DNA of 64,000 nucleotides from Bacteroidales bacterium. GTDB taxonomy: Bacteria > Bacteroidota > Bacteroidia > Bacteroidales > Bacteroidaceae. The number at the start of each line of letters is the position of its first letter. The stretch's first letter is position 1. This document shows, in pieces, positions 1 through 64,000 of this stretch. The stretch is taken from contig SUXN01000005.1 of assembly GCA_015060965.1 (NCBI GenBank), forward strand, positions 1 through 64,000, written 5' to 3'. Made by a program: the position numbers and the translations under genes. A model generated the notes under the pieces. That model saw only the letters and a list, made by a program, of their open reading frames with translations. It had not been told where the DNA came from and made no database searches.

Positions 1-30
1 ACTGGCACCTCCCCTCAGGCAGAGGAGGAA
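1..30. repeat. fragment of dispersed intergenic repeat (P/Q family, inverted)
   Basis: CACCTCCCCTC and AGAGGAGG form an imperfect hairpin. The reverse complement resembles the start of the repeat at 34214-34243 (TCCTCCTCTGTTTATAGAGG). The left part is cut off by the window edge. Confidence 0.4.
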
Positions 31-219
31 TTTAACTTATGCCGTTTGGGTTGCGAAAAGCAAAACGAGTCAATGACTTCAGGTTTTGTCATCGGCGAGT
101 TCGTTTACTAAAAGGGCTTTTTGTACTTTACCAGTGTACAAAATGTACAATAGTGTTTCATTTTACACATATTTAAAGTTAAAATCATGCTTTTTCTTTA
201 GCCAACTGCACAAAAAGAG

Positions 220-227
220 TACTTTTG
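220..227 (+). promoter_or_regulatory. Bacteroidetes -7 element for the FadL-like gene
   Basis: TACTTTTG fits the TAnnTTTG consensus and lies about 55 nt before the ATG at 281. No clear -33 TTG was found at the usual distance. Confidence 0.5.
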
Positions 228-280
228 TGCAACAAATAAAACTAAAAAGGAATAAAACTTTTTATTTAAATATCTTTATT

Positions 281-1594
281 ATGAAAAGAATTTTTTCAAC
301 TATCGTTTTTGCATCACTTGCACTTTCAACTTTTGCAGGTGGTATTTTGACAAACACAAACCAGAGCGCATCTTTCGTACGCAACCCAATGCGTTACGCT
401 TCACTTGAGACCGACGCTATCTACTTCAACCCAGCCGGTACAGCATTTTTCAAGGAGGGTTGGGCACTTTCTGCAAACTGGCAGATGATATGGCAGGACC
501 GCGACGTTGAGAACGCTATTACCAAGAAATCATACAAGGGTGAGGTTTATGTTCCTTGCATGCCTACAATCCTTGCATCTTACAAGACTGGTGACTGGAC
601 ATTCAGCGGTTTCTTCGGCATCCCCGGTGGTGGCGGTAAGGCAGAGTTCAATGACGGTCTCCCCGCTTTCGACATGATGGGTGCTGGCCTCGTAGCAGCT
701 CAGGGCCTCAATGCAACATCAGCATTCGAGTCTACACAGTATGTATTCTCACTCCAGCTTGGTGCTGCTTACAAGCTCTCTGACAACTGGTCGGTTTACG
801 CAGGTATCCGCGGCAACTATGTAAGCGCAAGCTACTCAGGTAACATCACAGCCGTACATCCACAGGCAGGTGCTGTCGGCAAGCTCCTTGAGCTCGACCT
901 CACACAGACAGGTTTTGCATTTGCTCCAGTAGTAGGTGTAGACTATAAGGTAGGCGACTTCAACTTCGCTGCAAAGTACGAGTTCCGTGCAGTTACAAAC
1001 CTCGAGAACGAGACAGACAAGTTCGAGAGCCAGATGTTGGCACCTCAGCTCGGTGGCGACGCTAACCTCGACGGCAAGATCGGTATGCTTGCACAGGCAA
1101 TGCCTGCACTCGGCAAGCTCGCTACACTCCAGGACGGTTACTCACTCCGCAGCGATGCTCAGGCAATGCTTTCACTTGCAGGTTCATGGCAGGCAACATC
1201 TTGGTTCAAGGCTATGTTGGGTGCCACATACTACTTCGAGAAGGATGCAAAGGTTGAGTCACTCCTCGGTGGTGCAGACAACAACGCAAACCTCGACCGC
1301 AACTCATATGAGCTTTTGGCAGGTGTTGAGTTCAACGTAACAAAGAACTTGCTTCTCTCTGCAGGTATCCAGTTCAGCGACTTCGGTGTTACTGACACAT
1401 ACGTAAGCGACCTCAACTTTGTAAACGACTCATTCATGACAGGTCTCGGTGCAAAGTACAGCTTCACAGAGAATCTTGACTTGAACGTAGGTTTCTGCTA
1501 TGCAAACTACGCTCACGACACAAACAAGACAAACGGTTCAAGCTACATCCGCAAGACATACGACGTTGCAGTTGGTGTTGACTTCCGTTTCTAA
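281..1594 (+). CDS. OmpP1/FadL/TodX-family outer-membrane protein
   Basis: 437 aa. The open frame extends upstream to 86, but ATG 281 is chosen because it starts a signal peptide (MKRIFSTIVFASLALSTFAG) and lies downstream of a promoter-like site. The mature protein has the FadL-type N-terminus, with an NP-rich start (RNPMRYASLETDAIYFNPAG), followed by alternating amphipathic strands and a terminal aromatic residue (VDFRF), as in outer-membrane beta-barrels. Known FadL relatives take up long-chain fatty acids or other hydrophobic molecules; the substrate here is unknown. It is monocistronic, with a strong terminator 26 nt downstream. Family call is confident, substrate is not. Confidence 0.88.
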   Translation: MKRIFSTIVFASLALSTFAGGILTNTNQSASFVRNPMRYASLETDAIYFNPAGTAFFKEGWALSANWQMIWQDRDVENAITKKSYKGEVYVPCMPTILASYKTGDWTFSGFFGIPGGGGKAEFNDGLPAFDMMGAGLVAAQGLNATSAFESTQYVFSLQLGAAYKLSDNWSVYAGIRGNYVSASYSGNITAVHPQAGAVGKLLELDLTQTGFAFAPVVGVDYKVGDFNFAAKYEFRAVTNLENETDKFESQMLAPQLGGDANLDGKIGMLAQAMPALGKLATLQDGYSLRSDAQAMLSLAGSWQATSWFKAMLGATYYFEKDAKVESLLGGADNNANLDRNSYELLAGVEFNVTKNLLLSAGIQFSDFGVTDTYVSDLNFVNDSFMTGLGAKYSFTENLDLNVGFCYANYAHDTNKTNGSSYIRKTYDVAVGVDFRF

Positions 1595-1620
1595 TATTCT
1601 GAAAAGAGATATAAAACCAG

Positions 1621-1656
1621 TAATGCCTGCCCTTACCGGGGCGGGCATTATTTTAT
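1621..1656 (+). terminator. rho-independent terminator
   Basis: 12-bp stem (one G-U pair), arms 1621-1632 and 1639-1650, loop TTACCG, then TTTTAT. Confidence 0.85.
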
Positions 1657-1667
1657 ACATTCCACCA

Positions 1668-1700
1668 CTTGTAACAGCGAGAATAGTTTTGTAAATTTGC
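1668..1700 (+). promoter_or_regulatory. Bacteroidetes promoter for the acyltransferase
   Basis: -33 CTTG at 1668-1671, 20-nt spacer, -7 TAAATTTGC at 1692-1700. Matches the consensus well. Confidence 0.65.
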
Positions 1701-1767
1701 TGTACGGGAGAACACTCACGCAATCCCGCAAACATAGCAGTATTTTAATACAAACACCGTTCAAAAC

Positions 1768-2910
1768 ATGAAAGTATCCGAAAGAGAAAACATAGGTTGG
1801 ATTGACATGCTGCGCGTTGTCGCATGCATTCTGGTAGTGTTCGCACACTGCTGCGACCCCTTTGTGGCCCACTTCGATGCCAACCGCGAGATGTTCCTAA
1901 CAGGAGTATTCTGCGGCAGCCTCGTGCGACCGTGCGTTCCACTGTTCGCGATGATGACAGCAGTGCTGCTGTTGCCCATAAAGCCTGGCACCACCGTCAA
2001 CCGGTTCTACAGCAAGCGCATAGGACGCATCATCAAGCCGCTTGTATTCTGGTCAATAGCATTGCCGCTCATGGCATTCTTCTACTTCACCGTTGTCAGC
2101 CCCGACACAGCCAATCCGCAGCTGTCAGTAAGCGACTACACCCAGAGCACACTCTTCGGCAGGCTGTACACATTCATCTTCAACTTCAATTTCGACACCA
2201 CCCCATTGTGGTACCTGTATATGCTCATAGGGCTTTACATCATAATGCCGATTATCAGCAGCTGGCTCACACAGGCATCACGCAAGGAGATAAAGACAGT
2301 ACTCTACATATGGGGAATGACCTTGGTATTACCATATATAAAGATGGTAGCACCGACATTGGGTTACACAGGCAACTACGGACACATGGGACTCTTTGGA
2401 GAGTGCGACTGGAATGTCTACGGCTCATTCTACTATATCTCGGGCTTCATAGGCTATCTGATACTCGCCTACTACCTCAAGGAATACCCACTCGACTGGA
2501 GTTGGAAGAAGATGGCAGCCATCTGCCTTCCTATGTTCATAGCCGGTTACGCAGTGACCTCTGTAGGCTATGTTGTCACAAACGAATATTTCCCCGGCAA
2601 CTACGCCTATCTTGAGATACTGTGGTACTTCACAGGAATAAATGTGTTCATGATGACATTCCCCGTCTTTGTGGCAATACAGAAACTGGATACCGCACCG
2701 CGCAAGTGGCTGTCAAAGGCCGCTGGCCTCACCTTTGGAGTGTACCTGTGTCACTTCACGTTCACCTTCCTGAGCTACGACCTTTATGACACACCGGAAC
2801 TCCCCTACATCGTGCGCATACTGCTTGCGGCGGCAACAACCGCCACCATAAGTGCCCTGCTTGTATGGGTAATGTCAAAGTTCAGATTGACAAGAATTTT
2901 CGTAAGCTAA
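1768..2910 (+). CDS. membrane acyltransferase, acyltransferase-3 family
   Basis: 380 aa. The N-terminus (GWIDMLRVVACILVVFAHCC) is the typical start of acyltransferase-3 (OafA/NodX) proteins: a first membrane helix with the conserved Arg and a catalytic-type His near residue 27. About ten hydrophobic segments follow. These enzymes O-acylate cell-surface sugars at the cytoplasmic membrane. It has its own promoter and a strong bidirectional terminator, so it is a separate unit upstream of the polysaccharide locus. It is one of three members of this family in the window (others at 21100 and 25272). The acceptor is unknown. Confidence 0.88.
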   Translation: MKVSERENIGWIDMLRVVACILVVFAHCCDPFVAHFDANREMFLTGVFCGSLVRPCVPLFAMMTAVLLLPIKPGTTVNRFYSKRIGRIIKPLVFWSIALPLMAFFYFTVVSPDTANPQLSVSDYTQSTLFGRLYTFIFNFNFDTTPLWYLYMLIGLYIIMPIISSWLTQASRKEIKTVLYIWGMTLVLPYIKMVAPTLGYTGNYGHMGLFGECDWNVYGSFYYISGFIGYLILAYYLKEYPLDWSWKKMAAICLPMFIAGYAVTSVGYVVTNEYFPGNYAYLEILWYFTGINVFMMTFPVFVAIQKLDTAPRKWLSKAAGLTFGVYLCHFTFTFLSYDLYDTPELPYIVRILLAAATTATISALLVWVMSKFRLTRIFVS

Positions 2911-2920
2911 AAAGAGCTTA

Positions 2921-2968
2921 TTACAAAGGCAGCGAGCGACCTTTATGGGGCGCTCGCTGCCTTTGTAA
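2921..2968. terminator. bidirectional terminator between convergent genes
   Basis: Perfect 18-bp inverted repeat, arms 2921-2938 and 2951-2968, 12-nt loop, between the stop codons of two convergent genes. It has A-rich sequence on the left but no long T-run on the right. Confidence 0.8.
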
Positions 2969-2981
2969 TTGCATATACTTG

Positions 2982-3563
2982 TCAGCACTCCGCCACACCG
3001 CCGTTAAGGTTAGGCAGATTCACCTGCTCGAACTTATAGCCAAGACGTTTGAGCTCGATAGCGGCACCAATGCGGAACATCACCTTTATCGCACGTGCAA
3101 AGGCATGGAAGGCCATCGGCGACTGCGGCTCGATATTCTCGCGACGTATAAGCGTCAGGGCAGTCTCACCAAGCCTGCGCATCATCTGCTCGATGCTCTT
3201 TGCCTCCTGCGACTCCAGATGGAAGCCAAGTATCTTCTGCACAATATTCTCGTCCATGTCGTCAAAACCGGCAGGACCATAAAGAGACTTATACTCATCC
3301 TTGCAGTGCGCGGCCCAGTCCTCATCCCACAGATGCGCCACCGCCATACCCACATATCCGGCCCACGCTATCGCCACTGTGGGATAATCGGCAATGTTCG
3401 GAACCGCATCAGCCACATACTCGGGAGCAATCTCGTGCCAACGTGCATCAATATCCTCGGTCGACAACAGAGTACCTTCAAGAGCCTTGTATTGTGTACA
3501 CAACTTCAGGAGCTCGTTCATCAGACGGCTCTCAAAATTCTCAAGATATACTTTATTTACCAT
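2982..3563 (-). CDS. conserved hypothetical protein
   Basis: 193 aa from the start MVNKVYLENF; an ATG three codons further upstream (3572) is also possible. No signal peptide or membrane segment. The protein looks helical and acidic, with a Gly/Ala-Trp-rich centre (TVAIAWAGYVGMAVAHLWDE) and a C-terminal part reading ELKRLGYKFEQVNLPNL. I do not recognise a named family. It is the last gene of the riboflavin synthase operon, 35 nt after the preceding gene, and ends at the shared terminator. Codon use is like its neighbours, so it is very likely a real cytoplasmic protein of unknown role. Confidence 0.75.
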   Translation of the reverse strand: MVNKVYLENFESRLMNELLKLCTQYKALEGTLLSTEDIDARWHEIAPEYVADAVPNIADYPTVAIAWAGYVGMAVAHLWDEDWAAHCKDEYKSLYGPAGFDDMDENIVQKILGFHLESQEAKSIEQMMRRLGETALTLIRRENIEPQSPMAFHAFARAIKVMFRIGAAIELKRLGYKFEQVNLPNLNGGVAEC

Positions 3564-3598
3564 AATTACCACTTATTCAACACCGCGCAAAGGGAGAC

Positions 3599-3979
3599 TC
3601 AATCAACAATACCCCTTTCACGCAATTTGTAAACAACTTTCTCTGTAACGCCCTCCTGTGACAACGCAAACACCTTGTCGAAGAATCCAACAGAAATCAC
3701 ATATTTGTTATCCCCAGCCACAATACGCCCCACAGTAAACGCCACGTAGTCATCAACTACGAACATCTTGTCAAGCATCTTTGTCACGACTGTATCCGCA
3801 TTCAGTTTCTCAATGGTCTCCTCCGGAATTACAACACCCTCGGGAACAACAGCGTTGATATTCGCCATCAGGGACGAAGATATTTCATGCAGATGCATTT
3901 CGCGGTCGGGCTTTGTGTGCATACACACCGAGACAAACACCGCAACAAAAAGCAGCAGATATACAAACAGCCTTATCAT
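3599..3979 (-). CDS. small membrane-anchored or exported hypothetical protein
   Basis: 126 aa. The N-terminal hydrophobic stretch (LFVYLLLFVAVFVSVC) is either a signal anchor or a signal peptide. A periplasmic-type domain of about 100 aa follows, with the late segment NKYVISVGFFDKVFAL. The layout is like DUF4359-type proteins (a TKPDRE segment after the helix, and a late beta-rich motif), but this match is tentative. It starts 2 nt after the nitroreductase stop, so the two are translated together. Function unknown. Confidence 0.7.
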   Translation of the reverse strand: MIRLFVYLLLFVAVFVSVCMHTKPDREMHLHEISSSLMANINAVVPEGVVIPEETIEKLNADTVVTKMLDKMFVVDDYVAFTVGRIVAGDNKYVISVGFFDKVFALSQEGVTEKVVYKLRERGIVD

Positions 3980-3981
3980 TG

Positions 3982-4521
3982 TCAGTATTTTTCAAAAGAA
4001 ACAACCTTGTCGAAATCCTTGCGTATCTTCTTGCGTTTCGGCTTCGGGTTGTATCCCAGCGAGATAATGAGCATAAGGCGTTTCTTCTGCGGAATACCCA
4101 CCAGTTCCTTGATTTTCTTCTCGTCGAACCAACCGAGTATGCAGCTGCCAACGCCCTCATCCTCGGCGGCAAGAGTCATATATGCCGAAGCAATACCAAG
4201 GTCCATAACAGGAAAATCCTTATCCTTTATACCGCAACCGAGTTTGGATGTGATATTCGTAGGCTCAAGAGTGATGAGCACCAGCGCCGAGGCATCCTTT
4301 ACAAACCTGTTCATACCGAGACTCGAGGTAGCCTTTCCCACCTCAACAAGCAGTTGCGGTTCAGTCACCGCCGTAAAATGCCACGGTTGTCCGTTGCATG
4401 CCGACGGTGCCAGACGCCCCGCCTCAAGTATGCGTTCAAGCACCTCGCGCCCAATTACACGCCCCGGCTCATAAGCCCTGTCACTCTGGCGTGCAGCAGC
4501 CAACTCAAGGAAACTCTTCAT
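3982..4521 (-). CDS. nitroreductase-family FMN oxidoreductase
   Basis: 179 aa, the usual length for a compact nitroreductase. Family features: N-terminal RQSDRAYEPGR (FMN phosphate contact), APSACNGQPWHF (the PSxxNxQPW motif), a central MDLGIASAYMTLAAEDEGVGSCILGWF segment and a C-terminal SLGYNPKPKRKK. Members use NAD(P)H to reduce nitro compounds, quinones or flavins. It overlaps the riboflavin synthase stop by 4 nt (ATGA), so an FMN enzyme is translationally coupled to flavin synthesis. The physiological substrate cannot be read from sequence. Confidence 0.9.
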   Translation of the reverse strand: MKSFLELAAARQSDRAYEPGRVIGREVLERILEAGRLAPSACNGQPWHFTAVTEPQLLVEVGKATSSLGMNRFVKDASALVLITLEPTNITSKLGCGIKDKDFPVMDLGIASAYMTLAAEDEGVGSCILGWFDEKKIKELVGIPQKKRLMLIISLGYNPKPKRKKIRKDFDKVVSFEKY

Positions 4522-5117
4522 CGCTTTGCAATCCTCGCTATGTACTTACCTATGATATCAAACTCAATGTTCACCTTTGTACCCACCTCAATCGTGTGGA
4601 AATTGGTATGCTCGTGAGTGTAAGGAATTATCGCAACCGAGAACGAATCATCAGTCGGTTCACACACTGTCAGACTCACGCCGTTTACCGTCACCGAACC
4701 TTTGTCGACCGTGAGATAGCCCTTTGCCGCCATCTCATCATCCTTGCGATAACGGAATGTATAATACCAGCTGCCGTCCATATCCTTTACCGACACACAC
4801 TCGGCAGTCACGTCCACATGTCCCTGCACGATGTGACCGTCCAGACGCCCGTTCATCATCATGCTGCGCTCCACATTAACCTTGTCACCCACCTGCAGCA
4901 GCCCTATATTGGAACGCTCAAGCGTCTCGTGCATGGCAGTAACAGTATACTCGTCACCGTTTATGTCAACCACCGTAAGACACACACCGTTGTGCGATAC
5001 ACTCTGGTCAATCTTCAACTCGCCCACAAAAGAGCATGTAAGTGTAAGATGCAGATTACCCTGCTCACGCACAAGTTTGCGCACCGTGGCAAACTCCTCA
5101 ACAATTCCTGAAAACAT
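4518..5117 (-). CDS. ribE: riboflavin synthase, alpha chain
   Basis: 199 aa from the family start MFSGIVEEFATV (canonical MFTGIVEE), rather than the ATG 24 nt further upstream. It has the two lumazine-binding repeats: HNGVCLTVVDI with AMHETLERSNIG in the first half, and VNGVSLTVCEP with IPYTHEHTNF in the second. It catalyses dismutation of two 6,7-dimethyl-8-ribityllumazine molecules to riboflavin, and acts as a trimer in the cytoplasm. It is the first gene of a four-gene minus-strand operon with a perfect TACCTTTGC promoter about 40 nt upstream. No FMN riboswitch-like sequence is apparent in the short leader. Confidence 0.96.
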   Translation of the reverse strand: MFSGIVEEFATVRKLVREQGNLHLTLTCSFVGELKIDQSVSHNGVCLTVVDINGDEYTVTAMHETLERSNIGLLQVGDKVNVERSMMMNGRLDGHIVQGHVDVTAECVSVKDMDGSWYYTFRYRKDDEMAAKGYLTVDKGSVTVNGVSLTVCEPTDDSFSVAIIPYTHEHTNFHTIEVGTKVNIEFDIIGKYIARIAKR

Positions 5118-5156
5118 ATTGTACAAATATTTAATCTTCAATTAGAACATACTACC

Positions 5157-5189
5157 GCAAAGGTACAAAATCTTTCCAACAAATACAAA
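5157..5189 (-). promoter_or_regulatory. promoter of the ribE operon
   Basis: On the minus strand: -33 TTTG (5189-5186), 20-nt spacer, -7 TACCTTTGC (5165-5157). Confidence 0.75.
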
Positions 5190-5480
5190 CACACTCCACG
5201 GAGTGCCTTACGAACAAAAACCTGTTGCATTTGTTTACACTTAAAGTGCAGGACGGCGGGGCTACGAGATGATGATGACAACCTGGACGGAAGAGAGCCC
5301 CGCCGTACAAGCACACATCCCCTATGACACAAGCAAGCCTCGCCAGCAAAGAACCGCCGATGATTTTACCTTGTTGTCAAAAAAAGGATAAGCGAGGCAA
5401 TATTCACCACAACTATACGTTATAAAGGCATAGACAGCATACACACAGCGCAGAAGCGCTCATTTACACGAGAGTTATGA
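5190..5480. other. intergenic stretch with long-loop inverted repeats
   Basis: No convincing gene. An 11-bp perfect inverted repeat (5253-5263 with 5296-5306, core CGGCGGGGCT) has a 32-nt loop. A second GCCTCGC/GCGAGGC pair lies at 5337-5343 and 5392-5398. It could be a structured transcript or a repeat remnant. Confidence 0.4.
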
Positions 5481-5501
5481 CGTTGCAACAAAAAAAAGCA
5501 T

Positions 5502-5510
5502 TATATTTGC
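5502..5510 (+). promoter_or_regulatory. -7 element for wecB
   Basis: TATATTTGC about 70 nt before the wecB ATG. The nearest TTG (5483-5485) is only 16 nt away, so the -33 is weak. Confidence 0.5.
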
Positions 5511-5580
5511 AGAATTATAGAATTCCGGCAACAATCACGGTTGTCACAGAATTAAACCAGAACACCGATAAAACAGATAA

Positions 5581-6771
5581 ATGATGAAGAAAGTGATGCT
5601 TGTGTTCGGCACTCGCCCCGAGGCCATCAAGATGGCACCGTTGGTCAAAGAGTTCCAGAAGCGCCCCACAACATTCAAGACCATAGTATGCGTTACCGGA
5701 CAGCACCGCCAGATGCTCGACCAGGTTCTGCAACTTTTTGAAATAGCTCCCGACTACGACCTCAACATCATGAAGCAGGGACAGGACCTTTACGATGTCA
5801 CAGCCCGTGTGCTCACCGGCATGCGCGATGTGCTCAAGGAGGCACAGCCCGACGTAGTACTGGTGCACGGCGACACCACCACAAGCACTGCTGCAGCACT
5901 CGCAGCCTTCTACCAGCAGATTCCCGTGGGACATGTAGAAGCAGGATTGCGCACTCACAACATCTACAGTCCATGGCCCGAGGAGATGAACCGACAGATA
6001 ACAAGCCGGATAGCGACATATAATTTCGCCCCCACACAATTGAGCAAGGCCAACCTCTTGCGCGAGGCGGTGAGCGAAGAGAGCATTACCGTTACCGGCA
6101 ACACCGTCATCGACGCCCTTCACTGGGTTGTCAACAAGATAAAGGAAGACAAGACACTCAACGACGAGTTGAAGGGTATGCTTTCACAGGCCGGGTACGA
6201 TGTAACACGCCTTGACAATGGCCGCAAGCTCGTACTCATAACAGGCCACCGCCGCGAGAACTTCGGTGACGGATTCATCCACATGTGCACTGCCATAAAG
6301 GATCTTACCCAGAAATACCCCAATGTAGATTTCGTTTACCCCATGCACCTGAACCCCAATGTGCGCAAGCCCATTGCCGAAGTTTTTGGAGAGCATGTCG
6401 TAAACAAAGGAGCTCTCCCACTTTCAAAGGAAGAGTGCCCACAGGGCAACATGTTCTTCATTGAGCCTTTGGAATATCTCTCATTCGTATACCTCATGGG
6501 AAAGAGCAACATCGTGCTCACCGACAGCGGCGGCATTCAGGAAGAGGCCCCCGGCCTTGGCAAGCCTGTGCTTGTCATGCGCGACACTACCGAGCGCCCC
6601 GAGGCACTTGAGGCCGGCACCGTCAAGCTCGTAGGCACAGACCATGACAAGATCATGAACGAAGTGTCTTTATTGCTCGACGACCAGTCACACTACGACG
6701 CAATGAGCAAAGCCGTAAACCCCTACGGCGACGGTCTCGCATGCGGCAGAATTGTAGAAAAACTAATTTAA
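5581..6771 (+). CDS. wecB: UDP-N-acetylglucosamine 2-epimerase (non-hydrolysing)
   Basis: 396 aa, the family length. Motifs in order: FGTRPEAIKMAPL (9-21), VTGQHRQMLDQVL, VLVHGDTTTST, GHVEAGLRT, PWPEEMNRQ, TGHRRENFGDG and LTDSGGIQEEAPGLGKPVLVMR. This is very close to WecB/MnaA. It interconverts UDP-GlcNAc and UDP-ManNAc in the cytoplasm, supplying ManNAc (or, with other enzymes, its derivatives) for surface polysaccharide. It opens the polysaccharide locus. A WecG/TagA-family transferase, the usual consumer of this precursor, lies at 13026. Confidence 0.96.
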   Translation: MMKKVMLVFGTRPEAIKMAPLVKEFQKRPTTFKTIVCVTGQHRQMLDQVLQLFEIAPDYDLNIMKQGQDLYDVTARVLTGMRDVLKEAQPDVVLVHGDTTTSTAAALAAFYQQIPVGHVEAGLRTHNIYSPWPEEMNRQITSRIATYNFAPTQLSKANLLREAVSEESITVTGNTVIDALHWVVNKIKEDKTLNDELKGMLSQAGYDVTRLDNGRKLVLITGHRRENFGDGFIHMCTAIKDLTQKYPNVDFVYPMHLNPNVRKPIAEVFGEHVVNKGALPLSKEECPQGNMFFIEPLEYLSFVYLMGKSNIVLTDSGGIQEEAPGLGKPVLVMRDTTERPEALEAGTVKLVGTDHDKIMNEVSLLLDDQSHYDAMSKAVNPYGDGLACGRIVEKLI

Positions 6772-6799
6772 CCCACCGGGCAAACCCGTGCCCCACACA

Positions 6800-7042
6800 A
6801 TGAACGATAAAAAGCAGAACAAGCCCAGCGGCAAAGAGATTGCCGCCGACATACTCCAAGGTGCAGCAACAGCACTTTCATATACCGACGAGGAGATACT
6901 CGCCACCATGCCGCCACACGAAGCCCAGGAATTCATAGACCTGCGCAACAGAGTCATCGGCGACATCAGCACCGCGTCAGAATATGGCAGCGACGAGCAG
7001 GAGATACCACTCGCCGCCGAAGAAGGCTCGCCCTACAAGTAA
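6800..7042 (+). CDS. small acidic hypothetical protein
   Basis: 80 aa from ATG 6800 (MNDKKQNKPSGKEIAADILQ); an ATG four codons upstream is possible. Charged, without membrane segments, and rich in Glu/Asp (TDEEILATMPPHEAQEF; SDEQEIPLAAEE). It lies 28 nt behind wecB on the same strand and ends just before a hairpin terminator, so it is probably co-transcribed. No recognisable family. Reading-frame composition matches neighbouring genes, which supports it being real. Confidence 0.55.
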   Translation: MNDKKQNKPSGKEIAADILQGAATALSYTDEEILATMPPHEAQEFIDLRNRVIGDISTASEYGSDEQEIPLAAEEGSPYK

Positions 7043-7062
7043 CCCTTGATTGGCCATCATTG

Positions 7063-7090
7063 AGAGCCCGCCACATGGCAGGCTCTGCTT
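7063..7090 (+). terminator. hairpin after wecB and the small gene
   Basis: Arms 7063-7073 and 7076-7086 (AGAGCCCGCCA with TGGCAGGCTCT), G-U tolerated. The T-run is poor, so it could also be a simple processing hairpin. Confidence 0.55.
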
Positions 7091-7251
7091 TGCCATGCCC
7101 ATCATTGAGATTTTGCGGGCGACGGTTTATAGGGGCCTCAAGGTCTCTAAAGTCCTTAAGGCCCTTAATGGGCGCCTGACAAACTGAAAGGTAAAAAGTG
7201 AAAGGTAAAAACTAAAAATAGACTCCTAACCCTTCACCCATAACCCTTAAC

Positions 7252-7365
7252 CCGTTAATCGTTAAACGCTAACCCCACTCCGTGGGCTTGAGCCTGCTTA
7301 CGCTCGTTGCAAAAGCTCAAACAAGTTTGGCTTTTGCTCGCTCACCCGCTGCCTTCATCGTTCAT
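7252..7365 (-). repeat. covarying-hairpin repeat, copy A
   Basis: Read on the minus strand it has the plan of copies B and C. A GGGTGAGCGAG-like lead is followed by hairpin 1 (GCAAAAGC 7309-7316 with GCTTTTGC 7330-7337, inner CAAAC/GTTTG), then GAGCGTAAGCAGGCTCAAG, then hairpin 2 (CCCAC 7274-7278 with GTGGG 7282-7286). Degenerate TTAATCGTTAA words lie at the ends. Confidence 0.7.
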
Positions 7366-7398
7366 CATTCATCGTTAAATGAACTTTTTTCTATAGAA

Positions 7399-7430
7399 TT
7401 GTTTATTATATATAAATTTATTAATTTTGC
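7399..7430 (+). promoter_or_regulatory. promoter for ugd
   Basis: -33 TTG (7399-7401), 20-nt spacer, -7 TAATTTTGC (7422-7430); leader about 120 nt before the ugd ATG. Confidence 0.7.
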
Positions 7431-7554
7431 AAGGATATATATTGCCCGAGAAGTGGCTGCCGCTATGGTTGCAGACAATTTCACGACACTCCTCAGCGAG
7501 GCATTATCAAACAAGACAAAAGACAACAGCAACAGACAACAAATATAACAAAAC

Positions 7555-8874
7555 ATGAAAATAGCAGTAGCAGGAACAGGTTATGTAGGCCTTAGCATCG
7601 CCACATTGTTGGCCCAGCACAATGAAGTAGTTGCAGTTGATGTAATCCCCGAGAAGGTCGAGAAAATCAACAACCGCATATCACCCATCCAGGACGAGTA
7701 TATCGAGAAATATCTGGCCGAGAAAGAACTCAACCTCACAGCCACACTTGACGGAGCCGCTGCATACAAGGACGCCGAGTTCGTTGTCATTGCAGCTCCC
7801 ACCAACTACGACCCGCAGCTTAATTTCTTCGACACACACCACATCGAGGACGTCATCGATCTTGTACTCCAGGTGAACCCCGAAGCTACAATGGTCATCA
7901 AGAGCACCATCCCCGTGGGTTACTGCCGCGGTCTTTATGTAAAGTACGCCCGCAAGTTCAAGGAGCAAGGCTGGGACACCACACACAAGTTCCGTCTGCT
8001 CTTCTCGCCCGAGTTCCTGCGCGAGAGCAAGGCACTTTATGACAACCTCTACCCCAGCCGCATCATCGTGGGACATCCAAAGATGATCAAGGGCTACCCC
8101 GAGGAGAACGAGGCTATAAAGGCCATCGCCGGCAACCACCTCGACGAGGCAGCACGCCTGTTCGCAGCCCTGCTGCAGCAGGGAGCAATAAAGGAGGACA
8201 TCCCCACCCTTTTCATGGGATTGAAGGAGGCCGAGGCTGTAAAGCTCTTTGCCAACACCTACCTTGCCCTGCGCGTGAGCTATTTCAACGAGCTCGACAC
8301 ATACGCCGAGCTTAAAGGTCTTGATTCGGCATCCATCATACAGGGCGTAGGCCTTGACCCACGTATAGGCGACCACTACAACAACCCATCCTTCGGCTAC
8401 GGAGGTTACTGCCTGCCAAAGGACACCAAGCAGTTGCTCGCCAACTACCAGGAAGTACCCCAGAACATGATGAGCGCCATTGTAGAGAGCAACCGCACCC
8501 GCAAGGACTTCATCGCCGACCAGGTGCTGCGCAAGGCAGGTTACTACGACTACTTCAGCAAGGGCGATTTCAACGCGAGCAACGAGAAGCATTGCGTTGT
8601 CGGTGTCTTCCGCCTCACCATGAAGAGCAACAGCGACAACTTCCGCCAGTCATCAATCCAGGGAGTGATGAAACGCATCAAGGCCAAGGGCGCCGAGGTC
8701 ATCATCTACGAGCCCGCTCTTGAGAACGGCAGCACATTCTTCGGCAGCCGCGTGGTGAACGACCTTGACGAGTTCAAGCAGCAGTCACAGGCAATCATAG
8801 CCAACCGTTACGACACCTGCCTCGACGACGTGAAGGACAAGGTTTATACACGCGACATCTTCCAGAGAGACTGA
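7555..8874 (+). CDS. ugd: UDP-glucose 6-dehydrogenase
   Basis: 439 aa. N-terminal NAD-binding start [27 protein letters not shown] and [20 protein letters not shown] in the middle; and the catalytic Cys motif [20 protein letters not shown], which identifies the enterobacterial-type Ugd rather than the WecC/WbpA type. It oxidises UDP-glucose to UDP-glucuronate with 2 NAD+. It is about 50 aa longer than the E. coli enzyme, including a C-terminal tail. It is the first gene of the main transcript after its own promoter, 34 nt before the fusion gene. Glucuronate is a likely sugar of this capsule. Confidence 0.93.
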
Positions 8875-8908
8875 CCCCGTAAGGAACACACCATACACAC
8901 AAGACAGG

Positions 8909-10255
8909 ATGAAAAAAGTAATCACATACGGCACGTACGACCTTCTTCACCAGGGACACATCAACCTGCTGCGCCGCGCCAAGGAGCTGGGCGACTACCT
9001 CATCGTGGGCGTCACCAACGACAGTTTCGACCGCGAGCGAGGCAAGCTCAACGTATGCAACAACGTCCTCGAAAGGGTTGAGGCTGTAAAAGCGACAGGC
9101 CTCGCCGACCAGATAATAATAGAAGACTATTTCGGCCAGAAAATCGACGACATCCAAAAGTACGATGTCGACATCTTTGCCATAGGAAGCGATTGGGAAG
9201 GCAAGTTCGATTACCTTGGCGAGTATTGCAAGGTTGTATATCTTCCCCGCACCCAAGGCATCTCGTCGACAATGCTGCGCGAGGAGAAGCAGACAACCAT
9301 CAGGGTGGGCATCGCCGGTTGCGGCAACATCGCCCGTCGTTTCGTTCCCGAAGCCACATTCGTCAACGGCGTGGAAGTTGCCGGTGCATACGACCACAAC
9401 CCCGCAGTCCTGCAGGAGTTCGTGACAGCGAACAGGCTCGGCCAGGCATACAGCTCATACAGTTCAATGCTCGACGACGTCGATGCCGTATACATTGCCA
9501 CCCCGCACCTGAGCCACTACGAGCTCAGCAAGCAGGCACTGCTTGCAGGCAAGCATGTACTATGCGAGATACCCCTGGTACTGGAAGAGGCCCAGGCTCG
9601 CGAGCTCTACACCCTTGCCGAAGAGCAGAAGAGAGTGCTCATGGAAGCACACAAGACAGCATACTGCCCCGCCTTCAACCACCTGATGGTCATGATAAAG
9701 AGCGGCGCCATTGGCGAAGTAGTCGACATCGAGGCATCCCTATCACGACTGCTTCCCGACAAGACACGCCGCGAGTTCGACCCCTCACAGGCAGGCGGTT
9801 CAATGTACGAGTCAGCAGTCTACCCTTTGTTGCCCATCTTCAAGCTTCTGGGCACAGAGTACAAAGGGCTGAACATATACTCACGCATGGAAAACGGTGT
9901 CGACATATACACCAAAGGCGTCATGCGCTACCCCACCGCCGTATGCTCGTTCAAGCTGGGATTGGGCGTGAAGACCGAGGGCAACCTCGTCATCTCCGGC
10001 ACCAAGGGATACGCCTATGTAGAGGCTCCCTGGTGGAAGACCGACTATTTCGAGCTACGCTACGAAGACCGCAACAAGAACAAGAAGTTCTTCTACAAGT
10101 GGGACGAAGAGGGCCTGCGCTACGAGATACAGGAGTGGATATCCTGCATACTCAACGGACGTCTCTCATCGTCACGTCTCACAAAGCGCGAGAGCATAGC
10201 CATGGCAAGCGTAATGCAGCAGTTCACCGAACGTAAAAACTTCATCGAGATATGA
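8909..10255 (+). CDS. cytidylyltransferase (TagD-like) fused to Gfo/Idh/MocA oxidoreductase
   Basis: 448 aa, two domains. Residues 1-128 are a TagD/GCT-type nucleotidyltransferase: YGTYDLLHQGH with the HxGH motif at 14-17, VGVTND, and RTQGISST (114-121). Residues 131-448 are a Gfo/Idh/MocA oxidoreductase with the Rossmann motif VGIAGCGNIA (133-142) and YIATPHLSHYE. The usual catalytic E-K-P triplet reads E-I-P (220-222), so the standard Lys is absent. The stop overlaps the next dehydrogenase by ATGA. The plausible job is CDP-activation of an alditol phosphate whose carbon skeleton is made or modified by the oxidoreductase domain; the exact alcohol is unknown. The fusion is seen directly; the pathway is inferred. 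Confidence 0.88.
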   Translation: MKKVITYGTYDLLHQGHINLLRRAKELGDYLIVGVTNDSFDRERGKLNVCNNVLERVEAVKATGLADQIIIEDYFGQKIDDIQKYDVDIFAIGSDWEGKFDYLGEYCKVVYLPRTQGISSTMLREEKQTTIRVGIAGCGNIARRFVPEATFVNGVEVAGAYDHNPAVLQEFVTANRLGQAYSSYSSMLDDVDAVYIATPHLSHYELSKQALLAGKHVLCEIPLVLEEAQARELYTLAEEQKRVLMEAHKTAYCPAFNHLMVMIKSGAIGEVVDIEASLSRLLPDKTRREFDPSQAGGSMYESAVYPLLPIFKLLGTEYKGLNIYSRMENGVDIYTKGVMRYPTAVCSFKLGLGVKTEGNLVISGTKGYAYVEAPWWKTDYFELRYEDRNKNKKFFYKWDEEGLRYEIQEWISCILNGRLSSSRLTKRESIAMASVMQQFTERKNFIEI

Positions 10256-10947
10256 AAACAGCAATAGTCACAGGCGGCACGTCAGGTATCGGATTGGGAG
10301 TTGCAAGAATGCTGCTCTCAAAGGGATATCATGTATACGCCACATATGTAGGTCCCGATTTCGACGAGAAAACCGATAATTTCGAGCCCGTAAAGGTGGA
10401 CCAGACCAAGCGCGAGGAACTTTACCGTTTCATCAGCCACATAAAGCAGAACTGCGAAAGCGTGAACTGCATAGTATGCAATGCAGGAATGAGCATCAGG
10501 AAGCCATTCACCCAGGGCACCGACCAGGACTGGGATGCCATGATGGAGGTTGCCGTCAACTCACATTACATACTGGTGCGCGAGCTTTTCGGGCTCATCC
10601 CCCAAGGGTCAAGGATAATCTTCACAGGCTCGCAGATGGGCCTCATGCCCCACGCCATGGTCCTGGCCTACGGAGTGACAAAGGCAGCCGTGCACGCCCT
10701 TGCCAAGAACCTTGTCAAGGAGTTCGAGGGCACAGGCACCACCGTGAATGCCATAGTACCGGGGTTCGTCGAGACCCCATGGCAGAAGGAAAAGCCCGAG
10801 GAGATAAAGCAGAACATATACCGCAAGACAGCCATCCACCGCTTTGCCAGCGTTGACGAAGTAGTCGATGCATATCGCTTTTGCATAGACAACCCCTTCG
10901 TCAACGGCAGCCTCATAGAGGTCAACGGCGGCTACAGCTACAAGTAG
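10252..10947 (+). CDS. short-chain dehydrogenase/reductase
   Basis: 231 aa classical SDR: NAD(P)-binding TGGTSGIG (8-15), CNAG, catalytic Ser in TGSQMG, YGVTK (YxxxK), and the C-terminal LIEVNGGYSYK typical of FabG-like enzymes. It is translationally coupled (ATGA overlap) to the cytidylyltransferase/oxidoreductase fusion, so it very probably acts in the same nucleotide-alditol or sugar pathway. Substrate unknown. The last conserved gene before the DarTG insertion. Confidence 0.9.
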   Translation: MKTAIVTGGTSGIGLGVARMLLSKGYHVYATYVGPDFDEKTDNFEPVKVDQTKREELYRFISHIKQNCESVNCIVCNAGMSIRKPFTQGTDQDWDAMMEVAVNSHYILVRELFGLIPQGSRIIFTGSQMGLMPHAMVLAYGVTKAAVHALAKNLVKEFEGTGTTVNAIVPGFVETPWQKEKPEEIKQNIYRKTAIHRFASVDEVVDAYRFCIDNPFVNGSLIEVNGGYSYK

Positions 10948-11124
10948 CACAAGGTCGCCAGGCTCCGTCATCCCAATGAAAGCAGAAAGGGTTGTCAGGC
11001 CGGTGAAGGAGTTCTTCCGTTTGCAACATAATAGCAAAAACAATAAAGAAGAATAAAATAAAAATCGCTATCTTTACAAGATAAAAACAAAGACAAGTGG
11101 TGATAAGCAGAAAACCACAGCCCC

Positions 11125-11168
11125 AACCCCACCCTGCAGGAGCCTGACCGTTCCTGCAGGGACAAAAA
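11125..11168 (+). repeat. 44-bp direct repeat R1 with internal hairpin, upstream of darT
   Basis: Identical over 44 nt to 12942-12985. It contains a perfect 10-bp stem (CCCTGCAGGA at 11132-11141 with TCCTGCAGGG at 11152-11161) and a 10-nt loop, followed by an A-rich tail that is also similar between the copies (GAGAAAGAA). Its orientation is the same as R2, so the two bracket darTG as direct repeats. Confidence 0.9.
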
Positions 11169-11215
11169 GAGAAAGAAAAAGAAATAAAAAAAGGGAAATA
11201 AAACATCACATAGCA

Positions 11216-11224
11216 AATATTTGC
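11216..11224 (+). promoter_or_regulatory. possible -7 element for darT
   Basis: AATATTTGC is one base off the TAnnTTTGC consensus and lies 18 nt before darT. A second candidate, TATCTTTAC, lies at 11069-11077, upstream of repeat R1. It is not clear which, if either, is used. Confidence 0.3.
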
Positions 11225-11242
11225 AACAATAGTCCTCTGCTG

Positions 11243-11854
11243 ATGAAAAAGATAGAATATGGCTTCAGAATAACCCACATTAACAATATACCATATATCG
11301 ACAAAACGGGGTTCGTTCTTGCAGACTCACAACTTGCAAGCGAGAATTATATAGCTATAGGCGACACGAACGTTATTGACAAAAGAAAGGTAAGAATCAA
11401 TGGGATTAATCTCACAAAGTACATACCATTCTATTTTGGTCCCCGTTCTGTTATGTTGTATGTAATACAAAACGGTTATAATGGAGTCAAGAAACAAAAA
11501 GCAGAAGATATTGTTTACTGTGTAATAAGAATCAGTGATATTATTGCAAACAATATAAACTGCATATTTTCCGACGGCCATGCCTTAAACGCAATAACAA
11601 GATTCCATACACAGGAAGAACTTCCGCAATTAAACAATATAATATCCTACAACGATGTCTATGCACATTACTGGGTCAGCGAAGAAGACATAGATTTAAA
11701 ACGACGTAAGGAAGCAGAACTTCTGATAGAAAAAGAACTACCAAGAGAATACATTCGTGGATACATTGTATACAACAAGGAAGCTAAGGAAAGACTCGCC
11801 GGATATGGTATCAGCGAGAACAGAATAGTCATAAACTCCAACTATTATTTCTGA
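11243..11854 (+). CDS. darT: DarT toxin, DNA ADP-ribosyltransferase
   Basis: 203 aa, the usual DarT (DUF4433) length. Family marks: FRITHINNIPYI at the N-terminus (His12), an Arg-bearing DKRKVR segment (46-51), TKYIPFYFGPRSVMLYVI (58-75), and the C-terminal RRKEAELLIEKELP (154-167), which carries the catalytic-type Glu. DarT uses NAD+ to ADP-ribosylate thymidine or guanosine bases in single-stranded DNA, blocking replication; DarTG pairs are known anti-phage toxin-antitoxin systems. darG follows 7 nt downstream. The pair is AT-richer than the genes to its left and sits between two copies of a 44-bp repeat, which suggests arrival as a cassette. Confidence 0.92.
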   Translation: MKKIEYGFRITHINNIPYIDKTGFVLADSQLASENYIAIGDTNVIDKRKVRINGINLTKYIPFYFGPRSVMLYVIQNGYNGVKKQKAEDIVYCVIRISDIIANNINCIFSDGHALNAITRFHTQEELPQLNNIISYNDVYAHYWVSEEDIDLKRRKEAELLIEKELPREYIRGYIVYNKEAKERLAGYGISENRIVINSNYYF

Positions 11855-11861
11855 TTATATT

Positions 11862-12929
11862 ATGATTACATTTGTAAAAGGAGATTTGTTAGCCGACAGC
11901 GCACAAGCACTCGTGAACACAGTAAACACGGTTGGAGTCATGGGCAAGGGCATTGCCTTGCAATTCAAGGAGCAATACCCCGACAATTACAACGTGTACC
12001 GTAAAGTTTGCAAGGAGGGCAAACTTACTGTCGGTCAATTGCTAATCACCGAATGCAAACAGCTCGACGGTGTAAAGACAATAATCAATTTCCCCACAAA
12101 AACAACATGGCGCAAACCATCAGAGTATTCATATATACAATCGGGGCTTGTTGAACTTAAGAAAAAAATTATTGAACTGAACATCAGTTCAATAGCAATA
12201 CCCCCACTAGGCTCACATAACGGAGGTCTTGACTGGGCACGCGTAAAAACAATGATCATAGATTCACTTGGCGACCTGGACTGTGACATCAGGATATATG
12301 AGCCATCGGATGCCATAATCGAAAAAATGAAAGAGGAACGTGTCACTCTTACCCCGGCCCGCGCCATGCTGTTGGATGTATTGTGCGATATGGTATCATA
12401 CGGAGAGTTAATTTCTGTTTTTGCAGCAGAAAAGGCCGTTTACTTCCTGCAACGTATGGGAGCCAAGGATATATTCAAGATAAACTTTATACGAGGATAC
12501 TACGGACCATACTCCGGAGGCAAGATTGCCCACGTCATGTACTATCTTAACGGAAGCTATATAAAAGGCATGACCGGGATGCAAAACAAGCCTTTTGATG
12601 AAATATGGCTGCTTGATGATACGGCCGACTATGTAAAGGCATATCTCAACCAAACCGAGAACATTGAATATAAAGAGATATCCGAAAAAACTAAAGATTT
12701 TCTGCGTGGCTATTACTCTAACTACTCATTGGAACTGCTATCCACAATAGACTATATACTGTATTTAGAACAATTGGATACTACAATGAAAGAAATGGAT
12801 GAGGCCGAACAAATTGGATACCTAAGTGAGAACATCTCGAACTGGAGCAGCCGAAAGCAACGAATGTTCAATGGCAGCAAATTTATACCTATAATACTTA
12901 AGCATCTTCAACAACATAAAATCCAATAA
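11862..12929 (+). CDS. darG: DarG antitoxin, macrodomain DNA ADP-ribosylglycohydrolase
   Basis: 355 aa, the length of two-domain DarG. Residues 1-155 form a macrodomain: GDLLADSAQALVNTVNT, GVMGKGIALQFK (26-36), INFPTKTTWR with Lys80 at the position of the catalytic Lys described in DarG, and IAIPPLGSHNGGLDW. Residues about 170-355 match the C-terminal region that binds and neutralises DarT. It removes ADP-ribose from DNA and also blocks the toxin directly. The complete, uninterrupted pair suggests an active system. Confidence 0.93.
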   Translation: MITFVKGDLLADSAQALVNTVNTVGVMGKGIALQFKEQYPDNYNVYRKVCKEGKLTVGQLLITECKQLDGVKTIINFPTKTTWRKPSEYSYIQSGLVELKKKIIELNISSIAIPPLGSHNGGLDWARVKTMIIDSLGDLDCDIRIYEPSDAIIEKMKEERVTLTPARAMLLDVLCDMVSYGELISVFAAEKAVYFLQRMGAKDIFKINFIRGYYGPYSGGKIAHVMYYLNGSYIKGMTGMQNKPFDEIWLLDDTADYVKAYLNQTENIEYKEISEKTKDFLRGYYSNYSLELLSTIDYILYLEQLDTTMKEMDEAEQIGYLSENISNWSSRKQRMFNGSKFIPIILKHLQQHKIQ

Positions 12930-12941
12930 GCCACAAGATTA

Positions 12942-12985
12942 AACCCCACCCTGCAGGAGCCTGACCGTTCCTGCAGGGACAAAAA
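12942..12985 (+). repeat. 44-bp direct repeat R2 with internal hairpin, downstream of darG
   Basis: Second copy of R1, identical over 44 nt. Stem 12949-12958 with 12969-12978. It starts 12 nt after the darG stop and lies 40 nt before the next glycosyltransferase start. Recombination between R1 and R2 would remove exactly darTG. Confidence 0.9.
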
Positions 12986-13025
12986 AGAGAAAGAAGTAAA
13001 TAAAAACAATAAGAGATTGAAACTT

Positions 13026-13775
13026 ATGGAGAAATACTTCGACATACGATACGAATTCGATGTACCAACCATACACAAATCTATAGAAGAGCAGCTTGCC
13101 ACAGGCAAGCCCGGTTACATCTGCGTTGCCGACGGCAATATACTCACAATGGTACACAACGACACCGAATACCGCAAGATAGTAGACGGCAGCATATTCT
13201 CCATTTGCGACAGCAGCTGGGTGCCAAAGTTCGTAAAATGGATATACGGTTACCAGCGCAGCCACTATTGCGGTAGCGACATCTTTATAGATGTTGTGCG
13301 TCAACGCAAGTACCGCATGATATTCCTTGGCACAAAGCAGACTGTGCTCGATGCCCTGCAGCAGAATTTGTCAAAGGAGAATCCCGACGTTGCCGGTATG
13401 ACATTCAAGGAGCTTCCTTTCTGCACAGTGGACGAGTTCGACTACAAAGGGATAGCAGCAATGATAGAAAAGGACGGAGCCGACATCATTTGGGTGGCAC
13501 TCGGCGCTCCCAAGCAGGAGATATTTATGAACCGCCTCAAGCCCCACCTCAACAAGGGAGTGATGATAGCCATTGGCGCAGCGTTCAACTTTTACAGCGG
13601 CCTTGCCGATGCACCGCAGCGCTGCCCAGCCTGGATGCGCAAGCTGCACCTTGAATTTGTACACCGCATATTCAAAGAGCCCAAGAAACAGATAAGACGC
13701 TGCTGGGGAATAGTCACCACCCTTCCCCAGATTTTCAATAAAGAAAGGAAAGTCAAGAAAACGAACAAGCATTGA
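13026..13775 (+). CDS. WecG/TagA/CpsF-family glycosyltransferase (GT26)
   Basis: 249 aa from ATG 13026; a TTG nine bases upstream (13017) is an alternative. Marks of the family: ICVADGNILTMVHND, the DSSWVPKFVKW segment, IIWVALGAPKQEIFM, IGAAFNFYSG, and RCPAWMRKLHLEFVHRI. Members add ManNAc or ManNAcA (TagA, WecG) or other sugars to a lipid-linked first sugar at the cytoplasmic membrane. Because WecB is encoded in the same locus, UDP-ManNAc is a reasonable donor. It should act early, on an undecaprenyl-linked sugar placed by an enzyme encoded elsewhere. Confidence 0.92.
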   Translation: MEKYFDIRYEFDVPTIHKSIEEQLATGKPGYICVADGNILTMVHNDTEYRKIVDGSIFSICDSSWVPKFVKWIYGYQRSHYCGSDIFIDVVRQRKYRMIFLGTKQTVLDALQQNLSKENPDVAGMTFKELPFCTVDEFDYKGIAAMIEKDGADIIWVALGAPKQEIFMNRLKPHLNKGVMIAIGAAFNFYSGLADAPQRCPAWMRKLHLEFVHRIFKEPKKQIRRCWGIVTTLPQIFNKERKVKKTNKH

Positions 13776-13785
13776 ACAGTTTGAT

Positions 13786-15198
13786 ATGAAAAGATTCTTC
13801 AAAGACTTCTTCATTTATGGATTTGCATCAATATTAGGCAAGCTTGCAGCCGTTTTATTGATGCCAATCTACACAAGCATACTGACGAAAGAAGAATATG
13901 GTGCAATGGCTCTTATCATTGCTTGTCAAGGAGTTATAGGGTTGGTTTCCAATCTTAACATACATTCCGGCATTGCCAGGGACTACCACGAGGAGGGAAT
14001 AAACAGGACACAGCTTGTTTCCACCGGAATATGGTCCATCTTAGGAATCTCAAGCACAATACTTGTAGTTATGTTAATGACAAGCAAATTTTGGCTGACA
14101 AAAGTATTGGGACTTAGCGAGATTTACATAAATCCATTTATCCTGATGCTGTTTACAATACCTGCCGCCAGCCTACTGTCCTACTTTGCCATACTTACCA
14201 GATTCAAGAGAAAACCCGTTCTGTATTCAATAGGCACATTGATTCAATTGCTTGTCCAGCTATCGGTATCCATCACTGGAGTTGTATTCCTAAGACTCGG
14301 CATACTGTCAATCTTTGCAGGTACACTCTGTGGCGAATTGTTTGGAATATTATATTACAGCTACATCAACCGCAGCCACATTTCTTTCACATTCAACAAG
14401 GAATACATAAGACGCGCATTATTGTTCTCCATTCCTACACTGCCTGCCATACTTGCCGGTTGGATAGACAGTTCAATGGGACAGATAATAATCGGCAAAT
14501 ATATTTCAACGGCAGACCTTGGAGTGTACTCAATAGCACTGCAACTGTCATCGGTTTTTGCTTTCATCAGCATTGGCCTTAACAATGTTTGGTTGCCATA
14601 CTTGTACGAGAATTACAACAAGGAAGGCTTTATTAAAGAGATAAACCGCCTTTACACGGCAATTGTGCTCATACTGACAATTATTGCCGTATCAGTATCA
14701 TTGATGTCAAAAGAGATTGTACTGCTGTTGAGCAACAGCTCATATCTCGACGCAAGCAAGTACTTTACCCTATTGTGCATCCCTATGTGTGTGTACTTGC
14801 TTTTCCCAGTGGCAACATCAGGAATAAGCATCAGCCGCGACACTAAATATATAAGTATCTCCTATATTGCGGGAAGCATCATAAACATTGCGTTCCTGTT
14901 TTTTATGATAAAAAGTATAGGTATATATGCAGTACCTATCGCATTGGGACTATCGAGAATAGCTACATACTCCATTTTGTACTATATATCAAAAAGTAAA
15001 GGTATCATAGTTCTACCGAACGGAGTATTGGTGCTTCTAATAGTATCCATATTAGTATGTTTCTTCATTATAAACATTAATCTTGGAACCATTTACAGGG
15101 CAGCAATTGCAGTACTTGCCTGCGGCACAATTGCAGCATATATTGCAAAATATATAAACCTCAAACAATTCATTACGGCAAGAAAGAAACGTACATAA
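13786..15198 (+). CDS. wzx: Wzx-type polysaccharide flippase
   Basis: 470 aa, about 12-14 hydrophobic helices, with the MATE/PST-type N-terminus (FIYGFASILGKLAAVLLMPIYTSILTKEEYG). It would flip undecaprenyl-linked repeat units across the inner membrane. The gene starts 10 nt after the GT26 gene. From here to 26267 the locus becomes clearly AT-rich, with many ATA and TTA codons, unlike the part before 10950. Confidence 0.88.
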   Translation: MKRFFKDFFIYGFASILGKLAAVLLMPIYTSILTKEEYGAMALIIACQGVIGLVSNLNIHSGIARDYHEEGINRTQLVSTGIWSILGISSTILVVMLMTSKFWLTKVLGLSEIYINPFILMLFTIPAASLLSYFAILTRFKRKPVLYSIGTLIQLLVQLSVSITGVVFLRLGILSIFAGTLCGELFGILYYSYINRSHISFTFNKEYIRRALLFSIPTLPAILAGWIDSSMGQIIIGKYISTADLGVYSIALQLSSVFAFISIGLNNVWLPYLYENYNKEGFIKEINRLYTAIVLILTIIAVSVSLMSKEIVLLLSNSSYLDASKYFTLLCIPMCVYLLFPVATSGISISRDTKYISISYIAGSIINIAFLFFMIKSIGIYAVPIALGLSRIATYSILYYISKSKGIIVLPNGVLVLLIVSILVCFFIININLGTIYRAAIAVLACGTIAAYIAKYINLKQFITARKKRT

Positions 15199-15330
15199 AA
15201 TAAAGAATGATACCATACAAGTGCTGAGCCAAGCGTATATGCAAAAACAAGACTCGAGTATGGTCACAACCTCAATAAAAGCAAACAAAGAAAGTTCTAT
15301 ACATATCTAACATTATATAAAAACTAACTA

Positions 15331-16527
15331 ATGAATATTTTGTTCTATTGTAGTGAATACCCTCCATTCGTAACAGGAGGTATCGGTTCTGCGACAAAAA
15401 CAGTTGCAGAAGAACTTGCAAAGAGAGGGCATAATATATATATCGTAGGTTACTATGTATCTATGCCTACCAAAGGAGTTGTATACGAAAACATCAACAA
15501 TGTACATATCTACCGTATAAACAATGGCTACAGGAATAGTGCTATCAAGCAAAGGATATTTGGTATATTAAGCAGAATAGGAAAATCAAACTTCATAATA
15601 CAGAAAGAGGTATCATATATCGACGAATTTATCCAACACATAATTGATACCAAAAACATTGAAGTTATAGAGTTTACCGACTACTTGAACCAATGTTTAT
15701 ATACAAAGGGAAAATTGTCTTTTAAAAAATTCAGCATACCTTCCGTATTGCGAATTCACGGTTGTGCATCATTCCTTAATTCATTAAAGGGATTAGACAA
15801 GAAATATGTACACGAAAACGACCAAAGGCATTTTTCTCGTTGCAACCACATTTCATCTGTAAGCCAATATTCCTTGGACTATATTTTGGAAAATTTTGAT
15901 TGTAAGCACTTTAACCTTAAAGAGGTCATTTACAACCCAATAGACAAATCTTTCTTACAAAGAAATCCAGAAAATGACAATAATACAATATTGTTTATTG
16001 GCAAAATAACAGAGACAAAAGGCTGTTATTCTTTGTTAAAGGCATTCAACAATATTTCGTTGCGTTACCCCAATTGGAAACTCAGGCTTATAGGAAACGG
16101 AAATATCCAGGAAGCCAAAGGCTTTATCCACCCGGACGTTGTTGATAAAGTGACATTTGTAGGGTACTGCAACCGCGATAAAATAAAAGAGGAAATTGAC
16201 AATTGTTCTTTTGCCTGCATACCCACATATTTCGAGAATTTCAGTATGGTAGCACTCGAGGTGATGGCACGAGAAAAAGCGTTGGTTTATACAGAAAGAA
16301 CATCGGGAAAAGAAATAATAGAAGACAACAGCAATGGTTTCTTGGTTAATCCCGAAAACATAAAGGAAATAGAGGAAAAATGCAATGAATTGATTACCAA
16401 TGCGCAAAAGAGGAGGGAGTTTGCAGAAAAAGCATATTTTACAATCAAGGACAATTTCTTGGTTGAAACTATAACAGACAAGCTCGAAGATTTATACAAA
16501 AGAGCAATTGACCAGAAACAACATTAA
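15331..16527 (+). CDS. glycosyltransferase family 4
   Basis: 398 aa GT-B fold. N-terminal domain start YCSEYPPFVTGGIGSATKTVAEELAKRGH (glycine-rich acceptor loop); C-terminal donor domain with ILFIGKITETKGCYSLLKAF, LRLIGNG, and the E-x7-E region at ENFSMVALEVMAREKALVY. It adds one sugar to the growing repeat unit in the cytoplasm. It is preceded by 132 nt with no clear promoter. Donor and linkage cannot be predicted. Confidence 0.9.
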   Translation: MNILFYCSEYPPFVTGGIGSATKTVAEELAKRGHNIYIVGYYVSMPTKGVVYENINNVHIYRINNGYRNSAIKQRIFGILSRIGKSNFIIQKEVSYIDEFIQHIIDTKNIEVIEFTDYLNQCLYTKGKLSFKKFSIPSVLRIHGCASFLNSLKGLDKKYVHENDQRHFSRCNHISSVSQYSLDYILENFDCKHFNLKEVIYNPIDKSFLQRNPENDNNTILFIGKITETKGCYSLLKAFNNISLRYPNWKLRLIGNGNIQEAKGFIHPDVVDKVTFVGYCNRDKIKEEIDNCSFACIPTYFENFSMVALEVMAREKALVYTERTSGKEIIEDNSNGFLVNPENIKEIEEKCNELITNAQKRREFAEKAYFTIKDNFLVETITDKLEDLYKRAIDQKQH

Positions 16528-16720
16528 ACCACAACATTCGGACTTTTGCAATTGGCACAGTCCAATACATAGGATTAGATGAATTGATTATTACAAAAGC
16601 CGATTGCAGCATTAATCGATAAGGGCAAAGAATGTGATAATATACAATCAAAGCACTCTAATTCAAGAAGAACAAAAAACTTAACATAGTAATAATAAAG
16701 TACTGTAAAAAAGCAAGAAT

Positions 16721-17443
16721 ATGCTAAAAGGAATTTTTAGAAAAATCAGACGTAAATACGCAGAATACAAAGGCGGCGAAATATATATAAATTATTTAAG
16801 GGAGCAAGGGATCAAGATAGGTACACGTTGCCATATAGGCAAGCCGAGCACCATTGCTATTGATTACACCCGACCTTATCTGGTTGAAATTGGCAACAAT
16901 GTCAGAATGAACAATGGCTTCACATTGCTCACTCACGATTTTGCGACTTCTGTAATAACCAACGTATACGGCGAATTTCTACCGTCAGCGGGTAAAGTCA
17001 TAATAGGCAACAATGTTTATTTTGCACAGAAATGCACTGTAATGAAAGGAGTTACCATTGGAGACAATTGTATCATCGGATACGGTTCTTTAGTAACTAA
17101 AGACATACCCAGCAACAGCGTTGTGGCCGGTTCGCCGGCAAGAGTTATTTGCACCTTAGAAGAATATTACGAGAAGAGAAAAACAAAAGCATTGGAAGAG
17201 TCATTGGCAGTGGCCAATGAGATTGAGAAATACTACAAAAGAAAACCTGTCCCAACTGACTTTAGAGAAGAATTTGTGTACTTTGTTTCGGGCAACGAAG
17301 TAGAGAAATACCCCGAATTGCCTATAAAGCACCAACTTTCAACAATGGGAGACTGCTTTGACAGATGGGTTAGAGAACATAATGCTCCGTACAAGAGTTT
17401 CGAAGAATTCTTGAATGCGGCCAACAATTCAAAAAAAGAATAA
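16721..17443 (+). CDS. hexapeptide-repeat acyltransferase
   Basis: 240 aa. Left-handed beta-helix repeats from about residue 30 to 145 (VEIGNNVRMNNG, VIIGNNVYFAQKCTVMKGVTIGDNCIIGYGSLVTKDIP, then VVAGSPARVI), with the catalytic-type His in LLTHDF. The extra C-terminal helical part of about 90 aa is longer than in simple CysE/LacA-type enzymes. Likely O- or N-acetylates a sugar of the repeat unit, using acetyl-CoA. A 193-nt gap before it has no obvious gene or promoter. The start of the polymerase gene follows 7 nt after its stop. Confidence 0.87.
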   Translation: MLKGIFRKIRRKYAEYKGGEIYINYLREQGIKIGTRCHIGKPSTIAIDYTRPYLVEIGNNVRMNNGFTLLTHDFATSVITNVYGEFLPSAGKVIIGNNVYFAQKCTVMKGVTIGDNCIIGYGSLVTKDIPSNSVVAGSPARVICTLEEYYEKRKTKALEESLAVANEIEKYYKRKPVPTDFREEFVYFVSGNEVEKYPELPIKHQLSTMGDCFDRWVREHNAPYKSFEEFLNAANNSKKE

Positions 17444-17450
17444 AATAAAT

Positions 17451-18650
17451 ATGTTATATATTTTTGTAAGCATAATAGTATATGGACTGATGATGTGGGT
17501 AATGAACTATTTCGGGAACATTGCCTACAAGAAACAGTATCCCCAGGGAATTGATGGAACAGACCTTCTTGCCAACAAGAAAAAAGGGTTTATGTCTATG
17601 CTCACAAAAAGCTATTATGCAATACCTATATTAGTATTCTGCTTTTTCTCGGCCTTGAGATTCAGGGTTGGAACTGACAGTGTTTCATATAAGCATTACT
17701 TCTATGAGATACAAAAATATGGCAGATTATTGATAGACGGAGCTGTAGAAGAAGGCTTTATTGTTTTAAGTAAATTTACGTCATATTTCACCAGTAGTCA
17801 CTACCTATTATTCTTTGTACTCGCATTCCTGCAGATTGCATTCATCTACTATGCATTAAGAAAAAATAATTATGCCTTAAAGTACATTGGAGTCTCAATT
17901 ATGCTTTCGGGCTTCTACCTTTCACTTATGAATGGAGTGCGTCAATACATTGTGGCCTGTGCTTTTGTTGCAATGATTCCACTGATAACTGAAAAAAAGA
18001 AGTGGTGGTTGTTTGTGCTTGCAGTGTTTGCATGCTCATTTATGCACAAAAGCGCCTTTTTCCTGCTACTGCTGGGATTACTGTCTTATTTTGTCCTGTC
18101 AAGAGGAATACTGAACATCAAACTGCAGCTTTTGATAGTAGCTTTTTGCTACATTATGATGGACAAAATAGATGTCAGTTTTCTTGACCAATTCTTTACT
18201 CTTGGCGAAAGTGCAGGATATGCAACCGAAAGTATCGAAGCATACACCGAGCTCGAATCGACACAAAAGAGCTTTGGATTATGGGCGATTATGTTGTTGG
18301 TTGTTAAAATTTTCATAATCTTATATAGCAAAAAGATACAACAGATAACCAAAAACGACAAGGTATTCATCATAATGTACAACTTATTCTTTTTGGGTAC
18401 TTGCATTAAGACTTTATTTTATAACAACTTTACGCTTGGCCGATTGTCATACTACCTGATAGTGTTCCAACCCGTAATGTTGTCAATTATGTTGTACATA
18501 ACATCTATTTCGAAATACAAGAAAGACAAATACATATTTAACAGTACCATTGTTTTGCTTGCATTATCATTCTTGTACCTGTTATATGTAGCTTCAGGAA
18601 ATATAATAGCAGAAAACACTCTATACAAATTTGATATATTCCAAAACTAA
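17451..18650 (+). CDS. wzy: EpsG/Wzy-like polysaccharide polymerase
   Basis: 399 aa from ATG 17451 (MLYIFVSIIVYGLMMW); the frame is open upstream to 17415, overlapping the previous gene. About ten membrane helices. Motifs of the EpsG group are visible: FSALRFRVGTDSVSYKHYFY and LMNGVRQYIVACAFVAM. It would join repeat units on the periplasmic side. It is the only polymerase candidate in the locus. Confidence 0.85.
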   Translation: MLYIFVSIIVYGLMMWVMNYFGNIAYKKQYPQGIDGTDLLANKKKGFMSMLTKSYYAIPILVFCFFSALRFRVGTDSVSYKHYFYEIQKYGRLLIDGAVEEGFIVLSKFTSYFTSSHYLLFFVLAFLQIAFIYYALRKNNYALKYIGVSIMLSGFYLSLMNGVRQYIVACAFVAMIPLITEKKKWWLFVLAVFACSFMHKSAFFLLLLGLLSYFVLSRGILNIKLQLLIVAFCYIMMDKIDVSFLDQFFTLGESAGYATESIEAYTELESTQKSFGLWAIMLLVVKIFIILYSKKIQQITKNDKVFIIMYNLFFLGTCIKTLFYNNFTLGRLSYYLIVFQPVMLSIMLYITSISKYKKDKYIFNSTIVLLALSFLYLLYVASGNIIAENTLYKFDIFQN

Positions 18651-18656
18651 TTAAAT

Positions 18657-19691
18657 ATGTCTACACCTAAGATTTCGATAATTATACCCATATACAAAGT
18701 CGAGAAATACCTCGACAAATGTGTACAGTCGGCAAGACATCAGACTTTACAGGATATTGAGATTATACTTGTCGACGACGAATCACCCGACGGTTGCCCG
18801 CAGATGTGCGACGAATATGCAAAGCAGGATAGCCGCATAAAGGTTGTTCATAAAAAGAACGGCGGACTGGGCTTTGCACGCAACAGCGGACTGGAGGTTG
18901 CAACGGGCGAATACGTGACATTCCTCGACAGTGACGACTTTGTAGACTTGTACACATACGAACATTTGTACAACATTGCAAAAAAAGAGAACCTCGATGC
19001 TGTATATTACAAGTTCAAGCGCTTTGTAAATGAAGACGAAGTCAAACAGGAGCCCCCTTGCAACGAAATCACTATATGCGAGAATGATGGTGTAAAAGAA
19101 CTGATGCTTGACATAATTTCATCTGAACCGTCGGCCAAAGTCGACCACAAGATACACTGCTCGTCCTGCACATCTATGTACCGTTTCGAAATTATAGAGA
19201 AGAACAACGTGCGTTTCCATAGCGAGAGGGAACTTATAAGCGAAGACCTCGTTTTTAATCTCGACTTCTTGAAGTACGCCAAGAAAGTTGCATTCAATAA
19301 TGGTGCACACTACCACTACCGTGTGAACCCCACTTCACTGACTAGTGCCATAAGAACCGATAGAGTCGAAAAGAATCTTGCACTATACAGTTACATAAAG
19401 AACAACATTGAAAACTGGGGATTAAATTACGAAAAAGGATATGAGAGGGCTTGCCGTTTCTTTATCGGCAGTTCAAGAATGGCAATATCCTTATACCTGA
19501 ATTCCAAGAACAGCAAAAATAAAGGCCAATGGTTGAAGAGTGAAATCAGCAGACCTATCTGGAATAAAATATTCACGTCCTACAACTGGAAAGCACTGCC
19601 TAAGTACCAAAGCCTATTCTTTTATTCCTGTGTAACTAAGCAAACTTTATTGATAAAATTATTGTGTAAACTAAAATCGATTATAAAATAA
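18657..19691 (+). CDS. glycosyltransferase family 2
   Basis: 344 aa GT-A enzyme: ISIIIPIYKVEKYLDKCVQSARHQTLQDIEIILVDDESPDG at the N-terminus, GGLGFARNSGLEVATGEYVTFLDSDDFVD with the DSDD metal site, and a later LISEDLVFNLDFLKYA segment with the catalytic-base-type Glu-Asp. It is an inverting transferase for one sugar of the repeat unit. It begins 6 nt after the polymerase. Confidence 0.92.
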   Translation: MSTPKISIIIPIYKVEKYLDKCVQSARHQTLQDIEIILVDDESPDGCPQMCDEYAKQDSRIKVVHKKNGGLGFARNSGLEVATGEYVTFLDSDDFVDLYTYEHLYNIAKKENLDAVYYKFKRFVNEDEVKQEPPCNEITICENDGVKELMLDIISSEPSAKVDHKIHCSSCTSMYRFEIIEKNNVRFHSERELISEDLVFNLDFLKYAKKVAFNNGAHYHYRVNPTSLTSAIRTDRVEKNLALYSYIKNNIENWGLNYEKGYERACRFFIGSSRMAISLYLNSKNSKNKGQWLKSEISRPIWNKIFTSYNWKALPKYQSLFFYSCVTKQTLLIKLLCKLKSIIK

Positions 19692-19697
19692 CAGACT

Positions 19698-20300
19698 ATG
19701 CTTTTCAAAATTATTTTTAACGGATTCGAACACGCAAAAGACATCTTAATGTCTAAAATAATGAAAAGAAAGATGAAGTCGTGCGGTACAAGAGTATCGT
19801 TACGTCCTTCTACATCTGTATACTTGGGAGTAGAGAACCTTTCATTGGGAAACAATGTTTCAATACCGCGTTTTTCCCATATTTTCTGTTCACGTGCCCC
19901 ACTTACAATCGGCAATAACGTAATATTCGGTCCTTCACCTACAATAGTTACCGGCGACCACATTATAGACTGTATAGGAACACCTATGTTCCTGTACAAG
20001 AAGAAAGGTCCAGAGGAAGATTTACCCGTTGTAATAGAAGACGACGTGTGGGTTGGTGCAAATGTAACAATATTAAAAGGCGTGACCATCGGCCGTGGTT
20101 CTGTCATTGCCGCTGGAGGAGTTGTAAACAAATCAACACCACCATATTCTATAAGCGGTGGAGTTCCGGCAAAAACCATACGTTTCAGATTTACAATTGA
20201 CCAGATTATCGAGCACGAAAAAAACATATATCCCGAGAACGAACGCTACACTCGCGAAAAACTGGAACAGATTTTTGCCGAGACAAAAACAAAGAAATAA
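19698..20300 (+). CDS. hexapeptide-repeat acetyltransferase
   Basis: 200 aa. Left-handed beta-helix: VENLSLGNNVSIPRFSHIF, LTIGNNVIFGPSPTIVTGDH (His likely catalytic), VVIEDDVWVGANVTILKGVTIGRGSVIAAGGVV and GVPAKTI. Similar in length to the WcaF/maltose-acetyltransferase group. Six nt after the GT2 gene. Likely acetylates a sugar in the cytoplasm. Confidence 0.9.
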   Translation: MLFKIIFNGFEHAKDILMSKIMKRKMKSCGTRVSLRPSTSVYLGVENLSLGNNVSIPRFSHIFCSRAPLTIGNNVIFGPSPTIVTGDHIIDCIGTPMFLYKKKGPEEDLPVVIEDDVWVGANVTILKGVTIGRGSVIAAGGVVNKSTPPYSISGGVPAKTIRFRFTIDQIIEHEKNIYPENERYTREKLEQIFAETKTKK

Positions 20301-20321
20301 AACATTAAGCAAAAAGCACTT

Positions 20322-21080
20322 ATGCAATTAGAATTAAGATACGATTGCCGTTGGTCCGACAAAGCTGATGAGAAATTGATAAATGATTACAACCTGTTGC
20401 AAAACACGGTTTTTCAGAACAATTACAACAAGGAACTTTTCAAGAGAAAGTACCTTGACAACATTTATGGTCCATCTATCATCATTGTTGTCTACAGCAA
20501 TGACAAGCCAATTGGTGCACGAGCTTTTTGGAGGAATGACATTAATGGTGTAGAAGCATATCAGCCTGGAGACGTTTGTGTTCTTGAGGAATGTCGCGGA
20601 AGGGGTGTTTTTACCGAAATGACCAAAAGAGCAATTGCAATGCTTGAAGAGGGGGCTATTATATACACCTATCCCAACTCAAACTCATTCCCTGCACACC
20701 TGAAAATGGGCAACAAGCTTGTAGCAAGCTACTACCCACGCTTGTTCTCGCACAATAAATACCAGGAGGAGCACAAAATGATGCTTGACAAGGATTATGT
20801 TGACTGGTGGTTCTCATCAAGCGACAGAATAAAGCATATCCAAAGAAATAACAGCTATTACCTTGTAATAGACTACGGCTTGCCGTTGATGTACATTGTA
20901 TTGGCTGAGGTTGAAAAGGACGTTGCAAAAAAATTCCCAAAGAGCTGTTTTGGAATCTACTTTTACCGTAGCACAAAAACCACATTCTACAACAAGAGAA
21001 AACGTCCTTTGTACATTGTGTGCAAGAACAATAACATCTCATATATCCCAACCTGGAAAGTTGATTCATTAGGTTATTAA
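20322..21080 (+). CDS. GNAT-type N-acetyltransferase
   Basis: 252 aa. The acetyl-CoA-binding motif is visible as CVLEECRGRGVFTEMTKRAI (the RGxGxF loop), preceded by the beta-strand GDVCV. The C-terminal half, about 120 aa, is an extra domain with no clear relatives that I recognise. In capsule clusters such enzymes acylate amino sugars or link amino acids. It sits 21 nt after the hexapeptide enzyme. Confidence 0.75.
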   Translation: MQLELRYDCRWSDKADEKLINDYNLLQNTVFQNNYNKELFKRKYLDNIYGPSIIIVVYSNDKPIGARAFWRNDINGVEAYQPGDVCVLEECRGRGVFTEMTKRAIAMLEEGAIIYTYPNSNSFPAHLKMGNKLVASYYPRLFSHNKYQEEHKMMLDKDYVDWWFSSSDRIKHIQRNNSYYLVIDYGLPLMYIVLAEVEKDVAKKFPKSCFGIYFYRSTKTTFYNKRKRPLYIVCKNNNISYIPTWKVDSLGY

Positions 21081-21099
21081 AAAAATCAAAATATAAGTT

Positions 21100-22056
21100 A
21101 TGAAACGAGATATCGGCATAGACATAATCAAATTTTTTGCAGCATTTCTTATAACGAACTCTCATATGGAGGCGTTATATCCTCAGAATATGGCATTCCT
21201 TGCCACAGGTGGAGCAATAGGCGATGCTTTGTTCTTTTTCTGCTCTGGATTTACACTTTTCCTGAAACCTATGGGACGTTTTGATTTGTGGTACAAGAAA
21301 CGAATAAACAGAATTTATCCTACAGTTTTTGTAAGAGCCATTCTGTTTGCTCTACTATTCAACATTCACAATGACATCAACCACACAATATTACGTGGCG
21401 GAGGTTGGTTTGTATCTTGTATAATGATATATTATGTCGTTGCATACATTATAGATAAATTTATGTCTAACCATTTGCACCTGGCATTTGGAATAGCATC
21501 TATAATTTCAATAGTAGCCTATTTTATGTGGGACAAGCCCGAAAATTATACTATGTACGGAAACACATACTTAAAATGGGTATTCTTCTTCTTGTTTATG
21601 CTGTTTGGAGCTATTGTCGGTAAAAATCCAAGAACAATCAGCGGAAAAAAATCCCTTCTACTCTTATTCTTGTGCTTTATAACATACTATGCAATTGTAA
21701 TTCCGTCACAGCGCTACGATAAGATAAATGACTTACAGTTACTGTCATTGATACCACTGTTGGGTATTACATATTTCACCTATTCATTGTTCAATTGCAA
21801 CAAGGCAAAACTATTGTTCAACAACAAATATATCAATACCATAGTTATGTTTATCGGTGGACTATGCCTGGAGATATATCTGATACAAAATCCATTATTG
21901 AAGATTGACTTGGGCATTCCTTATCCTGCCAACTACGTCGTAATGTTTATAATGATTATAGTTGGAGCATACATACTGAGATGCTGCGCAAGAATCTTCT
22001 CACAAACATTCAGCAAAGAAGACTACGATTGGAAAAAAGTATTCAAGGCAATGTAA
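21100..22056 (+). CDS. membrane acyltransferase, acyltransferase-3 family
   Basis: 318 aa with about ten membrane helices. N-terminus DIGIDIIKFFAAFLITNSHME is the family start, with the conserved His near residue 22; FFFCSGFTLFLK and YKKRINRIYPT follow. It would O-acetylate the polysaccharide at the inner membrane. Second of the three family members in the window. Spaced 19 nt from the preceding gene. Confidence 0.86.
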   Translation: MKRDIGIDIIKFFAAFLITNSHMEALYPQNMAFLATGGAIGDALFFFCSGFTLFLKPMGRFDLWYKKRINRIYPTVFVRAILFALLFNIHNDINHTILRGGGWFVSCIMIYYVVAYIIDKFMSNHLHLAFGIASIISIVAYFMWDKPENYTMYGNTYLKWVFFFLFMLFGAIVGKNPRTISGKKSLLLLFLCFITYYAIVIPSQRYDKINDLQLLSLIPLLGITYFTYSLFNCNKAKLLFNNKYINTIVMFIGGLCLEIYLIQNPLLKIDLGIPYPANYVVMFIMIIVGAYILRCCARIFSQTFSKEDYDWKKVFKAM

Positions 22057-22086
22057 TACAAATGAAACAATAAAAAAATTACAACT

Positions 22087-22929
22087 ATGAAATTAATAAA
22101 TTCCATATTAGGTTATATAACATACAATATGTTCTACCCTTTTCAAAAGAGCAAGATGAATGTGCTGTCGTTGTATTTTCACGACCCACAGCCCGAATCT
22201 TTTGAAAAAGTAATATTGTGGTGCAAGAAGAAAGGATACGATTTTGTTCATATTGATGAGATTACCAACTACATAAAAGGTGAACCGTCAAAGCACAAGA
22301 AGATGGTACATTTCTCTTTTGACGACGGGTGGCTCACAAACAAGGCATTGATTCCCATAATTGAGAAACACAACGTGCCCATAACAATTTTTGTACCTAT
22401 AGAGCCACTTGACAGCGGAAATTTCTGGTGGAACTATGCGTATGCCAAGCACAAGAGTAATGAGAAGATCGAAGAGTTCAAGACATACGATGAAGAGAAA
22501 TTCAATAGCGAAATAAACAAGATTAAGCAAGAGATTTGCTTGGACAGGGAAGCTGTAACTTTTGAAGAGCTTAAAGAGATGAGCAAGCACCCGCTTATCA
22601 ATATCCAAAGCCATACATACAACCACCCGATACTGACCAATGTCAGCGACAAACAGCTCGATTTTGAATTGTCAGAATCAAAGAAATTCTTAAGTTCACT
22701 ATTGGAGAAGGAAATTGACACGTTCAGCTATCCCAACGGCAGTTTCGGAAGCCGAGAGGAGAATGCAGTGAGCAAATATTACAAATGCGGCTACACCACA
22801 GAGGAGAAATTCGTGCAGCCTGGTGGCAATATTTTCAGAATACCAAGAACCTGCCTTCTTGATAATTATTGGTCGAACCTGAGCCGCATCGTAGGTGCCT
22901 GGAAAGTACTGAAAAAGATTGTACCTTAA
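22087..22929 (+). CDS. polysaccharide deacetylase (NodB-type, CE4)
   Basis: 280 aa. NodB motifs: HFSFDDGWLTNKALIPIIEKH (FDDG metal/base motif), IQSHTYNHPILT (SHTxxHP zinc site) and DTFSYPNGSFG. No signal peptide is evident; the N-terminal ILGYITYNMFYPFQ is only weakly hydrophobic, so it may act in the cytoplasm or at the membrane face. It removes acetyl groups from amino sugars. The presence of both acetyltransferases and a deacetylase points to a finely modified polymer. Confidence 0.88.
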   Translation: MKLINSILGYITYNMFYPFQKSKMNVLSLYFHDPQPESFEKVILWCKKKGYDFVHIDEITNYIKGEPSKHKKMVHFSFDDGWLTNKALIPIIEKHNVPITIFVPIEPLDSGNFWWNYAYAKHKSNEKIEEFKTYDEEKFNSEINKIKQEICLDREAVTFEELKEMSKHPLINIQSHTYNHPILTNVSDKQLDFELSESKKFLSSLLEKEIDTFSYPNGSFGSREENAVSKYYKCGYTTEEKFVQPGGNIFRIPRTCLLDNYWSNLSRIVGAWKVLKKIVP

Positions 22930-22980
22930 TATATAACAAAAATCAGTAAAACAGAACGAATAAAATTTTCATAAAGCAAT

Positions 22981-24015
22981 ATGAGCAAGAAAATCACCAA
23001 AGTCCTGTTCGTAGCAACTTCCCGCCAAACAATGGGAGGCATCTCAAGTGTAATTAAGCGCTACGAAACGATGGAGTTCTGGAAGGAGCATAAATGCGCC
23101 TGGCTGGAAACACAGGTGAACAAAGGCATTGCACTCAAATTGTGGTATATGCTAAAGGCATATATAACAATGCTGTTCATTGTACCGCGTTACGACATTA
23201 TCCATTTCCACACAGTGCCTGGCAGAAGTATAACAATGCAGATGCCTGTTTTTCTATACTCGCTCCTATGGAGAAAGAAAACAATAATCCACATACACGT
23301 TGGAAACCAGCTTCTGGGTCATAAGGACGACAGTATGTTCAAGTATGTGCTGAACAAGGCAACAAAAGTAATTGTACTGGCAAATGTTCTTAAAGATTTG
23401 ATGAAAGAACACTACAATATAGATGCCGAAGTACTCTATAACCCTATAGAAGAACAGGAGAAACGCGACGCCGACAAGATAGAGAAAAGCATATTCTTTG
23501 CTGCATACCTTACTCTGAACAAAGGTTACGACACGCTTCTTAGAGCATTCAAGGAGGTGGCAGAAAAACACCCCGACTGGAAACTTATACTTGCAGGCAG
23601 CGGAGAGACCGAGAATGCCAAAAGACTCATAAATGATTTGGGCATTGGAAATAATGTAGAGCAGCATTTATGGCTGAACAAGGAACAGATGACCGAATTC
23701 TACAAAAAGGTTTCCATTTACTGCATCGCGAGCGAGCAAGAAGGTTTCCCTATGTCTTTTCTTGAGGCAGGAAGCTACGGCATACCAATTGTGACTACAC
23801 CTGTGGGCGGACTCGTCGACGTCATCGACAATGAAAAGAACTGTATGGTCTTTGATTATGGCAATCACAAAAAGCTTGCGCAGCAGATATGTAAACTTAT
23901 TGAAAACGAATCATTGCGAGACGAAATTTCAAAGAACATAACTCTCATTGTCAAGGAAAAGTTCTCTATATCTGCTATTGACAAGGAAATTCAAGAATTG
24001 TATAACAACCTTTGA
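22981..24015 (+). CDS. glycosyltransferase family 4
   Basis: 344 aa GT-B. N-terminal TSRQTMGGISSVIKRYE; donor domain SIFFAAYLTLNKGYDTLLRAF, LILAGSGETENAKRL, and EQEGFPMSFLEAGSYGIPIVTTPVGGLVDVI (E-x7-E). It transfers a sugar from a nucleotide donor to the lipid-linked intermediate. A gap of 51 nt separates it from the deacetylase gene. Confidence 0.92.
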   Translation: MSKKITKVLFVATSRQTMGGISSVIKRYETMEFWKEHKCAWLETQVNKGIALKLWYMLKAYITMLFIVPRYDIIHFHTVPGRSITMQMPVFLYSLLWRKKTIIHIHVGNQLLGHKDDSMFKYVLNKATKVIVLANVLKDLMKEHYNIDAEVLYNPIEEQEKRDADKIEKSIFFAAYLTLNKGYDTLLRAFKEVAEKHPDWKLILAGSGETENAKRLINDLGIGNNVEQHLWLNKEQMTEFYKKVSIYCIASEQEGFPMSFLEAGSYGIPIVTTPVGGLVDVIDNEKNCMVFDYGNHKKLAQQICKLIENESLRDEISKNITLIVKEKFSISAIDKEIQELYNNL

Positions 24016-24021
24016 TTAATT

Positions 24022-25263
24022 ATGCTCAGGATACTCATTAACGCATACGCTTGCAGCCCCAATTGGGGAAGCGAGCCCGGAATGGCCTGGAACTGGATTA
24101 CAAACATAGCAAAACATTGCAGATGCTTTGTAATAACAGAAGGCGAGTGGCGCAACGAGATAGAGGAGGTGCTGAAGACACACCCCCTGCGCGAGAACAT
24201 TACTTTCTTCTACAATCCTGTACCACAGAAAGTACGCGATATGTGCTGGAACCAAGGAGACTGGCGTTTCTACTACTACTACCGCAAGTGGCAAAAGAGC
24301 ACATTGAAACTTGCCGAGCAGATATGCAAGGAACATAATATTGACATAACGCACCAGCTCAATATGATTGGTTTCCGTGAGCCCGGACTCCTTTGGAAAA
24401 TAAAAGGAGTGAAGCACGTGTGGGGCCCCATAGGCAGTATGGGAGAAATACCGTTGCAGTTCCTTCAGGACCTGCCGGTGAAAGTGCGCCTGAAACAGTC
24501 GCTCAAGAACTTTATCACCCGCTACCAGATAAAGCACTCACCTGTAAAGGACGCCATACAGAACTGCGATGCACTCATTGCAGCACTTGATGTCACAAGA
24601 GACCAGATAAAGAAGAACTACGGCATTGAGGTTCCCGTTATTGGCGAGACAGGACTAAAGCCCAACGACGGTTACAAGCACGCAGAGTGCACAGGCCGCC
24701 CCATTGAGCTCTTGTGGGTGGGACGCTTCATACCCACAAAGAAACTCTCCATTGCACTTGAGGCACTGGCAAAAGTAAAGAATCCCAACGATTTCCGCCT
24801 GCACATTGTGGGCAGCGGCACTGATGAGGAGGTGCAACAATACAAGAGTCTGGCAGAGGAGCTGGGTGTAAACGGTATATGTACCTGGTATGGCAAGATA
24901 CCCAACGAACAGGTACAGCGAATGATGAGGGAGAAAGACTTGTTCTTATTCACAAGTGTGTTCGAAGGTGGTCCTCACGTTATTCTTGAATCCATTACAA
25001 ACAACATACCCATACTGTGTTTCGATACCTGCGGACAAGGTGTTGTTGTTGACGAGAGCATAGGTATGAAAGTACCTCTTACAAACCAGGAAGAGGGTGT
25101 TGTTGCCTTTGCCGAAAAGCTTGACTATATAAACAACAACCGCATACTGCTTGCACAAATGTCGGCAAATTGTACCAAGAAACAACAGGAATTGAGTTGG
25201 GACAGCAAAGTCGGCAAGATGATTGAAATCTACAACTCAATTATAGGAACAACTCACAAGTAA
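24022..25263 (+). CDS. glycosyltransferase family 4
   Basis: 413 aa GT-B. Starts LINAYACSPNWGSEPGMAWNW, a pattern seen in a GT4 subgroup of surface-polysaccharide clusters; donor domain with LLWVGRFIPTKKLSIALEALAK, LHIVGSGTDEEVQQY, and FEGGPHVILESITNNIPILCFDTCGQG. Six nt after the preceding GT4, so tightly coupled. Sugar unknown. Confidence 0.92.
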   Translation: MLRILINAYACSPNWGSEPGMAWNWITNIAKHCRCFVITEGEWRNEIEEVLKTHPLRENITFFYNPVPQKVRDMCWNQGDWRFYYYYRKWQKSTLKLAEQICKEHNIDITHQLNMIGFREPGLLWKIKGVKHVWGPIGSMGEIPLQFLQDLPVKVRLKQSLKNFITRYQIKHSPVKDAIQNCDALIAALDVTRDQIKKNYGIEVPVIGETGLKPNDGYKHAECTGRPIELLWVGRFIPTKKLSIALEALAKVKNPNDFRLHIVGSGTDEEVQQYKSLAEELGVNGICTWYGKIPNEQVQRMMREKDLFLFTSVFEGGPHVILESITNNIPILCFDTCGQGVVVDESIGMKVPLTNQEEGVVAFAEKLDYINNNRILLAQMSANCTKKQQELSWDSKVGKMIEIYNSIIGTTHK

Positions 25264-25271
25264 AGCTTATT

Positions 25272-26267
25272 ATGGGAAAAATCATCAGTTTTGATTACAT
25301 CAGGACAATATCAATAATCCTTATTATCTTGGCACACTGTTGTTTTGGTATGAATGGAATGTATTTCCTGGGACAATTTTTTGCAAACACATTCAATATT
25401 ATATTTTTGGCCCTGTCGGCATTCCTTTTAGGTTTGTCGTGGCAGAAGCACAACTGTCCTGAATACAAAATTTCATTCATAACCAAAAGACTACGGAAAT
25501 TATCAAATTCATACTACACATTTATTGTAATAATGTTCATATTCCTGGCATACACAGGATACAACAATACAATAAAGGACTGGTTAATGCATATATTCTT
25601 CCTGCCTTGGTTCGACAAATTGCCCGGATTTGGTCATCTTTGGTTCATAACGATGATAGTAATCTGTTATATAGGAATATTTGTTGTTTCAAGACTGCCC
25701 TGCAAATTATTAACAAATGTAAAGAGGGGGGGGATAATTCTTCTTTTGGTTTCAATTGTTACGCAAATGATAATTGGCAGAATGGGATTGCCCAACTATA
25801 TTCTGGTTTACCTTCTATTGTACATATACGCATTTCTTAATGCCGAAAGGATATTGAACTTTATAGACCGGATTCCATTGAAAAGTTCAATGATTTCGGG
25901 CACAGTCATCATTATTGCAGCAATATTGCTGTTCTATTTTAATCTGCTGAATGAATATACAAGCAAATGGTGCGGAATCATTTCGGCATTGGCAGTATTT
26001 ACCATATTTGTGAAGCTATTCAAGAATTCCGCCAAAAATGCAATTGTTGAGTATATATCAACAATCAGTTTTGAATTATATCTTGTACATCACGTATTCT
26101 GTTTTGGGAAATATTCGTTATACCAAATTATTCCTAATCCCATATTAGGAACAATTGCTATTTTTACAATCAGTATAATATTGGCTGCGCTGCTTCACTA
26201 TATCAGCAATTCAATAAAAAATACTATCACAAATATTGGACAAAAGAATTCTGTTCCTGCTAAATGA
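25272..26267 (+). CDS. membrane acyltransferase, acyltransferase-3 family
   Basis: 331 aa, about ten helices, N-terminus SFDYIRTISIILIILAHCCFGM with the conserved Arg and His, and PGFGHLWFITMIVICYIGIFVV in the middle. Last gene of the polysaccharide locus, 8 nt after the GT4 gene, followed by an inverted-repeat terminator-like element. Third acyltransferase-3 in the window; acceptor and acyl group are unknown. Confidence 0.86.
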   Translation: MGKIISFDYIRTISIILIILAHCCFGMNGMYFLGQFFANTFNIIFLALSAFLLGLSWQKHNCPEYKISFITKRLRKLSNSYYTFIVIMFIFLAYTGYNNTIKDWLMHIFFLPWFDKLPGFGHLWFITMIVICYIGIFVVSRLPCKLLTNVKRGGIILLLVSIVTQMIIGRMGLPNYILVYLLLYIYAFLNAERILNFIDRIPLKSSMISGTVIIIAAILLFYFNLLNEYTSKWCGIISALAVFTIFVKLFKNSAKNAIVEYISTISFELYLVHHVFCFGKYSLYQIIPNPILGTIAIFTISIILAALLHYISNSIKNTITNIGQKNSVPAK

Positions 26268-26323
26268 AATCAGAGCCTCGGTAAATGGAAAGAAAGCAAT
26301 AATTTAACAATTCAAACGAATAA

Positions 26324-26450
26324 GAGGCTGACCCAAAAGTGTTTTTATTTTACGAGAATTTAATTTTTGGAAACTATCTCCGAAAGTATCCTAATAAGCC
26401 AACTTCAAATTTGCAAATTTTCGTCTTTTGGGCCAGCTTCTTTTTCTCTT
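26324..26450 (+). terminator. long-loop inverted repeat at the end of the locus
   Basis: Arms 26324-26339 (GAGGCTGACCCAAAAG) and 26425-26440 (CTTTTGGGCCAGCTTC) pair with two mismatches. An inner ACGAGAATTT/AAATTTTCGT pair is also present. TTTTTCTC follows. It can end the capsule transcript, but the loop of about 85 nt is also what a small inverted-repeat mobile element would leave. Confidence 0.55.
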
Positions 26451-26614
26451 TAAAGAGTTTGCTTTTAAAAAAACATATAACCTGCAATGGAATTTAAGAG
26501 ATTTATACAAGCAAGCATTTTAGTATTTTTCGCCATATTAATACTTGGTGATATAATACACAACAATTCCAATGAAAAGAGATTTTTCGCTACGTTCAAA
26601 ATGACAGCATCACT

Positions 26615-26809
26615 TTATTCGGTCACACAAACCTCGTCCCCACATTTATATTTTTCCCAGGCTGCAATCTCTTCGGCTGTAGCTTTGCGGTAATACTCAC
26701 TTGTTGCGCTCACGCCCTTGCCCTCACGGAAGAACACACGTTCTTCAATGGGTAAATTCTCAATATTTTGGGTGTAATAAACACCCTCTTTTTTCTCTAA
26801 TTTATTCAT
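26615..26809 (-). CDS. small hypothetical protein, phage-accessory-like
   Basis: 64 aa from MNKLEKKEGVYYTQNIEN; an ATG 42 nt upstream is possible. It ends with EYYRKATAEEIAAWEKYKCGDEVCVTE. This type of C-terminal ATxEEI..WE segment is common in short proteins next to tail-fibre-like genes in Bacteroidales, but I cannot name a family. It lies 102 nt behind the tail-fibre-like gene on the same strand; the gap holds TAATCGTT-type repeat words. Confidence 0.5.
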   Translation of the reverse strand: MNKLEKKEGVYYTQNIENLPIEERVFFREGKGVSATSEYYRKATAEEIAAWEKYKCGDEVCVTE

Positions 26810-26911
26810 AATCCTGTAATTTTTGTTGTTGACAATGTCTACTGAAAACATTGTTTAAACTTATCCTTTGCGTATCGTTAAACGTTTGTCGTTAATCGTT
26901 CAACGTTTTCT

Positions 26912-28039
26912 TTATGCTGAAACTAATGAAACAAGTGGTTGCGATTCAAGCGCTGCAACAACATCGGCATCATCGGCAAGGCGTGCATAAGCATCGGGGT
27001 GCAGAGTCACTATCATCGCTGATGTTGGGATTGAATTTTGTATTGTATAAATTACACTCTCCTTTGAAATAACTTTTGAATAAGACCAATCCAAATTACA
27101 TTTAAGGTTAATTATTTTTACATAAACGAGACTATAGCATTTATCAAAAAATGAAGTAAGTGATGTAATGCCCGAGAAATTCATTTTTTGAATATATACA
27201 AGGTTTGAACAGCCATTGAATGATGAATATGCTGTTCCTGAGGTAAATAAGACGCCCAACCTCTCGGCCAAATTTTCTCTTGCTGTAAACACAACCGATT
27301 CTACCATAGTCGCACCGCTCAGAATACCGCTTAACGATATTGTTCCATACCCTTCTTGACCAGAAATTTTTGCAGGAATTAATGTTCTGATTTTGCTATT
27401 ATAGGCATAGAATCCTACAATATTGTTTTTTAACTCACCTGCATTATATATATCCATCATCTGCTCTTCTGTAATATCACCCAAGCCATTGAGATAGTAA
27501 TGCCCAGCCTTGTGTGTAACGCTCTCGCCCCATGGAGCTATCCTTGTTTTATCAACACCAGCATTATACTCGGCTCCGGCAGCAATGAACAACGTACGTA
27601 ATGGATTTTCAATACTTGTACGTATATCACTACTCAATTTCTGAGCCGTGATGGAACCGTCCTGGATATCGGTTGTTGAAGCAGCACCCAAATCAACCCA
27701 ACTGCCCCACGAAGCACCCTTGGGGACTACTTCACAAGTACGGGTAAAGGCCTTGACAGCATTTGTTGCACAAATGGTGAGCAACAGGGTCTGCCCCACT
27801 ACACGCAATGCCTGCTGCCTGCCTGTTGCAGCACTCTCACTCACAAAAAGATGCGCAACAACATAATGCTCCTTGTCGCAATCAGCGGTTGTTATACCCA
27901 ATGATTCCATATCATCATGGAAAAGTCGCACCTCATAACAGCCCGCAGCTGCAATGTCGTCAAGCCCGCGGGCAAAGTACCATTCTGCGTCCTTGCCATG
28001 AAGCAACGCACGGTAACTGAATTTATTTTCCTCCAACAT
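26912..28039 (-). CDS. tail-fibre-like protein with LRR/BspA-like C-terminal region
   Basis: 375 aa, no signal peptide. Residues about 105-150 read KGASWGSWVDLGAASTTDI followed by QDGSITAQKLSSDI, the pattern of knob-type phage tail-fibre domains. The region from about 165 (WGESVTHKAGHYYLNGLGDITEEQMMDIYNAG) into leucine-rich-like repeats (CSNLVYIQKMNFSGITSLTSFFDKCYSLVYVKI) is like BspA-type surface repeats. No other phage structural genes are nearby. It may be a lone receptor-binding gene, a prophage remnant or a domesticated adhesin. It has its own promoter and a leader hairpin. Confidence 0.6.
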   Translation of the reverse strand: MLEENKFSYRALLHGKDAEWYFARGLDDIAAAGCYEVRLFHDDMESLGITTADCDKEHYVVAHLFVSESAATGRQQALRVVGQTLLLTICATNAVKAFTRTCEVVPKGASWGSWVDLGAASTTDIQDGSITAQKLSSDIRTSIENPLRTLFIAAGAEYNAGVDKTRIAPWGESVTHKAGHYYLNGLGDITEEQMMDIYNAGELKNNIVGFYAYNSKIRTLIPAKISGQEGYGTISLSGILSGATMVESVVFTARENLAERLGVLFTSGTAYSSFNGCSNLVYIQKMNFSGITSLTSFFDKCYSLVYVKIINLKCNLDWSYSKVISKESVIYTIQNSIPTSAMIVTLHPDAYARLADDADVVAALESQPLVSLVSA

Positions 28040-28100
28040 AAGGATTTGATTTAAATGGTTTTGTAATAGATTATAATGTATTTACTCATTCCGTCAAAAA

Positions 28101-28159
28101 CAGGTGCCGCCGTACAAACACTACTTCGCATACAGCATTTTGAAAAAAGGCGGCACCTG
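28101..28159 (-). other. perfect inverted repeat in the leader of the tail-fibre-like gene
   Basis: CAGGTGCCGCC (28101-28111) and GGCGGCACCTG (28149-28159) pair perfectly across a 37-nt loop. On the minus strand it lies between the promoter and the start codon, so it could fold in the transcript and affect expression. Confidence 0.5.
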
Positions 28160-28182
28160 AAAACATCATGAAGAAAACATTA

Positions 28183-28210
28183 CAAAGGTATGTCACACAA
28201 GAAGGAACAA
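28183..28210 (-). promoter_or_regulatory. promoter for the tail-fibre-like gene
   Basis: Minus strand -7 TACCTTTG (28190-28183), with a TTG at 28210-28208 after a 17-nt spacer, somewhat short. Confidence 0.5.
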
Positions 28211-28262
28211 GGTTGCTGTGTTGACATTTTGATAAAAAAGGTTAAGGGTGAGAGGTGAAGGG

Positions 28263-28380
28263 GATAACGATTAAGGCTGCGGGTAAGCGAATTTCTCAAT
28301 TAAGCGAGCATAACACAAACTTGTTTGATGTTATACAGCGAGCGGGAGCAGATTCAACGGAGTTGAATCTTATGTAAGGT
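28263..28380 (+). repeat. covarying-hairpin repeat, copy B
   Basis: Begins ATAACGATTAAGGCTGCGGG. Hairpin 1: GCATAACA (28308-28315) with TGTTATAC (28329-28336), one mismatch, inner CAAAC/GTTTG. Then CAGCGAGCGGGAGCAG. Hairpin 2: GATTCAAC (28351-28358) with GTTGAATC (28362-28369). It lies just upstream of the DUF3791/DUF3990 genes and has the same orientation as copy C. Confidence 0.75.
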
Positions 28381-28412
28381 GAAATCAAAAATCAAAAATT
28401 AATGATATGATA

Positions 28413-28443
28413 TTGCCATTTACTGTCATTTAATTATCTTAGC
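28413..28443 (+). promoter_or_regulatory. possible promoter for the DUF3791/DUF3990 module
   Basis: TTG (28413-28415), 19-nt spacer, TATCTTAGC (28435-28443), an imperfect -7. The leader is short: 18 nt to the first ATG. Confidence 0.45.
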
Positions 28444-28461
28444 GGAGAAAATCAAAAAGAC

Positions 28462-28707
28462 ATGAATGACAAGGACGAGAAATACAGGAGAATACATTTC
28501 ACTGTTATGGCTATTGAGGGTAGCGCGAGAAAACTGAACATATCCGGGCAAGAAATGTACAGAAGACTAAGCAAACAGGACATTATTCATTCTCGCCTAT
28601 TGAAACATTATGAACTATTGCACACTCAAAGTCTGGATTGGGTAATAGACGATACTATTGAAACCCTTGAAAATTGGGAGAAAGAAAGAAAGGAGCAAGC
28701 AGTATGA
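28462..28707 (+). CDS. DUF3791-family protein (first copy)
   Basis: 81 aa, charged, helical. RRIHFTVMAIEGSARKLNISGQEMYRRLSKQDIIHSRLLKHYELLHTQS is the DUF3791 pattern: a short four-helix-like region in which a hydrophobic face is followed by a conserved YE.LHTQS-type end. The stop overlaps the DUF3990 start by ATGA, preceded by an AAAGGAG-like ribosome site. It probably works as a partner or antitoxin of the DUF3990 protein; this is inferred from the arrangement, not shown. Confidence 0.75.
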   Translation: MNDKDEKYRRIHFTVMAIEGSARKLNISGQEMYRRLSKQDIIHSRLLKHYELLHTQSLDWVIDDTIETLENWEKERKEQAV

Positions 28708-29198
28708 TTACACTATACCACGGTACATATTTATCAATACCTAAGCCTCTGGCAAAAGTTGGAAGAAAGAATCTTGATTTTGGCCCAGGCTTTTATTTGA
28801 CACAAATTGAATCTCAAGCAAGAGATTGGGCAACAATCATTGCAAGCAGAAAAGGACGTGAAACAAGAGCTATTGTCAATATCTACAATTTTGACTATGA
28901 CAATGCCGTTGAGAATAATGTAAAGTTCAAGATATTCAATGAATATAATATCGAATGGCTGGATTATGTTGTAAATTGCAGAAAAGGTAAAGACGTTTCA
29001 TCAATCTTTGATGTGGTAGAAGGCGGTGTTGCCAATGACAATGTAATCGATACTGTAGAAGATTATGAAAAGGGTATTATAACAGCTGAACAAGCATTAG
29101 GTCAATTACGTTACAAAAAAGTGAATCATCAAATCTGCATACTCAACCAGGAGGTTATAGACAAATATTTGTCATTTGTTGATAGCATAATGTTATAA
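28704..29198 (+). CDS. DUF3990-family protein, ADP-ribosyltransferase-like fold
   Basis: 164 aa from MITLYHGTYLSIP; an open frame begins 30 nt upstream. LYHGT (His6), the DFGPGFYLT segment (25-33, Tyr31) with Trp42 after it, and a late NHQICILNQEVI (Gln143) together follow the H-Y-Q/E pattern of ADP-ribosyltransferase folds, to which DUF3990 has been linked. It sits between two DUF3791-type genes in one small operon, bracketed by repeat copies B and C. A toxin or defence effector that modifies a target with ADP-ribose is a fair hypothesis; no target can be read from the sequence. Confidence 0.75.
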   Translation: MITLYHGTYLSIPKPLAKVGRKNLDFGPGFYLTQIESQARDWATIIASRKGRETRAIVNIYNFDYDNAVENNVKFKIFNEYNIEWLDYVVNCRKGKDVSSIFDVVEGGVANDNVIDTVEDYEKGIITAEQALGQLRYKKVNHQICILNQEVIDKYLSFVDSIML

Positions 29199-29213
29199 AT
29201 ACAGAAACTGATT

Positions 29214-29417
29214 ATGAGAGATTCGGTATTGTGGCGCAAAAAAAGCCACATCATCATGATGCTTGCCGACAGGCTTGAAATAGACGAAGAACGCGCCTTG
29301 AATATTTTCTATTCAACCAAGACATATCAGCTACTTTCCGACCCAAACTCCGGCATCCAATTAATGAGTGATGAATATATCTTAGAGAACATCTTGAATG
29401 AAATCATAGATCAATAA
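29214..29417 (+). CDS. DUF3791-family-like protein (second copy)
   Basis: 67 aa: MRDSVLWRKKSHIIMMLADRLEIDEERALNIFYSTKTYQLLSDP. Short, helical, with the ERALNIFYSTKTYQLLSD core typical of DUF3791-type proteins, although it differs considerably from the first copy. It begins 16 nt after DUF3990, so all three genes are likely one transcript. Confidence 0.7.
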   Translation: MRDSVLWRKKSHIIMMLADRLEIDEERALNIFYSTKTYQLLSDPNSGIQLMSDEYILENILNEIIDQ

Positions 29418-29432
29418 TTCCACGCAGTGGAG

Positions 29433-29542
29433 TTAACGATTAAGGCTGAGGGTGAGTGAGTGAGAGCCAAGCTTGCTTGAGCTCTTACAGCGAGCGGAAG
29501 CAGGCTCAAGCCAAATGGCTTACCCGTAGCCTTAATCGTTAA
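29433..29542 (+). repeat. covarying-hairpin repeat, copy C, with perfect terminal inverted repeats
   Basis: Bounded by TTAACGATTAAGGCT (29433-29447) and its perfect complement AGCCTTAATCGTTAA (29528-29542). Hairpin 1: TGAGAGC (29461-29467) with GCTCTTA (29481-29487), inner CAAGC/GCTTG. Then CAGCGAGCGGAAGCAGGC. Hairpin 2: AGCC/GGCT (29509-29520). A preceding CCAC/GTGG mini-hairpin lies at 29420-29431. Confidence 0.8.
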
Positions 29543-29552
29543 TCGTTTATTA

Positions 29553-30185
29553 TCAGTTCAGCATTCTTTTTGTTCTGCGGTTGTTATTCCGTTTGAGCCT
29601 CTCGACATCTCGTGCAATCGCCTTGACACACATTATGATGTTATACATGTAGCACTCCACAGCCTGCTGCAGGCCACGTGGTATAAGTTCAACGGTGATT
29701 CTGCCCCAAACAGGCTTGCCTCTTCTGGTGGGCACGCTTGCATAGAGTGCATGTGAGTTCGGGGTCAAAGGCAAAATTGCGAAACCGTCCTTATCACACA
29801 CGGTCGCTACAGACTCAACATATCCCTGTTTGTTGACAATGTAGCCACACACAACATTCTTGCCATTGCCCTTGCCACGGAACATCACCTTGTAAAAACC
29901 TTTGGCCAATGGTTCCAGCGGCACACGATAACCGCCAAAACCCTTACAATGCACTCCGTACTCATCGGTAACCGCGGGGTATGGAGTAATGGCAGTTATC
30001 TCAAGTTCACACGGTATTCCAACATTACGCGCCAAGGAATTGTGACTATCGGTCAGAACCGCAAGTGTTGCCTTCTCAGCAATATTGCCAGTGATACCCA
30101 ACGAACTGTACGGCCCATTCTTTGTAACTTTTTCTTCTTTTTCCAATGCTTTCAAATTATTGACAGCAGTCTTGTTGTTTTTCAT
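29553..30185 (-). CDS. hypothetical protein
   Basis: 210 aa from MKNNKTAVNNLKALEKEE; an ATG 51 nt upstream would place the start inside the promoter. The central part is beta-rich (GFGGYRVPLEPLAKGFYKVMFRGKG, VVCGYIVNKQGYVESVATV); the C-terminus is basic (RDVERLKRNNNRRTKRMLN), suggesting nucleic-acid or membrane-surface contact. No family recognised, no signal peptide. It has a good promoter of its own. It lies in the accessory region between repeat-rich intergenic stretches. Confidence 0.65.
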   Translation of the reverse strand: MKNNKTAVNNLKALEKEEKVTKNGPYSSLGITGNIAEKATLAVLTDSHNSLARNVGIPCELEITAITPYPAVTDEYGVHCKGFGGYRVPLEPLAKGFYKVMFRGKGNGKNVVCGYIVNKQGYVESVATVCDKDGFAILPLTPNSHALYASVPTRRGKPVWGRITVELIPRGLQQAVECYMYNIIMCVKAIARDVERLKRNNNRRTKRMLN

Positions 30186-30204
30186 AGCAGTTTGATTTTT
30201 TCGC

Positions 30205-30236
30205 CAAATATACAATCTCGAAGTAGGGGTTTGCAA
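30205..30236 (-). promoter_or_regulatory. promoter for the hypothetical gene
   Basis: Minus strand -33 TTG (30236-30234), 21-nt spacer, -7 TATATTTG (30212-30205). The leader to the ATG at 30185 is short. Confidence 0.6.
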
Positions 30237-30394
30237 GTATTTTTAGCCAAAATATTCTTTTACACCTATTTTCTTAACAAAAATTGGCTAACATTAACAC
30301 TGCGTGCGAGTGAGGTCCTGCAATAGAGAAGCACTATAAAAGTCCTAAATAACGATTACGTGTAGCGTGTAACGAATAGCGTGTAACGTTTAAT

Positions 30395-30789
30395 GAAACA
30401 TACCCCTCACCGCTTCGAGGAGCTGAGTCCTCCTCTGTTTTAACCCCTCAGTCGGTAGACCGACAGGGCTTCTTCGAAGACTCCTTTGTGGTGCTTAAGC
30501 ACCAGTCGTCGCAAGGTTTGTGCCAGCGAGTGTGTGGAAGTTCGCTTACACACACAACGAGCGCAGACAAAGCTCGCTGAAAGCAACGCATTGCTCGCTC
30601 GCAATGTCCCCTTGAAAAGTGGAGCAGCTTGGGACCGCTTGCGGTGGAGGAGTCTATTAAGGGAGCACCTTGTTTGTCTTTAGTAGGCGCTGTTTAAACC
30701 CGCAAGGTGGGGTTAAGGTTTAAAGTTATGTTTTTAGCTCCTCAGTCACTCCGTGACAGCTCCTCTTAATTGTAAATAAGAGGAGCACC
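30395..30789 (+). repeat. dispersed intergenic repeat, copy P
   Basis: Shares ordered blocks with 34199-34425: GAAACATACCCC, GAGTCCTCCTCTGTTT, GAAAAGTGGAGCAGC, ACCGCTTGCGGT, TATTAAGGGAGC, then CTCCTCAGTCACTCCGTGAC and AGCTCCTCTTA..GAGGAGCAC. It contains hairpins (GTCAC/GTGAC, CTCCTCTTA/TAAGAGGAG) and a perfect palindrome GGTGCTTAAGCACC at 30490-30503. Copy P carries about 170 nt more than copy Q, including the copy D hairpin. Confidence 0.75.
30523..30615 (+). repeat. covarying-hairpin repeat, copy D (inside copy P)
   Basis: GTGTGTG (30530-30536) pairs with CACACAC (30549-30555), inner AAG/CTT with TTCG loop, followed by AACGAGCG as in the other copies and then a GCAA/TTGC mini-hairpin. The stem sequence is unlike copies A to C, but the plan is the same. 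Confidence 0.55.
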
Positions 30790-30899
30790 TTATAGGTTAC
30801 CCGTAATCCTTCGGCGTTAAGTCCTTTGGGGAGCTAAAGCCCCCGCCGCCGCAAGCGCCGCTCATTCCGCGTCGTCGCGGTAAAAATACAAAGTAAACG

Positions 30900-30931
30900 T
30901 TGTCTTTTCGCTCGTTTATTCGTATCTTCGC
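30900..30931 (+). promoter_or_regulatory. promoter for the nucleotidyltransferase gene
   Basis: TTG (30900-30902), 20-nt spacer, TATCTTCGC (30923-30931). The TTCGC variant of the -7 also occurs at 62401 and 62472. Confidence 0.6.
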
Positions 30932-30950
30932 GTGAAGTAGACATTTAGCC

Positions 30951-32105
30951 ATGGGAAAAGCCAAGAAGTGCAACATAACAGACAACGAAACAATCCGACT
31001 GTTCTTTGCGTTGATAAGATGCGGGATAGGCAAGGATGACCGTCTTCCTGCCACGCCAAGCAAGGAGCAGTGGGATGAATTGTTCGATATTGCCTGCAAG
31101 CAGACGCTCCAGGGCATAGCCTATGCTGGAATTGAACGTCTACCAAAAGAACAACGTCCCTACTCTGAGCTTGTGCTGAAATGGTATCACCAGATGCTTA
31201 GCATCAAGAAAAAGAACAAGGAACTGACCCGAGCATCCATTCGGGTATCAGAAAAGTTCGAAAAAGAGGGGTTCCGAAACTGCATACTCAAAGGGCAAGG
31301 CATTGCACAATACTATCCAGACCCGGAACTTCGTTTGCCCGGCGACATAGACATATGGCTTGAGGGCGGTTGCGACAAAGTCATTGAATATGTAAAGAGC
31401 ATAATCCCAGACTGCAAACCTACTTACCACCATGTGGATTTCAACGTGTTAAACGGCATAGACATCGAGGTACACTACCGCCCCACCTGGATGTACAACC
31501 CTTTCAATAACCGCAATCTACAAAGGTTCTTCGCTGAAAGGAGCGATACAGAGTTCATTCACACGACAAAGACAAATGAAGGCAGGTTGCACATCCCCAC
31601 TGCAACCTTCAACATGGTATTCATTCCGGTGCACATATTCCGTCATCTGTTCAGCGAAGGCATAGGTATGCGCCAGATTCTTGACTACTATTTTGTAATG
31701 CAACAAAAGGAGTGGCAGTCGGAAAGAGCTACATGCATAAATGCACTATGGGAAGCCGGGGTACTGCGCTTCACAAGGGCGCTGATGTATGTGATGCAAC
31801 AGATGTTTGCACTCAACGAAGAACAGATGATTGTGGAGCCCGATAAGAGACATGGCAAGATGCTGATGCGTGAGATATTGCTTGCAGGGAACTTCGGCAA
31901 GCAGGATGCAAGATTCGAAAGAACCAGAGGCGGCTACAACCTGCCACACCTGAGGAACCAGCTGAAACGTTCAAGCATGCTCATGAGACACTACCCCTCG
32001 GATACATTCTGGGGACCGCTATTCAAGGTGTGGCATGCGCTATGGAGAAAGAAACATAAGTCCAAACAATCAACCAATGGCAATAATACAAATGAAGTTC
32101 AATAA
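30951..32105 (+). CDS. nucleotidyltransferase-family protein (NTP_transf_5 type)
   Basis: 384 aa. NCILKGQGIAQYYPDPELRLPGDIDIWLE is the nucleotidyltransferase-5 signature: a Gly-rich loop followed by the GDIDIW metal-binding Asp pair; the third acidic residue is probably in IDIEVHYRP. Such proteins are common in Bacteroidales polysaccharide regions, and their reaction is not established. It overlaps the Wzi gene by 14 nt, tying it to capsule assembly. Own promoter just upstream. Confidence 0.85.
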   Translation: MGKAKKCNITDNETIRLFFALIRCGIGKDDRLPATPSKEQWDELFDIACKQTLQGIAYAGIERLPKEQRPYSELVLKWYHQMLSIKKKNKELTRASIRVSEKFEKEGFRNCILKGQGIAQYYPDPELRLPGDIDIWLEGGCDKVIEYVKSIIPDCKPTYHHVDFNVLNGIDIEVHYRPTWMYNPFNNRNLQRFFAERSDTEFIHTTKTNEGRLHIPTATFNMVFIPVHIFRHLFSEGIGMRQILDYYFVMQQKEWQSERATCINALWEAGVLRFTRALMYVMQQMFALNEEQMIVEPDKRHGKMLMREILLAGNFGKQDARFERTRGGYNLPHLRNQLKRSSMLMRHYPSDTFWGPLFKVWHALWRKKHKSKQSTNGNNTNEVQ

Positions 32106-33657
32106 TCTCTTAAAAATAATCACAACATGTGTTTTGGCACTGCACACCGGCACTGCCAATGCACAGGATGCTGACACCATCACATCATTACCGCCAAAGG
32201 TTGAACGTGAGGTCAGCCGTGCACTGCAAGGGTGCATTTGCGACCCCATCCTCAACAACAATATCATCAAGACCGATTTTGAAGCAGGAGCAACAGCCGG
32301 CCGTGGCAATTTCGCCCCTATGTGGCACTTCAACAACAGACAGGGGGCATTCAGCGCCGACAGCGAGTGGGCATACGCACGCGCTGCTGTTGAAGGCAAA
32401 CATGCCATGAAAAATCAGTTCGGCATCGAATGGGGAGTAGACATCATTGGAGGATACAATCTCACTTCAAGTGTCTTCATCCAGCAGGCATACGCCGATG
32501 TACAATGGAGGATGCTCAAGCTGTCGGTAGGACAAAAGGAACGTTGGAACTACATACAGAACGCCCGTCTGTCGACAGGAGCGCTCACAGAGAGCGGCAA
32601 TGCACGCCCGATACCGCAGATACGTTTCGAGATGCCCGACTACTGGGAGATTCCCTGGTTCAATGGCTGGGCAGCCATACGCGGACACATAGCCTACGGC
32701 TGGTTCACCGACGGGCACTGGCAAAAAGAATTCACTGCTGCGGGGAAAGCTCATACCGATGACGTACGCTATCATTCAAAAGCCGGTTTCCTGCGCATCG
32801 GTAATGAGAAGAAGTTCCCGCTTACAGCCGAGATGGGTCTTCATATGGTGACACAGTTCGGCGGAACATGCTACAACAGACAGAACAAACCGGGCAATAC
32901 GGTAAAGAACCCTTCAAGACTCAAGGACTATATCAAGGCATTCTTCCCCACCAAGGGAGACAGCCAATACGTCGCAGCCGACCAGGCAAACATAGCCGGC
33001 AACGTACTTGGCAGCTGGCTGGGAGCATTGACATGGAACAGCAAAGATTGGAAACTGAGGATGACATACGAGCATCTCTTCGAAGACCACTCACAGATGT
33101 TCTGGGAGTACGGGCTATGGACAGAACAGCTGATAGGACTTGAACTCGAACTGAAAAAGTGCCGATGGGTAAAGAACGTACTATTTGAATACTTCAACCT
33201 AAAGAACCAGAGCGGCCCGATATACCATGACTCAAGCAAGGATATCCCTGACCAGATAAGCTGTGCAGACAACAACTATTGGCACCACACATACAACGGG
33301 TGGTTCAACTACGGAATGATGATTGGTACACCACTCGTTTCATCGCCCTTATACAAAAAGGACGGGACTCTACATGTATACAACAACCGTGTTGAGGCAT
33401 TCCATATAGGCATTGAGGGCGAGCCTTTTGCGTGGCTCGGTTATCGTCTGATGTATACAAAGAGTAACAACTGGGGCACTTATTCAATCCCTTTCAAGGA
33501 GATGAAGACAAACCGTTCGGGCCTTGCAGAGCTCACATTCAGACCCACAAAAAATTGGAGCGTGACCACATCAATTGCTTTTGACAGGGGCGCGCTTTAC
33601 GGCAACAACTATGGCGGAATGATAACCATTACCCGCCACGACATTTTTGGATTCTAA
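32092..33657 (+). CDS. wzi: capsule assembly protein, Wzi family (outer membrane)
   Basis: 521 aa from MKFNNLLKIITTCVLALHTG, a signal peptide ending near TANAQ; earlier in-frame ATGs lie in the previous gene. The mature protein is an 18-strand-type beta-barrel with family segments such as RNDQ-like KLSVGQKERWNYIQNARLSTGALTESGNARPIPQIRFEM, GWFTDGHW, YNGWFNYGMMIGTPLVSSPLY and a terminal aromatic (DIFGF). Wzi relatives bind capsule at the outer membrane surface. Translationally coupled to the nucleotidyltransferase gene. It gives the capsule locus 6 kb away a likely surface anchor. Confidence 0.85.
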   Translation: MKFNNLLKIITTCVLALHTGTANAQDADTITSLPPKVEREVSRALQGCICDPILNNNIIKTDFEAGATAGRGNFAPMWHFNNRQGAFSADSEWAYARAAVEGKHAMKNQFGIEWGVDIIGGYNLTSSVFIQQAYADVQWRMLKLSVGQKERWNYIQNARLSTGALTESGNARPIPQIRFEMPDYWEIPWFNGWAAIRGHIAYGWFTDGHWQKEFTAAGKAHTDDVRYHSKAGFLRIGNEKKFPLTAEMGLHMVTQFGGTCYNRQNKPGNTVKNPSRLKDYIKAFFPTKGDSQYVAADQANIAGNVLGSWLGALTWNSKDWKLRMTYEHLFEDHSQMFWEYGLWTEQLIGLELELKKCRWVKNVLFEYFNLKNQSGPIYHDSSKDIPDQISCADNNYWHHTYNGWFNYGMMIGTPLVSSPLYKKDGTLHVYNNRVEAFHIGIEGEPFAWLGYRLMYTKSNNWGTYSIPFKEMKTNRSGLAELTFRPTKNWSVTTSIAFDRGALYGNNYGGMITITRHDIFGF

Positions 33658-33694
33658 AGGACAGGAGGCTGTTTGAATTTATAATAAAAAGAAG

Positions 33695-34069
33695 ATGAAA
33701 AAGATTATATACACGCTGCTTGCAGCTGCGATATTGGCATCGTGCCAAAAGGAGGACCACAACGGAGACCTTGGCGGTTACTGGAAACTGATGCAGGTTG
33801 AGCTTGCCGCGGACAGCACTGTAATAAACAACCGCAACAAGAGCCTGTTCTGGGCTGTTCAGCTTGACCTGATAAAGATTGGCGAAGGCTATGGACGCTT
33901 CCAGCATGTAAAAGATTCACTCTTCGTGCAGTTGATAACATTGCCCAAGGAACCACAGCACTATGGTCTTTTCAACCCCGAAGACGAACGTTTTGGGGTT
34001 CTGCACCTTGACCGCAACGGCATGATACTGCGTTCAAAAGACGCTACACTGACTTTTAAAAAGTTCTAA
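33695..34069 (+). CDS. small lipoprotein, lipocalin-like
   Basis: 124 aa with a lipoprotein signal (YTLLAAAILASC, lipobox Cys17). The mature part begins QKEDHNGDLGGYWKLMQVEL; the GxW start plus a later series of short beta-strands (FGVLHLDRNGMILRSKDATLTFKKF) resembles the lipocalin-like lipoproteins of Bacteroidales. Last gene of the nucleotidyltransferase-Wzi unit, 37 nt after Wzi. Function unknown. Confidence 0.75.
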   Translation: MKKIIYTLLAAAILASCQKEDHNGDLGGYWKLMQVELAADSTVINNRNKSLFWAVQLDLIKIGEGYGRFQHVKDSLFVQLITLPKEPQHYGLFNPEDERFGVLHLDRNGMILRSKDATLTFKKF

Positions 34070-34118
34070 AGCCTCAATGCAGTGGAGGCTCCGGCAAGAC
34101 ACGCCAAACACGAAGTTT

Positions 34119-34179
34119 TGTCATCTCGAGCGAGCGTAGCGACGAGAGATCTCCCCTCCTTTCAGTTGTCGAGATGACA
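34119..34179. repeat. TGTCATCTCGA hairpin repeat
   Basis: Perfect 11-bp arms TGTCATCTCGA (34119-34129) and TCGAGATGACA (34169-34179) around GAGCGTAGCGACGAGAGATC. Elements of this wording are frequent between genes in many bacterial genomes, including Bacteroidetes. Confidence 0.7.
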
Positions 34180-34198
34180 GAAATATCTAACATTCAAC

Positions 34199-34425
34199 GA
34201 AACATACCCCACAATCACTTTATGACAGTTGAGTCCTCCTCTGTTTATAGAGGAGGTGGCACAAGCAAAGCGATGTGACGGAGGAGTTTGAAAAGTGGAG
34301 CAGCCAGGGGAACCGCTTGCGGTAGAGGAGCTTTATTAAGGGAGCTCAGCCAAGGCCTGTATGTATTTTCTCTGTTTTCTACTCCTCAGTCACTTCGTGA
34401 CAGCTCCTCTTATCATGAGGAGCAC
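34199..34425 (+). repeat. dispersed intergenic repeat, copy Q
   Basis: Same ordered blocks as copy P (30395-30789) and in the same orientation, with internal hairpins CCTCCTCT/AGAGGAGG and GTCAC/GTGAC. The two copies bracket the nucleotidyltransferase-Wzi-lipoprotein genes. Confidence 0.75.
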
Positions 34426-34534
34426 TGTGAATCTGTTTTAAAAAATTCCCGGAATTAATAGCGAAATTTAATATAAAGGCTTGTGTCCTTCTCTGCTTTA
34501 CTCCCTCTAACCCCTAACCCCTCACCCTTAATCA

Positions 34535-37366
34535 TTACAACTCCTTCGCCAGATAAGGCGCCGTGCACCCTACCCCTTTGGCAACAATCTCCTCGGGGGT
34601 ACCGGTAGCCATGACCATACCGCCGTCGCGGCCACCTTCGGGGCCCATATCGATGATGTAGTCGGCCATCTTTATCACGTCAAGGTTATGCTCAATGATT
34701 ATTACGGTATTACCCTTGTCGACCAGGCGGTTCACCACACCCATGAGTACACGTATATCCTCGAAATGCAATCCTGTAGTAGGCTCGTCGAGCAGATAGA
34801 GAGTCTTGCCCGTATCACGTTTTGAGAGTTCTGTCGCCAGTTTCACACGCTGGCTCTCACCACCCGACAGCGTTGTAGACGGTTGTCCCAGCTTTATGTA
34901 ACCGAGGCCTACATCCTGCAACACCTTTATCTTGTTGAGGATTGTGGGAACATTCTCAAAGAACTCCACAGCCATGTTTATTGTCATGTCGAGCACATCG
35001 GCAATGGATTTCCCCTTGTAACGCACCTCGAGCGTCTCGCGGTTGTAACGCTTGCCGTGGCACACCTCACAAGGGACCATCACGTCGGGAAGGAAATTCA
35101 TCTCAAGCGTCTTGTAGCCGTTACCGCTGCAGGCCTCACAGCGTCCGCCCGACACATTGAACGAGAAGCGTCCGGGCTTGTAGCCGCGGATTTTCGCCTC
35201 GGGAAGGTCTACAAACAGGTTGCGTATATCGGAGAAGACTCCTGTATATGTAGCAGGGTTGGAACGCGGTGTGCGCCCCAACGGTGACTGGTCAACATCC
35301 ACAATCTTGTCAATGTGCTCAATGCCCTCAATACGGTCATAAGGCAACGGCTCACGCAATGCGCGATAGAAATATTTAGCAAGAATCGGCTGAAGAGTAT
35401 CATTCACGAGCGAGGACTTTCCGCCACCCGAAACACCGGTGACACAGATGAGCTTACCCAGCGGGAACTCGACATCGATATTCTTGAGGTTGTTTCCACG
35501 CGCACCGAAAATCTTTATAGAATGGCCGTTACCCTCACGACGCTTGGCAGGAACTTCAATCCTCTCCTTACCGTTGAGGAAACGTGCCGTCATGGTATCG
35601 CCCTTGAGCATCTGCTCTGGAGTGCCGGCAAAGACCACCTCACCACCCTTGCGGCCAGCCTTGGGGCCGAGGTCTATCACATAGTCGGCCGCAAGCATTA
35701 TGTCACGGTCGTGCTCAACAACAATCACCGTATTGCCTATGTCACGCAGACTCTTGAGAGAGTTTATGAGCCTGTCGTTATCGCGCGGATGCAGTCCGAT
35801 GCTCGGTTCGTCAAGGATGTAGAACACATTGACCAGCTGGGAGCCCACCTGAGTGGCAAGACGTATGCGCTGACCCTCACCGCCCGACAACGATGCCGAA
35901 GCACGGTTCAGCGACAGATAACCCAAGCCCACATCGAGCAGGAAGCCTATGCGCGACTGTATCTCCTTTATTATCTCACCGGCAATGGCACGCTGCTTGT
36001 CGCTGAGTAGCGCGTCAACATTCTTAAGCCATTCGTGAAGCTGCGAAATGTCCATTGATGCAAGCTCGGCAATATTCTTGCCACCCAAGCGGTAATGCAA
36101 TGCCTCCTTGTTAAGACGCGCACCGCCACACTCGGGGCAGGTATGCATCACCGAGAACTGCTCGGCCCAACGCATCTCCTTTGCCGAGACGCTTGTATCT
36201 TTCTGCTGCTGGATATATTTGACAAGACCGTCATAGGTCGATATGCTGTCGTAGAACATCTCAGATGAATTGTTCAGTTTGAGAGGTACAGGCGAGCCGT
36301 AAAGAATCTCGTCTATCGCCTCATCGCCCAACTGATCCACCGGAGTCTTCAGGTCGGCATCGTACCTTGCAAGCACAGCCTCAATCTGCTGGAAGATTGA
36401 CGAGCGTCGATATTTACCCAACGGCGCCAATGCACCGTCGTAGACAGACAGCGAACGGTCGGGAACCACCTTGTCAACATCCACCTGACTCACCACGCCC
36501 AATCCTTTACACTTGGGGCAGAAGCCCTGCGGAGAGTTGAAAGAGAAGTTATGCGGGTCGGGTTCTTTATATGAAAGGCCTGTCACAGGACACATAAGGC
36601 GCTTGCTGTAATGACGCACCGTGCCCGACGGCATCTCCATTATCATTATGAGGCCGTCGCCCTGCGCCAATGTCGTTGCAAGGCTCTGTTTAAGGCGCTG
36701 CGTGTCCTTGGCATCCACCGCCAGTTTATCGACAACAACCTCTATATCATGGTTCTTGTAACGCTCCAGCATCATACCGCGCGACATCTCGCACAATTCG
36801 CCATCGATGCGAACGTTCAGGTAACCTTTTCGCATCATCTGCTCAAAGAGTTCCTTGTAATGTCCCTTGCGCGCCTTTACGAGGGGCGCAAGCATATATA
36901 TCTTCTTGCCGTCGTAATCATTGAGAATGAGGTCAAGGATCTGCTCTTCGGTATACTTCACCATCTTCTCACCCGACAGGTAAGAGTAAGCATCGGCTGC
37001 ACGGGAAAAGAGCAGACGCAGATAGTCATATATCTCGGTTGTTGTGCCCACCGTGGAACGGGGATTCTTGTTGGTAGTCTTCTGTTCAATGGATATCACA
37101 GGACTCAAGCCTGTTATCTTGTCCACATCGGGGCGCTCCATGCCACCGAGGAAGTTTCGCGCATAGGTAGAGAACGTCTCAAGGTAACGGCGCTGCCCCT
37201 CGGCAAATATCGTATCAAAAGCCAATGAAGACTTTCCGCTGCCGCTGAGGCCCGTGACAACGGTCAACGAATCATGCGGTATCTCCACATCAATATTCTT
37301 GAGGTTATGCACACGCGCGCCGAACACCTCAATCTTTCCCTTTTCCTCTTCTGCTTTGCTCATCAT
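34535..37366 (-). CDS. uvrA: excinuclease ABC subunit A
   Basis: 943 aa, normal length. First ATPase: Walker [24 protein letters not shown] (39-61); second: [18 protein letters not shown] signatures [14 protein letters not shown] and [15 protein letters not shown]; Walker B regions [13 protein letters not shown] and [10 protein letters not shown]. The C-terminal zinc module is intact (CEAC and CEVC). The first module reads MCPVTG where C-x-x-C is usual, so it lacks one Cys, although CPKC follows. UvrA detects bulky DNA damage with UvrB in nucleotide excision repair. It lies 15 nt behind the CHU_C-domain gene. Confidence 0.96.
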
Positions 37367-37381
37367 TGCTCATCTATTTTT

Positions 37382-38110
37382 TTAGGGTGCAGCAGTCTCC
37401 TCGGTATATCCACGGAGCAGGTTAACATCGCGACGTATCTCATACCTGATGCCATCGGCACCTTTGGCATCTATCACAACATAGTAGACACCGGGCTTAA
37501 CAGGCTTTCCCTTGTATGTTCCGTCCCAACCGCAATCCTCACAGCCTATCTGGTCAATGCCCCACGAATAGAGCTGCTGGCCCCAACGGTTGTATATCGC
37601 ACCGCTGAATGAGACTATAGACTTAACGTTGAACACGTTGTAATAGTCATTTATGCCGTCACCATTGGGCGAGAAAGCATTGGGTGCTTCAAGGTTCGAC
37701 TCGGAAAGCACCACGCGGAAAGGTTCATACACCTCGGCGCCGAACTCCCAATATATCTCACTGTCCGTTCGGCTTGTATATACAATCACCGGCTGCACAA
37801 TAGTTGCGCCGCTTTCACGGAGTTCTATCTCCACTTCATTGTCATAGCGTACGAGATATGGCTCCGTCTCGCCCTCCTTGAAGAACTCCCATGAACAGAC
37901 AAGAGAGTAACCGTCAACCTCTTCGGCATTGGCATACAGTTTGAGCACTACAGGTGCCTCTCCCGAGAACTCTCCACCTGCAGAGAGTTCTGTCATCTCA
38001 CCATCCTTATCGGTAACCTCGGCAAAAGGCTCCGGAGCCTCAATATCCACCTGTGCCCCCGCACTCAATGCAAACAGAGGCAACAGCAACATCAGCAAGT
38101 ATCTTTTCAT
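37382..38110 (-). CDS. secreted protein with gliding-motility-associated (CHU_C/T9SS type B) C-terminal domain
   Basis: 242 aa. Signal peptide [20 protein letters not shown]; residues about 25-135 form an Ig-like beta region; residues 142-235 are the CHU_C domain: [49 protein letters not shown] and RRDVNLLRG. In Bacteroidetes with a type IX secretion system this domain directs export; many gut Bacteroidales carry such proteins without the system, so export by T9SS cannot be assumed. It is upstream of and probably co-transcribed with uvrA, an odd pairing. Confidence 0.88.
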
Positions 38111-38184
38111 AAATATTCAATCTTAAATCATTAACGCAAGAAAACGGCAATTAGTACATAGCACGCCCCGTACGTTCCAAAAAA

Positions 38185-38217
38185 CAAAAATAATAAATCC
38201 AAGCGACAAAACAGCAA
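38185..38217 (-). promoter_or_regulatory. possible promoter for the CHU_C-uvrA operon
   Basis: Minus strand TATTTTTG (38192-38185), with a TTG at 38217-38215 after 22 nt. Confidence 0.4.
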
Positions 38218-38303
38218 CAAGCCTCCATTTTTAAGTTTCTTATACAATCTTCACCGCCGACAAAGCAAATAGAGAAAGTTTTTCGGGGCAACACAATCCA
38301 TTA

Positions 38304-38337
38304 TTGACAATTATGTTGTATCTTCGCATAGATTTGC
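38304..38337 (+). promoter_or_regulatory. promoter for the LysM gene
   Basis: TTG (38304-38306), 22-nt spacer, perfect -7 TAGATTTGC (38329-38337), 49 nt before the ATG. Confidence 0.6.
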
Positions 38338-38385
38338 GGTAGTGTGCACTCCGCATTGCAACAAACAAACAGAGAACATACAGAC

Positions 38386-40257
38386 ATGAAAAAATTCAGA
38401 CATATTCTCATTCTTATTGCCCTGTTCATATTCACAGCCGTTGCCAACGCACAGAACGGGGAGTTCATCAACCATAAGGTCACACAGGGCCAGACACTTT
38501 TCTCAATCTCGAAGATGTACGACACCACTGTCGAAGTCATTGTAAGACACAACCCGGGAAGTGCAAAGAAACTCTCGATAGGCCAGACTCTGAGAATCCC
38601 CAAACAGAAAGCAAGTGCAAAGAGTTCAAGCGATGAGGATGTAGTGCGTAACGGCAAGCTATACCACACCATCCGCAGCAAGGAGACACTCTTCAGCCTT
38701 GGCAAAAAGTATGGTGTCACTCCCGATGAGATATGCGCAGCGAACCCGGGCCTATCGATAAACAATTTTCCGGTGGGCAAGGAGATCGTCATCCCCAACC
38801 AGAATATCAGAACATCCGGAACAAAGAAGGAGACTTCATTCAAGTTTGTGACTGTAGAAAAGGACAATACCCCAAAGATTGAAAAGACCCATAAAGTCAA
38901 GAGACGCGAGACCATTGAAAAGATATGCAAGAAATACGAGATTAGCGTTGAGGATTTCCTCAAGGTAAACCCCGACCTTGTCGGCAAGGAGGTAAAACGC
39001 AAGATGATTGTCAACATTCCTGCAAAGAGGACCGCCAAGGACGAGGTTGTTGAATACAAGGAGCTCATAGTCAACACACCGGTAGTTGAGCCGGAGGAAG
39101 AAGAGGTGTACGACCGCTTCGGTGACGGCGACACACGTATTGCCGTGGTACTGCCCTTCCTGCTTGACCGCTACTCACCCGAAGAGCAGGGACGTATGGT
39201 GGAGTTCTATCAGGGATTCCTCATGGCCGTCGAGAGGCTGAAACGCGAGGGACACTCCATGGAGATAAATACATTCGACACAGGATTCAAGGACAAGAGC
39301 CTCAATGACCTGTTGTCAAGCGGTGCCCTTGACAAGATGGACCTCATTATCGGAGCCTACTACCCCAACCACAACAAGGAGTTGGGCAAGTTCGCAAAAG
39401 AGAAGGAGATTCCGCTGGTGATACCTTTCTCCAACAAGAAAGACGAGCTCTTCAACAACCCGATGGCATTCTTTGTGAACACACTCCAAGCTGCCGTGTT
39501 GCCCGATGTTGCACGTAATTTTGTGACAACATTCCCCAATGCCAATGTCATCTTCGTGGAAGACACCATAAAGAGCAACAAACGCGACTTCATAAAGGCC
39601 CTGACCGTGGAACTTGACAGGAACAGCATCCCTTACACCACTGTACAGATGGAGCAGATTGCCTTCAACGAAAAAGATATAGAAGAAGAGGAAGATGGAA
39701 TTGTCCTGCCTTTTACATCTTTGGCAGTCGAGGGCAGAGAGAACATCATCATCCCGATGTCATCATCAAAAGAGACACTCAACAGGATTCTCCCGAGCAT
39801 GGTTATGGCAAACGTGCTGGACACCGCCCTGATGAACGATTTCAGACTGTTCGGATATCCCGAATGGCAGGTTTATGCACAGCAGGCACGCGAGCAGCTG
39901 TATGAGGTAGACACATACTTCTATGCTACATTCTTCACACACTTCTCACTGCCCGAGGCCACAAGATTCCAGAACGACTTCATCCGTTGGTACAACCGCG
40001 ACCTGCAGAAGATATACCCACGCTACGGAATGTTGGGTTACGACATCGGTTACCAGTTCCTGCTTGCGACAATCCTCTACGGCAGCCAGATGCCACAGAA
40101 GATAAACGAATTGCAGTTTGACCCATTGCAGTCGGGCTTCAAGTTCGAGCGACTTGATGGCCGCGGTGCCATGATGAACAAGAAACTCTTCTTCATCCAC
40201 TATACAAGAAAGTATAACATTGAAAAGATAGACCTTGACAAATGCGAAGAATTTTAA
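38386..40257 (+). CDS. LysM-repeat protein with periplasmic-binding-like domain
   Basis: 623 aa from MKKFRHILILIALFIFTAVANAQ (signal peptide). Three LysM repeats: residues about 28-72 (HKVTQGQTLFSISKMY), 93-137 (HTIRSKETLFSLGKKYG) and 167-212 (HKVKRRETIEKICKKYE). From about residue 255 a type-1 periplasmic-binding-protein-like domain follows (IAVVLPFLLDRYSPEEQGRM, FYQGFLMAVERLKREGHSMEINTFDTG, DLIIGAYYPNHNKELGKFAKEKEIPLVIPFS). LysM binds peptidoglycan; the second domain usually binds small ligands. Overlaps the next gene by 16 nt. Probably an envelope maintenance or sensing protein in the periplasm. Confidence 0.88.
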   Translation: MKKFRHILILIALFIFTAVANAQNGEFINHKVTQGQTLFSISKMYDTTVEVIVRHNPGSAKKLSIGQTLRIPKQKASAKSSSDEDVVRNGKLYHTIRSKETLFSLGKKYGVTPDEICAANPGLSINNFPVGKEIVIPNQNIRTSGTKKETSFKFVTVEKDNTPKIEKTHKVKRRETIEKICKKYEISVEDFLKVNPDLVGKEVKRKMIVNIPAKRTAKDEVVEYKELIVNTPVVEPEEEEVYDRFGDGDTRIAVVLPFLLDRYSPEEQGRMVEFYQGFLMAVERLKREGHSMEINTFDTGFKDKSLNDLLSSGALDKMDLIIGAYYPNHNKELGKFAKEKEIPLVIPFSNKKDELFNNPMAFFVNTLQAAVLPDVARNFVTTFPNANVIFVEDTIKSNKRDFIKALTVELDRNSIPYTTVQMEQIAFNEKDIEEEEDGIVLPFTSLAVEGRENIIIPMSSSKETLNRILPSMVMANVLDTALMNDFRLFGYPEWQVYAQQAREQLYEVDTYFYATFFTHFSLPEATRFQNDFIRWYNRDLQKIYPRYGMLGYDIGYQFLLATILYGSQMPQKINELQFDPLQSGFKFERLDGRGAMMNKKLFFIHYTRKYNIEKIDLDKCEEF

Positions 40258-40928
40258 GCATAATAGCAATAGCATTGTTTGCCGCCAATGTATCGGCACA
40301 GATAGAAGAGCCGCGCAGGATGCTTGAGGTTGGCGTTGCAGGCGGTCTCAACCTCAACAAGGTTGAATTCCAGCCTTCGATGCGCCAGAAGCTGTTCAAC
40401 GGCATCAATGGCGGTATAAGCCTGCGTTACACAAGCGAGAAATATTTCAGTATGATTTGTGCCGCACAGATAGAGGTTAACTTCTCACAGCGAGGTTGGG
40501 AAGAGGATTTTGACGACGGTACCGACAACAGATATTACAGACAGCTGAACTATATTGAAGTACCGCTGTTCGCACACCTGTCATGGGGCAAGGAGGAGAA
40601 AGGATTCCAGTTCTTCATCAATCTGGGCCCGCAGTTCGGGTTCTTCATCAGTGATAGTGAGACATACGAAGGCGATTGGAAACCCGAGGAACGCCCCGCG
40701 TCACTGCAGCCCGTATACGGCAAGGAAGTATACAACAAATTCGATTACGGAATAGCTGGTGGTGCCGGAATAGAACTGAAGACAAAAGCCGGCAATTTCT
40801 TTATTGAAGGACGTTACTACTATGGTCTTGCCGATATCTTCAACAACTCCAAACTCGACGATTTCGGCCGCTCGGCCAACCAGACCATAACAGCCAGGCT
40901 CGGATATTCAATACCGATATTCAAATAA
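40242..40928 (+). CDS. outer-membrane beta-barrel protein
   Basis: 228 aa with a signal peptide (MRRILSIIAIALFAANVSAQ). Typical PorT/OMP_b-brl-2 strands: MLEVGVAGGLNLNKVEF, YFSMICAAQIEVNFSQRGW, YRQLNYIEVPLFAHLSWG, FQFFINLGPQFGFFISD, FDYGIAGGAGIELKTKAGNFFIEGRYYYGLADIF and TARLGYSIPIFK. The gene overlaps the LysM gene by 16 nt, so both are translated together; they may bridge peptidoglycan and outer membrane. It ends before a strong terminator. Confidence 0.87.
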   Translation: MRRILSIIAIALFAANVSAQIEEPRRMLEVGVAGGLNLNKVEFQPSMRQKLFNGINGGISLRYTSEKYFSMICAAQIEVNFSQRGWEEDFDDGTDNRYYRQLNYIEVPLFAHLSWGKEEKGFQFFINLGPQFGFFISDSETYEGDWKPEERPASLQPVYGKEVYNKFDYGIAGGAGIELKTKAGNFFIEGRYYYGLADIFNNSKLDDFGRSANQTITARLGYSIPIFK

Positions 40929-40939
40929 GAGAGCAACAA

Positions 40940-40976
40940 AAAAATAACGATGTCTGACGACATCGTTATTTTTTAT
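40940..40976 (+). terminator. rho-independent terminator
   Basis: Perfect stem AAATAACGATGTC with GACATCGTTATTT around loop TGAC, then T-rich. It also has an A-run on the other side, so it may serve the convergent rfbB operon as well. Confidence 0.9.
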
Positions 40977-41007
40977 TTAGGCTTTACCTAAAGCTGAACT
41001 TCCTGTC

Positions 41008-42144
41008 TTATCTGTTCTTGTACATATCATCATAGTACTTCTCGTACTCACCGCTGGTGATATTGTCCATCCACTCCTGATTGTCAAGATACCACTGCAC
41101 AGTCTTCTCGATACCCTCCTCGAACTGCAAGCTGGGCTCCCAACCGAGCTCACGCTGCAATTTTGTAGAGTCGATAGCATAACGCAGGTCGTGGCCGGCA
41201 CGGTCAGTGACATAAGTTATGAGGTCAAGCGATGCGCCCTCGGGATTACCCAACATACGGTCTACGGTCTTTATAATCACCTTTATGATATCGATATTCT
41301 TCCACTCGTTGAAGCCGCCGATGTTGTATGTATCGGCAATCTTGCCGTTGTGGAAAATCACATCTATTGCACGGGCATGGTCAACGACATACAACCAGTC
41401 ACGTACATTCTCGCCCTTACCATATACCGGCAATGGTTTACGGTGACGAATGTTGTTTATGAAGAGCGGAATCAGTTTCTCAGGGAACTGGTAAGGACCA
41501 TAATTGTTCGAACAGTTTGTCACCACAGTAGGCATACCGTATGTATCGTGGAAGGCACGTACAAAGTGGTCGCTGCTTGCCTTTGAGGCAGAGTAAGGGC
41601 TATGAGGATTGTACTTTGTCGTCTCGTAGAAGAAATCCTCACCATAAGCCAAGTGATGCTCGCCCGACGAAGCTGTCGTTGTGAATGGGGGCTCAATACC
41701 CTCGGGATGTGTCAGCTCAAGTGCTCCGTATACCTCATCGGTCGAGATATGGTAGAAGCGCTTGCCCTCGTACTTCTCGGGCAATGATTCCCAATAAACC
41801 TTTGCTGCCTGCAGAAGCGACAGGGTACCCATAACGTTTGTACGCGCAAAGGTGAACGGGTCCTTGATGGAACGGTCAACATGGCTCTCGGCAGCCAAGT
41901 GAATTATGCCGTCTACATTATGCTCCTTCATCAACTGCAGCATCAGCTCATAATCACATATATCAGCCTTTACAAATGTATAGTTCGGTTTATCCTCAAC
42001 ATCTTTAAGGTTTGCAAGGTTACCCGCATATGTAAGCTTGTCCACATTGATTATATGATAGTCGGGATATTTGTTCACGAAAAGGCGCACCACATGGCTG
42101 CCGATAAAGCCGGCACCGCCGGTTACTATTATACTGCGTTTCAT
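41008..42144 (-). CDS. rfbB: dTDP-glucose 4,6-dehydratase
   Basis: 378 aa extended SDR. NAD-binding TGGAGFIGSHVVRLF, HLAAESHVDRSI, STDEVYGAL, the YSASKASSDHFVRAF catalytic Tyr-Lys, TNCSNNYGPYQFPEKLIPL and VRDWLYVVDHARAI. Converts dTDP-glucose to dTDP-4-keto-6-deoxyglucose, second step of dTDP-L-rhamnose synthesis. Last gene of the rfbACDB run, 11 nt after rfbD, ending at the shared terminator. Confidence 0.97.
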   Translation of the reverse strand: MKRSIIVTGGAGFIGSHVVRLFVNKYPDYHIINVDKLTYAGNLANLKDVEDKPNYTFVKADICDYELMLQLMKEHNVDGIIHLAAESHVDRSIKDPFTFARTNVMGTLSLLQAAKVYWESLPEKYEGKRFYHISTDEVYGALELTHPEGIEPPFTTTASSGEHHLAYGEDFFYETTKYNPHSPYSASKASSDHFVRAFHDTYGMPTVVTNCSNNYGPYQFPEKLIPLFINNIRHRKPLPVYGKGENVRDWLYVVDHARAIDVIFHNGKIADTYNIGGFNEWKNIDIIKVIIKTVDRMLGNPEGASLDLITYVTDRAGHDLRYAIDSTKLQRELGWEPSLQFEEGIEKTVQWYLDNQEWMDNITSGEYEKYYDDMYKNR

Positions 42145-42155
42145 ATCCTAAAAAA

Positions 42156-43025
42156 TTATCTGTTATTGGCTTTAATTCTTTTGATACAATACTCCATGGA
42201 CTCACGCCAATGCGGAATATCGATATCGAATGTATTCTTTATCTTTGTCTTGTCGAGTACCGAGTAAGGCGGACGTGTCACCGGTGACGGGAACTCGCTG
42301 CTGTGACATGGGTTTATGCGGCAAGAAGTGTTGCCGGCTGCCGCTGCAATCTCGACAGCGAAGTCATACCATGAGCAGACACCCTCATCCGAGAAATGAT
42401 ATATGCCCTCATTATCCTCGTACACACCGGCCTCAATGATTGAGAATATCGCAAGCGCAAGGTCACCGGCATATGTAGGAGTACCTACCTGATCAAACAC
42501 AACGTTAATACTCTCTCTTTCCGCGGTCAAGCGCATCATCGTCTTGAGAAAGTTGTTCCCGAACTCACTGTACAGCCATGCTGTACGGAATATTAGTGCC
42601 TTGCAACCGCTCTGCGCGATAGCCTCCTCACCATGCAGTTTCGTACGGCCATAGACGCCAAGCGGATCAAGCGGCATATCCTCCTTACGCGGAGTGTTTC
42701 CCTCGCGACCGAACACATAATCGGTAGAAACATGGAAGAGCGTACCGCCGACCTCTTTCATGGCACGGGCAAGGTTACCTACAGCTGTTGCATTTATCAG
42801 TTCCGCCATAGCCTCATCACTCTCGGCCTTGTCCACGTTTGTATACGCGGCACAGTTCACTATGGCCTCAATGGCACACTCTTTTACCACACGCATTACG
42901 GCATCGCTATCTGTTATATCCAACTCGGCAACATCAGTAAAGATGTAGTTGTTGGGAGAAACCGCACCAAGACGTCGCATCTCGCAACCCAACTGACCAT
43001 TGGCCCCTGTAACAAGAATATTCAT
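42156..43025 (-). CDS. rfbD: dTDP-4-dehydrorhamnose reductase
   Basis: 289 aa from MNILVTGANGQLGCEMRRL; the open frame extends upstream into rfbC but this is the family start. HVSTDYVFGREGNTPRKEDMPLDPLGVYGRTKLHGEE contains the catalytic Tyr-Lys (YGRTK); GTPTYAGDLALAIF and the C-terminal RPPYSVLDKTKI are typical. NADPH-dependent last step making dTDP-L-rhamnose. It starts 4 nt after rfbC. Confidence 0.96.
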   Translation of the reverse strand: MNILVTGANGQLGCEMRRLGAVSPNNYIFTDVAELDITDSDAVMRVVKECAIEAIVNCAAYTNVDKAESDEAMAELINATAVGNLARAMKEVGGTLFHVSTDYVFGREGNTPRKEDMPLDPLGVYGRTKLHGEEAIAQSGCKALIFRTAWLYSEFGNNFLKTMMRLTAERESINVVFDQVGTPTYAGDLALAIFSIIEAGVYEDNEGIYHFSDEGVCSWYDFAVEIAAAAGNTSCRINPCHSSEFPSPVTRPPYSVLDKTKIKNTFDIDIPHWRESMEYCIKRIKANNR

Positions 43026-43029
43026 TATG

Positions 43030-43599
43030 TCAATACAATTTTTCGTTATAGTCAAACAGGAACTCCGCATCGGCAAGAGGCTTGCTGAGCTTGTCTTTCT
43101 CCGAAAGGATGACCTTTTCCGAAGGCAGTCTCCAGTCAACGGCTATCTGCTCATCGTTCCATGCAATTGCGCCCTCACTCTCCTTTTTATAATAGTTGTC
43201 GCACTTATACTGGAACACAGCCACCTCGCTCAACACAGCAAAGCCATGTGCAAAGCCACGCGGGACAAAGAACTGACGATGGTTATCCTCAGTCAGTTCC
43301 ACAGCCACATATTTTCCGAATGTCGGTGACCCCTTGCGGATGTCTACTGCAACGTCCAGCACAGCCCCCTTGATACAACGCACAAGTTTGCTCTGGCAAT
43401 AGGGTGGTTTCTGGAAGTGCAATCCCCTAACCACACCATAAGACGACATCGATTGGTTATCCTGCACGAATGTGGTGCGGCAGACATTCTCCTCGAACTC
43501 ACGTTGCGAGAACGATTCATAGAAATAACCTCTGTCATCCCTGAAAATACGAGGCTCCACAATCACCAGCCCCTCTATCTCTGTTTTTATTATATTCAT
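43030..43599 (-). CDS. rfbC: dTDP-4-dehydrorhamnose 3,5-epimerase
   Basis: 189 aa from MNIIKTEIEGLVIVEPRIF; an ATG 12 nt upstream is also possible. Cupin epimerase marks: DDRGYFYESFSQREF, FVQDNQSMSSYGVVRGLHFQ (catalytic His in RGLHFQ), DVAVDIRKGSPTFGKY, FFVPRGFAHGFAVLSE and YKCDNYY. Third enzyme in the rhamnose route. Confidence 0.96.
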   Translation of the reverse strand: MNIIKTEIEGLVIVEPRIFRDDRGYFYESFSQREFEENVCRTTFVQDNQSMSSYGVVRGLHFQKPPYCQSKLVRCIKGAVLDVAVDIRKGSPTFGKYVAVELTEDNHRQFFVPRGFAHGFAVLSEVAVFQYKCDNYYKKESEGAIAWNDEQIAVDWRLPSEKVILSEKDKLSKPLADAEFLFDYNEKLY

Positions 43600-43615
43600 C
43601 TCAAATTCCAAGTTT

Positions 43616-44506
43616 TCATTCAGGAGTATTCTGCTCCTTAGCTATTTTCAATAGATACTGACCGTACTGGTTCTTTATCATTGGCTGTGCTATCTCAACA
43701 AGTCTCTCCGCAGATATCCACCCCATACGGTAAGCAATTCCTTCAAGACAGGCAATCTTGAGTCCCTGACGTTTCTCTATCACCTCTACAAAGATAGAAG
43801 CCTCGGCAAGAGAGTCATGTGTACCGGTATCCAACCATGCGAAGCCGCGCTGCAATGTCTGCACCTTCAGTTCCCCGTCATTAAGGAAATGCTGGTTCAC
43901 AGTAGTAATCTCAAGCTCGCCACGGGCCGATGGTTTTATATTCTTTGCTACCTCCACAACCTTGTTCGGGTAGAAATAAAGACCGACAACAGCATAGTTT
44001 GACTTGGGATGCTGGGGTTTCTCGACAATAGAGAGACAGTTACCCTCCTTATCGAATTCAGCAACACCGTAACGCTCGGGGTCATCCACCCAATAACCGA
44101 ACACTGTAGCCTTGGCATCCTCCTCGGCCGCTCTCACTGCCTCTTTCAACATACCGGAGAAACCGGCACCGTGGAATATGTTGTCACCGAGCACAAGGCA
44201 CACAGAATCATCACCTATAAACTTTTCACCAATGATGAATGCCTGTGCAAGACCATCGGGAGAAGGTTGCTCGGCATACTCGAAATGCACACCATAGTCA
44301 CTTCCGTCACCCAACAGACGCTTGAACGAAGGCAAGTCATAAGGAGTGGATATTATAAGGATATCCCTGATGCCCGCACGCATCAGCACCGATACAGGAT
44401 AATAGATCATCGGCTTGTCATATATGGGCAACAACTGTTTGCTTACACCCTTGGTAATTGGATAAAGGCGTGTGCCTGAACCACCTGCAAGAACAATTCC
44501 TTTCAT
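43616..44506 (-). CDS. rfbA: glucose-1-phosphate thymidylyltransferase
   Basis: 296 aa. [36 protein letters not shown] is the nucleotide- and sugar-binding signature; [32 protein letters not shown] and [18 protein letters not shown] are family segments. It makes dTDP-glucose. It starts only 24 nt after the ABC permease gene with no terminator or -7 element visible in the gap, so the rfb genes may be read from the transporter's transcript. Confidence 0.97.
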
Positions 44507-44530
44507 TATCGTATAGTTTTATAAGTTAAT

Positions 44531-45754
44531 TCATTTGCTTCGGCAAATTCTCCTTACCTGACTTGTCACGGCAACCGAATGCAATGCCGCAAACAGAAAT
44601 GCCAGGCCAAATGCCACGCCCCACATCCCAAACAATGATACCGGGACAAAGCCAGGAGAGACATTCACCATAAAATCCGAGAACAACGGATATATCATTG
44701 ATGCAGCAATCGCCGCAACAATCCACACAAACACATCGACAGATAGTGCCAGAAGCTGATAGCATCTTGCAATTTCGCCGACACTGTATCCCAAACAAAA
44801 AAGATTAGCAATCTTTTCTTTGTTCTTCTCAATGAGCAACAGCACGCTCACAACCAACAGCAGGAAAGCAAGGAACGAGAAAACGAAACCGATTCCTATG
44901 ACAACCCACAAAAGAGTGTATACAAACGATTGCAGACGCACGTGCGAGGCATCACCCTCGACAAGATACTCCTTTTCGGCGATATAATCAAATATTGACT
45001 GCTCGAATTCACTCGCATCAGTAGTAAGGACAAGGCGGGCCGGTGCATTGCGTTCATCAGGAGCATACTTCCTGTTCATCTGTTGCAGGAAATCCCAAGG
45101 AACAAGAATCGTATTCAGCTTATTCGAAAAGCCGCACACCTTGGCGTTATAAACAATACTCTTGTCACCCGGCTGGAATATAAGCTTGATGGGGAACACC
45201 TCCACCAGTTCATCACTGAGTTGCGGCAATCCCTTTGAGGCCGCAAAGCCGTAATTATACAGATTCATATAATTACGCGGTATAATCAAGGGAATGGTGT
45301 CACTGTCGGGTGTCGCACTCCACTCTACCGACGATTCACCCACAGGGGTAAAATCCTTCATGACAAACTCATCGGGTACAGCATCAAGAAATATATCGGT
45401 CCTTATCCTTGCTTCACCGATTGCAAACGCAGCCTTCACCTCGAACATCAGTGTATTGAACTCACCTACTGCAGAAACCGATGCAAGGTCCTCAAGTTCC
45501 TCAATCTCTTTCTTTGAGAATGAGGGACGCAATCCCATAAGATTTCCAATGGTATTTGTTGACTTTACAGGCTTCGTAATTACCACACAGCCTTTTGACA
45601 TGAGTTCATCTTCGCCACCGGCAAAAGAGTTGAAATCGGCCAAAGCCTGTGTACCGGCAAGAACAATGACACCTCCTATCAGATTCACGACAATGAACCC
45701 GACTATCTGCCATACGCTGACATTCTGCTTCAAGAGTCTGAACAACAATCTCAT
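44531..45754 (-). CDS. ABC transporter permease, FtsX/MacB-like
   Basis: 407 aa with four likely membrane helices: one at the N-terminus (VGFIVVNLIGGVIVLAG) and three at the C-terminus (LLWVVIGIGFVFSFLAFLLLVVSVLLLI, VFVWIVAAIAASMIYPLF, LFGMWGVAFGLAFLFAALHS), around a periplasmic domain of about 230 aa. The KNKEKIANLFCLGYSVGEI segment is the usual FtsX coupling region. Partner of the ATPase 6 nt upstream. Such transporters act on lipoproteins, peptides or cell-wall enzymes; target unknown. Confidence 0.82.
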   Translation of the reverse strand: MRLLFRLLKQNVSVWQIVGFIVVNLIGGVIVLAGTQALADFNSFAGGEDELMSKGCVVITKPVKSTNTIGNLMGLRPSFSKKEIEELEDLASVSAVGEFNTLMFEVKAAFAIGEARIRTDIFLDAVPDEFVMKDFTPVGESSVEWSATPDSDTIPLIIPRNYMNLYNYGFAASKGLPQLSDELVEVFPIKLIFQPGDKSIVYNAKVCGFSNKLNTILVPWDFLQQMNRKYAPDERNAPARLVLTTDASEFEQSIFDYIAEKEYLVEGDASHVRLQSFVYTLLWVVIGIGFVFSFLAFLLLVVSVLLLIEKNKEKIANLFCLGYSVGEIARCYQLLALSVDVFVWIVAAIAASMIYPLFSDFMVNVSPGFVPVSLFGMWGVAFGLAFLFAALHSVAVTSQVRRICRSK

Positions 45755-45760
45755 TCCTTG

Positions 45761-46420
45761 CTACAAATTATATACATAATCATACTCATAAGGTAACCTG
45801 TACCCTATTGAAGTAACTATGACTCCCACACCATCCTTCTGCTGACGTTCGCGTAACATTTCTGCCATAATGGTTGCATTGTCCCCATCAAGATGGCTTA
45901 TGGGCTCATCAAGCAATATAAAATCAAACGGCTGGCACAATGAGCGTACAAACGCGACTCTCTGTTGCTGACCGAACGACAGTTGTCCGCAAGGAGTGTC
46001 AAGTTTCTCTCCGAGTCCCAGACGTGTCAGCATTGAACGGACATCATCTTCATTGGTATAACCGGTCAGCTGGTTGTTCAACAACACGTTCTCTACCGAT
46101 GAGAGTTCCGGGAAAAGCCTGAGATCCTGAAACATCATCGAGAAGGAGGTACGGCGCAAAGGCACTGCGTCATACTCCTGTAACGGCAATACACCACGGT
46201 TGCTGTCAACTACTGTTATTTGTCCCGTATAATCACTCCGGAGAGCATACAGGAAGGCACAGAAGGAGCTTTTTCCACGGCCGGACCCTGCCTCTACAAG
46301 ATATGATTTACCTTTCAGGAATTCAACGACAGAACCCCAGACTTCTGACGATGCACCGGCATCAGGTACATCGGCAAAAGCCTTGAGGTTTACATCATTG
46401 AATTTAATCCGCTCAATCAT
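45761..46420 (-). CDS. ABC transporter ATP-binding protein (LolD/FtsE-like)
   Basis: 219 aa. Walker A VEAGSGRGKSSFCAFL, Q-loop MMFQDLRLFPELSSVENV, signature LSFGQQQRVAF (Phe where Gly is usual), Walker B FILLDEPISHLD. The switch His is not obvious: the region reads VIVTSIGYRLPYEYDYVY. Pairs with the FtsX-like permease. Together they form a mechanotransmission-type or lipoprotein-type exporter behind the DUF4836 lipoprotein gene. Confidence 0.88.
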   Translation of the reverse strand: MIERIKFNDVNLKAFADVPDAGASSEVWGSVVEFLKGKSYLVEAGSGRGKSSFCAFLYALRSDYTGQITVVDSNRGVLPLQEYDAVPLRRTSFSMMFQDLRLFPELSSVENVLLNNQLTGYTNEDDVRSMLTRLGLGEKLDTPCGQLSFGQQQRVAFVRSLCQPFDFILLDEPISHLDGDNATIMAEMLRERQQKDGVGVIVTSIGYRLPYEYDYVYNL

Positions 46421-46435
46421 TACATGTCCACATTA

Positions 46436-48019
46436 TCAGAAACCGCCCATTACCGCAGATGAGGCAATAGCCATTACCTCATCAACAATCTGCTTGAGGA
46501 AATTTGCATCCTTATCAACCATATTGATTCTGAAGTTGGTTTCTGTCGCATTCTCCATTACGAACTCCACATTCTCAAAAATGCCCAGAACATTCAGAAC
46601 CACCTTACCGTCTGGTGAAATTCTGGTTACCATATCCTTATATAAGGAGACAATGGCTTTGAAATCACCTACAAAACCTGGTTTTTCAAGCGCTGCAAAG
46701 CAATCATTGTCAGTTATATTCCTGTCAAGTGCCTTCAATTCGCCATCCACGACAACCTCGCTATAGATATTCTCGGGAAGTACAAAGATTGCATCATCCT
46801 TATACATCAGATAATAGTCATACCCTCCAGACACAAATTCACCGGAACTACGATCATAGTACCTGTTCAAACCAAGTGCATAAACATCGTTGTCTACCAG
46901 ACTCGAATCCTCGTCGGCCAACAATGCAATAAAAGCATCAAAGGCATCGCGTCCTTTACACTCTACAGCAAACATCATCTGCGGCAACTCCTGAGAACCT
47001 AATTTTTCAGGTTGCAGAACTGCAAACATAATATCACCGGCAAAAGACTTGAGCATTTCCTCGGTAAAGCCAAGTTCCTGTATCATCGGAAGCAGTTCCT
47101 GCATATACTCCGGATACGCTTCGCAAGCCTTTCCGAAGTCGGTTGCGATATTAAGTGTTCCGACAGCATCATAAGGTACAAATCCAAGGAACCTGCCGTC
47201 AGGTTTCATCCAACACGCTTCAATTCTCTTGATATATTCATCCGAAGCAAAAACCTTGGTAGCGACCTCTGAATATCCGTCCTCGAAGTCCAAATCCATG
47301 AGAAAAGAAAGGTCGTAAGAAGCATACATCTCCATAAGGGCCTTCTCATCTTTACTCATGTATCTCCTATTCGATGCAGCATCCATAATTGATGTAAAAT
47401 CAAGGAAAGCCGAAGCGTCGCTGAGAGAAGCAAAGAAGTCGGTATACTTATCGTTATTCACGGCCTGTCTGCCCTTGTCAAGAGTCATATAATATCCTGC
47501 ATCGGCACTACCGCTCTCGCTGAATACCATAACCAGGACTTCTGAGTCAAAAGCAACATCAAGTTCATTATTTCCGGCATAACCCAAATCAACTTTTGTT
47601 ATACCGTTCTCTTCTACAAGTTCCACACCTGTACCGTCAGCAACAGCCTCAAAGACCTCGACAAAACGGTTCTTGTCTGACATTGCCATTGACACAACGA
47701 CCTCTGCCGGATAGACAGCAACAGACATCACCATCGGCTCATCCACATTGATACCCGATTTGGAAGGATCCGTAATGATCTCCCTGAACATATCACGTGA
47801 CTCCTTTGGCATTGTGTTAACCAAAAAATCAAGAGCTGTCCTTACCATAGAAACCTCCATGATTTCCGACTCATTGATCACATTTCCCAAATTTGCCTTT
47901 ACAAGCACTGAAGCACCATCAGGAATCACTTCGTACTGTTTTTTGTTTGAATTCTCACAAGAAACAAAAAACATAGCAAATGCTGAAATCAGCATTAAGA
48001 TAGCTGTATTTTTTCTCAT
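46436..48019 (-). CDS. DUF4836-family lipoprotein
   Basis: 527 aa with a lipoprotein signal (ILMLISAFAMFFVSC, Cys20). Mature part: YEVIPDGASVLVKANLGNVINESEIMEV, then repeats of mixed alpha/beta, and a C-terminal region ending in VDEVMAIASSAVMGGF. DUF4836 proteins are common lipoproteins of Bacteroidales with no known function. It is the first gene of a run with the ABC transporter (16 nt gap), so it may be an accessory or substrate of that transporter. Confidence 0.78.
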   Translation of the reverse strand: MRKNTAILMLISAFAMFFVSCENSNKKQYEVIPDGASVLVKANLGNVINESEIMEVSMVRTALDFLVNTMPKESRDMFREIITDPSKSGINVDEPMVMSVAVYPAEVVVSMAMSDKNRFVEVFEAVADGTGVELVEENGITKVDLGYAGNNELDVAFDSEVLVMVFSESGSADAGYYMTLDKGRQAVNNDKYTDFFASLSDASAFLDFTSIMDAASNRRYMSKDEKALMEMYASYDLSFLMDLDFEDGYSEVATKVFASDEYIKRIEACWMKPDGRFLGFVPYDAVGTLNIATDFGKACEAYPEYMQELLPMIQELGFTEEMLKSFAGDIMFAVLQPEKLGSQELPQMMFAVECKGRDAFDAFIALLADEDSSLVDNDVYALGLNRYYDRSSGEFVSGGYDYYLMYKDDAIFVLPENIYSEVVVDGELKALDRNITDNDCFAALEKPGFVGDFKAIVSLYKDMVTRISPDGKVVLNVLGIFENVEFVMENATETNFRINMVDKDANFLKQIVDEVMAIASSAVMGGF

Positions 48020-48102
48020 TGCAATTATAATTAAAATGACTGAAAACCTCCCGTTAAAGCGGGGATAATAAGATTATTACACTCACGGAAAATATAAAGC
48101 AA

Positions 48103-48130
48103 GTGCATTCCGGCCACAGCCGGAATGCAC
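48103..48130 (-). terminator. hairpin after the beta-galactosidase gene
   Basis: Perfect 11-bp stem GTGCATTCCGG/CCGGAATGCAC around a 6-nt loop, 8 nt beyond the stop codon at 48138. T-run weak on the minus strand. Confidence 0.7.
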
Positions 48131-48137
48131 GAATCGA

Positions 48138-51100
48138 TTACTCCTTAACAATCTCAAACTCCGCACCTGACGCAAAGTCCTGACCGTTCTGTGAACTTGT
48201 GGCAGTAAAACGCACATAACGCGCCTTTACAGCCTTCTTGAACAGTACAGTCTGCTTCTCGGCATTGTTCTGGAACTCACCCTCGGCAACCTGTGTCCAG
48301 TTCTCGCCGTCAACACTAACCTCGAGCTTGTACCCCTTGATGTTACCGTTATTTCCGCTCTGGCGAGGCATATACTTGAAGCCCTTGATTGAAACCTCAT
48401 CGTTTGCATCGAACTCAACCCAGTGAGGATAGTTGGCTACAGTAACAGAGTACATTGAGTGCCAAATTGTAGATGGGTCACCGTCGAGCATCCTGTCAGG
48501 ACCGTTACCCGGCTCCGAACTTGAAGAAGCCTTTACGAGTACAGGTACTGATGTTATCTTGTCGTATGTGTATGTAGCCTTGAGATCAGGTGTAGCCTTC
48601 TCCCAAACAGTGACGCTACCGCCGGCGTTGAGGTCGACAGGCTCGGTATACTTGATAGCCTTACCCTTATTGTTCACCTTATAATATATCTCGGCACCCG
48701 GCTTGTTGCAGTTCATCTTCACAATACCGCGGAGGTCGCGCGAAACAAGTACCGGAGTTGCACCCGAAGCCTTTACATCAGCCTTTGCCACATAGTCGTC
48801 ACCGGCCTTTACAGGACGCATGATGAAGCCCATGATGTTCTCACCGCCCTTTACAAGCTGATGGTCGAGAGCATAACCCTGACCGCAGCTTGCACCGCCG
48901 AGACCTGTCACCTTGGTGTCGATATTGAGCCATGTACCTGAAGATGCAGGCAACTGGTGCGGGTGACCCGCCTCGGTCATCTCAACAGCATTCCAAGGAA
49001 GCGCACTTGTACACATACCCTCTGTTGCAACAAACATCACACCGTTGCCGGCCTCATTTGTGAGCGCTGCCCAACGTACATCCTCGCGGTTAGCCATATC
49101 CTGTGGCTTGGGGAACGGTACGAACTGGTCAGCAACAGTGCTCTTGAACTGCTGCACGAATGCGCCGTCGCAACGGTCGTTGTAGTTGTTCCATGGACCA
49201 CGGCCATAATATGCATAGTTGTTGAGTTCAGAAGGCAACTGAATCTCGAAACCGAGACGTGCGACAATCTGGCTTGCCTCAGAGCCCACAATCACACTGT
49301 TGAGTTCTACTGAGCCGTCGGGATATACAGTCCAGATTCTGTTGGAGATGAAGTGGAACGCATTAGGCGCCATCTCCTGCTCCGACTCTACAATCTGGAA
49401 GCTGCTGTTAGGCAATCGGTTGCATCTTGCCTGATGCTTTGCCTGTGTACGTACGATATACTGGAGAACGACAGAACCGTCCTTATTCTTCTTGCTTGTG
49501 AATGAAAGGACACTGTCCTGCAAGTTGTGCAGACCGATAGCGAACCAGCGGTTGAAGAACCAAGTATCGTTGTCAACCGGTGCACGGAAAGCACTCAGTT
49601 TCATAGACTTGCCACCCTCAAGGATTGTTGTTCCGTCATAATCGACGCTGTAGAACAAGCCCTTGTTGTTGTCAAAGACTATTCTGAATGAATTGTCTGC
49701 ACCTGTGAGGATTGTCTGTGCAGCAGCCTTGTCATTCTCAACGGTTACCTTTGTACCGTTATTTGCTACATCGGCAATGAATGCACTCTTTACAGCCTCC
49801 TTCAAAGGCAGCTGCTCCTCCATCTGCACATAACCCTTCTTTGCCCAAGGCACATCCTTCTTCTGCAGGAACTGCACCTTTACAAAGTACTCCTTGTTTG
49901 CCGCAAACCTTGAACCGTCGAACTTCAGCTTGATATTCTTAGTGCTGCGTGGAGCAATCTTCATGCCCGGCATGAAATAAGAGTCAATCTGCTTGCCATC
50001 CTCCCAAAGAGAAATCTTGATGTCAAGGTCGCACAGGCAGTTGAAGTAACGCTTGTTGAAGATTTCAATCTCACCGTTGTCGAGCATCTTGACACCGACA
50101 TTCTGATAAACCTTCTTTACCTCATAATATTCCGGCTTTGGAGTGTGGTCAGGGAACATCACGCCGTTCATACAGAATGTGAAATCTGTAGGACGGTCAC
50201 CGAAGTCACCACCGTATGCAAAATACCTGCTCTTGCCAATTGAATCATAGTGCAGGAATGCCTGGTCGGTCCAGTCCCAAATGGCACCACCGATGTAGAA
50301 GTTGGTGCTCTCGATAGCCTCCCAGTAGTCGGCAAGACCACCGCCTGCGTTACCCATAGAGTGGGCATACTCCGAGATATGGAAAGGATACTTCACATAC
50401 GGGTTCTTACCCTGTACATCATTGCGTGTATCTGCAATTGAAGGATATTGGTTAGAACCCATATCAACGATGCTGTTGTTACGCTCATACTGAACCGGAC
50501 GTGAAGCATCGAATGCCTTGAGCACATCATAAGCCTTAACGAAGTTCTCGCCCGGACCGGCCTCGTTACCGAGTGACCAGATGCAGACTGAAGGACTGTT
50601 GATTGTTGCATGAGCCATCTCCATCACGCGGGCAATATGGGCATCAAGGAACTCGGGAACATGAGAAAGAGACTCCTTGTCGTAATAATACTCGTGGCTC
50701 TCGATATTGGCCTCGTCCTCAAGATATATTCCGTACTTGTCGCAGAGATAGTACCAGTAAGGAGCATCGGGATAATGCGAGTTACGCACGTGGTTGATGT
50801 TGCCCTGAAGCATGAGGAAAACCTCCTTCTCCATCTGCTCGCGTGTAACATAATGGCCTGTGTGGATATTGTTCTCGTGACGGTTCACACCCTTCATCTT
50901 GATGGGCTTGCCGTTCAGGTAGTAGTAACGACCGGCCAGACCGAACTCGTCGTCCTTGGCCTCAGTCTCGCGGATTTCAATCTCGCGGAATCCCATATAT
51001 GTCGATGCAGTCTCAAGCACCCTGCCCTTCTTGTCAAGCAAAGAGACAACCAATGTATAACGGTTAGGCACCTCGGCGCTCCACTTTGCAGGGTCAGCCA

Positions 51101-52190
51101 CAGGCATATCAAGTTTGACAGTCTCTGTATCACCTGCAAGCAACTGCTCAAGAGGCATTGTCATTGCAGCACCATCAACAATCTCGTTCTCGTCGCTGTA
51201 AAGAGCATTCTTGTAAAGCTGAGCCTTTACCTGATACTTCTTCACCTTCTTTGTAGAGAGGTTACGCACGTCAACCTCAATGTTCGCGACAGCATCCTTG
51301 TACTGCGCGTCAAGGTCAGTGCGCACACGGATGTCGCGGAGCTCGACAGGATTGGTCGATGTCAACGACACTGTGCGGAAGATACCGGGGAGGCGGAACA
51401 TATCCTGCGCCTCAAGGAATGAACCGTCGCTGTTGCGGTAAACCTCAACAGCAACAACGTTCTCGCCCTCAACGAGGTACTTTGTAATATTGAACGCTGC
51501 AAGGTTACGCGAGTTCTTCGAGAAGCCCACATACTTGCCGTTTATCCATAGGTAGAAGAAAGAGTCTACACCGTCGAAGTTGATATATACCTGACGGCCG
51601 TCCCAGTTCTCGGGCACAACAAATGTGCGGCGATAGGAACCTACCTCGTTGCGGTTCTTGTATGTAGCCCACTCCTTTGCAGGCTCACGCATCACACCAC
51701 CCTTCCAGTCGCCTACCGCAACCCGGTGGTGGAAAATAACCTTCTGGTTGGTGTATACAGGAGTACCGTACTTCTGTGAACCGTCATCCTGCAAGCCGTA
51801 CACGTTCCAGTTCATAGGAACCTGCACCTTGTCCCACTTTGACACATCAAAGCCGGGCTTGAAGAAATCTACAGGACGCTCCCACGGGTTACCCACCCAG
51901 TTGAAGCTCCATGTACCGTCGAGAGACATATAATACTCACTGTTCTCGGGCAACACCTTACGTGCCGACTCCTCGCTGCCGAATGTAAAGAACCAAGCCT
52001 TGGGCTGTTCCTTGTTCAGAGCCAACTCTTCGGGAGACTCCCACTCTGCGATACCGGGCTTTTGCCCTTTCTCATAACTGTAGCCACGGGGTGCCTCTAC
52101 ATCACCGTAGGCAAACCCTTTAAGATTCTGCGCATAGCCCATTGATAACGAAAAGGCTGCCAGAACTGCCAATACAAAATGTTTTTTCAT
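48138..52190 (-). CDS. secreted GH2 beta-galactosidase with discoidin-like C-terminal domain
   Basis: 1350 aa from MKKHFVLAVLAAFSLSMGYAQ (signal peptide); the open frame runs upstream to 52343. LacZ-type order: N-terminal sugar-binding domain (WSFNWVGNPWERPVDFF, MNWNVYG), beta-sandwich, then TIM barrel with MKGVNRHENNIHTGHYVT, acid/base Glu543 in CIWSLGNEAGPGE, and nucleophile Glu607 in FHISEYAHSMGNAGG. A beta-galactosidase small-chain-like region follows. The last 150 aa resemble an F5/8 type C module (DPSTIWHSMYS, KGYKLEVSVDGENWTQVAEGEF). It degrades galactosides in the periplasm or at the cell surface. No SusC/D neighbours are seen. Stand-alone gene. Confidence 0.95.
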   Translation of the reverse strand: MKKHFVLAVLAAFSLSMGYAQNLKGFAYGDVEAPRGYSYEKGQKPGIAEWESPEELALNKEQPKAWFFTFGSEESARKVLPENSEYYMSLDGTWSFNWVGNPWERPVDFFKPGFDVSKWDKVQVPMNWNVYGLQDDGSQKYGTPVYTNQKVIFHHRVAVGDWKGGVMREPAKEWATYKNRNEVGSYRRTFVVPENWDGRQVYINFDGVDSFFYLWINGKYVGFSKNSRNLAAFNITKYLVEGENVVAVEVYRNSDGSFLEAQDMFRLPGIFRTVSLTSTNPVELRDIRVRTDLDAQYKDAVANIEVDVRNLSTKKVKKYQVKAQLYKNALYSDENEIVDGAAMTMPLEQLLAGDTETVKLDMPVADPAKWSAEVPNRYTLVVSLLDKKGRVLETASTYMGFREIEIRETEAKDDEFGLAGRYYYLNGKPIKMKGVNRHENNIHTGHYVTREQMEKEVFLMLQGNINHVRNSHYPDAPYWYYLCDKYGIYLEDEANIESHEYYYDKESLSHVPEFLDAHIARVMEMAHATINSPSVCIWSLGNEAGPGENFVKAYDVLKAFDASRPVQYERNNSIVDMGSNQYPSIADTRNDVQGKNPYVKYPFHISEYAHSMGNAGGGLADYWEAIESTNFYIGGAIWDWTDQAFLHYDSIGKSRYFAYGGDFGDRPTDFTFCMNGVMFPDHTPKPEYYEVKKVYQNVGVKMLDNGEIEIFNKRYFNCLCDLDIKISLWEDGKQIDSYFMPGMKIAPRSTKNIKLKFDGSRFAANKEYFVKVQFLQKKDVPWAKKGYVQMEEQLPLKEAVKSAFIADVANNGTKVTVENDKAAAQTILTGADNSFRIVFDNNKGLFYSVDYDGTTILEGGKSMKLSAFRAPVDNDTWFFNRWFAIGLHNLQDSVLSFTSKKNKDGSVVLQYIVRTQAKHQARCNRLPNSSFQIVESEQEMAPNAFHFISNRIWTVYPDGSVELNSVIVGSEASQIVARLGFEIQLPSELNNYAYYGRGPWNNYNDRCDGAFVQQFKSTVADQFVPFPKPQDMANREDVRWAALTNEAGNGVMFVATEGMCTSALPWNAVEMTEAGHPHQLPASSGTWLNIDTKVTGLGGASCGQGYALDHQLVKGGENIMGFIMRPVKAGDDYVAKADVKASGATPVLVSRDLRGIVKMNCNKPGAEIYYKVNNKGKAIKYTEPVDLNAGGSVTVWEKATPDLKATYTYDKITSVPVLVKASSSSEPGNGPDRMLDGDPSTIWHSMYSVTVANYPHWVEFDANDEVSIKGFKYMPRQSGNNGNIKGYKLEVSVDGENWTQVAEGEFQNNAEKQTVLFKKAVKARYVRFTATSSQNGQDFASGAEFEIVKE

Positions 52191-52571
52191 AAATATGGTT
52201 TTAAATTCATTAAAATCCCCATCAACAATGAAAAGCGCGCGTACGCGCACGTATGTAAAACTTTGTAAAAATAACATTATTTCTTGAAAGAATAAAATTT
52301 TCCACAAACAATAATTCCGCACACTACAGACACCGGCATTCATGACACATACAGGTAAGAATCATTTCGCATAGCATCATCGGTAAATATATTTTACAAA
52401 CAACATTCTATATAAATTAAGAAAGATTACCATATGGGAAAATACGGTACTGATAAGAATCGGAAAAGATAAAGGCACACACCGCATACAACGGTACAAT
52501 ACTTTATTGCATATAAAAAAATAAAAGCTACCTATGGCAGCTTTTATTATGCATCATCAATACAGGTGCTA
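52191..52571. other. intergenic stretch upstream of the beta-galactosidase gene
   Basis: No gene seen. A perfect 12-bp palindrome GCGCGTACGCGC lies at 52237-52248, about 47 nt before the beta-galactosidase start, and could be an operator or leader hairpin. No consensus -7 element found on the minus strand. A terminator for the next gene lies at its right end. Confidence 0.45.
52515..52547 (-). terminator. rho-independent terminator of the histone-like gene
   Basis: 12-bp stem with one mismatch (52521-52532 and 52536-52547), loop TAT; on the minus strand it is followed by TTTTTTTATATG. Confidence 0.85.
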
Positions 52572-52745
52572 TTACTTAGCAGCCTCGAGAGAAGCCTTAC
52601 GGAAAGCCTTCATAGCCTTCTCGAGCTCCAAAGAAGCCTTACGTGCGCGTGTACCTGCAGCCTTGTTACCCTTCTCAGCCTGAGCTGTTGCGTCAGCTGC
52701 AAATGCAGCATAAGTCTCCTGAATTTTCTCAATCAATTCTTTCAT
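52572..52745 (-). CDS. histone H1-like DNA-binding protein
   Basis: 57 aa from MKELIEKIQETYAAFAADATA; an ATG 42 nt upstream is ignored. Lys/Ala-rich helix (ASLELEKAMKAFRKASLEAAK) preceded by KGNKAAGTRARK. This is the small Hc1/histone-H1-like family found in almost all Bacteroidales, thought to bind DNA without sequence preference. Own promoter (TATCTTTG) and own strong terminator, so probably highly expressed alone. Confidence 0.92.
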   Translation of the reverse strand: MKELIEKIQETYAAFAADATAQAEKGNKAAGTRARKASLELEKAMKAFRKASLEAAK

Positions 52746-52775
52746 AACAATTTCAATTATAAGGTTAATGATGTA

Positions 52776-52783
52776 CAAAGATA
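52776..52783 (-). promoter_or_regulatory. -7 element for the histone-like gene
   Basis: Minus strand TATCTTTG (52783-52776), about 30 nt before the start codon. The nearest TTG is 16 nt further, so the -33 is imperfect. Confidence 0.55.
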
Positions 52784-52787
52784 ACAA

Positions 52788-53150
52788 AATTTAGAATAAC
52801 AAGGCATAATTGCCTTTTTTTTTGCACCAAATCAGCAAAAAAGCCAGTTTTTTCACGTATCAGGCATAAAAAAAACAGCCATAACATCAGACTCAAGCCC
52901 AAAATACAGCCTGAGCACAATAAAACAAAGATAATTACAAACACTAAGCAATGTGAACTTTATACAAGCAATCTTGTTTTATATTAAAAGATTGAGACTA
53001 TGCAGACACGCCGCACAAAACAAGGCCATGACACAAGCAAAGATAACGACTTTAAAAGAAAATATTTTACATACAACCACGCTGACATTATTTTGGATCT
53101 CCATTACAGAATACAAGAATCTCCTTTTTCCGATTGTACAACAGATATGA
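52788..53150. other. gene-free AT-rich stretch
   Basis: AT-rich region between the histone-like gene and the kinase fusion. An open frame of 65 codons (52953-53150) lacks a convincing protein pattern. No structured element recognised. Confidence 0.4.
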
Positions 53151-53182
53151 TTGTATATTTTAAGTAAATTTCATATCTTTGC
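53151..53182 (+). promoter_or_regulatory. promoter for the cytidylyltransferase-kinase fusion gene
   Basis: TTG (53151-53153), 20-nt spacer, perfect -7 TATCTTTGC (53174-53182). The best consensus match in the window; leader about 58 nt. Confidence 0.8.
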
Positions 53183-53246
53183 ACTGAATATCAAGCAAAG
53201 CCATTGAAATGGCTTATCTCAATTTCAAGAATTAAAACATTTAGCA

Positions 53247-54383
53247 ATGAGCAAGAAAGTATTTGTATCCGGTTGCTACGATATGCTCCACTCCGGACAC
53301 GTTGCATTCTTTAAGGAGGCGGCCTCACACGGCGACCTTTATGTAGGTATCGGTTCCGACGCGACCATCCGCGAACTAAAGGACCGTAAGACCATCAACA
53401 CCGAGCGCGAGCGCCTTTATATGGTAAAAGCCATCAGATATGTAAAGGACGCGTTCGTCAATAGCGGAAGCGGCATCCTGGACTTCGCCGAGGATGTAAA
53501 GCGCCTGAAGCCGGATATTTTCTTTGTGAACAGCGACGGATATACCCCTGGCAAAAAGCGTTTCTGCGAAGAGAACGGCATTGAACTCGTTGTCAGCACA
53601 CGTATACCCGAGGCCGGACTACCCACACGTTCTACCACAGCCCTCCGTCAGGAGTGCAACATACCCTACCGCATTGACCTTGCAGGCGGTTGGCTCGACC
53701 AGCCCTATGTAAGCAAGCACCATGGCGGCCCGGTACTTACTATAAGCATTGAGCCCGACTACGACTTCAACAACCGTGGCGGTATGAGCACATCATCACG
53801 CAAAGCCGCTATCGAAATGTGGCACGTAGATATCCCAGAGGGTGACCGCGAGACACTTGCAAAAATGGTATTCCGTTACGAGAACCCACCGGGAAGCCCA
53901 TATATCAGCGGTTCACAGGATGCAATCGGAATTGTCATGCCCGGATTGAACAGGCTCAACTATGACGGCGGCTACTGGCCCGAAAGCATTGAAACCGTCA
54001 AAGACACTGCGATACTCGACTTCATCGAGAAGAACCTTTGGCTCATCCCCCTTGCACCACGTGAGAACGGATACGACGTGCTTGCCGAGACACACATAAA
54101 CAAGGAGAATGCACGTGCACTCGCCGAAGCAGCCGACGAATGTTGGAAAGCAATTAACGCGCAGGATGTAGACGCCTGGGGCAAGGCCTGCACAGCATCA
54201 TTCGATGCACAGGTGGCAATGTTCCCCAACATGATTTCCCCCCACGTACAGAAGGCCATTGACGAGTACAAGGACAACGTAAAGGGATACAAGATTACCG
54301 GCGCAGGCGGTGGCGGATACCTTGTCATCGTAAACGACAAACCAATCCAGAATGCCATCCAGATAAGGATAAGACGCAATTAA
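53247..54383 (+). CDS. cytidylyltransferase-like domain fused to a GHMP kinase
   Basis: 378 aa. Residues 1-135: nucleotidyltransferase with VSGCYDMLHSGHVAFFKEA (HxGH at 15-18), VGIGSD, NTERERLYMVKAIRYV and LPTRSTTALR. Residues 138-378: GHMP kinase with IPYRIDLAGGWLDQPYVS (139-156), GGMSTSSRKAAIE (178-190, the place of the ATP-binding GLGSSAA loop), SGSQDAIGIV (221-230), and the C-terminal GYKITGAGGGGYLVIV (347-362). It would phosphorylate a sugar or alditol and activate it with a nucleotide, an HldE-like two-step logic in another fold and order. Substrate unknown. Single gene with strong promoter and terminator. Confidence 0.87.
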   Translation: MSKKVFVSGCYDMLHSGHVAFFKEAASHGDLYVGIGSDATIRELKDRKTINTERERLYMVKAIRYVKDAFVNSGSGILDFAEDVKRLKPDIFFVNSDGYTPGKKRFCEENGIELVVSTRIPEAGLPTRSTTALRQECNIPYRIDLAGGWLDQPYVSKHHGGPVLTISIEPDYDFNNRGGMSTSSRKAAIEMWHVDIPEGDRETLAKMVFRYENPPGSPYISGSQDAIGIVMPGLNRLNYDGGYWPESIETVKDTAILDFIEKNLWLIPLAPRENGYDVLAETHINKENARALAEAADECWKAINAQDVDAWGKACTASFDAQVAMFPNMISPHVQKAIDEYKDNVKGYKITGAGGGGYLVIVNDKPIQNAIQIRIRRN

Positions 54384-54402
54384 ATAAAACTTGAAAACAA
54401 TG

Positions 54403-54435
54403 AATGTCACCGACTACCGCCGGTGACATTTTTTA
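54403..54435 (+). terminator. rho-independent terminator
   Basis: Stem AATGTCACCG (54403-54412) with CGGTGACATT (54421-54430), 8-nt loop, then TTTTAT. Confidence 0.9.
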
Positions 54436-54449
54436 TATCCATATCAGAC

Positions 54450-54476
54450 AAAAAAAGCGAGTGCCATTGCACTCGC
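54450..54476 (-). terminator. rho-independent terminator of the SRP RNA gene
   Basis: On the minus strand: perfect 8-bp stem GCGAGTGC/GCACTCGC (54476-54457) with a 4-nt loop, followed by seven T. Confidence 0.88.
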
Positions 54477-54485
54477 CTATGGGGT

Positions 54486-54581
54486 GGGTAAGCTACCTAC
54501 ATCGCGCCGCTACAACCAACTACCTTTGCTGCGGTCAAGCCCTGGAGGATTCGCTAGGAGCTGGCCGTATAGGACTTACCC
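54486..54581 (-). ncRNA. ffs: signal recognition particle RNA, small bacterial type (probable)
   Basis: Minus strand core of 96 nt closed by GGGTAAG (54581-54575) with CTTACCC (54492-54486). Inner helix CCAGCT/AGTTGG, then CCT/AGG, enclosing CAGGGCTTGACCGCAGCA. The CAGG and AGCA pieces sit where the SRP domain IV internal loop that binds Ffh is expected. The apical loop reads GGCTTGACC, not the GGAA type of E. coli. It has a perfect promoter and a strong terminator and no reading frame, so a structured RNA gene is certain; the SRP assignment is from pattern and size and is probable. Confidence 0.75.
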
Positions 54582-54603
54582 ATACGTTCTAACATTATCG
54601 ACT

Positions 54604-54635
54604 GCAAAGGTAAGAAAAAATTGCGACGACACAAA
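54604..54635 (-). promoter_or_regulatory. promoter of the SRP RNA gene
   Basis: Minus strand -33 TTTG (54635-54632), 19-nt spacer, perfect -7 TACCTTTGC (54612-54604). Start of transcription expected near 54598. Confidence 0.8.
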
Positions 54636-54728
54636 CATTATATGGCAAAAATTATCCTTGCACCATCAAATAGACTGCTGCATAAGGAGAAAATCCACAT
54701 TATACAACTGAGATTACACTATTTTTTG

Positions 54729-54737
54729 TATTTTTGC
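54729..54737 (+). promoter_or_regulatory. -7 element of rnpB
   Basis: TATTTTTGC, 13 nt before the first base of the RNase P RNA P1 helix. No clear -33. Confidence 0.6.
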
Positions 54738-54749
54738 AAACAGAAACAC

Positions 54750-55092
54750 AGTCAGCCGGTCTGTCGCCGTTGTCACCAAAGGCAAAGGAGGAAAGTCCGG
54801 GCAGCGCAGAGCACTCCACTTCCTAACAGAAAGCTGCTTGTGAAGGCAGAGTAACGCAGAAGAAAATAACCGCCCCTCCGGGGGTAAGGGTGAGAAGGTG
54901 GGGTAAGAGCCCACCGGCCGTGCAGCGATGTACGGGCCGTGTGTCTTGGAGGCTGCAAGTTCATGTAAACCGGCGCTTGAGGGTCGCTCGCCCGAGCCGG
55001 AGGGTAGAACGCTTTAGCATTGTGGTGACACACTGCATAGATGAATGACAGACACCCCGCAAGGGGCACAGAACCCGGCTTATAGGCTGGCT
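54750..55092 (+). ncRNA. rnpB: RNase P RNA (class A)
   Basis: About 343 nt. The P1 helix AGTCAGCC (54750-54757) pairs with GGCTGGCT (55085-55092). The universal core GGAGGAAAGTCCGGGCA is near 54785, and the conserved 3' part ACAGAACCCGGCTTATAGG is near 55068. It is the catalytic subunit that matures tRNA 5' ends with RnpA. Divergent from the SRP RNA gene; terminator 8 nt downstream. Ends placed by the P1 pairing. Confidence 0.96.
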
Positions 55093-55100
55093 GTTACACA

Positions 55101-55130
55101 AACGGAGCATACCGCGCGGTATGCTCCGTT
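55101..55130 (+). terminator. hairpin terminator of rnpB
   Basis: Perfect 15-bp self-complementary palindrome: AACGGAGCATACCGC and its complement, without T-run beyond TTATCATT. Confidence 0.75.
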
Positions 55131-55227
55131 ATCATTGTATATAAACGAGTCAAGCAGCTCGCAGTGTTCCGTTTAAAAAGCGCCCACCAAGGACCTTATA
55201 AATTGGCGCTCCCTTACTCTTTAAACA

Positions 55228-56718
55228 TTATCTCCCCGTCTCTTCAATCTCGGAACTTGCAACCATAAGCAAGTGGTCACCCTCGTGCAACTTCAAGGAG
55301 CCGTCAGGTACAACATACCTGTCGCCACGCTTGACAAGCATCACAAGTACACCTTTCGGTAGCCCCAGCGCCTGCAAAGTATCACCCTTGCTCTCTATAA
55401 GCTCCGCCGTAACGGTAATCTCACTGAGTTCACCGGCATCCTCCGGAAGCTCTACATCAAAATGGCTCTTTTCGGGAGGAGGCAACAGCAGGTTCATCTT
55501 CTTGGCCGCAGCAGCAATTGTACCGCCCTGCAAAACCAATGAGAGCAATGTTATAAAGAATACAATATTGAATATCTCACTGCTGCCAGGCACATTCTCA
55601 ACCACCGGATACATTGCAAAGATGATAGGCACAGCACCACGCAAGCCCACCCACGAGACATAGCTCTTTGATGCAAGATTGATATTCTTGAACGGCAACA
55701 ACGACATAAATACACTCAACGGACGCGCCACAAGCATCATGAACAATCCTATCAGCAATGCAGCTACCGCACACTTCCACATCTCACTGGGGACAACAAG
55801 AAGTCCCAACAGAAGGAACATGCCTATCTGCACAATCCATGTCAAGCCATCGAAGAAGGCCACCACCTGTTTACGGTTCTTCATCCTGTTGTTTCCCACA
55901 ATTATACCCGTAATATAAACCGCGAGATATCCGTTACCGCCCAACATATCAGTGACCGCAAAGGTAAAGAAGACAATACTCATGAGCATGATTGAGTATA
56001 GCGGTATATTGTTGAGGTTCACCTTGTTCATCACCCATCCGGTAGCAAAGCCGGCACCTGCACCTATCATCGCACCCACAGCAAACTGCTGGGCCAGGAT
56101 TGTCAGCGAGTCGACCACCAGTTTGGGAGTGTCCAGAGAAGACAACGAAGCATCACCAACCGTAAGAGCAAGCTGTATGAGTACAATAGTAAGGATATAT
56201 GCCATCGGGTCGTTGCTTCCGCTCTCGAGCTCCAGCATCGGTTGCAGATTGTTCTTGAGCCTCATATTCTTACCGCGCAGGATATTAAAGACCGTGGCAG
56301 AGTCAGTCGATGACATTGTAGCAGCAAGCAGGAAGCAGGTTATCAGAGGCAGCTGCAACGAGAAGAGTTCCCACTCGGAGAGAGCGAAGATGAACCCACC
56401 GGTGAAGAGCGTTGTCAGCAGCACGCCCACGGTAGAAAGCGTGAGTCCCGGTCCTAACACAGGCCTTATATCGGAAATCCGCGTCTCGACACCACCTGTA
56501 AAGAGGATAACACAGAGTGCCACCATTCCAACGAACTGTGCCTGACCGACATTATCGAAATGTATTCCCAGGCCATCACACCCGAACAACATTCCTGCAA
56601 CAAGAAAAAGCAACAAGGTAGGCATTCCGAAGCGTCCGCCGGCCTTGGTAATCAATATACTGCAGAATATAAGTATTGAACCGATGAAAAGTATATTTCC
56701 CGAAGTAAATGTAATCAT
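55228..56718 (-). CDS. NhaP/CvrA-type cation/proton antiporter
   Basis: 496 aa with about 12 membrane helices and a cytoplasmic C-terminal TrkA_C-like domain (about 410-490: SEITVTAELIESKGDTLQALGLPKGVLVMLVKRGDRYVVPDGSLKLHEGDHLLM). CPA1 marks: GRFGMPTLLLFLVAGMLFG, ATMSSTDSATVFNIL, MLELESGSNDPMAYILTIVL and SYVSWVGLRGAVPII. It exchanges K+ or Na+ for protons. The C-terminal domain, as in NhaP2, probably gates by ligand. Monocistronic, promoter at 56775-56783. Confidence 0.9.
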   Translation of the reverse strand: MITFTSGNILFIGSILIFCSILITKAGGRFGMPTLLLFLVAGMLFGCDGLGIHFDNVGQAQFVGMVALCVILFTGGVETRISDIRPVLGPGLTLSTVGVLLTTLFTGGFIFALSEWELFSLQLPLITCFLLAATMSSTDSATVFNILRGKNMRLKNNLQPMLELESGSNDPMAYILTIVLIQLALTVGDASLSSLDTPKLVVDSLTILAQQFAVGAMIGAGAGFATGWVMNKVNLNNIPLYSIMLMSIVFFTFAVTDMLGGNGYLAVYITGIIVGNNRMKNRKQVVAFFDGLTWIVQIGMFLLLGLLVVPSEMWKCAVAALLIGLFMMLVARPLSVFMSLLPFKNINLASKSYVSWVGLRGAVPIIFAMYPVVENVPGSSEIFNIVFFITLLSLVLQGGTIAAAAKKMNLLLPPPEKSHFDVELPEDAGELSEITVTAELIESKGDTLQALGLPKGVLVMLVKRGDRYVVPDGSLKLHEGDHLLMVASSEIEETGR

Positions 56719-56774
56719 AATTCAAACCGTTTCCAAAACGACCGGGACTTGTAGGATATAAATCCCAATCGGAT

Positions 56775-56783
56775 GCAAAATTA
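56775..56783 (-). promoter_or_regulatory. -7 element for the antiporter gene
   Basis: Minus strand TAATTTTGC. No TTG at the standard distance. Confidence 0.5.
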
Positions 56784-56900
56784 ATAAAAAAGCAAGGAGT
56801 AGAAACCTCTAAACGGCAAGAAATATTCCCATTACACATCTTTTATCTTTACATACCAACAAGACTGAAAAGGCTCTTTTCATCCAACCCCTCAACAAAA

Positions 56901-56932
56901 GTGGGTGACCCAAAAGTGAATGGGTCACCCAC
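56901..56932 (-). terminator. terminator of the ansB-porin-dcuB operon
   Basis: Perfect 11-bp stem GTGGGTGACCC/GGGTCACCCAC with a 10-nt loop; on the minus strand TTTTG follows. Confidence 0.8.
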
Positions 56933-56954
56933 GTCCTATTCAGTATAGCTGATA

Positions 56955-58256
56955 TCAATAAATCTGAATCAACAGAAGACCTGTAGCTATTGCCACTGCC
57001 GTAGCCACAAGGCCCGGCATCATGAACGAGTGGTTAAGTATCCACTTTCCTATCCTTGTCGTTCCGGTGCGGTCAAAGTTTATCGCTGCCACCAGTGTCG
57101 GATAGTTAGGGATAAAGAAATAACCGTTCACAGCCGGGAACAACGCAATCAGCATCATAGGAGATATGCTCAATGCTATACCCAACGGCACAATCGCACG
57201 CACCGTGGCCGCCTGACTGTAGAGCAGTATCGACATCACGAAGAGGGCCAAACCGAAGAGCCATGGCATCTCGGTAACTACACCCTCTATAGAGCTTTTC
57301 AGTTCCACGATGTTTCCACTGATAAAGGTGTCACCCATCCACGCGATACCGAAGATTGCCACCACTGCCTGCATTCCTGCCGAGAACACACTGCCCTGCG
57401 CAGCCTTCGCGCCACTGGTACGGGTGATGAGCAGTATCAATGCTGCCGTAGCAAGCATCAGCATCTCTATTATGACAGGCATACCGACCTGTTCTCCATT
57501 AAATGCAGGGCGCATTGACGGCATCGAGCCGAAGAGGACGATCAATACAGTAGCTGCAATGAACAGCAAGACAGAAATGCGTGCACCGAAACGGTTCTTC
57601 ACATCATCAATCTCAACATGCTTGGTATCGAGTTCACCCGACTCGAGGCGGCGCTTGTATTCAGGGTCATCGACAAGTTTCTTGCCCACTCTCATTGAGA
57701 AGAGTGCACCTACAATCACACCAACAAGAGTGGCAGGTATACTTATTTTAAGAATGTCGAAAAGCGTAATGTCAAAACCGGCAAGCAAGCCCAGGAGAGC
57801 CACCGTAGCCGCAGAGATAGGGGAAGCCGTAATCGCCTGTTGCGAGGCAATGACAGCTATTCCCAACGGACGTTCCGGACGTATCTTTGTCTCTGTGGCC
57901 ACCTCGGCAATCACAGGCAACACCGAATATGCAACGTGTCCTGTTCCTGCAAGAAAAGTGAAAGTATAGGTCACCAACGGGGCCAGGACTGTCACATACT
58001 GCGGGTTAGAGCGCAGAATACGCTCTGCCACCTTTACCATATAATCAAGACCGCCTGCCGCCTGCATGCATCCGGCTGCAGATATTACCGCAGCAATCAT
58101 CAGCATCACATCAATGGGAAGAGCGCCGGGTTGCAGCCCGAAGACAAATGTCAGCACCGCAACACCCACACCACCCATGACACCAAGGCCGATACCGCCA
58201 AGACGTGCACCGATGATAATGCACACAAGAACCAGCAGAAGTTGTACAAGCATCAT
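56955..58256 (-). CDS. dcuB: anaerobic C4-dicarboxylate transporter
   Basis: 433 aa, about 10-12 helices. DcuA/B family segments: IIIGARLGGIGLGVMGGVGVAVLTFVFGL, LAPLVTYTFTFLAGTGHVAYSVLPVIAEVA, ERPLGIAVIASQQAITASPISAATVAL, FFIPNYPTLVAAINFDRTGTTRIGKWILNHSFMMPGL. It exchanges aspartate or fumarate for succinate across the inner membrane under anaerobic conditions. Last in the asparaginase-porin-DcuB operon. Confidence 0.95.
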   Translation of the reverse strand: MMLVQLLLVLVCIIIGARLGGIGLGVMGGVGVAVLTFVFGLQPGALPIDVMLMIAAVISAAGCMQAAGGLDYMVKVAERILRSNPQYVTVLAPLVTYTFTFLAGTGHVAYSVLPVIAEVATETKIRPERPLGIAVIASQQAITASPISAATVALLGLLAGFDITLFDILKISIPATLVGVIVGALFSMRVGKKLVDDPEYKRRLESGELDTKHVEIDDVKNRFGARISVLLFIAATVLIVLFGSMPSMRPAFNGEQVGMPVIIEMLMLATAALILLITRTSGAKAAQGSVFSAGMQAVVAIFGIAWMGDTFISGNIVELKSSIEGVVTEMPWLFGLALFVMSILLYSQAATVRAIVPLGIALSISPMMLIALFPAVNGYFFIPNYPTLVAAINFDRTGTTRIGKWILNHSFMMPGLVATAVAIATGLLLIQIY

Positions 58257-58287
58257 ATTTTATATAGTGTTTGTCATGTGTTAATTA

Positions 58288-59481
58288 TCAGAACAGAGGC
58301 AACTGGTAGATGAAGCCCAATGATACACGCTGTGTACTGTAGTCATCCTGCCCGAATGCCTTTGCTCTCTCGGTGAAGAAGTTGCTCTGACCGATGAATG
58401 CAAGATAGAAGTGCAGGTTGGTCTCCATTGGATAGAACTCCACACCGGCAATGTAACCGAGCGATGTACGGTAGTTGCCCTTTGCCACGCCGTCGGTATC
58501 CTTTGCCACACCGGCAGACTCGAACATACCCTTCGCGAAAAGATTCCACTTGGGCTGTACGCGGAAGTTTATCTTTGTCACAAGCGAGTTATACAACGCA
58601 TTGTACATGTTATGTCCGCCAAATGCGCCCTGACCACCAAGGAGATTTGTCATTATGCCCTTACGGTCAACCTGCTCAAGCGAGCTCATGAGGTCGACAT
58701 ACATATTGCAACGCTCCGAGAAGTTGAACTGGTTACCGAGCGCCACATAATACATGTACTTTCCGTGAGTCTCCTCCATCAGAGAAGCCGACCAGCGTGT
58801 CTGCCATGCATTGTCGAACATATTGGCATTCCAGTTCACAGAGTATACAAGCGGCAGACGGCTCTCCTCGAGACCGGCACCGTAAGTATCCTCCTGTGAG
58901 CCGTTACGGCTATCAAGAATCTGGAACTGCAACTGCTGTGTGGGAGTAACGTCATATATGAGCGAAAGACCTGTCATGAAGTTGCTCATATTGTTGATAA
59001 TCTCACTGTACTGGTAGATTTCGATAGGGTTCGCATCGAACTCGAAACCACCGTACGCAGCACACTGCTTGCCTGCTGTCAGTGATAACTTCTCATTGAG
59101 TTGAACTGCGATATATGCAAGGTCAATGGAGTTCGGCAGATTATCGATCATGCCGCCACCGTCATTGCTGCGGTTCAGGCGCTGACGCCAACGGTAAGAG
59201 AGCCAGTCATTGACCTTACCTTTAGCCTCGATACGCAGCTGACGCATATTGAACGCACCTTCGCTCAAGCCGTTGCGGCTATCCTGGTTGAACTTTGCAT
59301 CGAAAGCACCGTGCATGTTCATGTAGAGATTGAACCAGTCGTTCTGTTTCTCGATTTTTGTCACGCGCTCTGCAAGTGATTTCTCGCCATAGGCATTTGC
59401 GGCATTACGCGATGTAACCTGGGCCGATGCCATACCGGCTACAAGCGCTACAAGTACAAATAGAGTGTTTCTCATTTTCAT
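58288..59481 (-). CDS. phosphate-selective porin O/P-like outer-membrane protein
   Basis: 397 aa with signal peptide MKMRNTLFVLVALVAGMASAQ, a short coiled region (LAERVTKIEKQNDWFNLYMNMHGAFDAKF), then a beta-barrel. FNMRQLRIEAKGKVNDWLSYRWRQRLNR, LNEKLSLTAGKQCAAYGGFEFDANPIEIYQYS and the terminal FIYQLPLF fit the porin O/P family. By position it probably lets asparagine, aspartate or other dicarboxylates across the outer membrane. It lies 12 nt after ansB and 31 nt before dcuB. Confidence 0.86.
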   Translation of the reverse strand: MKMRNTLFVLVALVAGMASAQVTSRNAANAYGEKSLAERVTKIEKQNDWFNLYMNMHGAFDAKFNQDSRNGLSEGAFNMRQLRIEAKGKVNDWLSYRWRQRLNRSNDGGGMIDNLPNSIDLAYIAVQLNEKLSLTAGKQCAAYGGFEFDANPIEIYQYSEIINNMSNFMTGLSLIYDVTPTQQLQFQILDSRNGSQEDTYGAGLEESRLPLVYSVNWNANMFDNAWQTRWSASLMEETHGKYMYYVALGNQFNFSERCNMYVDLMSSLEQVDRKGIMTNLLGGQGAFGGHNMYNALYNSLVTKINFRVQPKWNLFAKGMFESAGVAKDTDGVAKGNYRTSLGYIAGVEFYPMETNLHFYLAFIGQSNFFTERAKAFGQDDYSTQRVSLGFIYQLPLF

Positions 59482-59493
59482 GACTGTAGTTTA

Positions 59494-60549
59494 TTAATAG
59501 TTATTGAAATATTTCTGAATAGCTTTCCAATCATCGGTCTTTGTAAGGGCAAGCATCAGAAGGATGCGTGCCTTCTGTGGATTGAGACCCCATGATGCCA
59601 CAAACTCATACTTGTTGTCATCCACCTCGGCGTCAAGTGTTGTAGCACCGGTAGGAACGCGGCTTGAACGTACAACTATTATACCGTCCTTGCGTGCCTT
59701 TTCAAGCTCAGGGAACACATTCTTATGGATGTTACCATTACCCACGCCTGCATAGACAATACCTTTGTAGTCTTTCTTTATCATCATCTTAACCACATCA
59801 CCCTCAACGCTTGAATAACCATAGGCAATGCCCACCTTTGGGAGAGCCTTGAGACCGGCAATATTGAAGTATGGAGCATCGGCCAGCTTCGCTGCCGGAC
59901 GGAAGAAACGTACCTCGCCATTGTGGATGTAGCCCAGAGGACCGGAATTGGGCGATTGGAAAGTCTCCACGCTTGTGGTATTCGTCTTTGTGACATCCGC
60001 AGCACCGTAAACCTTACCGTTCATGCACACAAGTACACCGCGTCCCATTGAAGCCGGTGATGCTGCTGTAACCACAGCATTGTAGAGGTTTACCGGGCCG
60101 TCTGCGCTTATCGCAGTTGATGGACGCATGGCACCGACAAGCACTACAGGCTTGTTGCTGTTTGTAACAAGGCTAAGGAAGAAAGCTGTCTCCTCCATGG
60201 TATCGGTTCCGTGGGTAATTACAATACCGTTCACGTCTGCCTGTGCAAGAAGTTCATTCACTCTCTTTGCAAGCACCAGCCACACATCATTGCTCATATC
60301 CTGTGAACCGATATTCACCACCTGCTCGCCCTCGACGTATGCAACATCATTTATTGCGGGAACAGCATCGAGCAGTGTACCGATAGCAACCTGTCCTGCC
60401 GAATAGTTACTCTTTGTAGCCGAAGAGCCCGAGCCGGCGATTGTTCCGCCTGTCGCAAGGATATACACCTTCGGCAACTCCTGAGCAAAAGCCATCGTCA
60501 CAGACAACAGCATAATCACAAACATACTGAATCTTTTTGAGTAGGTCAT
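59494..60549 (-). CDS. ansB: type II L-asparaginase (periplasmic)
   Basis: 351 aa, signal peptide (FSMFVIMLLSVTMAFAQ). Catalytic motifs VYILATGGTIAGSG (first Thr) and GIVITHGTDTMEETAFFLSL (second Thr and Asp); KPVVLVGAMRPSTAISADGPVNLYNAV and the C-terminal GIVVVRSSRVPTG are typical. It hydrolyses asparagine to aspartate and ammonia in the periplasm. With porin and DcuB next to it, the aspartate can be imported in exchange for succinate, serving fumarate respiration. Confidence 0.96.
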   Translation of the reverse strand: MTYSKRFSMFVIMLLSVTMAFAQELPKVYILATGGTIAGSGSSATKSNYSAGQVAIGTLLDAVPAINDVAYVEGEQVVNIGSQDMSNDVWLVLAKRVNELLAQADVNGIVITHGTDTMEETAFFLSLVTNSNKPVVLVGAMRPSTAISADGPVNLYNAVVTAASPASMGRGVLVCMNGKVYGAADVTKTNTTSVETFQSPNSGPLGYIHNGEVRFFRPAAKLADAPYFNIAGLKALPKVGIAYGYSSVEGDVVKMMIKKDYKGIVYAGVGNGNIHKNVFPELEKARKDGIIVVRSSRVPTGATTLDAEVDDNKYEFVASWGLNPQKARILLMLALTKTDDWKAIQKYFNNY

Positions 60550-60622
60550 AATTGTTGGTTTTTATAAGTTATACTTCAAGTTTTTTTATTCAACGCACAT
60601 TAAGTTAATTTTGTTTCAAAAG

Positions 60623-61435
60623 TCATCCTATCTTGTAGAACCACCGCAGTCCTTTAGCAAGCCAAGATTGCGGGACCACCCAACGCACCTTTGCCAACGC
60701 CACCTGAAACCACGGGCCCACTTTTGTACGGAAAGGAGGATTCCTGCGCTCTACCAGACGGGCTATCTTCCTTGCAAGCTTGATAGGCTTTGAGCCACCG
60801 AGCTCTTCCTTTTCTATTATACCCATTGTACGCTCAAAGCACTCACGATAGTCATCGCAGGCAAGCGTTGCTTTTGAGACATTCCTGTTGGCCGTGAAGT
60901 TGGTACAGAAATCACCGGGCTCCACCACGCACACCTTTATGCCGAAAGGATATACCTCCATTGAGAGAGCCTCGCTGTAACCCTCGATGGCAAATTTGGA
61001 GGCAGAATAGAAGCCCTGAAAAGGAACAGCCATGACGCCGGCAATGGAACTTATATTTATAATGCGTCCGTTACGGGCCTTACGCATGTGGGGCAGCACC
61101 GCATTGCACATATTCACCATGCCTTTGAAGTTCGTTCCCATCTGCCACTCGATCTCCTCCTCGGTAGCAAGCTCCAATGCCCCGCTTATTCCCACACCGG
61201 CATTGTTTATGAGGACATCAATACGTCCCTGCTCGGTCACCACTCTATCCACAGCCAGGGCAATGGAATCCTTGTCGGTTACATCCATCGGCAGCATACG
61301 CACCCCGTTGTCACAAGCTGCGCCCTTACGGCTTGTGCCATAGACAATGTGTCCACGCCTTACAAGTTCCTCTGCAGTCTCCTTACCGAAGCCCGAAGAT
61401 GCACCAGTTATGAATATCACCTTTGTCTCTTTCAT
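60623..61435 (-). CDS. short-chain dehydrogenase/reductase
   Basis: 270 aa classical SDR: VIFITGASSGFGKETAEELVRRGH, INNAGVGISGALE, NISSIAGVMAVPFQGFYSASKFAIEGYSEALSMEV (catalytic Ser, YSASK) and VEPGDFCTNF. The C-terminal tail (about 230-270) is basic and hydrophobic (KVGPWFQVALAKVRWVVPQSWLAKGLRWFYKIG) and may touch the membrane, as in some steroid- or lipid-acting SDRs. It lies 9 nt after glutaminase. Substrate unknown. Confidence 0.92.
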   Translation of the reverse strand: MKETKVIFITGASSGFGKETAEELVRRGHIVYGTSRKGAACDNGVRMLPMDVTDKDSIALAVDRVVTEQGRIDVLINNAGVGISGALELATEEEIEWQMGTNFKGMVNMCNAVLPHMRKARNGRIINISSIAGVMAVPFQGFYSASKFAIEGYSEALSMEVYPFGIKVCVVEPGDFCTNFTANRNVSKATLACDDYRECFERTMGIIEKEELGGSKPIKLARKIARLVERRNPPFRTKVGPWFQVALAKVRWVVPQSWLAKGLRWFYKIG

Positions 61436-61444
61436 ATGCTACAA

Positions 61445-62359
61445 TCAGAATATCGATTCGTTTGTCATTGTCGTCAGCAACTCAAGCGCCTTCATGCCCT
61501 TTACCGAGTTGCCTTTATTATTCAGACGCGGGCTCCAGACTGCCACCGAATAACGCATGGGATAAATGGCTGCAATGCCACCACCTACACCACTCTTGCC
61601 CGGCAAGCCCACAAGATAGGAGAACTCACCCGCCTCGTCATAGAATCCGCATGTCTGCATTATTGCGTTCATGCGCTTTATCTGCGAGCGTGTAAGTTCT
61701 ATACCAGCGTAGCTGAAAGGTTTCGTATGGTCGGCAAGCGCAAGGAAAGCCTTTGCAAGTTCACAGCAGTTCATCTCGACCGAACAGGTAAGGAAATAGA
61801 GATGCAACACCTCTTCAACGTCACATTCGATATTTTTATGATATTTGAGGAGATTGGCTATGGCCGCATTCAGATAAGCCTTCTCACGCTCCGAGTGAGC
61901 CACCTGTTCATTGAAAGAGATATCCTTACTGCCACATAGTTCACGGACAAACTCAATGAATTTCCCGGCCGGGTCCTCAAAAGATGTCAGCAGGACATCT
62001 GTAAGCACCATTGCCCCCGCATTGATGAACGGATTACGTGGAATACCGTGTTCCACCTCAAGCTGTATAAGGGAATTGAAAGCGGTGCCTGAAGGCTCCT
62101 TACCGACCCTTGTCCACAACCCCTCACCTTTTACAGAGAGAGCCATTGCAAGGGCAAACACCTTTGAGATACTCTGTATTGAAAAACGCTCTTGAGCATC
62201 GCCCACAGAGTAACAGCCGTCGCCAATAACATCCATACATATTGCGAACCTGTCGGGGTTCACCTTCGCCAGTTCCGGTATATAATCGGCCACCTTACCC
62301 ACATTGGAATAAGGCTTTACAGCTTTGTATATATCCTCTAAAATTGTCTTATAGTCCAT
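61445..62359 (-). CDS. glsA: glutaminase
   Basis: 304 aa from MDYKTILEDIYKAVKPYSNVG; the open frame extends upstream to 62428. Serine-dependent glutaminase family: GDAQERFSIQSISKVFALAMAL with the catalytic S-x-x-K, PRNPFINAGAMVLTDVLL, SAHS-like VAHSEREKAYLNAAIA, YFLTCSVEMNCCELAKAFLALA and PGKSGVGGGIAAIYPMRYSVAVWSP. It converts glutamine to glutamate and ammonia, which in gut bacteria aids acid resistance and nitrogen supply. Confidence 0.96.
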   Translation of the reverse strand: MDYKTILEDIYKAVKPYSNVGKVADYIPELAKVNPDRFAICMDVIGDGCYSVGDAQERFSIQSISKVFALAMALSVKGEGLWTRVGKEPSGTAFNSLIQLEVEHGIPRNPFINAGAMVLTDVLLTSFEDPAGKFIEFVRELCGSKDISFNEQVAHSEREKAYLNAAIANLLKYHKNIECDVEEVLHLYFLTCSVEMNCCELAKAFLALADHTKPFSYAGIELTRSQIKRMNAIMQTCGFYDEAGEFSYLVGLPGKSGVGGGIAAIYPMRYSVAVWSPRLNNKGNSVKGMKALELLTTMTNESIF

Positions 62360-62400
62360 TATGAATTCTTGTTGGAACATAGCATGACAAGCATCATACA

Positions 62401-62409
62401 GCGCGAAGA
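62401..62409 (-). promoter_or_regulatory. -7-like element for glsA
   Basis: Minus strand TATCTTCGC, about 42 nt before the ATG. A TTTG lies 14 nt upstream, closer than usual. Confidence 0.4.
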
Positions 62410-62445
62410 TAGCAATTTTTCTGAACAAAACTAATCTTAATGCAA

Positions 62446-62480
62446 AATTTGCATCCGGCGACCGTTATGCCTATCTTCGC
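62446..62480 (+). promoter_or_regulatory. promoter for the TrmH-family gene
   Basis: TTTG (62446-62449), 22-nt spacer, TATCTTCGC (62472-62480), 16 nt before the ATG. Confidence 0.5.
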
Positions 62481-62496
62481 GGTATAATCCATAATT

Positions 62497-63300
62497 ATGC
62501 CAATTATTGAAATAACATCACTGACCCACCCCGGGGTCGAGGTATTCAGCACACTCACCGAGGCCCAGCTGCGCAAGGAGCATGAGAAAGCCGACGGCAT
62601 CTTCATTGCCGAAAGCCCGAAGGTGATAAATGTAGCCCTCAATGCCGGGCACACACCGCTTGCCCTGCTTTGCGAGAAGCGACACATAACCGGCGACGCA
62701 GCAGAGATCATCGCACGTTGCGGCGATATACCCGTATACACAGGAGAACGCGAGTTGCTCGCACGTCTCACAGGCTACACACTCACCCGTGGAGTGCTGT
62801 GTGCCATGAAGCGTCCCGTCGAACCGAAGGTAGAAGATGTTTGCCGTAGCGCCCGCCGCATTGTACTCATCGATGGTGTTGTCGACACAACCAACATCGG
62901 AGCAATATTCCGCAGCGCAGCCGCACTCGGCATTGACGCAGTGCTCCTCACCCGCAACTCCTGTGATCCTCTGAACCGCCGTGCCGTTAGAGTATCAATG
63001 GGCAGCGTGTTCCTTGTTCCCTGGACGTGGCTCGACAACGGGATTGAAGAGCTGCACCGCATTGGATTCACCACCGCAGCAATGGCACTTACCGACGATT
63101 CCATTTTCATTGACAACCCGTTATTGAGAGACATTCCACACCTTGCAATAATCATGGGCACAGAGGGAGAAGGACTGCCGGCCGAGACCATAGCAGCATC
63201 CGACTATGTAGTAAAAATCCCGATGTCGCACAATGTCGATTCCCTTAACGTAGCAGCAGCTGCTGCAGTTGCCTTTTGGGAACTGAGGAGCAGAGAATAA
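62497..63300 (+). CDS. TrmH/SpoU-family RNA 2'-O-methyltransferase
   Basis: 267 aa. N-terminal substrate-binding part (FIAESPKVINVALNAGHTPLALLCEKRH), then SPOUT domain with VDTTNIGAIFRSAAALGIDAVLLTRNSCDPLNRRAVRVSMGSVF, LAIIMGTEGEGLPAETIAASDYVVKIPMSHNVDSLNVAAAAAVAFWE (the knot and the AdoMet loop). It methylates a ribose of rRNA or tRNA; the exact site is unclear. Divergent from glsA. Confidence 0.93.
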   Translation: MPIIEITSLTHPGVEVFSTLTEAQLRKEHEKADGIFIAESPKVINVALNAGHTPLALLCEKRHITGDAAEIIARCGDIPVYTGERELLARLTGYTLTRGVLCAMKRPVEPKVEDVCRSARRIVLIDGVVDTTNIGAIFRSAAALGIDAVLLTRNSCDPLNRRAVRVSMGSVFLVPWTWLDNGIEELHRIGFTTAAMALTDDSIFIDNPLLRDIPHLAIIMGTEGEGLPAETIAASDYVVKIPMSHNVDSLNVAAAAAVAFWELRSRE

Positions 63301-63363
63301 GGCCAATTCCTCAATTAACTAAAATTAAAAGCCAATAACACATTTTATACCAATAAAAAAACT

Positions 63364-63372
63364 TATATTTGC
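63364..63372 (+). promoter_or_regulatory. -7 element for the GH20 gene
   Basis: TATATTTGC, 40 nt before the ATG at 63412. No evident -33. Confidence 0.55.
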
Positions 63373-63411
63373 AAAATAGGCAAGATACTATTAATATCAA
63401 ACTATAATTTT

Positions 63412-64000
63412 ATGAAGAACAAGATTTTATTCCTGCTTGCAGTCATCTGCTTCTCATTTGTAGCAAATGCGACTGCAGCCGAAAAAAACAAAAAGCCGTT
63501 CGTTATCCCCGAGCTCCGCGAGTGGAAAGGCGCGACAGGCGAGTTCCAGATTACATCAGAGACAAAGGTTGTCTATTCAAAGAAGAGTGCAGCGCTTGCC
63601 GAGGTTGCAAAGCAGTTCGCAAGTGATTTCAAGAAGATGACAGGTGTAGAGCTCCAGGTTGTAGAGGGCAAGGCTGCCAAGGGTGACATCGTATTCAACG
63701 TCAAGAACAACAAGAAGTTGGGTGCCGAGGGTTACACCATCAACATCGCTGACAAAGTTGAGATTACAGCAGGCAACGCACGCGCTGCAATGTGGGCTAC
63801 ACGTACAATACTGCAGATAGCAGAGCAGAACGCGAATGTACTCCCCAAGGGTAACATCGTTGACTACCCCGACTACGAGATGCGTAGCTTCATGCTCGAC
63901 TGCGGACGCAAGTTCATCCCCATCAGTTTCCTGCACGAGTATGTGGATTTCATGGCATACTACAAGATGAACACATTCCACATCCACCTCAACGACAATG
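63412..64000 (+). CDS. beta-N-acetylhexosaminidase (GH20), N-terminal part
   Basis: At least 196 aa, cut by the window end. Signal peptide MKNKILFLLAVICFSFVANA; N-terminal GH20b-like domain (PELREWKGATGEFQITSETKVVY, LGAEGYTINIADKVEITAGNARAAMWATRTILQI), then the barrel begins with VDYPDYEMRSFMLDCGRKFIPISFLHEYVDFMAYYKMNTFHIHLND, matching the GH20 start (the Arg of the sugar-binding pocket in the RSFMLDCGRKF part). The catalytic Asp-Glu pair lies beyond the edge. It releases terminal GlcNAc or GalNAc from glycans. Confidence 0.88.
   Translation, partial: MKNKILFLLAVICFSFVANATAAEKNKKPFVIPELREWKGATGEFQITSETKVVYSKKSAALAEVAKQFASDFKKMTGVELQVVEGKAAKGDIVFNVKNNKKLGAEGYTINIADKVEITAGNARAAMWATRTILQIAEQNANVLPKGNIVDYPDYEMRSFMLDCGRKFIPISFLHEYVDFMAYYKMNTFHIHLNDN

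Follow-up and report, generated by a model that had tools for sequence, protein, structure and literature searches.

The locus at positions 8,909 to 10,255 of the window (i.e. the whole analysed stretch of 64,000 nucleotides, from contig SUXN01000005.1 of a Bacteroidales bacterium) raises the question of what is made by a protein in which a TagD-like cytidylyltransferase is fused to an oxidoreductase of the Gfo/Idh/MocA type that lacks the usual catalytic lysine, next to a coupled gene for an SDR. An earlier note, made from the letters of the window, had proposed that the two genes may form a short route to a CDP-linked alditol or modified sugar. Here, we have compared the fused protein, its two halves and its neighbours with those of its nearest relatives and with known systems.

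The fused protein and its distribution

The fused protein and its halves are encoded as follows:

8909..10255, + strand: fused cytidylyltransferase / Gfo-Idh-MocA oxidoreductase, 448 aa (ORF, translation, Pfam, homologues, AF2 model)
8909..9286, + strand: TagD-like cytidylyltransferase half, residues 1-126 (alignment with 1coz/2b7l, conservation)
9299..10252, + strand: Gfo/Idh/MocA half, residues 131-448 (Pfam, PDB sequence search, Foldseek)

The reading frame is uninterrupted in both the ORF call and the translation, and Pfam recognises both halves: CTP_transf_like (PF01467) at residues 5-125 (70.5 bits, cut-off 21), GFO_IDH_MocA (PF01408) at residues 131-248 (84.2 bits, cut-off 24) and GFO_IDH_MocA_C3 (PF22725) at residues 260-369 (37.8 bits, cut-off 27). 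The AlphaFold (AF2) model of the fusion has a mean pLDDT of 90.5, and none of the PDB chains listed in the sequence search spans both halves. The fusion in one frame, as read in the earlier note, is genuine and not an artefact of sequencing or assembly, since 111 loci in the first survey, and 132 distinct sequences overall, have it as a single ORF; these homologues also rule out a chance or mis-called fusion. The PDB, NCBIfam and the literature searched have yielded no characterised member, and no publication that names the fusion has been found in the literature search, which had most subscription journals outside its scope.

The fusion is present in 64 of 399 genomes sampled from the window organism's family, and its close relatives occur in many Bacteroidales and in Fibrobacter; a relative with 49% identity is carried by plasmid pRUMAL01 of Ruminococcus albus 7. 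In the tree of the fusions, the Fibrobacter copies nest within those of Bacteroidales, which points to horizontal transfer. The survey consists of the loci closest to the query, chiefly from metagenome-assembled genomes; because some of the G-genome loci are duplicates of GTDB contigs, distinct sequences have also been counted.

The cytidylyltransferase half

The cytidylyltransferase half has its best PDB relatives, by sequence search with residues 1-126, in TarD (PDB ID:2b7l) and TagD (PDB ID:1coz), with which it shares the HxGH fold, the GSDWxGKFD and RTxGISST motifs and the size. The HxGH motif is located at residues 14-17, and residues H14, H17, K46, R56, R114, T115, G117, S119 and S120 are invariant in the alignment of the fused family. 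The fusion differs from TagD/TarD in its attached oxidoreductase, in its SDR or aminotransferase partner and in two further respects: it scores 123.5 bits against the NCBIfam equivalog of glycerol-3-phosphate cytidylyltransferase (TIGR01518), below the cut-off of 165.4, and Arg63 of TagD, located in the IRYVD stretch, is aligned with Gly64, which is near-invariant in the fused family. In addition, a Fibrobacter locus (L047) carries a canonical TagD (212 bits) two genes away from the fusion. Taken together, the low score, the glycine in place of Arg63 and the separate TagD make the synthesis of plain CDP-glycerol by the fused half unlikely. The half is of the HxGH type (PF01467), not the IspD-like domain of the Bcs1/Acs1 or TarIJ CDP-ribitol synthases.

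The oxidoreductase half and the missing lysine

The best PDB relative of residues 130-441 by sequence search is an oxidoreductase of E. faecalis (PDB ID:3e9m), and the Foldseek matches of the C-terminal half, with TM values to the targets of up to 0.90, include dimeric dihydrodiol dehydrogenase (PDB ID:2o48), 3e9m, 3evn, the KijD10 3-ketoreductase and the UDP-GlcNAc 3-dehydrogenase GnnA (PDB ID:7bvj), which has the same fold. The subgroup of dimeric dihydrodiol dehydrogenase, 3e9m and 3evn is the best match in both sequence and fold. The 3e9m protein shares an EAxK motif with the fusion, but it keeps the EKP motif that the fusion does not have, and none of the members of this subgroup is fused. 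Dihydrodiol dehydrogenase retains the lysine.

The motif in question is located as follows:

9566..9574, + strand: E220-I221-P222, which is E-K-P in most family members (translation, family alignment)

The replacement of E-K-P by E-I-P at residues 220-222, pointed out in the earlier note, is present in the translation, and it is no peculiarity of the window: the 132 distinct fusions have Thr, Ile, Ser, Leu or Pro at residue 221, and none has Lys. Among the first 100 fusions it is Thr in 87 and Ile in 13, with Ser, Leu or Pro in the deeper members, while EKP is present in all five of the nearest unfused relatives (approximately 30% identical). On the alignment, the loss of the lysine is a trait of the whole fused family, where Thr, Ile or Ser is normal. 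The earlier note had named as its refutation a family in which Ile is normal at this place and the reaction is already known; Ile, like Thr or Ser, proves to be normal within the fused family, but the PDB, NCBIfam and the literature searched gave no characterised member that would supply the reaction.

The remainder of the half is well conserved. In the dinucleotide-binding glycine motif, G134 and G137 are invariant, and G139 is invariant in the fusions with an SDR partner and mixed in those with an aminotransferase partner; the position of the aspartate/histidine type is occupied by Glu301, or by Ala in a deep group. Since E220 and P222 never vary, and K249, D332, K355, E357, W375, W376 and R404 vary little or not at all, the Gfo/Idh/MocA half is strongly constrained despite the loss of the lysine.

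Interchangeable partner genes

The gene that follows the fusion in the window is the following:

10252..10947, + strand: classical SDR of the type referred to as "SDR3", overlapping the stop of the fusion (ORF, Pfam adh_short, partner survey)

Its product matches adh_short (PF00106, 134.8 bits) in Pfam, contains TGxxxGxG and has an intact Ser-Tyr-xxx-Lys, with the Ser, Tyr and Lys being kept in all 35 SDR3 proteins. The coupling to the fusion, as claimed in the earlier note, is genuine, since the start of the SDR at 10252 lies inside the stop region of the fusion (ATGA overlap).

Profiles of the recurrent neighbours have been run over 122 fusion loci, and a partner has been found in 118 of them, nearly always exactly one. 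The partner is SDR3 in 45 loci and a second classical SDR type (SDR4) in 37; 31 loci have a class-V aminotransferase and 4 a HisC-like one, both SDRs are present in 1, and the remaining 4 have none. The loci that had been left out of profile building (L120-L160) have a partner in 40 of 41 cases, and gene starts frequently overlap neighbouring stop codons. The tree of the fusions has 27 changes of SDR3 (of which well-supported branches force at least 15), 24 of SDR4 (at least 14), 6 of the class-V aminotransferase (at least 3) and 5 of the HisC-like aminotransferase (3 forced). The partners are thus interchangeable and of at least four kinds, aminotransferases making up two of these; this is the main new result of our analysis. 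With aminotransferases among the partners, the general route does not simply lead to an alditol. The earlier proposal is supported in part: the fused protein, its missing lysine, the coupled SDR and a CDP-linked product for a surface polysaccharide find support, and the cytidylyltransferase half scores under the TIGR01518 cut-off and has no Arg63, whereas the exchange of partners had not been foreseen.

The partners differ in how strictly they accompany the fusion. All 17 copies of the class-V aminotransferase in the 399 genomes adjoin a fusion, whereas SDR3 (39 copies) and SDR4 (36 copies) are found both beside the fusion and in other places. Among the SDR3 or SDR4 copies examined from outside the fusion loci, at least 24 follow a stand-alone, approximately 155-aa TagD-like cytidylyltransferase without a Gfo/Idh/MocA half, nearly always with an adjoining LicD gene and with no aminotransferase seen; the SDRs, then, do not require the reaction of the Gfo/Idh/MocA half. 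The stand-alone enzyme has a Lys at the position of Arg63 and is without Arg113, and because it differs from the fused one at these positions, the two probably use different acceptors. The cassette of stand-alone cytidylyltransferase, SDR3 or SDR4 and LicD (loci L167-L196, e.g. L168:5249-7248) is apparently another uncharacterised CDP-polyol route.

The family of the partner aminotransferase has a solved structure, as the class-V aminotransferase at L062:9354-10427 matches PDB entry 3f0h, named only "Aminotransferase", from end to end (E 2e-148). A phosphonate route with a PhnW-like partner has been considered and rejected: the partner scores well under the PhnW cut-offs, and an unsystematic look through the neighbour lists showed no phosphonate genes.

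Residues that track the partner

The catalytic and binding motifs of the cytidylyltransferase half are identical in all partner classes, and none of its positions that are conserved in both the SDR and the aminotransferase groups differs between them. The 15 positions that are most informative on SDR versus aminotransferase are all located in the Gfo/Idh/MocA half, among them:

9746..9748, + strand: residue 280, Arg in the window; Lys/Arg in 90 of 90 SDR-type fusions, Gln/Thr/Ser in 35 of 35 aminotransferase-type fusions
9812..9814, + strand: residue 302, Ser in the window, beside E301; Leu/Met/Ser/His in 90 of 90 SDR-type fusions

Residue 302 is Gln, Glu, Asn, Asp or Trp in all 35 aminotransferase-type fusions, and the two sites split the SDR type from the aminotransferase type in 125 of 125 fusions. 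On a tree that was built without these columns, both sites shift in the same way in three of three well-supported independent switches; the sites were chosen post hoc, and the independent switches between aminotransferase and SDR, three to four in number, are too few for formal significance (sign test, p 0.25). The constancy of the cytidylyltransferase half across partners suggests that the partner probably acts downstream of it, while the two sites that follow the partner class suggest a tie between the Gfo/Idh/MocA half and the chemistry of the partner, so that this half is probably not dead.

The polysaccharide locus and the phosphotransferases

The fusion is surrounded by further genes of a polysaccharide locus:

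5581..6771, + strand: UDP-GlcNAc 2-epimerase, WecB (NCBIfam wecB, 492.7 bits, above cut-off)
7555..8874, + strand: gene for a UDP-glucose 6-dehydrogenase-like protein, immediately before the fusion (NCBIfam NDP-sugDHase, 304.7 bits, above cut-off)
13017..13775, + strand: WecG/TagA/CpsF-family glycosyltransferase (Pfam, NCBIfam)

A CDP-dependent phosphotransferase of the LicD or TagF type is located within 4 kb of the fusion in 77 of the 98 loci with enough flank (approximately 79%), and in 27 of 28 loci with the class-V aminotransferase, in line with the earlier expectation of a CDP-linked product for a surface polysaccharide. Three aminotransferase-type loci (L160, L141 and L092) also have a GNAT acetyltransferase, fitting an amine product.

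At the window locus there is no LicD/TagF-type phosphotransferase near the fusion; a DarT-DarG toxin-antitoxin pair (11243-12929, both above the NCBIfam cut-offs) is located right after the SDR instead. A LicD gene hidden in the gap 6771-7555 was sought by reading the sequence, and none was found; the LicD of the same genome belongs to a separate cassette (L208), beside its own nucleotidyltransferase-like gene, and has been set aside. A Glyphos_transf gene of the window genome that is not linked to the fusion (L209:824-1885, the same as C20:824-1885) is plausible and the better candidate, as it shares 74.5% identity with the gene that immediately precedes the fusion in L048. The congeners L203 and L205 have a TagF-type gene directly after the SDR. 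The short PF04464-type family to which the Glyphos_transf gene belongs ('LFCENKYAIDIL...') recurs beside the fusion at L098:4760-5812, L155:2711-3760 and L144:5675-6733.

Two further observations concern neighbouring nucleotidyltransferases. The window holds, at 53247-54383, a second nucleotidyltransferase-like fusion, with an HxGH domain and a region with a GHMP-kinase-like motif, and its homologue is located just past the SDR in the congeners L203, L204 and L205. In Fibrobacter (L062:6148-7928 and L095:6169-7928), an IspD-like cytidylyltransferase and an NAD-epimerase-type reductase (PF01370) are located directly upstream of the fusion and its aminotransferase; the pair resembles that for CDP-6-glucitol/CDP-mannitol and is a neighbour, separate from the fusion.

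Comparison with known systems

In the TarJ/TarI and Bcs1-type ribitol routes, reduction occurs before or beside cytidylylation, and the pneumococcal CDP-2-glycerol route consists of Gtp1, Gtp2 and Gtp3. WlbA/WlbE and GnnA/GnnB resemble the aminotransferase-type loci in that a dehydrogenase of the same oxidoreductase superfamily is followed by a PLP aminotransferase on a nucleotide-linked substrate, but they act on UDP-sugar rings and have no nucleotidyltransferase fusion. Their dehydrogenases keep the catalytic lysine, and those of the GnnA type act together with aminotransferases.

The cytidylyltransferase of PntC belongs to a different superfamily from that of the fusion, and the class-V aminotransferase partner is only distantly related to PntC (75 bits). 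PntC, in which a CTP transferase for 2-aminoethylphosphonate is fused to a class-V aminotransferase (PDB ID:6pd1; PMC6697681), is nonetheless similar to the fusion loci, since both bring cytidylyltransferase and class-V aminotransferase chemistry together to decorate the surface with phospho-units. In C. jejuni HS:5, redox chemistry takes place on a CDP-linked open-chain sugar, with CDP-6-fructose being converted to CDP-6-glucitol (PMC10918830). HS5.18/HS5.17 and the pneumococcal Mnp1/Mnp2 (CDP-6-glucitol, CDP-mannitol; PMC10918830) serve the capsule by cytidylylation and by redox chemistry on an open-chain polyol that is linked to CDP, as we propose for the fusion; they consist of an IspD-like cytidylyltransferase (PF01128) and an extended SDR (PF01370), whereas the fusion system has an HxGH cytidylyltransferase (PF01467), a Gfo/Idh/MocA half (PF01408) and a classical SDR (PF00106) or an aminotransferase.

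Proposed pathway and alternatives

We tentatively read the fusion, in what could well be its role, as a bifunctional cytidylyltransferase / CDP-alditol dehydrogenase, the product of which is then reduced or aminated at its carbonyl by the partner. The N-terminal half, judging from its HxGH and RTxGISST motifs, would use CTP to cytidylylate a polyol phosphate, probably other than plain sn-glycerol-3-phosphate; the NAD(P)-binding C-terminal half, although it lacks the usual lysine, would oxidise the resulting CDP-linked open-chain polyol at one hydroxyl, giving a carbonyl. In the window, the SDR would reduce this carbonyl to another stereoisomer, while in other genomes the aminotransferase would convert it to an amino-alditol, and a LicD- or TagF-type transferase would move the phospho-unit onto the surface polysaccharide. 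The strict association of the class-V aminotransferase with the fusion is expected if the Gfo/Idh/MocA half makes its carbonyl substrate. Several points count against this reading: SDR3 and SDR4 are also found with a stand-alone cytidylyltransferase and LicD where there is no Gfo/Idh/MocA half; the switches behind the two tracking sites are few, and the sites were chosen post hoc; a stand-alone cytidylyltransferase that made the same carbonyl should be expected to have aminotransferases nearby, and none are seen; oxidation and reduction at one carbon yield a new product in only one of the two stereochemical outcomes, so that SDR3 and SDR4 can both be of use only if they do the same thing or have another site of action; and the loss of Lys221 could be a loss of catalysis.

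An unlikely but appreciable alternative is that the cytidylyltransferase activates a phosphate that already has a carbonyl, as HS5.18 does with fructose-6-phosphate, after which the carbonyl is converted by the SDR or aminotransferase, and the resulting CDP-alditol or CDP-amino-alditol is oxidised or reduced at a different position by the Gfo/Idh/MocA half. This order better explains the cassette with the stand-alone cytidylyltransferase, which matches the order of HS5.18/HS5.17 (PMC10918830), and the change at residues 280 and 302 is expected if the Gfo/Idh/MocA half meets a hydroxyl or an amino compound; it would, however, permit a cytidylyltransferase with an aminotransferase alone, yet all 17 class-V copies are found with the fusion, and the fused and stand-alone enzymes differ at the Arg63 and Arg113 positions, so that their acceptors are probably different. 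It is less probable still that the partner acts before the cytidylyltransferase, by turning a carbonyl phosphate of central metabolism, dihydroxyacetone phosphate or a pentulose phosphate, into an alditol or amino-alditol phosphate; the cytidylyltransferase would activate this, and the Gfo/Idh/MocA half would add a modification. The TarJ/TarI and Bcs1-type ribitol routes offer one analogue. Cj1437, which converts dihydroxyacetone phosphate to serinol phosphate (PMC11800397), is another, but the cytidylyltransferase half does not change between SDR and aminotransferase loci, the partner-tracking residues are located in the other half, and the role of that half is left without explanation.

Two further readings are both very improbable. 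The Gfo/Idh/MocA half might have lost its catalysis with the lysine and serve as a structural or regulatory appendage of an ordinary TagD-like cytidylyltransferase, as the family-wide absence of Lys221 and the Glu301 or Ala at the aspartate/histidine-type position would allow; a dead half is hard to reconcile with its many near-invariant residues and retained glycine motif, with the two sites that follow the partner without exception and with the class-V aminotransferase occurring strictly beside the fusion. Equally, ordinary CDP-glycerol might be made, with the oxidoreductase half and the SDR serving unrelated capsule sugar steps; TagD/TarD as the nearest solved structures and the LicD/TagF neighbours agree with this, but the TIGR01518 score, the near-invariant Gly64 and the canonical TagD of L047 do not, and the fusion and its partners travel as a set.

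Significance of the fused family

Our reading of the fusion as a bifunctional enzyme with a partner that acts on its product extends, more guardedly, to a modular class in gut and rumen bacteria: a common CDP-linked keto-polyol may be turned by a swappable gene into varied CDP-alditols and CDP-amino-alditols, which LicD/TagF-type transferases would install on capsules, with the Gfo/Idh/MocA half working without the usual lysine. If this is true, the nucleotide-activated units would be ones so far undescribed, and a simple gene swap would account for a change of donor. The fused family is a Lys-less subfamily of Gfo/Idh/MocA, and as such it offers a handle on what the lysine does. LicD/TagF-type transferases are common in Bacteroidales, and the fusion is a candidate source of some of their CDP-linked donors; the analysis suggests a route, uncharacterised so far, to phosphate-linked alcohol or amino-alcohol surface units, and phosphate-linked polyol and amino-polyol units shape the encounters of gut bacteria with the immune system and with phages.
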